37,145 nt of DNA from Promethearchaeota archaeon (GTDB taxonomy: Archaea; Asgardarchaeota; Lokiarchaeia; Sigyniarchaeales; SOKP01): the NCBI GenBank assembly GCA_004524535.1, contig SDNY01000001.1:1-37145 (forward strand), read 5' to 3'. The stretch's first letter is position 1. The number at the start of each line of letters is the position of its first letter. Under the pieces are notes generated by a model. The model ran no database searches. It was not told the origin of the DNA and saw nothing but the letters and a program-made list of their open reading frames with translations. Positions 1 through 37,145 of this stretch are shown piece after piece. The translations under genes and the position numbers were made by a program.

Positions 1-87
1 CTTAATTAGAGAGTGGGTTGCATTGGTGCTAGAGGGTCGCAGGCAGGTAATTAGATTACCATACCTAGCGAATGCTCTCAAATTAAG
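1..87 (+). ncRNA. candidate structured RNA of unknown family
   Basis: Five nested helices can be drawn: 1-7 with 81-87, 9-13 with 75-79, 21-24 with 71-74, 28-32 with 65-69, and a terminal hairpin 46-51/55-60 with a TAG loop. A single-stranded segment of mixed G/C-rich sequence lies at 33-45. The stretch is far more GC-rich than the surrounding intergenic DNA and contains no ORF. A hairpin plus T-run follows on the + strand at 117-155, consistent with a short + strand transcript. It lacks the T-arm of a tRNA and shows no SRP or RNase P signature I recognise. It could equally be a structured 3' region of the minus-strand gene at 165-2075. The window edge may cut it. Confidence 0.35.
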
Positions 88-116
88 TTCAAGGAAAAAA
101 AGTTTTGTGATTAGAA

Positions 117-155
117 GCGAACTTTAGTTCGCAAGGAGTTTTTTTCTTATTTTTT
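117..155. terminator. hairpin with flanking T/A runs, possible bidirectional terminator
   Basis: A perfect 6-bp stem (GCGAAC/GTTCGC, loop TTTA) at 117-132 is followed on the + strand by T-runs at 139-145 and 151-155. An A-run at 94-101 provides T's on the minus strand. It could end the candidate RNA at 1-87 on one side and the CoA-transferase transcript on the other. Confidence 0.45.
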
Positions 156-164
156 AAAAGTTCA

Positions 165-2075
165 TCATTTTGTAATATCCATTACAAATTCAAACACTCC
201 TCCTTCAATATGCTTAGAAGTGATTCTATACCCAGATGTATTTATAATATGGAGCATTGATTTATTTTCAAGGAGAATAGAGCCAGAAAAGAATTTATAA
301 TTGAGTTCTCTAGCAATTATAACTAAATAATTCAATAAATATTTTGATATTCCGTTTCCGCGCCAATTTTCATGGACAATAAAAGCAATTTCAGCTGTTG
401 ATGGACTTATCGTTTTAAAAAATCCACCTGTAGCAATAATTTTTTGTTCACCATTTTCAAAATATTCTCCAACTAAGATCATATTTGTGGAATAATCAAT
501 AATTATTTGAGATTGTGTTTTTTTATGTCGAAAATCTCTTACAGGATAAAAAAATCTTAAATATCTATCTTCCTTATCCAATGAATAATAAAGCTCTTGA
601 AGTATCCTTTCATCAGTTGGTTTAACAGGACGAATTTTAATTGTTTTTCCATTCTTTAACTTAAAAGATGTCTCGTATTTTTCAGGATATTGACTTATTC
701 TTCCATCGATGGATTTCGGTAAAGTCTGATCTGCATAAACTAAATTCCATTTCTTCGCATGATTTAATAGATCTTCTCGAAAGTCGGGATGAGCAATATT
801 AATCATCTCCAAGATTCGCTCTCTTATACTCTTTCCATAAAGATAAGCAATACCCCATTCAGTAATGACATAGTGTACATCTCCCCGAGTAACAACCACA
901 CCAGAACCTTCATCTAAATGAGGGACAATACGAGAAATGACGGTTCCATCTTCCAATGTTGCTGTGCTGGGCAAAACCATTATAGGCTTTCCATCTTTTG
1001 CGCGACCTGCACCTCTTATAAAATCTACTTGCCCTCCTATACCGCTATAAAATCTGTGCCCCAAGGAATCAGAATTCACTTGTCCTGTTAAATCTACCGT
1101 AAGAGCAGCATTAATCGCTACTTGTTTATTGTTCTTGCTAATGATATATGGATCATTCGTATAATCAGAAGGATGAAATTCACACATTGGATTATCATCT
1201 ACAAAATTATAGAGCTTCTTTGAACCCATAACGAATGAGCATATAATTTTGTCTTTATGAATCGTTTTTTTTTTACATGTAACTACTCCTTTCTCCACTA
1301 AATCAACAATCCCATCTGAAAATACTTCACTATGCACACCTAAATTTTTTTTTTCCACTAATTCTTTCGTAACAGCATTAGGAATCTGTCCAATTCCCAT
1401 TTGAATTGTGGATTCATCTTCTATCAAGGAAGCAACGAATTTTGCTATCTTTTTCGCTTTTTCATCAGAATCTCCATAACTATATTCTATTATATCATGA
1501 TTCACGCTAACAAAAGTATCAATATCATCCATATGAATGAAAGAATCACCAAGAGTACGCGGCATTTTAGGATTTATTTCCGCTATAACTTTATCGGCAG
1601 CTTCTGCTATTGATTTTACAATATCAACATTAATCCCAAAACTGCAATATCCATATTTATCGGGAGGATTTACTTGAATAAGTGCAGTATCTAAATGCAT
1701 CTGTCCACTCTGAAAGATTCGAGGAATTTCTGATAATAACATTGGAGTATAGTCAGCAAAACCGGTTTTAATATACTTTCGAAGCGATTTTCCAATGAAA
1801 AATGCATTATGTCTGAAGAGATCCTCGATCCCTCCTGCTGTCTCATAATAATCAAGGTCGCTGAGACTTAAGAAATGTATAATTTCTACATCAGGAAGTA
1901 CAGGACCGAGTTCAATAAGTTTTTTTGTAAGATCAAGAGGCTCAGAACATCCAGAATCTATAAAAATTCGATCTCCTGGCTTAATAAATGTTTTAATTGC
2001 ATTTTCTGTAGTAGCTTGCTTATCTCTAAATTTTTTTAACGAAGATAAAATCTCTTTACTTATATCATTTGACAA
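165..2075 (-). CDS. acetyl-CoA hydrolase/CoA-transferase fused to a GNAT acetyltransferase
   Basis: The N-terminal ~450 residues belong to the acetyl-CoA hydrolase / 4-hydroxybutyrate CoA-transferase family, which moves CoA between acetyl-CoA and other acids. The C-terminal family block is clear (residues around EWGIAYLYGKSIRER followed by IAHPDFRE), as is the glycine-rich GIGGQVDFIRGA stretch. From about residue 474 a GNAT domain follows, with the acetyl-CoA-binding segment ENWRGNGISKYLL near 569-581. Such CoA-transferase/GNAT fusions are known in anaerobic bacteria. The GNAT part may acetylate the enzyme or another protein (inference). The start is TTG at 2073-2075, preceded by GGTGAT at 2080-2085. 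An upstream ATG is out of frame and closes after four codons. A truncated copy including the same TTG leader lies at 5934-6197. Confidence 0.9.
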   Translation of the reverse strand: MSNDISKEILSSLKKFRDKQATTENAIKTFIKPGDRIFIDSGCSEPLDLTKKLIELGPVLPDVEIIHFLSLSDLDYYETAGGIEDLFRHNAFFIGKSLRKYIKTGFADYTPMLLSEIPRIFQSGQMHLDTALIQVNPPDKYGYCSFGINVDIVKSIAEAADKVIAEINPKMPRTLGDSFIHMDDIDTFVSVNHDIIEYSYGDSDEKAKKIAKFVASLIEDESTIQMGIGQIPNAVTKELVEKKNLGVHSEVFSDGIVDLVEKGVVTCKKKTIHKDKIICSFVMGSKKLYNFVDDNPMCEFHPSDYTNDPYIISKNNKQVAINAALTVDLTGQVNSDSLGHRFYSGIGGQVDFIRGAGRAKDGKPIMVLPSTATLEDGTVISRIVPHLDEGSGVVVTRGDVHYVITEWGIAYLYGKSIRERILEMINIAHPDFREDLLNHAKKWNLVYADQTLPKSIDGRISQYPEKYETSFKLKNGKTIKIRPVKPTDERILQELYYSLDKEDRYLRFFYPVRDFRHKKTQSQIIIDYSTNMILVGEYFENGEQKIIATGGFFKTISPSTAEIAFIVHENWRGNGISKYLLNYLVIIARELNYKFFSGSILLENKSMLHIINTSGYRITSKHIEGGVFEFVMDITK

Positions 2076-2134
2076 TCATATCACCTAATTATAATAAGGA
2101 AGATTTACTTTAATATATGTTAATAAAAGTGATC

Positions 2135-2263
2135 TTAATACCATCGATATCTACTAATGCAAGGATAATATTCATTCATTAAATTATCTTCTTCTTCAAT
2201 AACATCAGAATCAAAATCTGCTTTTATTTCATCTCTTACTATTGCCTCTACTATTTTTATCAC
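2135..2263 (-). CDS. possible small acidic ORF, unknown
   Basis: A 42-codon reading frame starting at GTG runs on the minus strand within the gap 2076-2507. It encodes a basic/hydrophobic start and a very acidic middle (DSDVIEEEDN) ending in an aromatic tail. Codon choice looks coding-like. No family is recognised and the start is weak, so it may be a gene remnant. The rest of the gap is AT-rich and holds only the element at 2420-2435. Confidence 0.25.
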   Translation of the reverse strand: MIKIVEAIVRDEIKADFDSDVIEEEDNLMNEYYPCISRYRWY

Positions 2264-2419
2264 TTCTTTTACATTAATTATTATAATTTCGAATAAAATT
2301 CGTTTTATTTTATATATAAATTTAGATTGTAAAAAATGCTATTCAATATTATATATAACACTCCTCTAATTTATGTTTGTCGAACCACGTTTGGTCTATT
2401 CATATATTGTGCGGACATA

Positions 2420-2435
2420 ATTCGATAGATTTAAA
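2420..2435 (+). promoter_or_regulatory. 16-nt promoter-region element, copy 1
   Basis: ATTCGATAGATTTAAA here recurs exactly, in reverse orientation, at 4731-4746. Here it sits about 75 nt upstream of the small gene at 2508 and runs into a TATA-like TTTAAATAATATAAA. In each case it points toward the gene it precedes. It could be a shared BRE/TATA plus activator site. Confidence 0.4.
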
Positions 2436-2507
2436 TAATATAAAAACATTTTTTAATTAAAATAAAAATTCTATCTTCTAAAAAAAAAATAAAAATATGG
2501 AAGGAAT

Positions 2508-2711
2508 ATGATTATAAATAAATTTGTTGATTTTGATAAAGATAAACAAGTCATTTACTATAATATATATTTAAATGATGAAAATATCATAACAAAAATA
2601 CCTATTATCTCTATATCTAAGAAAGAAAAGCCTATTGAAGATATAATAATCGAAAAGCTAGACCTAATAGAATATACATATACATTTTTACTCAATTGTG
2701 AGCAAAGGTAA
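2508..2711 (+). CDS. small hypothetical protein (67 aa)
   Basis: The product has a short beta-strand-like pattern in its first half and an acidic, isoleucine-rich second half ending near NCEQR. No family is recognised. The ATG is preceded closely by GGAAGG, a credible Shine-Dalgarno site, and the TATA-like sequence at 2431-2444 lies upstream. Neighbours are another tiny ORF and a radical SAM remnant, so the region may be a decaying locus. Confidence 0.45.
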   Translation: MIINKFVDFDKDKQVIYYNIYLNDENIITKIPIISISKKEKPIEDIIIEKLDLIEYTYTFLLNCEQR

Positions 2712-2778
2712 AGCATTTGAAAATTTTTTTTTTTAGAATTAGAATTTAATTGAGAGAAAAGAATTTCGCATTATAAAG

Positions 2779-2943
2779 GTGAATATTATTAAAAAAAATA
2801 TAAAATATCGGGATCTAATAAATAAAGATATAGTAGAAACTCAATATTGTTGCTTGCAAGGGGAGTATTTATTTCATGATATAAATGAGCTAAGAGATTT
2901 TAGTAATGAAAATGATGTTTTTTCTATATATGATGTTTTTTAA
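2779..2943 (+). CDS. possible small ORF (54 aa), unknown
   Basis: A GTG-started frame of 54 codons with AAG immediately before the start. It encodes a lysine-rich beginning, a CC pair near residue 24, and an acidic end. No family is recognised. It lies between a small hypothetical gene and a radical SAM remnant and may itself be a fragment. Confidence 0.3.
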   Translation: MNIIKKNIKYRDLINKDIVETQYCCLQGEYLFHDINELRDFSNENDVFSIYDVF

Positions 2944-2976
2944 AAATTTATTAAAGAAGGTAAATTATTCAAAAAA

Positions 2977-3201
2977 ATGAAATATGTCTATGGACCGGTA
3001 CCGAGCAGGAGATTAGGAAGGTCATTAGGGATTGATCCTATTCCCTCGAAAACTTGTAATTACCAATGCATTTATTGTCAATTAGGAAGAACAATAAATT
3101 TTACCAATGAAAGAAAAAATTATTATCCAAAAGAAGAAATTATTGCTGAAGTGAGAGAGGCAATCAAACAACATGAAAATAATCTAGAAAAAAAAAAATG
3201 A
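2977..3201 (+). pseudogene. truncated radical SAM protein, N-terminal fragment
   Basis: The 74 codons encode the start of a COG0731-type radical SAM Fe-S oxidoreductase. The opening [16 protein letters not shown] and the cluster motif CNYQCIYC (CX3CX2C) are intact. Full-length relatives are about 300 residues. Here the frame ends right after a poly-A run (around 3189-3199), and nothing downstream in any frame continues the fold. A slip in the A-run followed by deletion would explain it. The fragment keeps the cluster cysteines but lacks most of the barrel, so independent catalysis is unlikely. Confidence 0.7.
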
Positions 3202-3302
3202 TTCTTAATTAAAATAAAATTAAATAAATAAATGATCACTCCTGATAATTAAGACAAAAATATGATTAAACTTAAAACATTAAAGATATCCCTGCATAGA
3301 CT

Positions 3303-4496
3303 TTATTTTATGTAATCTAATTTGAATTCTAGAAGACTTTTTAATTGATCACTTATTTTTTTTAGAAGAACTTCTTCTTCTTTAATGAATTCCCTTTCTT
3401 CAAGGTAATGTACGTTAATAATTAATTCTTTATTCCCAATAAAACACGAATTTGAAATTTTCCAAGGTGTTTCATGATAATTTTGAGTTTTATATTCGCG
3501 ATTCCAAAAATGAATTCGAGCACATATTAATTCTGGAATTTGCCATGCATTTGGAATTATTTTGAGGGTACCTCCCAGTAATTCACCAATAGAGATTGTT
3601 GGATGATTGATTAATCTGATAATTTCATATAAGCAATTAATTTCTATGACTTTTTTCCTTAGATTTTTTTCGGATTCGATTAATTTTTTCTCAGTTTTTC
3701 TACGATTTGTAATATCATTGAATACTGAAACAATTTCTCCTGATGGTATTTTATACACATAATTCTCCACCCAAAGGGAAATCCTTCCATCTCTATATAA
3801 GGTTACTGGATGATGCTTAGGTTCACCAGTCTTCCATACCTTTTTGAAAACATCAAGAAGTCCACTTTTAATAACACCTGGAAATAACTTAATAATACTT
3901 CCTCCAATGACCTTTTCCTTCTTTCTTTTACTAATGTTTTCCCCATACTTATTAATATCCTTCAATATAAAATCTTTACCATCATTAGTAACTTCATATA
4001 CAGCTACTCCAATGCTTATATGATTAAAAAGTTCCCTATATTTTTTTTCAGATTCCTTTAATTTTAACTCAGTATTTTTTTGATTTGTTATATCTCGAAT
4101 AAGTTCAATAGCTCCTATAATATTTCCTTGAAAATCATATAATGGACAAGCTTTTGCCCATAAATATGACCCTCCTTTTCTTAGAAATGGGACATAAGTT
4201 TCTGCTATAAGTGTATCTTTTTTCCTTTTAAACATTAAAAATTTCTTTTCAATCTTTTTTTGGGGATTGAGCGCTAAATTTATTAAAATCGGTCTTTTCT
4301 CTCCATAAAAAGGTAGTGAGTATTCAAGGCTACTTTTATTTAAGATATCTTCTGCTTTTATGTTTGTTAGTTCTTCCATTGCCTTATTCCATGCAATTAC
4401 TTTTCCCTTAGTATTAATAATGAAAGCAGCATCTGGTAATAATTGAATTATTTCTGCCAAAACTAATCCGGAATACTGTTTTTTAAGATTTTTCAT
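3303..4496 (-). CDS. PAS-PAS sensor protein without a kinase domain
   Basis: Two PAS domains are visible. The first runs about 15-135 (PDAAFIINTKGKVIAWNKAMEELT, ending IELIRDITNQK) and the second about 145-265 (ending SVFNDITNRRKTE). They are joined by short coiled linkers of the ESEKKYRELF type. The last ~130 residues (LYEIIRLINHPTISIGELL onward) match the GAF-like segment that often precedes a histidine kinase core, but no H-box or ATPase follows. There is no transmembrane segment, so it is probably a cytosolic sensor acting through a partner. The ligand is unknown. The promoter region carries the element repeated at 2420-2435. Confidence 0.8.
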   Translation of the reverse strand: MKNLKKQYSGLVLAEIIQLLPDAAFIINTKGKVIAWNKAMEELTNIKAEDILNKSSLEYSLPFYGEKRPILINLALNPQKKIEKKFLMFKRKKDTLIAETYVPFLRKGGSYLWAKACPLYDFQGNIIGAIELIRDITNQKNTELKLKESEKKYRELFNHISIGVAVYEVTNDGKDFILKDINKYGENISKRKKEKVIGGSIIKLFPGVIKSGLLDVFKKVWKTGEPKHHPVTLYRDGRISLWVENYVYKIPSGEIVSVFNDITNRRKTEKKLIESEKNLRKKVIEINCLYEIIRLINHPTISIGELLGGTLKIIPNAWQIPELICARIHFWNREYKTQNYHETPWKISNSCFIGNKELIINVHYLEEREFIKEEEVLLKKISDQLKSLLEFKLDYIK

Positions 4497-4730
4497 TATA
4501 CTATTTTTTTGGTTAGATTCTGAGATTTGTACTTGAATAATTTAACCACCTCAAATTATATAATAAATATTTATAATATAGATTTGTCATACCACCTAAA
4601 CCAAAGTCTTTTAGTCTTATTCAGTTGCTTTTTGTTAGTTCTATGTTCTCTCGAATATCATTCATTTTTAGGTTTTTTTGATCTATATTATTAAAAATTC
4701 GATATTATGTATTCTATATAATTTATCATT

Positions 4731-4746
4731 TTTAAATCTATCGAAT
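4731..4746 (-). promoter_or_regulatory. 16-nt promoter-region element, copy 2
   Basis: This is the exact reverse complement of 2420-2435 and lies about 235 nt upstream of the minus-strand PAS gene. The flanking bases are also partly alike (a GAACA-type half on the outer side in both). The rest of the gap 4497-5081 is AT-rich with only the tiny ORF at 4895-4999. Confidence 0.35.
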
Positions 4747-4894
4747 CTTGTTCGGTGCATTTAAATATAATCGCACATTATACTAAATAATAAATTATTA
4801 AATAGAGATTTTTCAAAGATTCAATTTTTTTTAATTTCAAAATTTTCTTAAAAACTGAAATTAAAATTAACGAATAACTAGAATATGTCTTACG

Positions 4895-4999
4895 TTGGGA
4901 GAATTAGATCCTTATAAATTAATAAAAGAAAAATATAATCGTCTTATCTTAGATTATTATGACGAAATTAAAGATCTTGTTGAAAAATCAGAAGAGTAA
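4895..4999 (+). CDS. possible tiny ORF (34 aa), unknown
   Basis: A TTG-started frame encodes a charged helical peptide (LGELDPYKLIKEKYNRL then acidic residues and a stop). It could be the surviving end of a coiled-coil gene. No ribosome binding site is convincing. Confidence 0.2.
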   Translation: MGELDPYKLIKEKYNRLILDYYDEIKDLVEKSEE

Positions 5000-5081
5000 T
5001 TGTATAGAAAAGCAAAGTATTTTGTTATTAAAATCTATTTATTGATTAGACTCACACAATAATATTCTATTAAAATAAAAA

Positions 5082-5942
5082 ATGTCTTTAAAGAATCCTT
5101 ACACCGGTTTTAAAATCAGAATGGAAAAAATGCTCGTTCATGGAGCATTAGGAGATAAAGCGTTATTTTTAGCATGTGATCAAGGTTTTGAGCATAAAGC
5201 AGATTTTACTATACCAGAAGCAAGTAATCCCGATTATATTATGTCAATTGCCGAAAAAGCACAAATTCCTTTAATTTTACATAAAGGAACTTATTTACGT
5301 TATGCTGATAAACATCCTAATGTTGCAATGGTACTTAAACTCAACGGTAAAACAGAATTATTTTACGATAATCGCCCTCCACAAGGAGGGCTTGATTGTA
5401 CAGTTCAAGAAGCACTCGGAATTTGCCCAAATTTAGTAGCAGTTGGATATAGTTTATATGTAGGAGGTCAAAAAGAAACTGAACAAATAACAGAATTAGC
5501 AACAATAGTAAGAGAGGCACGAGCATATCAAATACCTGTAATTGTTTGGTCGTATGTTAGACAACATAATCCAAGGTTAAAACCTGAAGAAGGCAAAATG
5601 GAAAATGTGAGATATGCTGCTCGTGTGGCTTTTGAAAATGGAGCTGATATGGTTAAGTTATATTATCCAGAAAATAAGGATGGATTAAGAAAAGTTAAGG
5701 AATATGCTCCAGGTATTTTTTGCTTAATTGCAGGAGGAGCAAAAGCAAATACGGTTGATATTGCATTCCATACTGCTTATGATATTGCACATGTATTAGA
5801 TGGAATGGCAATTGGAAGAAACATTTTCCAAGATCCTAAACCTGTTAATAAAGCTCTTGGTTATAAAGCAATCTTTGAAGGAAAAAGCATTAAAGAAGCC
5901 TTAGAAATATACAATCGTGAAAAAATTCCCATTTTAATTTAG
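5082..5942 (+). CDS. fba: archaeal class I fructose-bisphosphate aldolase (DhnA family)
   Basis: The enzyme would cleave or form fructose 1,6-bisphosphate in glycolysis/gluconeogenesis in the cytosol. The Schiff-base lysine is in DMVKLYYPE (K192). The phosphate-binding end of the barrel is seen at LIAGGAKA and DGMAIGRNIFQ. ACDQGFEH near the start is the usual archaeal DhnA opening. Length 286 fits the family. Its last codons overlap tail-to-tail, by 9 nt, with a CoA-transferase remnant on the other strand. Confidence 0.92.
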   Translation: MSLKNPYTGFKIRMEKMLVHGALGDKALFLACDQGFEHKADFTIPEASNPDYIMSIAEKAQIPLILHKGTYLRYADKHPNVAMVLKLNGKTELFYDNRPPQGGLDCTVQEALGICPNLVAVGYSLYVGGQKETEQITELATIVREARAYQIPVIVWSYVRQHNPRLKPEEGKMENVRYAARVAFENGADMVKLYYPENKDGLRKVKEYAPGIFCLIAGGAKANTVDIAFHTAYDIAHVLDGMAIGRNIFQDPKPVNKALGYKAIFEGKSIKEALEIYNREKIPILI

Positions 5943-6197
5943 ATTTTCAATATTACCCGCTGTTTCGTAGTAATCTAGATCACTAAGGCTTAAAAAGTGT
6001 AAAATCTCAACATCTGGAAGTTCCTGACCGAGTTCAATAAGTTTTTTTGTAAGATCAAGAGGCTCAGAACATCCAGAATCTATAAAAATTCGATCTCCTG
6101 GCTTAATAAATGTTTTAATTGCATTTTCTGCGGTAACTTGCTTATCTCTAAATTTTTTCAAGTTAGAAAAAATATCTTTACTTAAATCGTTTAACAA
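5934..6197 (-). pseudogene. truncated copy of the CoA-transferase N-terminus
   Basis: The 87 codons repeat the first ~83 residues of the 165-2075 protein at about 80% identity, then run out into the end of the aldolase gene. It keeps the parental TTG start and leader (TGATATGATTG). Within it, 6026-6130 is identical base for base with 1904-2008, while both flanks differ at many positions. It lacks the remaining family blocks, so it is a remnant. Confidence 0.85.
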
Positions 6198-6340
6198 TCA
6201 TATCACTTCTAAAAAGAAATCTAAATTTCTCTTTTAAAGAAAGTTCCTTCCATTAAAAAAATCTTACTATTTTTCTTTTTTATTTTTTTTATCCACTGTT
6301 AACCTTTAAATATATATATTCTTATAGTATATTTGAATAA

Positions 6341-6588
6341 ATGCGTCCGTCTGAAATTTTTAACCAATATCAAGACAATAAAATTGATAGATCTACCGCT
6401 ATTTCAGCTTTAAAATCATTTTTAGAGAATAGCAGCGATGACAAAATTAGAATAAATTCTTCATTTTCTTGCACCAATCTTTTTTCTCTAGTTAATATTG
6501 GGGGATCTTCTATTTTAATGTTTTTTTCGAAGCTAATGCTTTATACGCCACAATGATTGATAGATATATTTATAAAAAACTAAATTAG
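6341..6588 (+). pseudogene. frameshifted HEAT-repeat-type gene remnant
   Basis: The first ~35 codons (MRPSEIFNQYQDNKIDRSTA..., then a helical LENSSDDKIRI) resemble the start of HEAT-repeat proteins common in these archaea. The frame then becomes nonsense. Another frame downstream encodes EANALYATMIDRYIYKKLN and a stop at 6586-6588, so at least one frameshift and a deletion are needed. A leaderless-type TATA (TTTAAATATATATA near 6305) is retained. Confidence 0.5.
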
Positions 6589-6712
6589 CCAAAGATTTAA
6601 ATGAAATTAATTTAAGTTTTTAAAAAATAAATAAAATAAATAAAAGGCATTAATGCAAATTATTAGATTTTTTTTTTAATAAAAAAAAACTAATTTTGGA
6701 GATTAACCAATC

Positions 6713-8071
6713 GTGTTTTTATTCTTACAATTATTTGTAATTAGTTGCTTCATTGTTGTCATCATTGCGCTTTTCAACGAAAAGACAGATTTTCTAATAT
6801 TTAGCATTGCTGCCATGTTTGCTGCTGCCGTTGCTACTTTTATTCTATTACCTGGAGCGGTTATCATCGAAGATATTATTTTAGCAATTAACTGGGAAAT
6901 TGTCTTTTTTTTAATATCGTTATTCACCATCGTGGAGGTATTAGAAGATAAGAGGATTTTTGAAGAAATTGCGTTAAGAATTACTAATAAATACCAGACG
7001 AACACGCGCAAATTTTTTTGGGTAATGTGTATTTTCGCAATCCTATGTGCCGCGTTTATAGAAGATATATCTGTTGCGATAATTTTTATTCCCATGACTA
7101 TTAGAACCTGTCAAAAAATGGACGTGAATCCCGCTCCTTTTCTTTTGGGCATAACAATTTGTATAAACCTCGCTTCAACTTTAACTCCCTTTGGATCTGC
7201 CGAGAATTTAATCATTGCCAATAAGTTTGGGCTAACGAGCACTTGGTTTTTTCTAAATATGGGCGTGTATTTCCTAATCACGACATTATTAACTCTTTTT
7301 CTTTTAGATCATTTCGTTTTGAAAAAATCTCTAAAAGAAATTTGGTTGCCCCATTGTATGATAAATGAAGAGCCTTTAGAGATGCAACATATAAAAGCGC
7401 ACGAATTGCTAATAGTGGAAGAGCCTATAGAAAAAAACGTATTTAATCGAAATATTGCTGCATTGTTAGTTTTTATAGTCCTTCTATTTTTAATTCCTAA
7501 CATCTTGTTTGTCGGCATATTAGGAGCTTTAATGTTTGTCGTAATAAATCCCCGAAAAAACAAGGATGGAAAAAAACGCCCCGATATATCTTTTTACCTA
7601 TCCAAAGTTGATTATACGCTCGTATTTTTCTTTATTTGCTTGTTTGTTTTAGCATTTTGTATGGAAGTTAATGGAACCGTTTTAGTAATAAAAAATATAA
7701 TTATATCCGCATCCCCAGACGATTTGTTTCTAATTTGCATCCTAATTTTAATCGTTACTTCTATCTTGTCTGGATTCTTAGATAATGTCCCGGTAACCGT
7801 TTTATTTATTCCAATTTTTCATGTTTTAATAATTGGTGTGGGATTTGCTGCTACTCCTTTATTAATTGCATTCATTTTAGGAATAAATCTAGGAGGCAAC
7901 TTCTTACCTCAAGGTTCAGCCTGCGATATGATGACGCTCGAACTTGCGAAGAAAAATTATGTTCAAGATTTAGATTACAAGCGACTTTTAAAAGTCGGAG
8001 GTCTTTTTGCTTTATTACACATTATTTTAGGCATTGCCTATTTAGCATTTATTATTTTTATTTTTTACTAA
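6713..8071 (+). CDS. ArsB/NhaD-type ion transporter
   Basis: This 452-residue, highly hydrophobic protein has about 11-12 membrane segments. The two family repeats are visible: AFIEDISVAIIFIP with LTPFGSAENLIIANKFG in the first half, and SGFLDNVPVTVLFIP with LGGNFLPQGSACDMM in the second. Members exchange Na+/H+ or export arsenite, and specificity cannot be read here. The start is GTG at 6713 with GGAG a short distance upstream. No ars genes flank it, which favours a cation antiporter or other anion role (inference). Confidence 0.8.
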   Translation: MFLFLQLFVISCFIVVIIALFNEKTDFLIFSIAAMFAAAVATFILLPGAVIIEDIILAINWEIVFFLISLFTIVEVLEDKRIFEEIALRITNKYQTNTRKFFWVMCIFAILCAAFIEDISVAIIFIPMTIRTCQKMDVNPAPFLLGITICINLASTLTPFGSAENLIIANKFGLTSTWFFLNMGVYFLITTLLTLFLLDHFVLKKSLKEIWLPHCMINEEPLEMQHIKAHELLIVEEPIEKNVFNRNIAALLVFIVLLFLIPNILFVGILGALMFVVINPRKNKDGKKRPDISFYLSKVDYTLVFFFICLFVLAFCMEVNGTVLVIKNIIISASPDDLFLICILILIVTSILSGFLDNVPVTVLFIPIFHVLIIGVGFAATPLLIAFILGINLGGNFLPQGSACDMMTLELAKKNYVQDLDYKRLLKVGGLFALLHIILGIAYLAFIIFIFY

Positions 8072-8201
8072 TTTTTAAAAAAAGTATTCAGAGATTATTC
8101 AATTTTTAATAAATAAATTAATATAATAAATAAGTTAAAAATCTTAAAGAATAAAGGAAATTAATTAAATATCAAAAATTTCGTCCCTAAACAAAATCTT
8201 A

Positions 8202-8229
8202 TTATTCATGATCCAAATATTATGAATAA
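8202..8229. promoter_or_regulatory. inverted repeat, candidate Lrp operator
   Basis: TTATTCAT (8202-8209) and ATGAATAA (8222-8229) form an inverted repeat with a 12-nt spacer in the 277-nt gap before the Lrp gene. A third TTATTCAT abuts the Lrp start at 8341-8348. Further copies lie before osmC and the hydrogenase operon. Confidence 0.4.
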
Positions 8230-8348
8230 TATTAAAAAATATAGAATATTTATTCGGAAAAAATCTGGAAATCCGTAAAAAGTTTTCTTAAATAGGATGA
8301 AATAGAATTTTATCCTAAAACTTAAATAGATAAATATATATTATTCAT

Positions 8349-8807
8349 ATGATGGATAATATTGATAAAAAGATATTAAATATTTTACAGGAAAAATTTA
8401 GAATTTCATACAAGGATTTAGGTAAAGAAATGGGCATGGCAGCAAGTTCTGTTCACAATAGGGTTCAGAAAATGATAGATACAGGTATAATAAGAAAAGA
8501 AAATACTCTTATTGATCCATTTAAAGTAGGTTTCGAAACTATAGCGATTATTGGCCTTACTGTAGATCCTTTAAAAATGAAAGAAGTTGCTGAAAAAATT
8601 GCTTCTTATGATAATGTTCAGCTTGTAGCTACCTCAACAGGAGATCACGATTTAGTAGTGCGTGTTGTTGAAAAGAATGATAAATCTCTCTGGAGGTTTA
8701 TCAATAAGAAAATTAAGACTATAGAAGGGATAAGAACACAGATGGATGTATCAAGTCTTATTGACATTTTTAAAATGAATCATAGAATAAATTTAAAAGT
8801 CAAATAG
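8349..8807 (+). CDS. Lrp/AsnC family transcriptional regulator
   Basis: The N-terminal helix-turn-helix (DKKILNILQEKFRISYKDLGKEM then SSVHNRVQKMIDTGIIR) occupies residues 4-55. A RAM effector-binding domain follows (ETIAIIGLTVDP...VATSTGDHDLVVRV). The 152-residue length is normal. The start is ATGATG at 8349, the first of two adjacent ATGs. Repeats of TTATTCAT around its own promoter and in front of neighbouring osmC and vhuG make it a candidate regulator of these genes (inference). Confidence 0.9.
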   Translation: MMDNIDKKILNILQEKFRISYKDLGKEMGMAASSVHNRVQKMIDTGIIRKENTLIDPFKVGFETIAIIGLTVDPLKMKEVAEKIASYDNVQLVATSTGDHDLVVRVVEKNDKSLWRFINKKIKTIEGIRTQMDVSSLIDIFKMNHRINLKVK

Positions 8808-9072
8808 CCATTTGGAACATTTATAATTACTTTTTTGTTAAAATTGAATTCTAATGTAGGAACATTTGTGATGGCAGAATTTTTTTTTGAATAAACTTTA
8901 CTGTACTTAATAATACTTAAATAACTAATAAGTCTCAAATGTGGTAAATCCTAGTCATTTTCAAATCTTATTTTTCTTAATTAGTTAAGAATTATTGACA
9001 AAATTATTTAATAATAAATTGAATGAGAATCTTGCTATTTCTTATTTTATAAAAAGAGTAAAAAAAAATAAA

Positions 9073-9091
9073 AGATTTTTGAAAAAAATCT
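9073..9091 (-). terminator. hairpin plus T-run ending osmC
   Basis: A perfect 8-bp stem (AGATTTTT/AAAAATCT, 3-nt loop) overlaps the osmC stop codon. On the minus strand it is followed by a run of T's interrupted once (9060-9072). The remaining 8808-9060 stretch is AT-rich with nothing recognisable. Confidence 0.5.
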
Positions 9092-9599
9092 ATTTTTTGA
9101 TTTGAATTTTAGGATTAATTTTAGTAGCTCCACCAAAGTTAGTTATAACTGGGCAATGAGTAAGCACTTTATCCATTAACTCGTTTATTTTTTCTTCTGG
9201 AGCATCAGCTTTAATTCTGATTACAGGTTCTAATTTATCATAGCCTGGGAGCTTACTATCATCAATTCCGAATAATGCACCAAGATTAAGGTGCCCTCGA
9301 GAAAATACTTTCATTTCTTCAATCTTTATATCCATCAATAGAGCCCAAAATTTAGTCACTGCAATAATGCAAGCGCCAATCGAGGCTAAAATTACTAATA
9401 AGGGAGATGGTCCTTTATTTGTTCCACTTAATCCACCAGGAGCATCAATAAGTAATTTAAAATCATCTCCTGCAGGATTACCCATCGTACACATGGTTTG
9501 CATACCATCAGGTAGCATTTCACATTCAATATTGAAGTTTTTTTCTCCAGCAGCCCAATCTGCCTTAATAGCATCAAATGTTTCTTTAAAACTTGGCAT
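9090..9599 (-). CDS. OsmC/Ohr-family protein
   Basis: Members reduce organic or other peroxides with paired cysteines, in the cytosol. The fold signature is clear: GGLSGTNKGPSPLLVILASIGAC with C77, and a second cysteine C149 in THCPV. Length 169 is slightly long for the family because of a ~35-residue lead-in. It is transcribed toward the Lrp gene, and its promoter region (9600-9700) carries a palindrome repeated before the hydrogenase operon. Confidence 0.85.
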   Translation of the reverse strand: MPSFKETFDAIKADWAAGEKNFNIECEMLPDGMQTMCTMGNPAGDDFKLLIDAPGGLSGTNKGPSPLLVILASIGACIIAVTKFWALLMDIKIEEMKVFSRGHLNLGALFGIDDSKLPGYDKLEPVIRIKADAPEEKINELMDKVLTHCPVITNFGGATKINPKIQIKK

Positions 9600-9646
9600 A
9601 TTTAATTCCTCTTTTTGTTATTTTTAATTTATTTTATAGGTAGAAA

Positions 9647-9658
9647 GAATAATTATTC
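9647..9658. promoter_or_regulatory. 12-bp palindrome before osmC
   Basis: GAATAATTATTC is a perfect palindrome inside a 17-nt block (AAAGAATAATTATTCAT) that recurs exactly at 10144-10160. It lies about 50 nt upstream of the osmC start. Confidence 0.45.
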
Positions 9659-9660
9659 AT

Positions 9661-10143
9661 ATGATATAAATTCAATTTTTTGTTTTATAATGTACTAATT
9701 AATTATTACAATGAGAAGAAGAATTTAGTTCTTATCAAATGAAAAAGTAAATTTAGGATTTGCTAAAGATAAATTTCTAAAATTATTTATAATTTAATGA
9801 TTCAGAATTAATAATTTATAAACACTCTATTTATTAATTTTTCTTTTATTTTCAAATTTAAATTACAAATTATCTTAATTTTAATGTTATTAATAAATAT
9901 TCATAAAAAAATATCGGAAACAGAACTTAATTTTTGACGTAGATAGGTTATTTCAGATAAATTAATAAAATTATATTCCAGTTAGAAAGATAGATAAATT
10001 AAATCATTAAAATATATTAAAATTCTTATCTATTGAAGAATAAATTGATTATATTATATTAATTTTAAATATAAAATAAATAAAAATCATTTATTTTATA
10101 GAAATTTAAGAAATTCTTATTACATAAATTGAATAGTTATTCA
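9661..10143. other. AT-rich intergenic region between osmC and vhuG
   Basis: No ORF, RNA fold or gene remnant was recognised in this ~480-nt stretch. It is very AT-rich and most likely holds the divergent promoters of osmC and the hydrogenase operon. Confidence 0.5.
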
Positions 10144-10146
10144 AAA

Positions 10147-10158
10147 GAATAATTATTC
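10147..10158. promoter_or_regulatory. 12-bp palindrome before the hydrogenase operon
   Basis: This second exact copy of GAATAATTATTC lies 500 nt from the first and about 145 nt upstream of vhuG. A possible TATA element (GTGTATATTTC near 10195) lies just downstream, so a protein bound here could control the operon. Confidence 0.45.
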
Positions 10159-10302
10159 ATAAAATAGCCAGATCAGTAATTTTTTAACCGTTAGTGTATA
10201 TTTCTATCCAACTAATAATTTTAAAGAAAAATGCTTAATAAACGTAAAACAAAATTAAAACTGAAAAACCTACAAAAATAAAAAATAAAGAGTGAAAAAA
10301 AA

Positions 10303-11613
10303 ATGGTCAAAGTAGCATTCTGGCAAAATTCTGATTGCTGGGGATGCCACCAGAGCTTAATCGATTTACATTTACAGCTCTTACCGGTACTTCCAGCTTT
10401 AGAGATTGTCTATTGGCCAGCAGTAGTTGATTTCAAATATGATTCTTTGGAAGCTAGAGCTGACGGTGAAATTGTAGTTGGATTCATTGAAGGAAGTCTT
10501 AGAACTAAACAAGATGTTGAAGGTACCAAATTAATGCGTAAAAAATGTAAAATAATCATTGCTTTCGGGTCTTGTTCATGCTACGGAAATGTACATGGAT
10601 TAGCTAACCAATGGAGCAAAGAAGAACTAGTAAGGCGTAAATTTTCTGAAGTTGAAAGTATAGCTGATGGAAGTGGTGGAGAACCTACCCAACATATGCC
10701 TGGATTCGAAGATAAGATTGTTAACGTTGATGAAATTATCAAGGTTGATGCATATATTGCAGGATGTCCACCAAGATCAGAGCAGATCTTTGCTGCTATA
10801 GGATTTTTGTTAGGACAAAAACCATTTCCTATGAATGATCTTTCTTTTTGTAATGATTGCGCATTAAATCAATCCGGATGTCTCTTAGATGAAGGTAAAT
10901 TATGCTTTGGTCCAATAACCAGCATAGGATGTTCTTTAAAATGTCCTAATAATGGCAATCCATGTGTGGGTTGTATGGGACCAGCAAAAACAGTATCAGC
11001 ACGTGCTTCAAAATTAAAAGAGATGACTCAGAATATCGCTTCAGCTAGCTCAGGTGATAAAAAGAGTATAAATGAATTTCTATCACTATTTCTAAACGTG
11101 CCTCTAATGGCCGGTTTTGATTTATCAGCGGATATTTTAAAACAAGTCAAAAAGCGTGGAATACCAGAAACTCCATTAGCAAACTTACCCCCTGATACAG
11201 AAAGTATTGCTTCTAACATATTAGGATATTTAAGAGATAATAGAGACTTTACTGATATCTCAACTGTTTGCGATACTTGTGATAGAATTATTGGGAGTAA
11301 ATCAACAATGACAAAAGTGAAACGAGACTATGAAGGGCTTCCAAATTTAACTGATTGTTTGATTGAACAAGGTTATATTTGTATGGGGCCCGTAACTAAA
11401 GCTGGCTGTGGTGCCTTATGCCTAAAAGTTAACGCTCCTTGTACTGGCTGTTATGGTCAAACTGAATGGAATGTTAACCAAGCAGAAAGGTTTGCTGACA
11501 CGGTTATTAAAGGATTTAATGTGAGTTTATCCAAAGAGGAAATACTTGCACAAGTTAAGGATCATGTCGGCACTTTTGAAAAATTTACATTCGCATCAAG
11601 AAAAGGAGGCTAA
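10303..11613 (+). CDS. vhuG: F420-non-reducing [NiFe] hydrogenase small subunit with duplicated Fe-S domain
   Basis: This is the electron-transfer subunit of a group 3c (Mvh/Vhu) hydrogenase, passing electrons from H2 toward heterodisulfide reductase. The proximal-cluster site is seen at NSDCWGCHQS (C12, C15), GSCSCYGNVHGLANQ and AGCPP. A C-terminal cysteine block for the other clusters occurs twice. Residues 183-232 run from FCNDC through CFGPITSIGCSLKC to CVGCMGP. Residues 323-386 run from VCDTC through CMGPVTKAGCGALC to CTGCYGQ. The usual protein is about 300 residues; here it is 436. The second block is the more MvhG-like. vhuA starts 5 nt after the stop, and its AGGAGG ribosome site lies in the last codons. 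Confidence 0.92.
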   Translation: MVKVAFWQNSDCWGCHQSLIDLHLQLLPVLPALEIVYWPAVVDFKYDSLEARADGEIVVGFIEGSLRTKQDVEGTKLMRKKCKIIIAFGSCSCYGNVHGLANQWSKEELVRRKFSEVESIADGSGGEPTQHMPGFEDKIVNVDEIIKVDAYIAGCPPRSEQIFAAIGFLLGQKPFPMNDLSFCNDCALNQSGCLLDEGKLCFGPITSIGCSLKCPNNGNPCVGCMGPAKTVSARASKLKEMTQNIASASSGDKKSINEFLSLFLNVPLMAGFDLSADILKQVKKRGIPETPLANLPPDTESIASNILGYLRDNRDFTDISTVCDTCDRIIGSKSTMTKVKRDYEGLPNLTDCLIEQGYICMGPVTKAGCGALCLKVNAPCTGCYGQTEWNVNQAERFADTVIKGFNVSLSKEEILAQVKDHVGTFEKFTFASRKGG

Positions 11614-11618
11614 AAAAA

Positions 11619-12926
11619 ATGGTGAAAGAAATAGAAGTAGAGCCCATAACTCGATTAGAGGGACATGGTGGAATGAGAGTCGTTCTTGGAGATGATGGAA
11701 AAGTTCAAGATGTACAATTTAATGTCCAATCGACAAGATTCTTTGAAAAATTTGTTGAAGGACGATATTGCGAACAGGTTCCAAGAATAACTCCAAGAAT
11801 CTGCGGAATTTGTCCAATACCACATCATTTAACTCCAACAAAAGCAGTGGAAGATGCTTGGGGTGTTCAGATTCCTGAACCCGCAAGAAAATTAAGACAA
11901 CTCTTAATTAATGCTAAACAATACAGTTCGCATTTAATTCACTTCTACGCTTTAACTGCACCAGATTTCCTATTAGGACCTTTTGCTGATCCTGCTTTAA
12001 GAAATGTGGTTCATGTGATTAATAAAATGCCGGATGTTGGAGCTATGGCATTAAAAATGATGGATTTCGGACAGAGACTATGTGCTGCCGTTGGTGGTAA
12101 AGCAATTCACCCTATTGCTGCAATAGTCGGTGGAATGAAAAAGCCTTTGGATGAAGATGTTCGTGATAAATTCCTTGGTGTAATTGACGATCAAATTGAA
12201 ATGACTAAGAAGACTGTAGATATTGCGCTAAAAGTTATAGATGATTATTGGGATGTCGTAGCTAATGTTGGTGTTGTCCCAACATATTATGTTGGAATGA
12301 CAAAAAATGGTGTACATGACATCTATGAAGGCGATATTCGGATTGTCTCTCCAACTGGAGAAAAAACAGATTATGCTCCACAGAGATACTTAGAGGCATT
12401 AGGTGAGCATATTCCAGAACATTCATATGCGACTCATATGTACTATAAACCAGCTGGTTATCCTGAAGGAATTTATAGAGCAAACTGCTTAGCTATGATA
12501 AACTGTGCCGACAAAATGGCAACACCTTTAGCAGATGAGGCATTGAAAGCGATGCGAGAAAAGATTGGAACGAATGTAATCCATCATACCTTTGCATATC
12601 ACTGGGCACGAATAATTGAAACGGTTGAGGCAATTGAAATGATTGCAACTCTCCTAAAAGATCCAGATATCGTTAATCCTGACTGTAAAACACTTGATGT
12701 TCAACCCAGAGAAGGAAATGGTGTAGGTATAACTGAAGCTCCACGAGGACTTCTTTTATATAACATCTGGTCGGATGCCGAAGGTATTTGTAAAAAGTTA
12801 AATCTTTTAGTCGCAACAAACCACAATATCGCAGGAATCGAAAAATCGTTAATGCATGTGGCTAAACAAGTATTTGAAGACAAAGCTTTAGATGGATTAA
12901 AATTACCAGATCCATGGATAAAATAA
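11619..12926 (+). CDS. vhuA: [NiFe] hydrogenase large subunit, C-terminally split
   Basis: This is the catalytic subunit of the group 3c hydrogenase. The N-terminal active-site motif RICGICPIPHH gives C62 and C65. The family blocks EPITRLEGHGG, HFYALTAPDFLLGP and EAPRGLLLYNIW are present. The protein stops at 435 residues with no DPCxxCxxH. That motif is supplied by the next gene, vhuU, 37 nt downstream, as in the Vhu enzymes of methanococci. A strong AGGAGG precedes the ATG. Confidence 0.95.
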   Translation: MVKEIEVEPITRLEGHGGMRVVLGDDGKVQDVQFNVQSTRFFEKFVEGRYCEQVPRITPRICGICPIPHHLTPTKAVEDAWGVQIPEPARKLRQLLINAKQYSSHLIHFYALTAPDFLLGPFADPALRNVVHVINKMPDVGAMALKMMDFGQRLCAAVGGKAIHPIAAIVGGMKKPLDEDVRDKFLGVIDDQIEMTKKTVDIALKVIDDYWDVVANVGVVPTYYVGMTKNGVHDIYEGDIRIVSPTGEKTDYAPQRYLEALGEHIPEHSYATHMYYKPAGYPEGIYRANCLAMINCADKMATPLADEALKAMREKIGTNVIHHTFAYHWARIIETVEAIEMIATLLKDPDIVNPDCKTLDVQPREGNGVGITEAPRGLLLYNIWSDAEGICKKLNLLVATNHNIAGIEKSLMHVAKQVFEDKALDGLKLPDPWIK

Positions 12927-12963
12927 ACTAAATCAAAATTAATATAGAGTGTGAATAAAAAAA

Positions 12964-13113
12964 ATGAGTGATATACCAGAAGGAGTAGTAAATATCTTAG
13001 AAATGATTGTCCGCTGTTATGATTGCTGACTATCGTGTGCCGCTCACATCACTGTAGTTGATGAGGATGGTAAAGAAATTTACTCTCGTGAATTACACGT
13101 TGGTTTAGGATGA
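12964..13113 (+). CDS. vhuU: selenocysteine-containing hydrogenase subunit VhuU
   Basis: Reading UGA at 13027-13029 as selenocysteine gives a 49-residue protein with a clear large-subunit tail: residues 13-19 EMIVRCY, then D20-C21-U22-L-S-C25-A-A-H28. The canonical motif is D-P-C-x-x-C-x-x-H, so Sec replaces the first nickel-binding Cys, and the usual Pro is Cys. The tail after H28 matches the peptide normally removed on maturation. The next in-frame UGA (13111-13113) is taken as the stop because it falls inside the SECIS core. If it were also Sec, the frame would end at TAA 13123-13125. Conventional gene callers miss this gene. A split Sec VhuU is known in methanogens and Lokiarchaeota. Confidence 0.85.
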
Positions 13114-13171
13114 AATATCCAATAAAAATTATAGATTGGATATGACTGCCCTTGCATGGGTTAAAACCAAC
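13099..13171 (+). promoter_or_regulatory. SECIS element candidate, eukaryote-like
   Basis: An outer helix pairs GTTGGTTT (13099-13106) with AAACCAAC (13164-13171). An inner 9-bp helix pairs ATATCCAAT (13115-13123) with ATTGGATAT (13135-13143), and an A-rich 11-nt loop begins AAAAA. At the base of the inner helix, ATGA (13110-13113) faces TGAC (13143-13146). This is the arrangement of the non-Watson-Crick UGA/GA quartet of eukaryotic SECIS elements, though one A is left unpaired. A small CCC/GGG hairpin may occupy 13149-13160. Published work reports such eukaryote-like structures in Lokiarchaeota. It overlaps the end of vhuU. Confidence 0.65.
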
Positions 13172-13221
13172 AAATTTGAAAAAAATAAAATGGAACAAAC
13201 TCAAAAAAAAAGTGAAAAAAA

Positions 13222-13755
13222 ATGACATTACCATTAGGTATAGATTTTGAATTTAGGAAGCAAATTATGGATGTACACATTGGATCTGATAAGATTAAAT
13301 ACTGTTATCAATGTAATCGATGCACTGACAATTGTCCTGTCGCATCTGTCGCAAATCCCTTTTATCATGAAGTGACTAATTGGTTTGATCCAAGATTGAT
13401 TGTATTAGGCACACTTCTAGGATATAAAGATATTGTGATGGCCTTAGCAGGCTCTAAATCAGCTCTTATTCCTTGGGGTTGCACCGTTTGTGATACCTGC
13501 GACGCAGTTTGTCCTCAAGCGATTGAAGTTACTGAAATTATTGGTCTAGCTAAAAATATAACTTCTGGTGCAGGACTTGCACCTGATAATATCGTAGCTC
13601 AAGCAAAAACCGTTTTTGATACCGCTAAAGCGATTCCATCACAACCCGCGATCGAGAGAAGACGAGAACAAATGGGCTTACCAGCCGTAGCTGCACCAAA
13701 TGTTAATGAAGTGCAGACTTTATTAAAAAATATAGGTGCGGATAAAAAATTATAA
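13222..13755 (+). CDS. hdrC: heterodisulfide reductase subunit C
   Basis: HdrC carries two [4Fe-4S] clusters that link the flavin-bifurcating HdrA to HdrB. Both cysteine sets are visible: C28/C31/C34/C38 (CYQCNRCTDNCP) and C87/C90/C93/C97 (CTVCDTCDAVCP). It is soluble, 177 residues, with normal length. It follows the SECIS element by about 50 nt, and its stop is 15 nt before hdrB, so the pair is co-transcribed with the hydrogenase. HdrA must be encoded elsewhere. Confidence 0.95.
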   Translation: MTLPLGIDFEFRKQIMDVHIGSDKIKYCYQCNRCTDNCPVASVANPFYHEVTNWFDPRLIVLGTLLGYKDIVMALAGSKSALIPWGCTVCDTCDAVCPQAIEVTEIIGLAKNITSGAGLAPDNIVAQAKTVFDTAKAIPSQPAIERRREQMGLPAVAAPNVNEVQTLLKNIGADKKL

Positions 13756-13770
13756 ACGGAGGGTAAAAAA

Positions 13771-14637
13771 ATGACAGAATATAAAATGTTTGAGGGTTGT
13801 GTGATTGGTAACAGAATTCCATTTATAGAAGCATCTTCCAGAAAGGTTCTTGATAAAATTGGAGTCCAGACATCACAAGCTCCATTTTCTTGTTGTCCAG
13901 ATCCCACTGGAATGAAGTGTTTTGATAATACAGCTTGGCTTGCTATGGGCGCTCAAAACTTATGTTTAGCGGAATCAGAAGATAAACCAATCATTTCTTT
14001 ATGCAATGGTTGCGCAAACACTTTACGAGGCGTCCAATATCAATTAAAACATGATTCCAATAAAAAAGAGGCGATTAATAAAGAATTAGCCAAAATTGGA
14101 AAGGAATATAAAGGTTCAATTGATGTAAGGCATTTTGTTGACGTTCTTAAGGAAAATTTAAGTGCTATTAAGAGTGCTGTTACGAAACCAATGAGCAATC
14201 TGAAAGTAGCTTGCCATCCTGGCTGCCACTATATGCGACCTGTAGAATGGATGGAATCTGATGATCCATTACGTCCTGTAAATTTGAAAGAGATTGCTGC
14301 TGCTACCGGTGCTAATGTAGTTGATTATGACGAGTTAGCATTATGTTGTGGAAATGCTGTGGCTGGTCCGTTTCCGGATCATGGCGATGCAATTCTAAAA
14401 AAGAAATTAGACTCAGTTAAAAAAGCAGGTGCTGACGTGATTGTTGTGAATTGTCCTGCCTGCTTTCAACGATTTGATACATCCCAGAGAGATCTATCGA
14501 AGAAATTCGATGGAGAGTATAATATTCCTGTACTTTATATAACAGAATTAATTGCTTTAGCAATGGGAATTAGTTCTGAAGATATTGGGATTAAGAATCA
14601 TCGTGTTCGACGAGGTACAGCAATAGAAAATCTCTAA
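13771..14637 (+). CDS. hdrB: heterodisulfide reductase subunit B
   Basis: HdrB reduces the disulfide substrate at noncubane [4Fe-4S] clusters bound by two CCG domains. The first is seen at C10, C41/C42, C78 and C81 (SCCPDP, LCNGC). The second is at C148, C152, C192/C193, C228 and C231 (CHPGC, LCCGNAVAG, NCPACF). Length 288 is typical. In a non-methanogen the natural substrate may not be CoM-S-S-CoB. The GGAGGG upstream is a strong ribosome site. An unbroken T-run follows the gene. Confidence 0.95.
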   Translation: MTEYKMFEGCVIGNRIPFIEASSRKVLDKIGVQTSQAPFSCCPDPTGMKCFDNTAWLAMGAQNLCLAESEDKPIISLCNGCANTLRGVQYQLKHDSNKKEAINKELAKIGKEYKGSIDVRHFVDVLKENLSAIKSAVTKPMSNLKVACHPGCHYMRPVEWMESDDPLRPVNLKEIAAATGANVVDYDELALCCGNAVAGPFPDHGDAILKKKLDSVKKAGADVIVVNCPACFQRFDTSQRDLSKKFDGEYNIPVLYITELIALAMGISSEDIGIKNHRVRRGTAIENL

Positions 14638-14660
14638 TTAAAAAGTTTCAAAAATTTAAT

Positions 14661-14672
14661 TTTTTTTTTTTT
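14661..14672 (+). terminator. poly-T terminator of the vhu-hdr operon
   Basis: Twelve consecutive T's follow hdrB by 24 nt with more T-rich sequence behind, typical of archaeal intrinsic termination. It sits between convergent genes. Confidence 0.55.
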
Positions 14673-14677
14673 AATTT

Positions 14678-15310
14678 TTATTTTCTTATTTTATTAATTA
14701 CTAATATAATTAAAGCGATAATAAAGAAACATATTCCTAAGAATAATAATCCAAACTTAATCGAAGCACATAAAGAAGCAATAAAAGGAGAACCCATTTC
14801 AATATATGCATCATTTTCTATCATCAAGAGAAGATTAATATTTTCGATTACATCAAAACCTCCCGCAATAATCGGTATTATAGTTATATATAATCCAAAA
14901 TTTTGGAGTTTTCCCCCTTCTAACTTACGAGTAACTAGTAAAATACATCCCGCAATAAAGAGCCCATAGCTTGGTATATATAAAAAATCCCAATATATAG
15001 CTGTTGCTTCTTTTTTCTTTCCAGCCACACCCCAGGCTCTGAATATTTCCCTTATCATTTCAGGTGTCCATGCAAACTCAAATTCCATAACGCCGTATCC
15101 CGTAGAACCTTTTAATTCTGTCTCGATTGATCGCATTATTAAAGTTAGTATTAAAAATGAAATAAAGGAAAGTATTGTGATTATTGCTAAAGCTTTTTGC
15201 TTTGGAAATTCTTTTAATTTTTCTAAAAACATTTTCAATACCGTATTAATATTATTATAATTATTGTTTTTCTTTTCATTATTAATAAGTTTTTCACCAT
15301 TTTGCTTCAT
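14678..15310 (-). CDS. integral membrane protein of unknown function
   Basis: A charged, asparagine-rich cytosolic start (residues 1-38) is followed by about four membrane helices near 41-62, 113-133, 138-157 and 178-207. A large loop lies between the first two. Between helices there is a FDVIEN motif, and a Tyr-rich YWDFLYIPSYG precedes helix 2. Acidic plus Asn residues inside a membrane helix suggest a functional site. I recognise no named family. It is divergent from hypC, which starts 80 nt away. Confidence 0.7.
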   Translation of the reverse strand: MKQNGEKLINNEKKNNNYNNINTVLKMFLEKLKEFPKQKALAIITILSFISFLILTLIMRSIETELKGSTGYGVMEFEFAWTPEMIREIFRAWGVAGKKKEATAIYWDFLYIPSYGLFIAGCILLVTRKLEGGKLQNFGLYITIIPIIAGGFDVIENINLLLMIENDAYIEMGSPFIASLCASIKFGLLFLGICFFIIALIILVINKIRK

Positions 15311-15390
15311 TTATCTTATATAAGCAATAATTTTATTTATTTCGATATATTATAAAATGTAGCAATTTTCATTCAATTTCTATAATTATC

Positions 15391-15633
15391 ATGTGTCTTG
15401 CCATCCCAGGAAAAATTTTAGAGATCACTGGTAACCAAGCCTTAGTTGATTTTGATGGGATTCAACAAAAGATAATTATCGCGCTTATTCAGAATCCCGA
15501 AATAGGGAAATATGTAGTAGTTCATGCGGGATATGCAATTGAACAAATCAACGAAGAAGAAGCTATGGAAGCAATTGAACAGTGGAAGGAAATAGCCGAA
15601 GATCAAGATTTAGATTTAACTGATATGCTATAG
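15391..15633 (+). CDS. hypC: hydrogenase maturation chaperone HypC
   Basis: HypC carries the Fe(CN)2CO unit with HypD and delivers it to the large-subunit precursor. The essential N-terminal MCLAIPGK with Cys2 fixes the start. The beta-barrel core (ALVDFDGIQQKI, GKYVVVHAGYAIEQI) and the acidic C-terminal helix follow. At 80 residues it is complete. It plausibly serves VhuA encoded just upstream. Its last 13 codons are repeated at 16642-16680. Confidence 0.95.
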   Translation: MCLAIPGKILEITGNQALVDFDGIQQKIIIALIQNPEIGKYVVVHAGYAIEQINEEEAMEAIEQWKEIAEDQDLDLTDML

Positions 15634-15661
15634 TTATATAATTTAAAAGTTATTGTTAGTT

Positions 15662-15988
15662 CTATTTTTCTAGTTTCTTTAATATCTCTTCAGAATTTCT
15701 CAGTTCATCTTCCATCTCCTTTTTAGTTAAAGATGGCGATTGGAGTTTTTCTCGAGATATATATTCCATCATCTCATAAATTGATACTTCAGCCAAAGTT
15801 GCAGCTTCAGCTATACTAACTATTCCTTTCCTATATTTTTCACCCGCACCTTTCATTCTATATTCTTTCATTTGGTTTAAAAGAAACTTACGAATTAATG
15901 CAGAACGATCTATTCTTTCTTCTTCACAGATTTTATTTAATTCTTCTATTTCTTTTTCATCTAAACGAGTTGAGATAACATCAGTCAC
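15662..15988 (-). CDS. antitoxin with ribbon-helix-helix and UPF0175-like parts
   Basis: Residues 1-40 look like a ribbon-helix-helix DNA-binding unit (ISTRLDEKEIEELNKICEEERIDRSALIRKFL). The middle (YRKGIVSIAEAATLAEVSIYEMMEYI) resembles the UPF0175 helix-turn-helix segment. The start is GTG with a perfect GGAGG seven nt before it. It overlaps the upstream PIN gene by 4 nt, so the toxin is first and the antitoxin second, the reverse of the common order. It is likely to repress its own promoter. Confidence 0.8.
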   Translation of the reverse strand: MTDVISTRLDEKEIEELNKICEEERIDRSALIRKFLLNQMKEYRMKGAGEKYRKGIVSIAEAATLAEVSIYEMMEYISREKLQSPSLTKKEMEDELRNSEEILKKLEK

Positions 15989-16494
15989 TTTATTTCCTCC
16001 TTTTTCTTTTCTTTTAATTTTTCTATAAAAAATAAGATAGATTTTGGTTTAGTCGCATTCACAGATTCTAGTTTTTTTAATATTTCAATAAAATTATTTT
16101 CAGTTAATAATTTCTCAATGCATTTATTGAAGAAAAAAGTATCTAATCGAATAGCTTTTTGACCTTGATTAATAAATTTTTTATAAGCTCTATCGTCAGA
16201 TGTAATACATATCCCATCGTCTCTTGCTAAGATATAACAACTAGTTTCTCCAGCATCACGAAAAAGAACTAAATCCTCAGAAATATCTATTGAGATTACG
16301 GGAATTTTATTTCTTTTTAATAACTTTTCTGCTTTGAATGCGTCAGAGTAATTATTAGCTTTTCCATCAGTAATTACTTCTTCATAAACACTATTATCAA
16401 TAACAAGTGGATATTTTATTAATTTAATGAAATTTTCGAATAAATTTGTCTTTACTAGGTAAATTATAGTACATGAATCTAGAATCCATCTCAT
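15985..16494 (-). CDS. PIN-domain ribonuclease toxin
   Basis: The acidic residues of a PIN nuclease are in place: D6 (ILDSC), E38/E39 (VYEEV), D80 and E83 (RDAGETSCY) and D100/D101 (TSDDRAY). The 169-residue protein belongs to the group paired with UPF0175-type antitoxins rather than classical VapC. A TATA-like stretch at 16518-16527 about 25 nt before the ATG suggests a leaderless transcript. Confidence 0.8.
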   Translation of the reverse strand: MRWILDSCTIIYLVKTNLFENFIKLIKYPLVIDNSVYEEVITDGKANNYSDAFKAEKLLKRNKIPVISIDISEDLVLFRDAGETSCYILARDDGICITSDDRAYKKFINQGQKAIRLDTFFFNKCIEKLLTENNFIEILKKLESVNATKPKSILFFIEKLKEKKKEEIK

Positions 16495-16517
16495 TATAAT
16501 ACATATACAAAAAGATA

Positions 16518-16543
16518 TTTATATAATTATCGATTGTATACAA
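16518..16543 (-). promoter_or_regulatory. TATA box and palindromic operator of the toxin-antitoxin pair
   Basis: The TATA-like ATTATATAAA lies at 16518-16527. Immediately upstream, TTGTATACAA (16534-16543) is a perfect 10-bp palindrome. A half-like TATACAA recurs at 16504-16510. A ribbon-helix-helix antitoxin could bind these sites. Confidence 0.45.
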
Positions 16544-16641
16544 ATAGTATAAATTACATATCTTCGTAAAACAGAGGAAAAAGAAATATTTCCCTTAAAA
16601 AATCTTTTTTTTTAAAATAAAATTTAATAATAAAAGGAAAC

Positions 16642-16680
16642 GCGGAAGATCAAGATTTAGATCTTTTTGATATGCTATAG
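16642..16680 (+). pseudogene. duplicate of the hypC 3' end
   Basis: Thirteen codons (AEDQDLDL-F-DML and stop) repeat the hypC tail AEDQDLDL-T-DML at 15595-15633, differing at a few bases. The stop abuts the converging cooC stop. No other part of hypC is present upstream. Confidence 0.75.
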
Positions 16681-17478
16681 ATCAAATAATTCCAACTTTA
16701 ATTGCTTTAATTTTGAATAGAGATTTTTTATTGCTTGAACTCCTTTTGCATCTGGATTAGAATCTATTGGAGAAATTCCGTTCAAATCTGCTTTCCCTAT
16801 TTCAGAATCGAAGGGAATGCTATGATATAGAGGGACCTCCCACTCATTTACCTTCTGATTTATAAAATCTAGTTGCGTATCATCAAAAATTTTATTGGCT
16901 ATGAGATATATATTTATAATTCCTAACTTTTTAGACAATTCAATTATTTTTGCGCATAAATCTAACGACTTTTGAGAGGGTTCGGTTATTACCAGCATCA
17001 CGTCAATTCCTTTAGCTGTACCGCGCCCTAAATGCTCCATACCTGCCTCAAAATCAACAATTATGACTTCATCTCGTTTTACAAACAAATTATATAACAG
17101 AGTTCTAATCAATGCGTTTTCAGGGCATAAACATCCTGTTGCCGGTTCTTCAATTGAACCTAAAACAAGCAGTTGTAATCCATCTGGACCTGAGACCTTA
17201 AAGCGATCTGGAATATCTGCTACTTGGGGTGTTATATTATAAACACCTGGACCTGCACCTTCAAGAGTAGTTCTCTCTTCAATCAATTTTTTCATCTCAG
17301 ATATAGGAACTATGTTAGATTTTACTTCTTTATCGATTCCTAAAGTATAACTTAAATTCATAGCAGAATCATTATCAATCGCTAATACTTTAAAACCATC
17401 TTTAGCAAATAGCCGAGCTAAAGTTCCGGCAATTAAAGTTTTGCCTACACCACCTTTACCTGAAACTGCGATTTTCAT
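16675..17478 (-). CDS. cooC: CooC-type nickel-insertion ATPase
   Basis: CooC is a MinD-family ATPase that helps insert nickel into CO dehydrogenase, an enzyme of the Wood-Ljungdahl pathway. The deviant Walker A (residues 7-14, GKGGVGKT) and the metal-binding CXC pair C116/C118 in GCLCPENALIR are both present, as is EVIIVDFEAGMEHLGRG. Length 267 is typical. No CODH gene is in the window, so it acts on an enzyme encoded elsewhere. It converges on the hypC tail copy. Confidence 0.9.
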   Translation of the reverse strand: MKIAVSGKGGVGKTLIAGTLARLFAKDGFKVLAIDNDSAMNLSYTLGIDKEVKSNIVPISEMKKLIEERTTLEGAGPGVYNITPQVADIPDRFKVSGPDGLQLLVLGSIEEPATGCLCPENALIRTLLYNLFVKRDEVIIVDFEAGMEHLGRGTAKGIDVMLVITEPSQKSLDLCAKIIELSKKLGIINIYLIANKIFDDTQLDFINQKVNEWEVPLYHSIPFDSEIGKADLNGISPIDSNPDAKGVQAIKNLYSKLKQLKLELFDL

Positions 17479-17758
17479 ACTCTATTTTAATAATTTTTAA
17501 AAAATAATTAAAATTTTCATTTAGAATTAGTAATATAATATAATAAAATGATTAATTTTAATAAGAATTTAAAATCCTTGTTTATAAGATATTATAATGG
17601 TTCGATTTTGAAAAATACCTGATATAGAATATTATTGTAATCTCTATTTGATAAACATTTAAAAATTATAAAGTTTAAAATTCTAATGATTAAAAAAATA
17701 AAAAATCTTGATTAGAATAATTTAATAACTTGTATATAGAATTATAACTTCTTTACGA

Positions 17759-18505
17759 ATGAAAATTAGAAACGAATTATTAAGAGACGATTATTCAATT
17801 AAACAAGCAGAATCTCTCCAGATTAAATACCAAAATCTTATTAAAAGAGACTCTATAAAAGAACAAATCGGGGCTAATCTTGATGATCTCAAAACGGTCG
17901 CTGGTGTGGATATTTCATATTATAATGTAGAAGGGAATGAATTTGGAATAGCCTGTGTGGTACTCTGGAATATTAAACAACAAAAGATGGAAAAATACTA
18001 CTTCTCTCAAGATCAAATTAAATTTCCTTATAAATCTGGATTTTTAGGATTTCGAGAATGCAAATTACTAGCTAAAGCAGTTTTGGAGCTTCCAGAAAGA
18101 CCTAATCTTGTAATGTGCGATGGGCATGGAAAGATTCATCCTCAAAGATTCGGAGAAGCAGTTCATCTTGGAGTTGCACTCAATATTCCTACTATTGGAA
18201 TTGCGAAGAATCCCTTTATAGGGTATTTTGATAGGAATAATTTTAAAAAAATTAAAGGAAATAAAAAGCCAATTTGGGAAAAAGATCCTAATCTTACTAT
18301 AGAATCATCCAATGAGTTGTTAGGATTTGCTATATGTTTAAATAATGATTCAAAACCTGTTTTTATTAGTGAAGGTTATAAAGTTACCCTTGATTTTGCT
18401 GTAAAAATCTCTCTGATTACATCAAAAAATCATAGACAACCTGAACCTTTATATCTGGCAGATTATCTTTCAAAGGAGAAAATTAGAGTAAATAAATTAT
18501 ATTAA
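17759..18505 (+). CDS. nfi: endonuclease V
   Basis: This enzyme nicks DNA, and in some lineages RNA, near deoxyinosine/inosine. The catalytic acidic residues are at D51 (VAGVDISY), E100 (GFLGFRE) and D121 (MCDGHGKIHPQRFG). The residues that precede the Glu fit the family (FPYKSGFLGFRE). At 248 residues it is full length. A TATA-like TGTATATAGA about 25 nt before the ATG suggests a leaderless mRNA. The gap 17479-17758 shows nothing else. Confidence 0.92.
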   Translation: MKIRNELLRDDYSIKQAESLQIKYQNLIKRDSIKEQIGANLDDLKTVAGVDISYYNVEGNEFGIACVVLWNIKQQKMEKYYFSQDQIKFPYKSGFLGFRECKLLAKAVLELPERPNLVMCDGHGKIHPQRFGEAVHLGVALNIPTIGIAKNPFIGYFDRNNFKKIKGNKKPIWEKDPNLTIESSNELLGFAICLNNDSKPVFISEGYKVTLDFAVKISLITSKNHRQPEPLYLADYLSKEKIRVNKLY

Positions 18506-18514
18506 AATTAAGTA

Positions 18515-18769
18515 CTATTTCTCCATTTTAATTGCTTGCATTTTTTTCGAAATTTCCATCATTTCACTGTATAGTCTTTCAATTTCTTCTTCTTCTTCCG
18601 AAGCAACTAATTTTTCATTAATCTCCTTTATTTTGTAAGTTAGCTTAATAAATTCGTCAGGTGGTTCAAGTTGATAAATATATTTTCGTTTACCTTTCTC
18701 TTTAGTAACATAGACCCATTTACCAGCTTTATCTGAAAAATTCCATCTATTAAGGGTATATTTTCTCAT
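18515..18769 (-). CDS. small hypothetical protein (84-87 aa)
   Basis: A basic, aromatic first half (YTLNRWNFSDKAGKWVYVTKEKGKRK) is followed by a strongly helical, acidic second half likely to form a coiled coil. The first half looks like a small beta unit that could bind nucleic acid. The ATG at 18767-18769 is preferred; an in-frame TTG three codons earlier (18778) is possible. It follows the coiled-coil/HEAT gene by about 20 nt and is probably co-transcribed with it. No family is recognised. Confidence 0.6.
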   Translation of the reverse strand: MRKYTLNRWNFSDKAGKWVYVTKEKGKRKYIYQLEPPDEFIKLTYKIKEINEKLVASEEEEEIERLYSEMMEISKKMQAIKMEK

Positions 18770-18789
18770 TGTTTCCAATCAATAATCTA

Positions 18790-20061
18790 TTATTCAGAAA
18801 TTTTTTTTAATACTTTTTGAACAGCTTCTCTAACATCTAAATCAGGATCATTTAAGAGTTGTTTCAATGGTTCTTTGATTTCTTTAGCTTCAAATTTGCT
18901 GAGAGCTTTAACTAAATGTAATTTAATTAACCAATTTTCGGAATTAATCATTTCTATTAAAGTTTCGCGAACTTTTCTTTCCTCTTTCATTTCGCTTAAG
19001 ATGTCGATAATGAATCTTTTCATATCTAAATTTTGCGAATTTAAAAGATCTTGGATTAATGAATCAATTATTAATTCTTTTTTATATTTTTCTAAGCTAC
19101 TAAACAATCTCATAAAAAGCATGCTCTGATAATATTTGGGAGCACATTGATTAGCTATGACATTATATTCCAAACTAGGTTTATTATTTTTTAATTCTAA
19201 AATTAAATTATTCAACCTTTCATTCTCATCTTTTAAATTTCTTACAATTTTTTCGGATTCTTGAAGTTTTAATTCATAATCTTCATATTTTTCATTAGGA
19301 AGATTAGGTGAATTTGAGAAATCTTCAACATTTTTTTGTAATTCTATATTGCGACGTTTTGCACTTTCAAATTTTTCGGTTAAAGCACTTATTTTAATAT
19401 TTTTCTCCCTAATTTCCTTATCTTGATTAGAAATATCTTTCAAGTAATTTTTTACTTCTTCAATTAAATTATTAATTGTAATATTAGCTGTATCGAGATT
19501 TTTTTTTAATTTATTATTTTTACCAATTATTTCATTAAATTGATCAGCATGTACTACCTGGTTTTCTGAAAAAGATTCGGTTGTGCCAAATTCTAATTTT
19601 TTAAAGGTTTTAGATTCCAAATTTTGGATTTTGTTTTTAAGCTTTTCATTATCTAAACGATAAGTTTCATTTTCGTCTGTCAATTGAACAATTAATTTCT
19701 TAGCATTGATTAATTCTTCATTTTTAAAATCTTTTTCTCCACTTATTTTGCTTTTATTTAATTCTTTCTTTAATTCTTCGATTATCTGCTCTAAAATCTC
19801 AATATCTTTCTCTTTTTTTTTTAAATCTTGTCTTTGCGAGATGATCATATCATTTAAGATTTGTATATCCCCGGGAATATCTATTTTTTCACTTTTTTGG
19901 ATTTTATTTCCTTGCTCTCGAATTAGGTTTTTTTGCTCGCTTATCGTAAAGTTCAGTTTTTTTATTTCTTCTTTTAAAATTTTTACTTCTTCTTTATATT
20001 CTGAAGCATTTATCTCTTTCTCTTCCATTGAATCAATTAGGTTATTTAAATCTTTCCTCAT
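18790..20061 (-). CDS. long coiled-coil protein with C-terminal HEAT-like repeats
   Basis: About 310 residues of heptad-rich, charged coiled coil (with EKEINASEYKEEVKILKEEI at the start) end near residue 310. Three HEAT-like helical repeats follow: LIIDSLIQDLLNSQNLDMKRF, then a block around MINSENWLIKLHLVKALSKF, then LLNDPDLDVREAVQKVLKKI. There is no signal peptide or membrane segment. This build suits a cytosolic scaffold. HEAT-repeat proteins are abundant in Asgard genomes, but the function here is unknown. Confidence 0.75.
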   Translation of the reverse strand: MRKDLNNLIDSMEEKEINASEYKEEVKILKEEIKKLNFTISEQKNLIREQGNKIQKSEKIDIPGDIQILNDMIISQRQDLKKKEKDIEILEQIIEELKKELNKSKISGEKDFKNEELINAKKLIVQLTDENETYRLDNEKLKNKIQNLESKTFKKLEFGTTESFSENQVVHADQFNEIIGKNNKLKKNLDTANITINNLIEEVKNYLKDISNQDKEIREKNIKISALTEKFESAKRRNIELQKNVEDFSNSPNLPNEKYEDYELKLQESEKIVRNLKDENERLNNLILELKNNKPSLEYNVIANQCAPKYYQSMLFMRLFSSLEKYKKELIIDSLIQDLLNSQNLDMKRFIIDILSEMKEERKVRETLIEMINSENWLIKLHLVKALSKFEAKEIKEPLKQLLNDPDLDVREAVQKVLKKISE

Positions 20062-20186
20062 ATTGCGTATAGAATTAGTTTTTAATAATATATTACTCTT
20101 TCTTAGGTATTATAAAGCAACATTGTAATAAAAATATTTAAAAAGATTATAATAATTAATATTTAAAAGTTTAAGACTAAATTTTT

Positions 20187-20663
20187 CTAAAGTATCTTTA
20201 TTTCCTTTATTCGATCTCCTTGCTCTATTGAATCCACAACAGCTTTGTCTGCTGCGCTAGCAACTTCTCCAAAGATAGTATGTTTGTTGTTTAGCCATGG
20301 TGTTGGGACATGAGTTATGAAAATTTGGGAACCATTAGTGTTTGCTCCTGCATTTGCCATCGCTAATATTCCTGGTTTATCAAAAGTTCTACCGCTCTGA
20401 AATTCATCAGCAAAAGGATAACTTATTTGCTGACCTTGGTAGGGAAACAAATTTATTCCTTTGTCTCTCGGTCCTCCGGTTCCACGACCCATAGGACACC
20501 CCACTTGAATCATAAAGTTCTCAATGACCCTATGAAACACGATGCCATCGTAAAATCGTTGTTTAATAAGAAATAAAAAGCTGGCAACAGTCATTGGCGC
20601 ATCGCTGTCAAACAAGTTCAGATTAATATCTCCTTTATTTGTAATAATTACAATTTTAGTCAT
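20187..20663 (-). CDS. cyclophilin-type peptidyl-prolyl isomerase
   Basis: The enzyme speeds prolyl cis-trans isomerisation during protein folding in the cytosol. The family core is evident: FYDGIVFHRVIENFMIQVG with the catalytic Arg, then GILAMANAGANTNGSQIFIT, then LNNKHTIFGEV. At 158 residues it is a minimal single-domain form without a signal peptide. It is the first gene of a minus-strand run upstream of the coiled-coil protein, 125 nt away. Confidence 0.93.
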   Translation of the reverse strand: MTKIVIITNKGDINLNLFDSDAPMTVASFLFLIKQRFYDGIVFHRVIENFMIQVGCPMGRGTGGPRDKGINLFPYQGQQISYPFADEFQSGRTFDKPGILAMANAGANTNGSQIFITHVPTPWLNNKHTIFGEVASAADKAVVDSIEQGDRIKEIKIL

Positions 20664-20831
20664 AAGAATGATAATTATGATTCTTTTAAAAGCATTCAGA
20701 TTTAATTAAGAAACAGTTTAATATTCAAAATCTAATATAATTACCATTTTGTATAGTATTTCTTATAAATGAAAACTTTAAAAAGAATCTGTATTTAAAA
20801 GTTTTAAATAATCAATAAATTATAATTTTTA

Positions 20832-22979
20832 ATGATTTCCTTTTTCTTTCACCCAAAATCTATTGCTGTTATCGGAGCGAGCCAAACTACGGGAAAAGTT
20901 GGAAATACTGTTTTAAATAACATTATTGAATCAGGTTTTAACGGAAAAATATACCCGATAAATCCAAGGGCAGATGAGATTTTAGGTTATAAAGCCTATA
21001 ACTCTGTACTAGATGTTCCTGATGAGATTGAAATTGCGATATTTGTAATTCCCGCAAAATTTTGTGCCTCTGTTGCTGAAGAGTGCGGTAAGAAAGGCCT
21101 AAAAGGATTGATAATCATTTCGGCAGGTTTTAAAGAAATCGGCGGAGAAGGTGTAGAAAGAGAAGAAAAGTTGATTGAAATCTGTAAGAAGTACAATATG
21201 AGAATGTTAGGACCAAATTGTCTAGGATTCCTTGGTTTGAGTTATAACGGTTCATTTGCTGCTGAAACTCCTAAAAAAGGGCATATCGCTATGATTTCGC
21301 AATCAGGTGCTATGCTAACCGGATTCATGGATTATTCAATGACACAGGCGTTTGGTTTTTCCTGCAATATAAGTTTGGGAAATAAAGCTGATTTGGGCGC
21401 TGTAGATTTCATTGAATATCTCGCAAACGACAATGAAACAAAAGTCATTTTATGCTATTTAGAAAGCATTAAAGATGGAGATAGATTTTTGGAAGTTTTA
21501 CCGAAGGCTACAAGAAAAAAGCCAGTTATAATCTTGAAATCAGGAGTTAGTGAAGCAGGTGCAAGAGCCGCTTCGAGTCATACTGGTGCTTTAGCTGGAG
21601 CAGATGTTGCATATGATTTAACATTTAAAAAATGTGGAGTTGTAAGAGCTAATTCGATTGAGGATCTTTTCGATTATGGAGAAATCTTTCTTTATCAACC
21701 TATTCCTAACGAGAATTCTTTTGCGATAATCACCAACGCAGGAGGCCCTGGCATTGTAGCCACTGATGCGTTTGAGAGAGAAGAATTGAAATTTGCTGGA
21801 TTTTCCGAAAAAATTCTTCATGTTTTAAGAGAAAATTTACCATTAGAAGCAGCCATTTTTAATCCTATTGATATAGTTGGAGATGCTACGCCTGATAGAT
21901 ACGGTTTTACAATAAAAACCGTATTTGGAGTGAATTCAAAAATTGAGTTGAATAATGATATTACAACTGAAGGAGCTTTAATTATAGTAACGCCTCAAGC
22001 CCAAACAAAACCAACTGAAGTTGCGAAGTTAATTCATGAGATTAGTTTAAATTATTTGCGGAAACAAGGTAAACCTATTGTTTGTTCATTTATTGGTGAA
22101 AAATCAATAGCAGAAGGGAGAGAATATTTAAAACAAAATCATATCCCATGTTACCATTTTCCCGACAGAGCAGCTCATTCTCTTAAAACTTTACTTAATT
22201 ATCGTGAATATTTAAATTCAATTCCTTTAGAAGATCGAATTATTCCAAATTTTGATGTAAATCAAGAAAGAATTAAAGAAATTTTCGAAAGCGCCAGAGC
22301 TGACGATCGAACTGTGCTTTTAAGCTATGAAACTAGTGAAGTTTTTGAATGTTATGGAATAAAATCACCTAAATCAAGATTGGCTGGCACTCCAAGACAA
22401 GCAATGAAATTGCAGGAGGAAACTGGAAAATCAGTTATGAAAATAGTAAGTCCACAAATAATTCATAAAACTGACGTTGGAGGGATTGCATTAAATATTG
22501 AAACTCCACAACAAGCATTCGAAGCTTATATTCAAATCATTGATAATGTTAAAAAATTTGGACCGCAAAACTCTCGAATTTATGGCGTTGAAGTCCAAGA
22601 AATGATAGACTTCAAAAAGGAGGAAAAAGTAATTGAATTGATTATTGGGATGTCTAAAGACCCTGTATTTGGACCAATGCTAATGTTTGGAACCGGGGGG
22701 ATTTACGCCAATTTCATGAAAGATGTATCATTTGCATTAGCATTTAAATTTACGGAGAATGATGCTAAAGAAATGTTAAGAAAGACTAAAATATATAGCC
22801 TTTTGGAGGGTGTAAGAGGAGAAAGTCAATCAGATATAAAATCAATCATAGATGTATTATTAAGGCTTTCTCAGTTAGTTAACGATTTTCCGGAAATCGT
22901 GGAATTAGATATTAATCCGCTTTTATCATTTATTAAAGGATACAGTGCGGTTGATATTAAAATAACTATAACACATTAA
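20832..22979 (+). CDS. acd: ADP-forming acetyl-CoA synthetase, fused alpha-beta
   Basis: This enzyme converts acetyl-CoA (or related acyl-CoA), ADP and phosphate to acid and ATP, a main energy-conserving step in acetate-forming archaea. The order is CoA-binding domain (1-130, SIAVIGASQTTGKVG), ligase domains with the phospho-histidine H250 in SSHTGALAG, and a C-terminal ATP-grasp domain (about 490-715) with H545 in IIHKTDVGG. At 715 residues, alpha and beta parts are in one chain. It probably forms an operon with the P-loop/DRTGG gene 58 nt downstream. Confidence 0.93.
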   Translation: MISFFFHPKSIAVIGASQTTGKVGNTVLNNIIESGFNGKIYPINPRADEILGYKAYNSVLDVPDEIEIAIFVIPAKFCASVAEECGKKGLKGLIIISAGFKEIGGEGVEREEKLIEICKKYNMRMLGPNCLGFLGLSYNGSFAAETPKKGHIAMISQSGAMLTGFMDYSMTQAFGFSCNISLGNKADLGAVDFIEYLANDNETKVILCYLESIKDGDRFLEVLPKATRKKPVIILKSGVSEAGARAASSHTGALAGADVAYDLTFKKCGVVRANSIEDLFDYGEIFLYQPIPNENSFAIITNAGGPGIVATDAFEREELKFAGFSEKILHVLRENLPLEAAIFNPIDIVGDATPDRYGFTIKTVFGVNSKIELNNDITTEGALIIVTPQAQTKPTEVAKLIHEISLNYLRKQGKPIVCSFIGEKSIAEGREYLKQNHIPCYHFPDRAAHSLKTLLNYREYLNSIPLEDRIIPNFDVNQERIKEIFESARADDRTVLLSYETSEVFECYGIKSPKSRLAGTPRQAMKLQEETGKSVMKIVSPQIIHKTDVGGIALNIETPQQAFEAYIQIIDNVKKFGPQNSRIYGVEVQEMIDFKKEEKVIELIIGMSKDPVFGPMLMFGTGGIYANFMKDVSFALAFKFTENDAKEMLRKTKIYSLLEGVRGESQSDIKSIIDVLLRLSQLVNDFPEIVELDINPLLSFIKGYSAVDIKITITH

Positions 22980-23037
22980 AAAACTCTAAAAAAAAAATTT
23001 AATAAAATAATAAAAAATAAAAAAAAATGAAATAAAA

Positions 23038-24102
23038 ATGGTAAAACCAATATTTTTGACTTCTCTACGAGAACGAGTAGGAAAAAGCCTTCTTTCCATA
23101 GGAATAATGCAAAAATTACAAAATATGGGGAAAAAAGTTGCTTATTTTAAGCCAATTGGTATCCCGAAAGGTGCCTTTAGTCAAAAGAATGATCCCGATG
23201 TGGGCTTCATATTGAGTACCGTATTTGTTACAGAACAACCATACGAAATAGTAAATCCTGTATCTATTCCTGATTGTTATTACATAGATCTAATCGACGC
23301 AAACCAAAAAATAGAGCATTTAAATAAAATTAAAGCAGCTTATACTGAAATCTCGAAAGATATGGATTATGTTATTATAGAAGGTGCCCCGAGTATAAGA
23401 AAATATGTTAGAGTAGGACTGGATGATGTTTCCGTTGCTCAATCATTAGGAATTAATGACTTAATCTACATTTCAGTTGAAAGCTCAGATAAATGTATTG
23501 ATAATCTCTTTTTTACTAAAAATTATTTTGATTTTAGGCATGTTAATTTCAAAGGGGTAATTTTTAATAAAATTGATTTTGATTACATTGCAAGGATTGA
23601 GGAATTAGAAAAAAATCATATTAGAAGATATAATATTCCCGTAATTGGAAAAATAGAGAAAAGTATTGAATTATTTAGTCCTAGAGTTTCTGAAATTATG
23701 GAGGCTATAGGTGGTGAATTTATAAACGAAGCAGCAGCATCAGGGTTAGATAATAGAGTTGAAACTAATATAATCGGTGCTATGAATCCTCAAGCTGCTT
23801 TGAAATATCTAAGACAAGTTAGAAAAGCTGCTGTCGTTACTGGTGGAGACCGAGTAGATTTAGCTCTTGCAGCTTTAAACCAAGATGTCTCATGCTTAAT
23901 TTTAACTGGTTATATACAACCTGATATTACAGTAATAACTGCTGCAAACGAAAAAAATATACCTATAATTTTATCACCTTCCGATACTTATACGACCATA
24001 AGGAATATTGAAAGACTAAAGCCAGGAATCCAAAAAGATGAAATACATTTAGTCTTAGATGTTATTGATAAATTTATCAATTGGGATTTGTTATTTAATT
24101 AA
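23038..24102 (+). CDS. P-loop (BioD-like) and DRTGG domain protein
   Basis: Residues 1-215 resemble the BioD-like N-terminal domain of large phosphotransacetylases, with a Walker A variant ending VGKS (residues 14-17) and IIEGAPSIR. Residues 240-350 are a DRTGG domain (NIIGAMNPQAALKYL, then TGGDRVDLALAAL). The phosphotransacetylase catalytic domain is absent, so it is probably a regulatory, nucleotide-sensing protein. Placement after the acetyl-CoA synthetase supports a role in acetyl-CoA/acetate control (inference). Confidence 0.85.
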   Translation: MVKPIFLTSLRERVGKSLLSIGIMQKLQNMGKKVAYFKPIGIPKGAFSQKNDPDVGFILSTVFVTEQPYEIVNPVSIPDCYYIDLIDANQKIEHLNKIKAAYTEISKDMDYVIIEGAPSIRKYVRVGLDDVSVAQSLGINDLIYISVESSDKCIDNLFFTKNYFDFRHVNFKGVIFNKIDFDYIARIEELEKNHIRRYNIPVIGKIEKSIELFSPRVSEIMEAIGGEFINEAAASGLDNRVETNIIGAMNPQAALKYLRQVRKAAVVTGGDRVDLALAALNQDVSCLILTGYIQPDITVITAANEKNIPIILSPSDTYTTIRNIERLKPGIQKDEIHLVLDVIDKFINWDLLFN

Positions 24103-24161
24103 TTTTTTTACTATCTCTTTTTTAATTTCGTAATAACAGAACAGAATAGTTAAAATAAGGA

Positions 24162-24239
24162 ATGAGCCTTGAAAATAGCATAGAAATGATTAATATTGGA
24201 GCTATAAATGCCCAAGCAGCATTAAAATATTTAAGATAA
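24162..24239 (+). pseudogene. short copy of a DRTGG segment
   Basis: Twenty-five codons end INIGAINAQAALKYLR and a stop. The intact upstream gene reads NIIGAMNPQAALKYLRQ. Only the first strand and helix of the DRTGG domain are present, preceded by AAGG and ATG. The rest of 24103-24407 shows nothing recognisable apart from a TATA-like stretch (CTTATAAATAT near 24320) for the next gene. Confidence 0.65.
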
Positions 24240-24407
24240 GTGTTTTAATAATATTATAAAATTTGTTATATTTGGCAAAAATGTCAACGAATTTGGTTTA
24301 AAATATATAGAAAAACCATTATACTTATAAATATCCTTAACTAATTAATTTATAATTAGTAGAATCATTATCAAGATGGATTCTATCTAATAAAAAAAGT
24401 GAATAAA

Positions 24408-24653
24408 ATGGGAAATGCCACAGGTATTGTAGGATTAATTCTCGGAATAATAGCATTGGTTTTATCCTTTCTTATTCTTACATCTCTCATAGGTGTAATT
24501 CTAGGGATTGTAGCTCTTATTCTATCAGTAGTCGGAATAGCAACAAATGATTCGAAAGCACCAGGAATAATAGGATTAATTTTTTCATTAATCGCTATAG
24601 TCTTAGGAATCTTTTGGTTATTGGTTATAGTTGCTGTTCTTGCATCAACATAA
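24408..24653 (+). CDS. small two- to three-helix membrane protein (DUF4190-like)
   Basis: The protein is almost wholly hydrophobic, with repeated glycine-rich helices of the GIVGLILGIIALVLSFL and GVILGIVALILSVVGI type and a GIIGLIFSLIAIVLGIFWLL end. The polar stretch NDSKAP lies between two helical hairpins. This pattern is typical of DUF4190 proteins of unknown function. The ATG at 24408 is preferred because GTGA of the upstream in-frame GTG (24399) would serve as its ribosome site. Confidence 0.7.
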   Translation: MGNATGIVGLILGIIALVLSFLILTSLIGVILGIVALILSVVGIATNDSKAPGIIGLIFSLIAIVLGIFWLLVIVAVLAST

Positions 24654-24662
24654 AAAATATTC

Positions 24663-24674
24663 TTTTTTTTTTTT
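24663..24674 (+). terminator. poly-T terminator
   Basis: Twelve consecutive T's follow the small membrane gene by 9 nt. The remaining gap to 24890 is AT-rich with nothing recognised. Confidence 0.5.
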
Positions 24675-24890
24675 CCCCATGAGTAATATCTTCAGAATGA
24701 TTAGATAAATTTTTACTAACATCTATTATTTTTAGCTATAGTTTCATAATAATAAATTTATTTCCCCTATCCATTATAGCTATTATAATCTAAATAATAG
24801 AAAATGCTAACTTCTATTTTTTTTTAATATAAAATTTTTAAGTTTTTAAAATTGTATCTATTTAACTTATTATTTATTATTTAAATATCT

Positions 24891-26693
24891 ATGAAATTAG
24901 TAAACCCGTATAAGCCATCTGTATATCAACTGGAACCTCGGAAAAGGCTAATTTGGATAATCTCTCTTATCGGATGTGGTATTTATGCAATTATCGTATT
25001 TATAATTTTATTTATACTTCAGATACCAAATGAATTAATGATTATTACGATCTATACTTATATGGTTATTGGACCATTAACTATATATTTGTTATGGCTT
25101 GTTTTTTATAGATGGAAAATAAAAAAATGGCCTCGAAACAAGAAAGTATTTGGTGAACCAATTCATTATACATTACTTTTAATATCGATTGGTATCTGTG
25201 TTATTAACTGGGCTGCTTATTGGAATACGGGTCTTGATAGCATTTGGTTAATTTTTGCATCATGGATTTATATTCTTAGTGATAACTTATTACTTGGGAC
25301 TATAATCTATACTGTTGGTGCTTCAGCTATTACACCTGCTTTTACTGAAGAATTCTTGAAGTCTTTCCCTAGCATTATTGCTTTTTTTGTAGTTTTACAA
25401 AGGGATAGAAATCTGGAGGAGAAGAGAAAGGGATTGTTAGGAAATGAGTTAGGAGGATTTTTATTTGGATTAGTAATTGGAATAACATTTGAGATTTTAG
25501 AGCTAATATATTATCTATTAATTACAATATCCTCAGGAGGAGGTGCTTTTGATATATATTTTCAAGTTACCGTTAGAGATTTTTCTCCACTTCATATACT
25601 TGGAGGTGCAATTGGTGGATTTGCGGCGGGCAGGGCTGAAAGACTTCGTTATGAGCGAGGAGAAGAGGATTTACCTATGAAAATTCAAATAATCAATTTT
25701 ATTAAACGTTTTTTACCATTATGGCTTATCCCCGTTTCGATCCACTTTCTCTGGAATAGTTCAAGTGTTTGGATTTATTTAATAATTCTAGCGATAGATG
25801 GTGATATATTGTTAAATTTAATTCTTGAGATGATCGTAATCGTTACATTAAGTGCATTATGCTTTTTTATATTACTTTTACTATTAAGATGTGCTAATAG
25901 AATTACTGAGAAAACTTATCGATGCTCTGAAACAGGGATTATCGTTGCAAAGGAAGGGGATATTTGTTCCTTATTTAGTGACAAAAAAACCGATGTTGAA
26001 CCAACAAAAAAACCTTTAGATAAAGCTTTTATTGCTCAAGACACAGAAATTGTTTGTCCAAATTGTGATAAGGTAAATATAAGAGGAGCAAATTTCTGCA
26101 TAAATTGCGGTTTCCAAATAGCTAGTTATTATTATTGTCCAAATTGCAGTAAGGCTAATAAATTTGGAATAAAATTTTGTATACACTGTGGATTTCAAAT
26201 ACAACAATTAAAAACACCCCAAATTTTTCCTATGTCAAATGAAAGACCCTCTAAAGCATTACTCGTCATTTCGTTAATTGTAACTATAGGTTTTCTATTT
26301 TATATTGTATTATTTGCAATTTTAGCTTTGCTGATATATGGCATTTTTGGATTTTTCTATTTAGCTTTTCAAATAAGCATAGAGATAGTAGCTGCAGTAG
26401 TAATGTTTTATGCTATTATAACTCTCTTTAAAATGAGGAAGAATTATAATGGAAGAAAAAATATCTGGTCATGGTATCTTTTAATTTTTAATTTAATTGG
26501 AATATTTGGACTGCTTGTAATTTATGGTATTTTAGGTGTGATTTATGGAATTATTGCATTCACGCTCGGCTATATTACGTTAATAACGGGGCTTGGATTC
26601 CTTTTTCTAGCTGGAGCCACATTAGTTTTTATATTTCTTTTAAGAACAATATTAAAATCTGATGAAATGCTTCAATATCAAACTAAAAATTAA
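24891..26693 (+). CDS. PrsW-like intramembrane protease with double zinc ribbon and extra membrane domain
   Basis: The first ~345 residues form a multi-helix membrane domain with PrsW/CAAX-protease-type residues: E153/E154 and K157 (FTEEFLKS), E201/E204 (FEILE), H235 (PLHILGG) and H285 (IHFLWN). Two CxxC...CxxC zinc ribbons follow (about 389-412 and 418-438, ending CINCGFQI and CIHCGFQI). A second hydrophobic domain of about four helices (450-590) ends the protein. The ribbons probably face the cytosol and could bind a partner that triggers cleavage. The substrate is unknown. The three-part architecture is unusual. Confidence 0.75.
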   Translation: MKLVNPYKPSVYQLEPRKRLIWIISLIGCGIYAIIVFIILFILQIPNELMIITIYTYMVIGPLTIYLLWLVFYRWKIKKWPRNKKVFGEPIHYTLLLISIGICVINWAAYWNTGLDSIWLIFASWIYILSDNLLLGTIIYTVGASAITPAFTEEFLKSFPSIIAFFVVLQRDRNLEEKRKGLLGNELGGFLFGLVIGITFEILELIYYLLITISSGGGAFDIYFQVTVRDFSPLHILGGAIGGFAAGRAERLRYERGEEDLPMKIQIINFIKRFLPLWLIPVSIHFLWNSSSVWIYLIILAIDGDILLNLILEMIVIVTLSALCFFILLLLLRCANRITEKTYRCSETGIIVAKEGDICSLFSDKKTDVEPTKKPLDKAFIAQDTEIVCPNCDKVNIRGANFCINCGFQIASYYYCPNCSKANKFGIKFCIHCGFQIQQLKTPQIFPMSNERPSKALLVISLIVTIGFLFYIVLFAILALLIYGIFGFFYLAFQISIEIVAAVVMFYAIITLFKMRKNYNGRKNIWSWYLLIFNLIGIFGLLVIYGILGVIYGIIAFTLGYITLITGLGFLFLAGATLVFIFLLRTILKSDEMLQYQTKN

Positions 26694-26761
26694 TTAGATT
26701 TGAGAGGTATTATCAAGACTAAATACAAAATATTATAACTGAATTAATACAAAACTACCAA

Positions 26762-28171
26762 CTATTCATTCAAGAGTCCATATCTTTTAAGTCCTTCTCT
26801 CATATCGGCTTGAAATGGTCCTGGAGTGCCCTCTATAAATGCTTCAACAATATCCTGGTTTTTAACCTCTTTTGAAACTCTTTTTTTTGCTTTCTCTTCC
26901 GCAAGTGAGGAAATTGCCATTCTCGCCATAGATTGAAATTGTGGGGGCGATAATTTTATTAATTCATCAAAAATCCTCGCAGTCTCGGGATTCCAGTTTA
27001 ATCCCTTTTTTTTCTTTTCCTTTGGTTTGGCAGTGTCAATACCAAATTCCCGACTGGTTATTAGATCATCAATATAATCATTCAATGATTCAACATACCT
27101 AGGAGCTTCTTCTTTATCAAGAATAACTGCTTTTTTCCCCCATTGTTCACAATAATTACATTCATCACACATTGAAATACAGTCTTGCTTTTTGAAGAAT
27201 TCAATAAATCCATCGAGTTTAGTATTATCTATTATTAATTTCGATTTAGGCTCTTTTACAAACGTTTCAGTCATTTTAACATTAGGATCTTTTTCAACTC
27301 CAACAGTCATAGAAAAACCTTGAATAATATCTACAAGGTTTCCTTCATATTTACGAGATGAAAATGCCTTGACAGCTCGAAGTATCCATTCAGTACTCAT
27401 ACGGCGTCCAGCAATTTTGAAATTTTCAATTCCAATAGCCTCATAATGAGATAAATCCTCGGGGCGCACCCATCGTGCTTTAACTACTTCAGTAGGATTT
27501 GAAAATTTAATGACACTGCAATTAAGGATACAATAATCAATATATACCCCTCCGAGTTGGTGGGAAGATTGAGAAGAATGCCCTACAATATTATAATGAT
27601 AATATCTAAAAGGACATTGATATAAACAACCATCAGTTAAAAGGAGATTAATATTACATTTAACTGCTTTTTTAATTTTCTTCAATGTCTTAAAATCGCG
27701 ATTAATCATTACATCGGGGGTAATCTCATCAGCACCCATTGCTTCATAGAATTTTGCCCGATTAACACTGTTAACGTGAGCAATTGTAGAGACACGAATT
27801 TTCAACTTGGGAAATTGTTCTTTTATTAAGCGGATTAAAAAAGGAATAGTCACAATTACATTATCCGACCCAATATCGCTTATCCATTGAAGGTAATTTA
27901 GCAACTCTTTATGATACGCCGCATCATATTCCATATTACCCATACATGGCGCATTAAGCAAATAAGAGAATTTCATTTTTTTTTCATGAACATTCTTAAT
28001 ATATTCCGCAATTTGTTCTTCCTTAATATCCTTTAAAAGAAATGAAGGCCGTCCATGGCCAACAATAGAGGATTTTGAAGCTCCATAGATCTCTCTTACT
28101 GGATATTTAGCTAATTCATCGATGAGTTTAAAATCCCAATTTGTCGCAACGGTAAATTGAATTCTTTTCAC
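26762..28171 (-). CDS. U32 peptidase-like Fe-S protein (UbiV-like) with C-terminal PCP_red-like domain
   Basis: The barrel begins FTVATNWD as in U32 proteins. Four cysteines, C182/C186 (DGCLYQCPFRYYHYN) and C214/C218 (YCILNCS), match the [4Fe-4S] ligands of that family. A second cluster C331/C335/C338/C341 (CISMCDECNYC) may bind Fe-S or zinc. Residues ~391-469 form a helical PCP_red-like domain also found on three neighbours. U32 relatives UbiU/UbiV hydroxylate ubiquinone precursors without O2; others hydroxylate RNA. The start is GTG at 28169-28171, as no ATG lies near. It is the last gene of the cluster. Confidence 0.8.
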   Translation of the reverse strand: MKRIQFTVATNWDFKLIDELAKYPVREIYGASKSSIVGHGRPSFLLKDIKEEQIAEYIKNVHEKKMKFSYLLNAPCMGNMEYDAAYHKELLNYLQWISDIGSDNVIVTIPFLIRLIKEQFPKLKIRVSTIAHVNSVNRAKFYEAMGADEITPDVMINRDFKTLKKIKKAVKCNINLLLTDGCLYQCPFRYYHYNIVGHSSQSSHQLGGVYIDYCILNCSVIKFSNPTEVVKARWVRPEDLSHYEAIGIENFKIAGRRMSTEWILRAVKAFSSRKYEGNLVDIIQGFSMTVGVEKDPNVKMTETFVKEPKSKLIIDNTKLDGFIEFFKKQDCISMCDECNYCEQWGKKAVILDKEEAPRYVESLNDYIDDLITSREFGIDTAKPKEKKKKGLNWNPETARIFDELIKLSPPQFQSMARMAISSLAEEKAKKRVSKEVKNQDIVEAFIEGTPGPFQADMREGLKRYGLLNE

Positions 28172-28279
28172 CTTAAAATAAAATTACTATTCCTATATAA
28201 TAATTTATAGCATAAATTAAAAATGATGAAAAAAAATATTTTCAATAGATTATCATGTATTAATTTCTTGATTTCCTCA

Positions 28280-28666
28280 TTATTTACTCACTTTTCCGTG
28301 AGCTTTAGCATTTAATGGCAATAAAGGAGCACAAGCCATGAGCTTAGACATATCTCCTTCGACTACATAAGTTCCAGTCATAGTTTCTTGAATAGGATCT
28401 GATTCACCCGAAAGAGTTTTTTTCAATGTGCTGAAGTCAGTTTTATGGGATATTTTTGGAGCATCTGGACCTGAATATTCACCCATCCCCCATTTTATCT
28501 GGTCTTTTTCAACAAATTGCCAATAATTCATCTCTTCTCTATCTGTTATAATGAATTGGAATGTCAATGGCGCAAGTGCTCCCAATAAGGGAGCTAATTC
28601 TGGCAGCTCATTAAATGCTTTCATATATTCTGTAAGATATGCTTCCCATTCTTCTTTTGTATCCAT
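28280..28666 (-). CDS. SCP2 sterol-carrier-like lipid-binding protein (UbiT-like)
   Basis: The 128-residue single-domain protein has the SCP2 pattern: LTFQFIITDREEMNYWQFVEKDQIKW, then ADFSTL-type DFSTLKKTLSGESDPIQETMTGTYVVEGDMSKLM. The fold encloses a hydrophobic cavity for lipids. In O2-independent ubiquinone synthesis the SCP2 protein UbiT works with U32 proteins UbiU/V, and here it sits directly before a U32 gene. A perfect GGAGGTGA at 28675-28682 precedes the ATG, suggesting high expression. Confidence 0.85.
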   Translation of the reverse strand: MDTKEEWEAYLTEYMKAFNELPELAPLLGALAPLTFQFIITDREEMNYWQFVEKDQIKWGMGEYSGPDAPKISHKTDFSTLKKTLSGESDPIQETMTGTYVVEGDMSKLMACAPLLPLNAKAHGKVSK

Positions 28667-28762
28667 CTAAATTTTCACCTCCTTTCTTTTTCATTTGTTA
28701 AATATTTTTAATTTTCATAATTTATAACAACCTTACCGTTGGGACATAAATTGGAATCCAAT

Positions 28763-28858
28763 TTAGTAGGTCAATTCTTGGAGATATACAAAATTTCTTG
28801 GGGCAAAAAAACCTACAACATTTATTCCAACATCCGAGAATAATATATCCTTATTCAT
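28763..28858 (-). CDS. possible tiny ORF or leader (31 aa)
   Basis: Within the 277-nt gap before the SCP2 gene, an ATG-started frame encodes MNKDILFSDVGINVVGFFA followed by 12 more residues. It reads like the start of a folded protein cut short. It may be a remnant or a leader. A TATA-like AAATTATATGC lies upstream at about 28876-28886, so SCP2 may have its own promoter. Confidence 0.25.
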   Translation of the reverse strand: MNKDILFSDVGINVVGFFAPRNFVYLQELTY

Positions 28859-28943
28859 CACTATTCGTATCCAGCATATAATTTATTAATTAGAATTGAA
28901 AATTATTTTTATAGAAGTAAAATAATTTTTACATTCTTTAACA

Positions 28944-30113
28944 TCATTTAACTTCTAAACCAGCTTTAGCACCATCTGATAATAAATTTATCATACTTTC
29001 AGTGTAATCATTTTCAATCTTGTAGAAAAGGCCATCACGACCAAACGTAATACTACAAATAAATTTATGGATCTTTGTAATAGTTGGAATATTTTCGACA
29101 TATTTTTTGATCAATGGATGAAAATTCACTGGAGCTTGCTCTTCTTCAGGAAAACCGATTCCAAAACAGATTCGCTCTACCCTATCACTATCCCAGTTAA
29201 AAGTGTAATAGATAGTCAAAGCCTCACAACATTTTTTCATTACTTCCGGCGGGCCAATTTCGAAATTTAGCTCTTTGAGTAAAGTTTCATAAACTTCTTG
29301 TCTAGCTTTTGACGGATCTTTAATCATGAAGTAGATATTTGTAGAATTATTACGAAAATCAAGACCAAAGACACTAAAAACATTAAGTCCATGTTTTTCA
29401 AAATAATCTCTATGTTTATTAATACTATTTGGGATTGTAGACATTGAATATGTTGGTTCAAATGGACTAGGGACGATGAACGGCCAGATTTTAGACAAAC
29501 CAGTCCTTACATCCAAATCAACACCCCACCCCAATATATCAAAGGTTGATAAAATCTCTGGAATCATCTTATGAATTGGATGCCCATTTTTTTCAATTAA
29601 TCCTTCATTAATTGCAGTTGTGTAAGGATCTGGATTGTGAGGTATCATATGCTCTAAATATCGTACTGAAATGTCTCTTTTTTCTTTTGGTTTTGTGGTT
29701 GTTCGGATTGTAACCGTCGAACCAGTATAAAAATCCTTGTAAGCATTTAATACATTCCATATCGCTTTTTCATCACATATAACTTCTGCAAGTTCCCCTA
29801 TTTTTAATATGTGATCAACCAATTGTTTTAGATCTGTATTAAATTTATATGTACACTTTATCTTTGCAAGATATTTGTCAAGATCAACATTTAACCTTTT
29901 CAAATCCTCTTTCATCATGTCTTGAAAAGCTGGTGGGGTAACTTCAAACATAGAGATAACAAGATCTACCTCAGCTACAGCTTTTCCATTTCGCTCCATA
30001 CATTTCTTCTCTGCAGCTTCACGAACTACGGGGCCAACTATAGGTCTAACTGTTTCTGGAGTTCCCGCTACAATTTCTTCATAAAGCTTTTTAACTTCTG
30101 GTTGCCATTCCAT
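28944..30113 (-). CDS. ABBA-fold aromatic prenyltransferase with N-terminal PCP_red-like domain
   Basis: Residues ~90-389 align along their whole length with NphB/CloQ (Orf2) prenyltransferases, which attach isoprenoid chains to aromatic rings in the cytosol. Landmarks are DPYTTAINEGL with GHPIHKMI (162-184), IPNSINKHRDYFEKHGL (227-243), LDFRNNSTNIYF (251-262) and YYTFNWDSDRVERICF (302-317, with the pyrophosphate-binding-type R315). Residues 1-80 are a PCP_red-like helical domain shared with neighbours, which is not part of known members. The family is known from actinobacteria and fungi. Substrates here are unknown. GAAGGT precedes the ATG. Confidence 0.82.
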   Translation of the reverse strand: MEWQPEVKKLYEEIVAGTPETVRPIVGPVVREAAEKKCMERNGKAVAEVDLVISMFEVTPPAFQDMMKEDLKRLNVDLDKYLAKIKCTYKFNTDLKQLVDHILKIGELAEVICDEKAIWNVLNAYKDFYTGSTVTIRTTTKPKEKRDISVRYLEHMIPHNPDPYTTAINEGLIEKNGHPIHKMIPEILSTFDILGWGVDLDVRTGLSKIWPFIVPSPFEPTYSMSTIPNSINKHRDYFEKHGLNVFSVFGLDFRNNSTNIYFMIKDPSKARQEVYETLLKELNFEIGPPEVMKKCCEALTIYYTFNWDSDRVERICFGIGFPEEEQAPVNFHPLIKKYVENIPTITKIHKFICSITFGRDGLFYKIENDYTESMINLLSDGAKAGLEVK

Positions 30114-30182
30114 TTTTAATATTTACCTTCTTTTTCTGAAATTTTTTTTATTTAATTCTTTCATTTTTTTTAAGATTTTTAA

Positions 30183-31595
30183 TTAATTTTGATATTTAGC
30201 AAATTGAATTTGGCCCATTTCATTAAATCCTTCTGGATTATTTAAGCCAATTCCGGGTGCGAACCATCCTGAATTTTTTTCACAATATTCTCTTATTATT
30301 TGAAATAAATCGAATTCTTTGATTTTTGGAGAGATATAAAATTTAGGTTTTAACAGGTTCTCTCCATTTTTTAACACTCCATCTTGTACTGCGATGCGCT
30401 GGAGAGGGGTATGTGGGTAAATTCTCATTCCTGAAAAAATAACCACATCATTATCACCTTCCCACACCTCTCCCCTAAAATTTTCGATTGTTTCTAATTG
30501 ATTAAATGAAGCACGAACGGTTTCAACAGTTTCATCTGGTCCTCCAACAATTATATGAATTAATTGTTCAATTTCTAAATCAAAACATCTTTTTGAAGTA
30601 AGGATAGCATCATCTGGAGTCCTCTTTTGCTTTATATTTCTCAAAATCTCCTCTGATAAAGATTCAAAACCTGTATCAAGATGAGTAACCCCACTTTCCT
30701 TCATGAGGGGCATTAAATCAACAAATTCTTTATTGGGATCGTAATTTGCCCCCCATTTTAAATCGATTTTGCGTTTTATTATTTCTTGGCATATCTCTTT
30801 TAGATTTTGGTAATTTAAATTGAGAACACCATCAACAAAAAAAACATTATTAATTCCTAAATTATTTACAATAAATTCAAGTTCATCAGCTATTCTTTTG
30901 GGAGATCGATACCGAACGGTCGAACCTTCAATATATCTATAACTACAATAGATACATTTATGAGGACAACCACGCTTTGTTTGAACATTTCCCCAAATAG
31001 CACCTGTTTTATTCATACAATAGATATATTCATTATTATCTACCAACTCTCTAGCAGGATTTGGCAGATCATCAAGATTTTTAACGCGCCATGGTGGTTT
31101 TTGATGATAATTTCCTTTTCCATCTATAAAACATACACCTTTTTCTATTTTTCTAGGATCTTCATCCTTTTTAATATGTTTTAAAATTTCAATAAAAACA
31201 TATTCACCATCTCCAACGACACCAATATCGTGGTTTAAATCCCTAAGAATCTCTTCTGAAAAAATTGAGAAACCAGCACCACCTAAAACTATTGGAATAT
31301 CTGGTTCAGCAATCTCTTTTATATACTGAATAATACGCTTAGCTGGTAAGTAAAAAAATAGATTTGCTGGATAAGTTGTTGAATCAATATTACGAATAGA
31401 GATACCTATTAATTGAGGATTAAAATCATCTATTGCTTTTGTGATATCATTCTTTGAATCGTTACTAAGAGTTAAATCCCTTAGCATTACTTCATGTCCT
31501 TTAGAAAGAAGATAGGACGCAATATATGCTTCTCCTATAGGTGGGACCATTACATGTACTAGTTCCCGACTCCCAGAAAATATTAATACTCGCAT
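30183..31595 (-). CDS. B12-binding-domain radical SAM protein
   Basis: Residues 1-~135 are a cobalamin-binding-like Rossmann domain (VMVPPIGEAYIASYLLSKGHEV, VLGGAGFS, VGDGEYVF) without the DxHxxG histidine. Residues ~200-400 form a radical SAM barrel with C210/C214/C217 (KRGCPHKCIYC). The layout matches BchE-like and related class B enzymes that methylate, cyclise or join carbon skeletons. The ATG at 31595 with GAGGTGA just before it is preferred to an in-frame GTG at 31604. It lies 69 nt before the prenyltransferase gene. Confidence 0.85.
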   Translation of the reverse strand: MRVLIFSGSRELVHVMVPPIGEAYIASYLLSKGHEVMLRDLTLSNDSKNDITKAIDDFNPQLIGISIRNIDSTTYPANLFFYLPAKRIIQYIKEIAEPDIPIVLGGAGFSIFSEEILRDLNHDIGVVGDGEYVFIEILKHIKKDEDPRKIEKGVCFIDGKGNYHQKPPWRVKNLDDLPNPARELVDNNEYIYCMNKTGAIWGNVQTKRGCPHKCIYCSYRYIEGSTVRYRSPKRIADELEFIVNNLGINNVFFVDGVLNLNYQNLKEICQEIIKRKIDLKWGANYDPNKEFVDLMPLMKESGVTHLDTGFESLSEEILRNIKQKRTPDDAILTSKRCFDLEIEQLIHIIVGGPDETVETVRASFNQLETIENFRGEVWEGDNDVVIFSGMRIYPHTPLQRIAVQDGVLKNGENLLKPKFYISPKIKEFDLFQIIREYCEKNSGWFAPGIGLNNPEGFNEMGQIQFAKYQN

Positions 31596-31641
31596 AATCC
31601 TCACCTCTCTCTTATTCGCAATTTATTGAATCCTTTATTAA

Positions 31642-33036
31642 TTATTCAATTATTAATTCTTCACGAGAATTATCTCTCTTATGGTCATGATCATTTTCAT
31701 GCCAACAATATGAAAATGGTCCGAATATATCACCCGTTTCACATTCAGCATGCACGCGACAACCTCCACCACAATACTGAAGATGATGACAAGATGCACA
31801 TTTTCCATTACGTTTTTTTCTGTCTCTGATGTCTTTAAATAGTTGGGAGTTAAGTACATCTTCAAAGCTGTCCTCTAAAGCATTACCGAGAGTGGTTTTT
31901 GTTGGATAGCCACATGGATAAATAGTACCGTCCACCCCAACACCCATCATTGTTCTGCATGCCAAGCATCCTATCCCCCATTCAATTGTAGCCAATTCCT
32001 TATCATCTCTTATTTCCTCCACAAAGGGGGTCATCTCATATATTTCATAAATGGGTAATGTACCTGCTTCGCCTTCTCTTATTTTTTCAATAGCATGCTT
32101 GAATTTGAAATCATATAATTTTTTATATTCCTCTTGACTGAGTCCGATTTGATCCCAAAATTCAGATGCTCGATTTTGTTTTACTACAGCTCTAAAAAAT
32201 GTTTCTGCCCCCCATTCTTCTGATAATGCCTTAAGTTTATCTAGCTCATTAATGTTTTGCTTCATTATTGTAATTGAAGTACATACAAATAATCCATATT
32301 TCAAGCAATTTTTTATTGCTTTTTCTGCATATTCTAATGAATTAGTAAATCCACGGATTTCATCATTTTTTTTGGGATCTGCGCTTTCAAAACTAACAAA
32401 CACATGACTCATATCATTATGCTTAGCCATTTTGGCAAATTTCTCATCAAATTTTACACCGTTGGTTATAATAGCATGAATATAACCCTTTTCTTTACAA
32501 AATTTCATAATTTCGGAAATATCTTCGCGTAAAGTAGGTTCACCTCCAAACCATATATAACATCCATGTCTTCCTTGTTTTTGTAATCCTGTTTCCAAGT
32601 TTTCTATTATTTGGAACCATTCTTTTGTTGAAAGCTCAGGGCGAGGTATATAATCATCTACAGCACAATGTAAACATTTCATATTACATCTATCAGTAAG
32701 ATACATTGCAAAATGTACATTACCTGGACGAAAAGCTCTTATAATATTTTCCCAACTAACTTTGATTCGATCCATGATATCCTTCAGTACAATATACCGT
32801 TCAACATCAACTCCCAGTGATGTCAAATCCTCAACCGTCGTTGGTTTAAATGCTTCAGGAGTTACATCAAATATCCCAGTGACCAAATCAGCTTCATTGA
32901 TATTGGAACCGTTCCGTTCATTGCATTTATTCTCGGCAGCTTTTATTATCATCGGCTTTACAGAAGGACGAATTCCTTCGGGAATTTTTTCTATAATTTT
33001 ATTAAATAATTCTTCTGTTTTTTTTTCCCAATCCAA
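31642..33036 (-). CDS. SPASM radical SAM enzyme with N-terminal PCP_red-like domain (second paralog)
   Basis: Residues 1-80 are the shared PCP_red-like domain (WEKKTEELFNKIIEKIPEGIRP, then VTPEAFKPTTVEDL). The SAM cluster ligands are C117/C121/C124 (TDRCNMKCLHC), and WFGGEPT binds SAM. The SPASM region (GIGCLACRTM, IYPCGYP, GKCASCHHLQYCGGGC) would bind one or two more clusters. The end is His/Asp-rich (CWHENDHDHKRD). Such enzymes modify peptides or mature heme-like cofactors. The start is TTG at 33034-33036 with AAGGTGA upstream. The upstream paralog's stop codon lies within that site, implying coupled translation. Confidence 0.85.
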   Translation of the reverse strand: MDWEKKTEELFNKIIEKIPEGIRPSVKPMIIKAAENKCNERNGSNINEADLVTGIFDVTPEAFKPTTVEDLTSLGVDVERYIVLKDIMDRIKVSWENIIRAFRPGNVHFAMYLTDRCNMKCLHCAVDDYIPRPELSTKEWFQIIENLETGLQKQGRHGCYIWFGGEPTLREDISEIMKFCKEKGYIHAIITNGVKFDEKFAKMAKHNDMSHVFVSFESADPKKNDEIRGFTNSLEYAEKAIKNCLKYGLFVCTSITIMKQNINELDKLKALSEEWGAETFFRAVVKQNRASEFWDQIGLSQEEYKKLYDFKFKHAIEKIREGEAGTLPIYEIYEMTPFVEEIRDDKELATIEWGIGCLACRTMMGVGVDGTIYPCGYPTKTTLGNALEDSFEDVLNSQLFKDIRDRKKRNGKCASCHHLQYCGGGCRVHAECETGDIFGPFSYCWHENDHDHKRDNSREELIIE

Positions 33037-33042
33037 AAATTA

Positions 33043-34416
33043 TCACCTTGATTTGCAATTTTCATGTTCATGGTCATCTTCATGCCAACAGAAAGGAAGA
33101 GATTCTAGAAAATCACCGGTTTCGTTCTCTGCGTGGCATCTGCAACCACCCCCACATAATTCGAGGTGATGACAAGATGCGCACCGCCCTTTTATATTTC
33201 TATCTCTAATATCTTTGAAAAGCTTTGATTCCATTATTTCATTGAAATCTTGCTTTAGCACATTGCCCAAGGTTAATTGGGATGGATAATCGCATGGGAA
33301 GAAATCTCCATTAATATCAATACCTGAGACTGAACGACATGCTTGACATCCTACCCCCCATTCTAAAGCTGTTCGCTCTTCATCGTTGACAGGGCATTCC
33401 ATGAAAGGTACCATGTCATACATAAGAAACTTATGGATACCACGCACTTCCCCTTTTCTGATTGCATCAGTAATTTTACTATATTTAAAGGTATAAAATT
33501 GCCGGTATTCATCCAAATTTAACCCTATTTCATCCCAGTTTATATCAGCAGATCTTTGTTTAATAATTGCTCTGAAATATACTATTACACCCATAGATTC
33601 TAATCTGTCTTTTATTTTTTCCAACTCATCAAAATTTTCTTTTTGCGCAGTTGCGGTACAAATAGTAAGATTACCATATTTTAGAGATAATTTAATTGCT
33701 TTTTCAGCTGCTTCATATGCGTTTGGAACGCCTCTAATCTTCGCAGCTCTTTCAGGATCCACGCTATCGTAGCTAATAAAGACATGACTGATTTTAACCT
33801 CAGCACATAATTTTGCAAGTTCCTCATCAAATAACATACCATTTGTAGAAACAGCTTGATAATATCCCTTTTCACCACAATACCTTATCAAATCATTGAG
33901 ATCCTTGCGAAGAGTAGGCTCTCCACCAAACCATATATAACAACCTCGACGACCACGTTTTCGTAATGTTTCCTCGACATTTTCGATAATGTCAATCCAT
34001 TGTTCTGTTGATAATTCTGGACGATTCTCTATCACTGAAGCACCACAATGGCGGCATTTTTGGTTGCATCGATCAGTTAGATACATTGTGAAATGATAAA
34101 CTCCTGGGATAAATGCAGCGCTTACATCGTCCCATGAACGTGCATGTGCCTTCATAATTTCTGATAATTGTATATACCGATCTGTATCTATTCCTAAATC
34201 TTTCAAATCATTAACTACAGTTGGTTTAAACGGTTCCGGTGTAATCTCAAACAGTGCGGATAATAAATCATCTTTTCCTACAAATCTAGAATTCCTAAGC
34301 CTTGCTGTTTTTTCAGCGGTTTCATGCAACATAGGTTTAACTGCTGAACGAAACGCCTCAGGAACCTGATCTGTGATTTTCCCGAACAAATTCTCAACTT
34401 CTTGTTCCCATTCCAT
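33043..34416 (-). CDS. SPASM radical SAM enzyme with N-terminal PCP_red-like domain (first paralog)
   Basis: It is closely similar over its full length to the gene that follows it, with identical spacing of the SAM ligands C117/C121/C124 (TDRCNQKCRHC), WFGGEPTL, and the SPASM cysteines (GVGCQACRS, FFPCDYP, GRCASCHHLELCGGGCRC). Residues 1-80 are the PCP_red-like domain. The tail CWHEDDHEHENC is metal-binding-like. The pair arose by tandem duplication and may act as a heterodimer or on successive steps (inference). It is the first gene of the six-gene run. An A/T-rich, TATA-like TTATAAAATTATT lies about 75 nt upstream. Confidence 0.85.
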   Translation of the reverse strand: MEWEQEVENLFGKITDQVPEAFRSAVKPMLHETAEKTARLRNSRFVGKDDLLSALFEITPEPFKPTVVNDLKDLGIDTDRYIQLSEIMKAHARSWDDVSAAFIPGVYHFTMYLTDRCNQKCRHCGASVIENRPELSTEQWIDIIENVEETLRKRGRRGCYIWFGGEPTLRKDLNDLIRYCGEKGYYQAVSTNGMLFDEELAKLCAEVKISHVFISYDSVDPERAAKIRGVPNAYEAAEKAIKLSLKYGNLTICTATAQKENFDELEKIKDRLESMGVIVYFRAIIKQRSADINWDEIGLNLDEYRQFYTFKYSKITDAIRKGEVRGIHKFLMYDMVPFMECPVNDEERTALEWGVGCQACRSVSGIDINGDFFPCDYPSQLTLGNVLKQDFNEIMESKLFKDIRDRNIKGRCASCHHLELCGGGCRCHAENETGDFLESLPFCWHEDDHEHENCKSR

Positions 34417-34527
34417 TTTTGCTCAACCTAATCTGAATTTTTCACTCTTATTGTTTTTTTAAAAAAATGCTTTTTTTTTTATTTAAAATTGAAATAATTT
34501 TATAATTGCAATTTATGATATTTTTAA

Positions 34528-35241
34528 TCATTTTTTTCCCTCCCAAATGACATATTCATTAAAATCAGAAATATAATTAATTTTGAGATGAGGATAGGAA
34601 TTATTAGAAAGATAAATCCCTGGTTTTTCAAAAAGAGAATACTTCGCTAAATATAAAATTCTTTTGAAATAACAATTTAGTTTGAACTCAATTTTCCTAT
34701 AAGAAATCCTTTTTTGAAAAGTGTTATTTAAATATCTCTTGTTCCTCAAATTTATAAAGAAACTATTGATTCTCTCATTCTTTTTATAATTTCTATCAAT
34801 TTTTCTTATGAGTTCATCATCTATATACTGTTTTATTTGACTACTGAGATAAAAATAATAATGTGTTTCTTTAGACATAAAAGAGACTGTATCTAAATAA
34901 CGAAATGCTTGAGTATCACCATAAAATAATACTTTTTTAACATAATGATAACAGCAAGAATCAATAAAACAATAGATACTGATTATAATATAAATATCAC
35001 TTAATTGACCAATACTCAACGGAATAATTTGTTGCCCTTTAGGTAAAAACCATAAAATCTTTATATAAGGTAGATTCGGAATAAAAAGTGAATTACCACA
35101 TTTAAAGTAATCCTTTAATGAAGAAGACAAAGAGTTTATATTACTTAAAAACGTGTAGATCAATGTAACAAGGAAAAATGAAGAAAGAAACAGTAGAATC
35201 AAGAGTATTTTTAGTTTTTTAAATATTTTAATATTATACAT
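34528..35241 (-). CDS. hypothetical protein with N-terminal membrane anchor
   Basis: A hydrophobic segment at residues 9-32 (LKILLILLFLSSFFLVTLIY) could be a signal anchor. A second moderately hydrophobic stretch lies near 74-95. The remainder is basic, Tyr- and Asn-rich, with no motif I recognise. Composition is even more AT-driven than its neighbours, as in a fast-evolving or recently acquired gene. It lies 112 nt upstream of the radical SAM pair on the same strand. Confidence 0.5.
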   Translation of the reverse strand: MYNIKIFKKLKILLILLFLSSFFLVTLIYTFLSNINSLSSSLKDYFKCGNSLFIPNLPYIKILWFLPKGQQIIPLSIGQLSDIYIIISIYCFIDSCCYHYVKKVLFYGDTQAFRYLDTVSFMSKETHYYFYLSSQIKQYIDDELIRKIDRNYKKNERINSFFINLRNKRYLNNTFQKRISYRKIEFKLNCYFKRILYLAKYSLFEKPGIYLSNNSYPHLKINYISDFNEYVIWEGKK

Positions 35242-35334
35242 CTATTAATTACCTAATTCAATAATTAATTTGAATATTTTCTTAGTTCAAATAAATAATA
35301 TTTTTGTTTCATTAAATTTAATAGTATCGAGATC

Positions 35335-36825
35335 CTATTCATCCATTGTTTTAGTAAATTTCAATGATGATGTAAGAAACAAGGGCGCTGCATGTATTAA
35401 AAATAGTGTGTTTAAATTTTGAATATTAGTTCCAGTAATAAATCTCTTTTTGTAATTAATAACGTTATAAAAATAAGACTTTTTAGCTTTTTTAAATGCT
35501 TCAACGACTTCTAAAAACGAATTATATTTTAATTTTATTCCAAAACTCTCTGGAGATTCATGAGCAGGAGAACCAGGAAAAATATAGTAAGCCTCATTCA
35601 TTATTGTAATTGGCTTGAAATTTGATTTGCCATATTTTAATATACATTTCGATGCAAAAATAAAATCTTTCATAACATCAATAAAGGATTGAAAAGGATA
35701 ACCCATTGTCAACCAAATTCTTAATTTCGTTAGGTTTAAATTCGCATTTTTTATAGTATCTTTAATTTGATTTAAAGGGAAGTTAAATGTTGGATCGCAA
35801 ATTTTTGCTATTTTTTGATGCACACGATGAGAAGTTGTTCGAGGAGAAATACTAATTGATGAATCTCTCCGAGTAAATGTTTTAGAAAACATTTTCCACA
35901 TTTCTTTCGGAAAGGGAAGCCGCCAAATCTCCAAATCTCCACCTATATCAAGATTCTCTTTTTGCAACAGCTTAAGTATTTGCTCCCAATATTTTAAATT
36001 AGAAGGATAAGCACCATGGCCAAAAAAAATACTTGGAACTTTAAATTTGTTAAGAACATTGTTTATATCTTCTATAACCTTTTCTGGACTCCTAAGAACA
36101 ACATTGTTTCGCCCAGCTAACAGTTGTTGAGCTCTTTGACCTCCTCCACAAAGAGGACAATTAAATCGACATCCTCTTCCAATAGGGATAACGCCAGAGA
36201 TTCCCATCATCTTTCTGCTATTTTCAAAATAATATTTAGCATTTTTTAGGAGTGAAAAATTTGTAAAATTCAAATCATCTAAAGTCTTAGCTACATAGGA
36301 AATAGGATTTTCTTTAATATGTTTTGAAGAATCTTGATATGATAAATTGGGAACAGAATCTAATAATTTATTATGATTTACCTTTTGAATATATTGTAAA
36401 AATGGAGTTTCACCATCTCCACTAATGATCGCATCGATTTCTTTAAAGTACTTTAAAATATCATTACGATAATATGAGGCACTTAGACCTCCAAGAATAA
36501 TTTTAACATTTGAATTTACTGATTTTACAATTTTGGCAATCTCAATAACTGCATGCGAGTTATGTATCCAATGTAAATCAATTCCACATATATCAAAATT
36601 AATAGATTTGAGATAGTCTTTTAATGACCAATTAATATCTAAGAATTGCTCTAATGGATAATTTATAATTTTAACTCCAAAGCCCTCTCTTTCAAGTAGA
36701 TCGGCAATGGCAAAAACACCCATTGGAATGAAAAGGTACGATCCTCGAATAAATCTGGCCTTTTTACCATAATTATGTTTTAACGTACGAGGAGGATGAA
36801 TAAAAATTATGTCGTAGCTTTTCAA
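35335..36825 (-). CDS. B12-binding-domain radical SAM protein, second type
   Basis: The N-terminal part is a cobalamin-binding-like Rossmann domain (FIPMGVFAIADLLEREGFGV, ILGGLSASYY, ISGDGETPF). In place of DxHxxG it has DLHWIH around residues 83-88. The radical SAM ligands are C219/C223/C226 (GRGCRFNCPLC). It differs clearly from the 30183-31595 protein and has no PCP_red-like domain. The start is TTG at 36823-36825 with a GGTAGG upstream. Its link to the downstream cluster is unproven, since a small unknown gene separates them. Confidence 0.8.
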   Translation of the reverse strand: MKSYDIIFIHPPRTLKHNYGKKARFIRGSYLFIPMGVFAIADLLEREGFGVKIINYPLEQFLDINWSLKDYLKSINFDICGIDLHWIHNSHAVIEIAKIVKSVNSNVKIILGGLSASYYRNDILKYFKEIDAIISGDGETPFLQYIQKVNHNKLLDSVPNLSYQDSSKHIKENPISYVAKTLDDLNFTNFSLLKNAKYYFENSRKMMGISGVIPIGRGCRFNCPLCGGGQRAQQLLAGRNNVVLRSPEKVIEDINNVLNKFKVPSIFFGHGAYPSNLKYWEQILKLLQKENLDIGGDLEIWRLPFPKEMWKMFSKTFTRRDSSISISPRTTSHRVHQKIAKICDPTFNFPLNQIKDTIKNANLNLTKLRIWLTMGYPFQSFIDVMKDFIFASKCILKYGKSNFKPITIMNEAYYIFPGSPAHESPESFGIKLKYNSFLEVVEAFKKAKKSYFYNVINYKKRFITGTNIQNLNTLFLIHAAPLFLTSSLKFTKTMDE

Positions 36826-37002
36826 GATGCCTACCGAAATTTTGAGAGGAATTAAATGTTAATTAAAATATGGTTTAGATATATAAATATTAAACTTTTT
36901 TAATTTTTTTACGAAAAAAAGAATCTCCAAATAGTTAAAAAACAAAATTTAAATATTTTTTAAACAATAGATTAAATTATTAACTGAGAACCAATAATAA
37001 AA

Positions 37003-37145
37003 ATGATTGATATAGCATCTATGCTCGAAAATATGAGTTTAGGAGATTTTTTGTTTATAATTGTATTTCCATTAGTTTTACTTTTACTACTTCTAATTAT
37101 TTTTATCAGTGGATTATTAAAAAAAAAAATAAAGCGAGACTTTAT
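37003..37145 (+). CDS. small membrane-anchored protein, cut by window end
   Basis: The visible 47 codons start MIDIASMLENMSLGD, continue with one membrane helix (FLFIIVFPLVLLLLLLIIFI) and then a lysine-rich stretch. This gives a single-pass topology with a basic cytosolic side. It is divergent from the radical SAM gene across a 177-nt AT-rich gap. No family can be assigned from this much. Confidence 0.5.
   Translation, partial: MIDIASMLENMSLGDFLFIIVFPLVLLLLLLIIFISGLLKKKIKRDF

Follow-up and report, generated by a model that had tools for sequence, protein, structure and literature searches.

A conserved Lokiarchaeal gene cluster predicted to make a prenylated aromatic product by an oxygen-independent route

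Results

Extent and layout of the cluster

The genes for an ABBA aromatic prenyltransferase and two SPASM radical SAM enzymes (SP1 and SP2) lie together on one strand in 14 clusters from 12 Lokiarchaeal genomes. We propose, with our confidence about evenly divided for and against, that this is an accessory, horizontally exchanged cluster whose enzymes dock to one another and, working without O2, would make a small aromatic lipid that is prenylated and probably hydroxylated. Literature searches returned no description of the cluster.

The sequence analyzed was positions 1 to 37,145 of contig SDNY01000001.1 (assembly GCA_004524535.1) from a Promethearchaeota archaeon (Lokiarchaeia, SOKP01); this whole stretch of 37,145 nucleotides is referred to as the window. 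The first-pass annotation had placed a six-gene biosynthetic cluster at 26762-34416. The six open reading frames were recovered at these positions, all on the minus strand, and Pfam upheld the six families named for them (U32, SCP2, ABBA, B12 radical SAM, and two SPASM). The limits had been drawn too narrowly, as two upstream genes (34528-35241 and 35335-36825) that had been overlooked belong to the same conserved unit, giving eight genes over 26762-36825 (Table 1). The first of these encodes a small membrane protein that reached no Pfam family; homologues occur in 10 loci, most with two hydrophobic segments, and it is a possible candidate for a membrane anchor. Genes for BchE-like B12 radical SAM enzymes are located immediately outside the window.

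Table 1. Features of the cluster, with the basis of each assignment.
Feature	Position	Strand	Basis
U32a, divergent U32 with C-terminal DUF2621-like domain	26762..28171	-	Pfam U32; predicted Fe-S oxygen-independent hydroxylase
DUF2621-like copy 4, U32a C-terminus	26762..27010	-	
SCP2-domain lipid-binding protein, 128 aa	28280..28666	-	Pfam SCP2
ABBA aromatic prenyltransferase, N-terminal DUF2621-like domain, 389 aa	28944..30113	-	PTase_Orf2, fold, residues
DUF2621-like copy 3, ABBA N-terminus (C-terminus in L020)	29862..30113	-	
B12-binding radical SAM enzyme	30183..31604	-	Pfam B12-binding and Radical_SAM
SP2, DUF2621-like, radical SAM and SPASM	31642..33036	-	Pfam
DUF2621-like copy 2, SP2 N-terminus	32785..33036	-	
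SP1, DUF2621-like, radical SAM and full SPASM cysteine set	33043..34416	-	Pfam, conserved cysteines
DUF2621-like copy 1, SP1 N-terminus	34165..34416	-	
Small membrane protein, two hydrophobic segments	34528..35241	-	Position conserved
Second B12-binding radical SAM enzyme, TIGR04190-like, cluster head	35335..36825	-	TIGR04190 match

The prenyltransferase

The ABBA protein is firmly predicted from its profile, its modeled fold, and five diphosphate-site residues. In Pfam it matched PTase_Orf2 (PF11468) with 173.8 bits against a cut-off of 22 (E = 7e-51), and its profile matched the solved enzymes AmbP3 (3e-58), AmbP1 (6e-58), EpzP (5e-49), NphB (6e-37), and CloQ (2e-19). The structure predicted with AlphaFold2 (pLDDT 84.8) matched AmbP3 in Foldseek with a TM-score of 0.84-0.87, and the best 41 matches were all Orf2-type ABBA enzymes (TM up to 0.87). 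The first-pass assignment thus survived comparison by both profile (matches in the 1e-58 range) and structure. Residues K208, N259, Y261, R314, and K365 are invariant among 14 sequences and align with K119, N173, Y175, R228, and K284 of NphB, which we take to be its diphosphate-binding residues. ABBA enzymes typically take donors as short as C5-C10, which is a poor fit with a lipid product.

Conservation and exchange

Among 228 Asgard genomes, ABBA was found in 14 and SP1/SP2 in 15, with both in 13 (Fisher p = 3e-18, in a test that ignores shared ancestry); the recurrence of the block exceeds chance. Three genomes are exceptions to the co-occurrence, at least two of which are explained by contig ends, and SP1 is restricted to carrier genomes within the same 228. 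The genes are therefore kept together in relatives of the source organism, in line with the single pathway that had been proposed for them. Beyond the Asgards, a scan made with a single protein and reaching close relatives only returned three Lokiarchaeal loci, and a plasmid search returned only Streptomyces ABBA enzymes at about 22-29% identity.

The gene trees of the cluster conflict with one another and split copies from the same genus, which suggests horizontal exchange. Two genomes (G155 and G156) each hold two diverged copies. The core enzymes differ in identity: 74-83% for U32a, 63-77% for SP1 and SP2, and only 43-60% for ABBA, the lowest. The accessory spread, mosaic histories, and paired copies would also suit a prenylated natural product that acts ecologically (as a signal, antimicrobial, or protectant) and not as a carrier, as would the low conservation of ABBA, as if its substrate differs, and the fact that its nearest solved relatives (AmbP1, AmbP3, FamD1, and EpzP) serve natural-product pathways. 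However, transporter, resistance, and regulator genes were not recognized in the conserved cluster, and the SCP2 domain, present free or fused in nearly all clusters, suggests a lipid-like product. We consider this alternative unlikely.

A domain shared by four proteins

SP1, SP2, ABBA, and U32a each carry a copy of one small domain, a unifying feature of the cluster that the first-pass annotation had overlooked as such. The label given there, PCP_red (PF08369), did not hold: the match reached 12.3 bits against a cut-off of 32.5, and only 2 of 13 members matched at all (best E = 0.019). The nearest family is DUF2621 (PF11084), matched by 12 of the 13 members with a best E of 5e-7, mostly under the gathering score. 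A profile search of the PDB with the domain gave weak, chance-level matches only. The domain was found in 11 of 11 carriers and in none of seven non-carriers, always within or beside cluster genes, and in one cluster (L020) ABBA bears it at the C-terminus instead of the N-terminus. It appears to mark the enzymes of a single pathway, and from this sequence pattern it is likely a docking tag joining them.

Radical SAM enzymes

The two SPASM enzymes scored 84.3 and 79.8 bits for Radical_SAM and 45.3 and 37 bits for SPASM, respectively. The radical SAM motif of SP1 (C117-X3-C121-X2-C124) and its SPASM cysteines (C357, C360, C375, C412, C415, C421, C425, and C443) are conserved in 14 of 14 orthologues. 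In SP2, the auxiliary cysteine of the GX4C motif is present here and in L020 and is gone from the other 12 aligned orthologues. The nearest models for both are AhbD, NirJ, and AhbC, with 107-137 bits (107-133 for SP2) against cut-offs of 500-650.

These nearest models, and the BchE-like genes just past the window, are what speaks for a prenylated or otherwise modified tetrapyrrole, which had been raised as an alternative product. Against it, HemC is missing in 14 of 15 carriers, whereas it is present in 11 of 14 control genomes; PCP_red, the basis of the suggestion, fails its cut-off, and all SPASM scores are far under those of the families. On the absence of HemC and the failed PCP_red call a tetrapyrrole was rejected, and we regard it as barely credible. 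SPASM enzymes also frequently mature peptides, and several RiPP maturases are among the weak SPASM matches, so that SP1 and SP2 might act on a ribosomal precursor in which ABBA prenylates Tyr or Trp. Yet of 83 small-ORF candidates none is common to more than two loci, and ABBA is Orf2-type, with remote similarity to the cyanobactin prenyltransferases PatF and LimF. With no conserved precursor gene, a RiPP cluster was rejected as well; we hold it to be very improbable.

The B12-binding radical SAM enzyme between SP2 and ABBA (B12-binding 59.5 bits, Radical_SAM 78.5 bits; motif C213-X3-C217-X2-C220) is nearest to NCBIfam TIGR04072, at 290.7 bits under a cut-off of 360. It is missing from 4 of 14 clusters (L020, L021, L022, and L024) and is predicted to perform a tailoring step, possibly methylation. 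The second, at the cluster head, matched TIGR04190 with 249 bits (cut-off 500); it is present in 14 of 15 carriers and in 2 of 12 compared non-carriers.

U32 and SCP2 proteins

U32a matched Peptidase_U32 with 51.7 bits against a cut-off of 22.4, so that the earlier U32 assignment stands by profile; its structural support is weak, coming from a low-confidence model (pLDDT 49) whose best match is 5d88, the closest solved relative. Because the AlphaFold2 model was poor, other Foldseek matches were disregarded. The usual motif of U32 oxidases is CX6CX15CX3C (PMC6747719, PMC11574389). U32a is without it and has instead an invariant CX3CX27CX3C (C182-X3-C186-X27-C214-X3-C218), with C76 and C172 also invariant, plus a second four-cysteine motif (C331-X3-C335-X2-C338-X2-C341). 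This divergent form was found only in carriers, and canonical U32 proteins are separately present in the same genomes.

The SCP2 protein scored 27.5 bits (cut-off 21.3). In other clusters SCP2 is a C-terminal fusion to the U32-DUF2621 protein in place of the free form, and variant clusters combine a short U32 with this U32-DUF2621-SCP2 fusion. U32 and SCP2 domains co-occur in one cluster or fusion. The retention of SCP2, free or fused to U32, echoes UbiT, which works with UbiUV in oxygen-independent ubiquinone synthesis (PMC6747719), and we count this for our proposal. In HHalign, every cluster family compared with each of UbiU, UbiV, and UbiT gave a probability of at most 2% (single-sequence targets), and the identification of the cluster U32 proteins as UbiU/UbiV was dropped. 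Among the E. coli proteins compared with U32a, TrhP ranked first (68% HHalign probability over 132 columns). For the UbiUVT-like hydroxylation suggested in the first-pass annotation, the variants with a short U32 and the fusion lend support, whereas UbiU and UbiV are not recognizable; together with the deviant cysteine spacing, this means that hydroxylation may be the wrong activity.

Proposed pathway and nature of the product

In the proposed pathway, an aromatic ring would come from the chorismate/prephenate branch; chorismate synthase is present in 26 of the 27 compared genomes. ABBA would attach an isoprenoid chain, which is perhaps geranylgeranyl, as is standard in archaea. One or more U32 Fe-S proteins would hydroxylate the ring without O2, probably from prephenate, the proposed oxygen source of characterized U32 oxidases (PMC11574389), while SCP2 would carry the hydrophobic intermediate. 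The paired SPASM enzymes may perform radical side-chain chemistry of the AhbD/NirJ type (oxidative decarboxylation, for instance). Tailoring of the product, by methylation or otherwise, may fall to the B12 enzyme or enzymes. The DUF2621-like domains would dock SP1, SP2, ABBA, and U32 into one complex, possibly held at the membrane by the small two-pass protein.

Such a lipid might serve in respiration or syntrophy as a lipid-soluble electron carrier, a novel compound resembling a benzoquinone, naphthoquinone, or phenazine. This was the product first suggested, and we think it unlikely. A prenylated ring, anaerobic hydroxylation, and SCP2 follow the logic of UbiUVT in ubiquinone synthesis (PMC6747719). 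The solved enzymes closest to ABBA include the phenazine prenyltransferase EpzP, and with MqnA and MqnD of the futalosine menaquinone pathway found in none of the 27 genomes, a replacement quinone is conceivable. However, the spread is patchy and accessory (15 of 228 genomes), the cluster contains no gene for a cytochrome or another membrane oxidoreductase, and neither quinone-linked NrfD nor ETF-QO was found in the 27 genomes. Because MqnA/D, NrfD, and ETF-QO are missing in carriers and non-carriers alike, these genes are uninformative on a novel carrier. Among the quinones known so far, prenylation is carried out by UbiA-type membrane enzymes, which also counts against a carrier.

The widest interpretation, to which we lend little credence, is an undescribed O2-independent Lokiarchaeal pathway in which DUF2621-docked ABBA, SPASM, and U32 enzymes make prenylated aromatic lipids of a new class, serving as redox carriers in hosts without the tested menaquinone and tetrapyrrole genes. 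Our main proposal, if right, would define an anaerobic route to prenylated aromatics and a novel means of scaffolding radical SAM enzymes, give a concrete molecule to seek in Asgard enrichments, and bear on whether Lokiarchaea have lipid-soluble electron carriers.

Comparison with known systems

As in the UbiT-UbiU-UbiV system, U32 Fe-S proteins and an SCP2 carrier accompany a prenylation enzyme, and in some clusters there are two additional U32 proteins, which could form a pair as UbiU and UbiV do. Unlike UbiUVT, the cluster proteins are without detectable orthology to that system and differ in cysteine spacing, part of the clusters have an SCP2-U32 fusion, and ABBA stands in for UbiA-type prenylation. 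U32a shares with TrhP and RlhA the U32 family and a four-cysteine motif ending in CX3C, and with RlhA the presence of extra conserved cysteines (PMC11574389); its CX3CX27CX3C spacing and DUF2621-like tail set it apart from both.

Like AhbC, AhbD, and NirJ, SP1 and SP2 combine radical SAM and SPASM domains, and SP1 probably has two auxiliary cluster sites; in contrast to these enzymes, they score far under the cut-offs, carry an N-terminal DUF2621-like domain, and belong to hosts without HemC. The shared domain weakly resembles the DUF2621 profile and, unlike PCP_red, a tail of protochlorophyllide reductase, it is a repeated, pathway-restricted module.

Characterized ABBA prenyltransferases are bacterial and fungal, mostly from aerobes. 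The cluster enzyme resembles AmbP3, AmbP1, FamD1, EpzP, and NphB in profile, fold, and diphosphate-binding residues, at about 18-29% identity to the solved members. It differs from them in being archaeal, in its extra N-terminal DUF2621-like domain, and in adjoining radical SAM, U32, and SCP2 genes. Its neighbors form a conserved set of oxygen-sensitive enzymes, and its hosts are anaerobic archaea near the root of the eukaryotes.

Gene content and extent of the cluster

Inspection of the window confirmed, on the minus strand, the six open reading frames reported in the first-pass annotation. Each scored above the Pfam gathering threshold for the family assigned to it: U32, SCP2, PTase_Orf2 (the ABBA aromatic prenyltransferase), B12-binding radical SAM, and two radical SAM/SPASM enzymes (SP1 and SP2). 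The cluster proteins reached no NCBIfam equivalog, all being missed by clear margins, and are therefore not named enzymes. The extent first proposed was too short. The typical order across loci is a TIGR04190-like B12 radical SAM enzyme, a membrane protein of ~230 aa, SP1, SP2, B12 radical SAM, ABBA, and then SCP2 and/or U32 proteins; the two additional upstream genes are thus part of the unit. The TIGR04190-like gene was also found in 2 of 12 genomes without the cluster. The host genome is Lokiarchaeal (3.66 Mb, 99% complete), and its contig C51 carries the window.

Coordinates of the cluster and of other features observed (L, locus; G, genome; C, contig)
Location	Strand	Feature
window:26762-34416	-	six-gene cluster
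window:34528-35241		small membrane protein gene
window:35335-36825		TIGR04190-like B12 radical SAM gene
window:10303-14637	+	genes resembling those for the small and large subunits of hydrogenase, then Fer4 and HdrB-like (CCG); hydrogenase-heterodisulfide-reductase-like block
window:24891-26693	+	multi-pass membrane protein, double zinc ribbon mid-protein, no assigned family; convergent with cluster U32 gene
L032:1-4688 (C51:37000-41700, just beyond window end)	divergent from cluster	CDP-alcohol phosphatidyltransferase, GT2 glycosyltransferase, LuxE-like ligase
L032:4759-9234		tandem run of three B12 radical SAM enzymes, BchE/HpnJ-like, following the LuxE-like gene; genome lacks HemC
G108:C4:329604-331040 (L123:4605-6041)		two short DUF2621-like fragments either side of a second small membrane protein gene; intact cluster adjacent

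The genes just beyond the window end possibly form a lipid head-group module linked to the cluster. The phosphatidyltransferase is nearest to archaetidylinositol phosphate synthase, below the cut-off. At least one of the three genes lies near the cluster in several carriers (genomes with the cluster), and a GT2 gene is present in 14/15 carriers and 3/12 compared non-carriers.

Distribution and history

The families do co-occur across Asgard genomes: PTase_Orf2 was found in 14 of 228 genomes (six genera, every match above the cut-off) and SP1/SP2 in 15, thirteen of which have both. The exceptions are G109, where ABBA is truncated by a contig end, G143, where the contig breaks within the B12 gene, and G153, a genome 61% complete. 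Thirteen of the PTase_Orf2 genomes belong to the window's family, and one (G083) to another family of the same class. In the neighborhoods of 16 loci, SP1, SP2, and ABBA lie on the same strand in 14 clusters. One scan of genome contigs for close relatives, hardly a test outside Asgards, returned no close relatives of ABBA beyond Lokiarchaea. No description of the cluster was found in the literature searched, whose coverage excluded preprints and most subscription papers.

The SP1, SP2, and ABBA trees are mutually discordant, and three copies from the same genus do not group. The divergent U32 protein (U32a) of G083 is 82-83% identical to that of the window, versus 74-77% for copies from the window's own family. 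From these comparisons, the cluster seems to have been exchanged among genomes as an accessory trait. G155 and G156 each carry two diverged copies (L022/L030 and L021/L029, respectively), of which one lacks the B12 gene and has SP2 relocated to the opposite end; a second product is possible.

A shared domain and the prenyltransferase

One domain of ~80 residues is N-terminal on SP1, SP2, and ABBA, and C-terminal on U32a; in G083, it is at the C-terminus of ABBA. The first-pass label of PCP_red was not borne out, its Pfam score being sub-threshold; the nearest Pfam family is DUF2621 (12/13 members, best E 5e-7). In a profile search of 18 genomes, the domain occurred in 11/11 carriers and 0/7 non-carriers, always within cluster-type proteins save for two short fragments adjoining the G108 cluster, which are likely remnants of a duplicated cluster. 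Because the domain is restricted to this pathway, sits on three unrelated catalytic types, and switches ends, the most plausible role for it is that of a putative tag for docking or assembly.

The ABBA assignment held under both profile and structure comparison. The profile matched FamD1, AmbP3, and AmbP1 (1e-58), EpzP (5e-49), NphB (6e-37), and CloQ (2e-19), and the AlphaFold2 model (pLDDT 84.8) gave target-normalised TM scores up to 0.87 against solved ABBA enzymes. The diphosphate ligands of NphB (K119, N173, Y175, R228, and K284) align with K208, N259, Y261, R314, and K365, none of which varies among 14 sequences. Of the core enzymes, ABBA changes fastest (43-60% identical to the window's copy, versus 63-77% for SP1/SP2 and 74-83% for U32a), as if the chain or acceptor varied between carriers.

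Product of the pathway

The tests of ALTERNATIVES comprised HemC, MqnA/D, NrfD, ETF-QO, chorismate synthase, small ORFs, and gene trees. HemC is absent from 14/15 carriers versus present in 11/14 control genomes, which disfavors a de novo tetrapyrrole, the alternative raised initially. The absence of a conserved small ORF across clusters argues against a peptide. Chorismate synthase was found in 26/27 genomes, which makes a supply of prephenate and of an aromatic precursor plausible. The best-supported reading, of middling confidence, is that a pathway of docked enzymes makes a prenylated aromatic lipid without using oxygen. MqnA/D, NrfD, and ETF-QO were found in 0/27 genomes; no known quinone system was thus seen, the Men pathway lying outside this test. 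Use of the prenylated compound as a carrier we consider unlikely, and its being an ecological natural product slightly more so; these are alternative uses of such a compound, inseparable on present data.

SP1 has CX3CX2C and the full SPASM cysteine set in 14/14 orthologues; the GX4C cysteine of SP2 is lost in most clusters and retained in the window and G083. The nearest models are AhbD, AhbC, and NirJ. These catalyze removal or decarboxylation of tetrapyrrole side chains (AhbD, PMC10452713; NirJ, PMC12505453); by analogy, SP1 and SP2 may perform similar side-chain chemistry on a substrate other than a tetrapyrrole. The B12 radical SAM enzyme, missing in 4/14 clusters, is probably a tailoring step.

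SCP2 is free in eight loci, including the window's; in the remaining loci, a protein of ~680 aa with U32, DUF2621-like, and SCP2 domains comes after a short U32 relative of ~350-390 aa. The C-terminus of the three-domain protein aligns with the free SCP2 family over 137 columns (in L029, a contig end truncates this protein ahead of the SCP2 part). SCP2, either beside U32 or fused with it, is therefore intrinsic to the pathway.

Comparison with known U32 proteins

U32a belongs to the U32 family by Pfam, and its best solved relative is the U32 protein 5d88 (profile E 9e-8; also by Foldseek, from a poor model), in agreement with the original assignment. TrhP was the nearest E. coli protein compared (68% probability); UbiU, UbiV, and UbiT had no detectable match to cluster proteins in a weak test against E. 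coli single-sequence targets. Among 27 compared genomes, nearly all encode canonical U32 proteins separately, and the divergent type is confined to carriers. According to a review, U32 oxidases hydroxylate their substrates independently of O2, with prephenate as the likely oxygen source, direct proof still lacking (PMC11574389). The U32a cysteines are invariant, and their spacing, CX3CX27CX3C followed by a second four-cysteine motif, differs from the CX6CX15CX3C described for U32 proteins (PMC6747719, PMC11574389).
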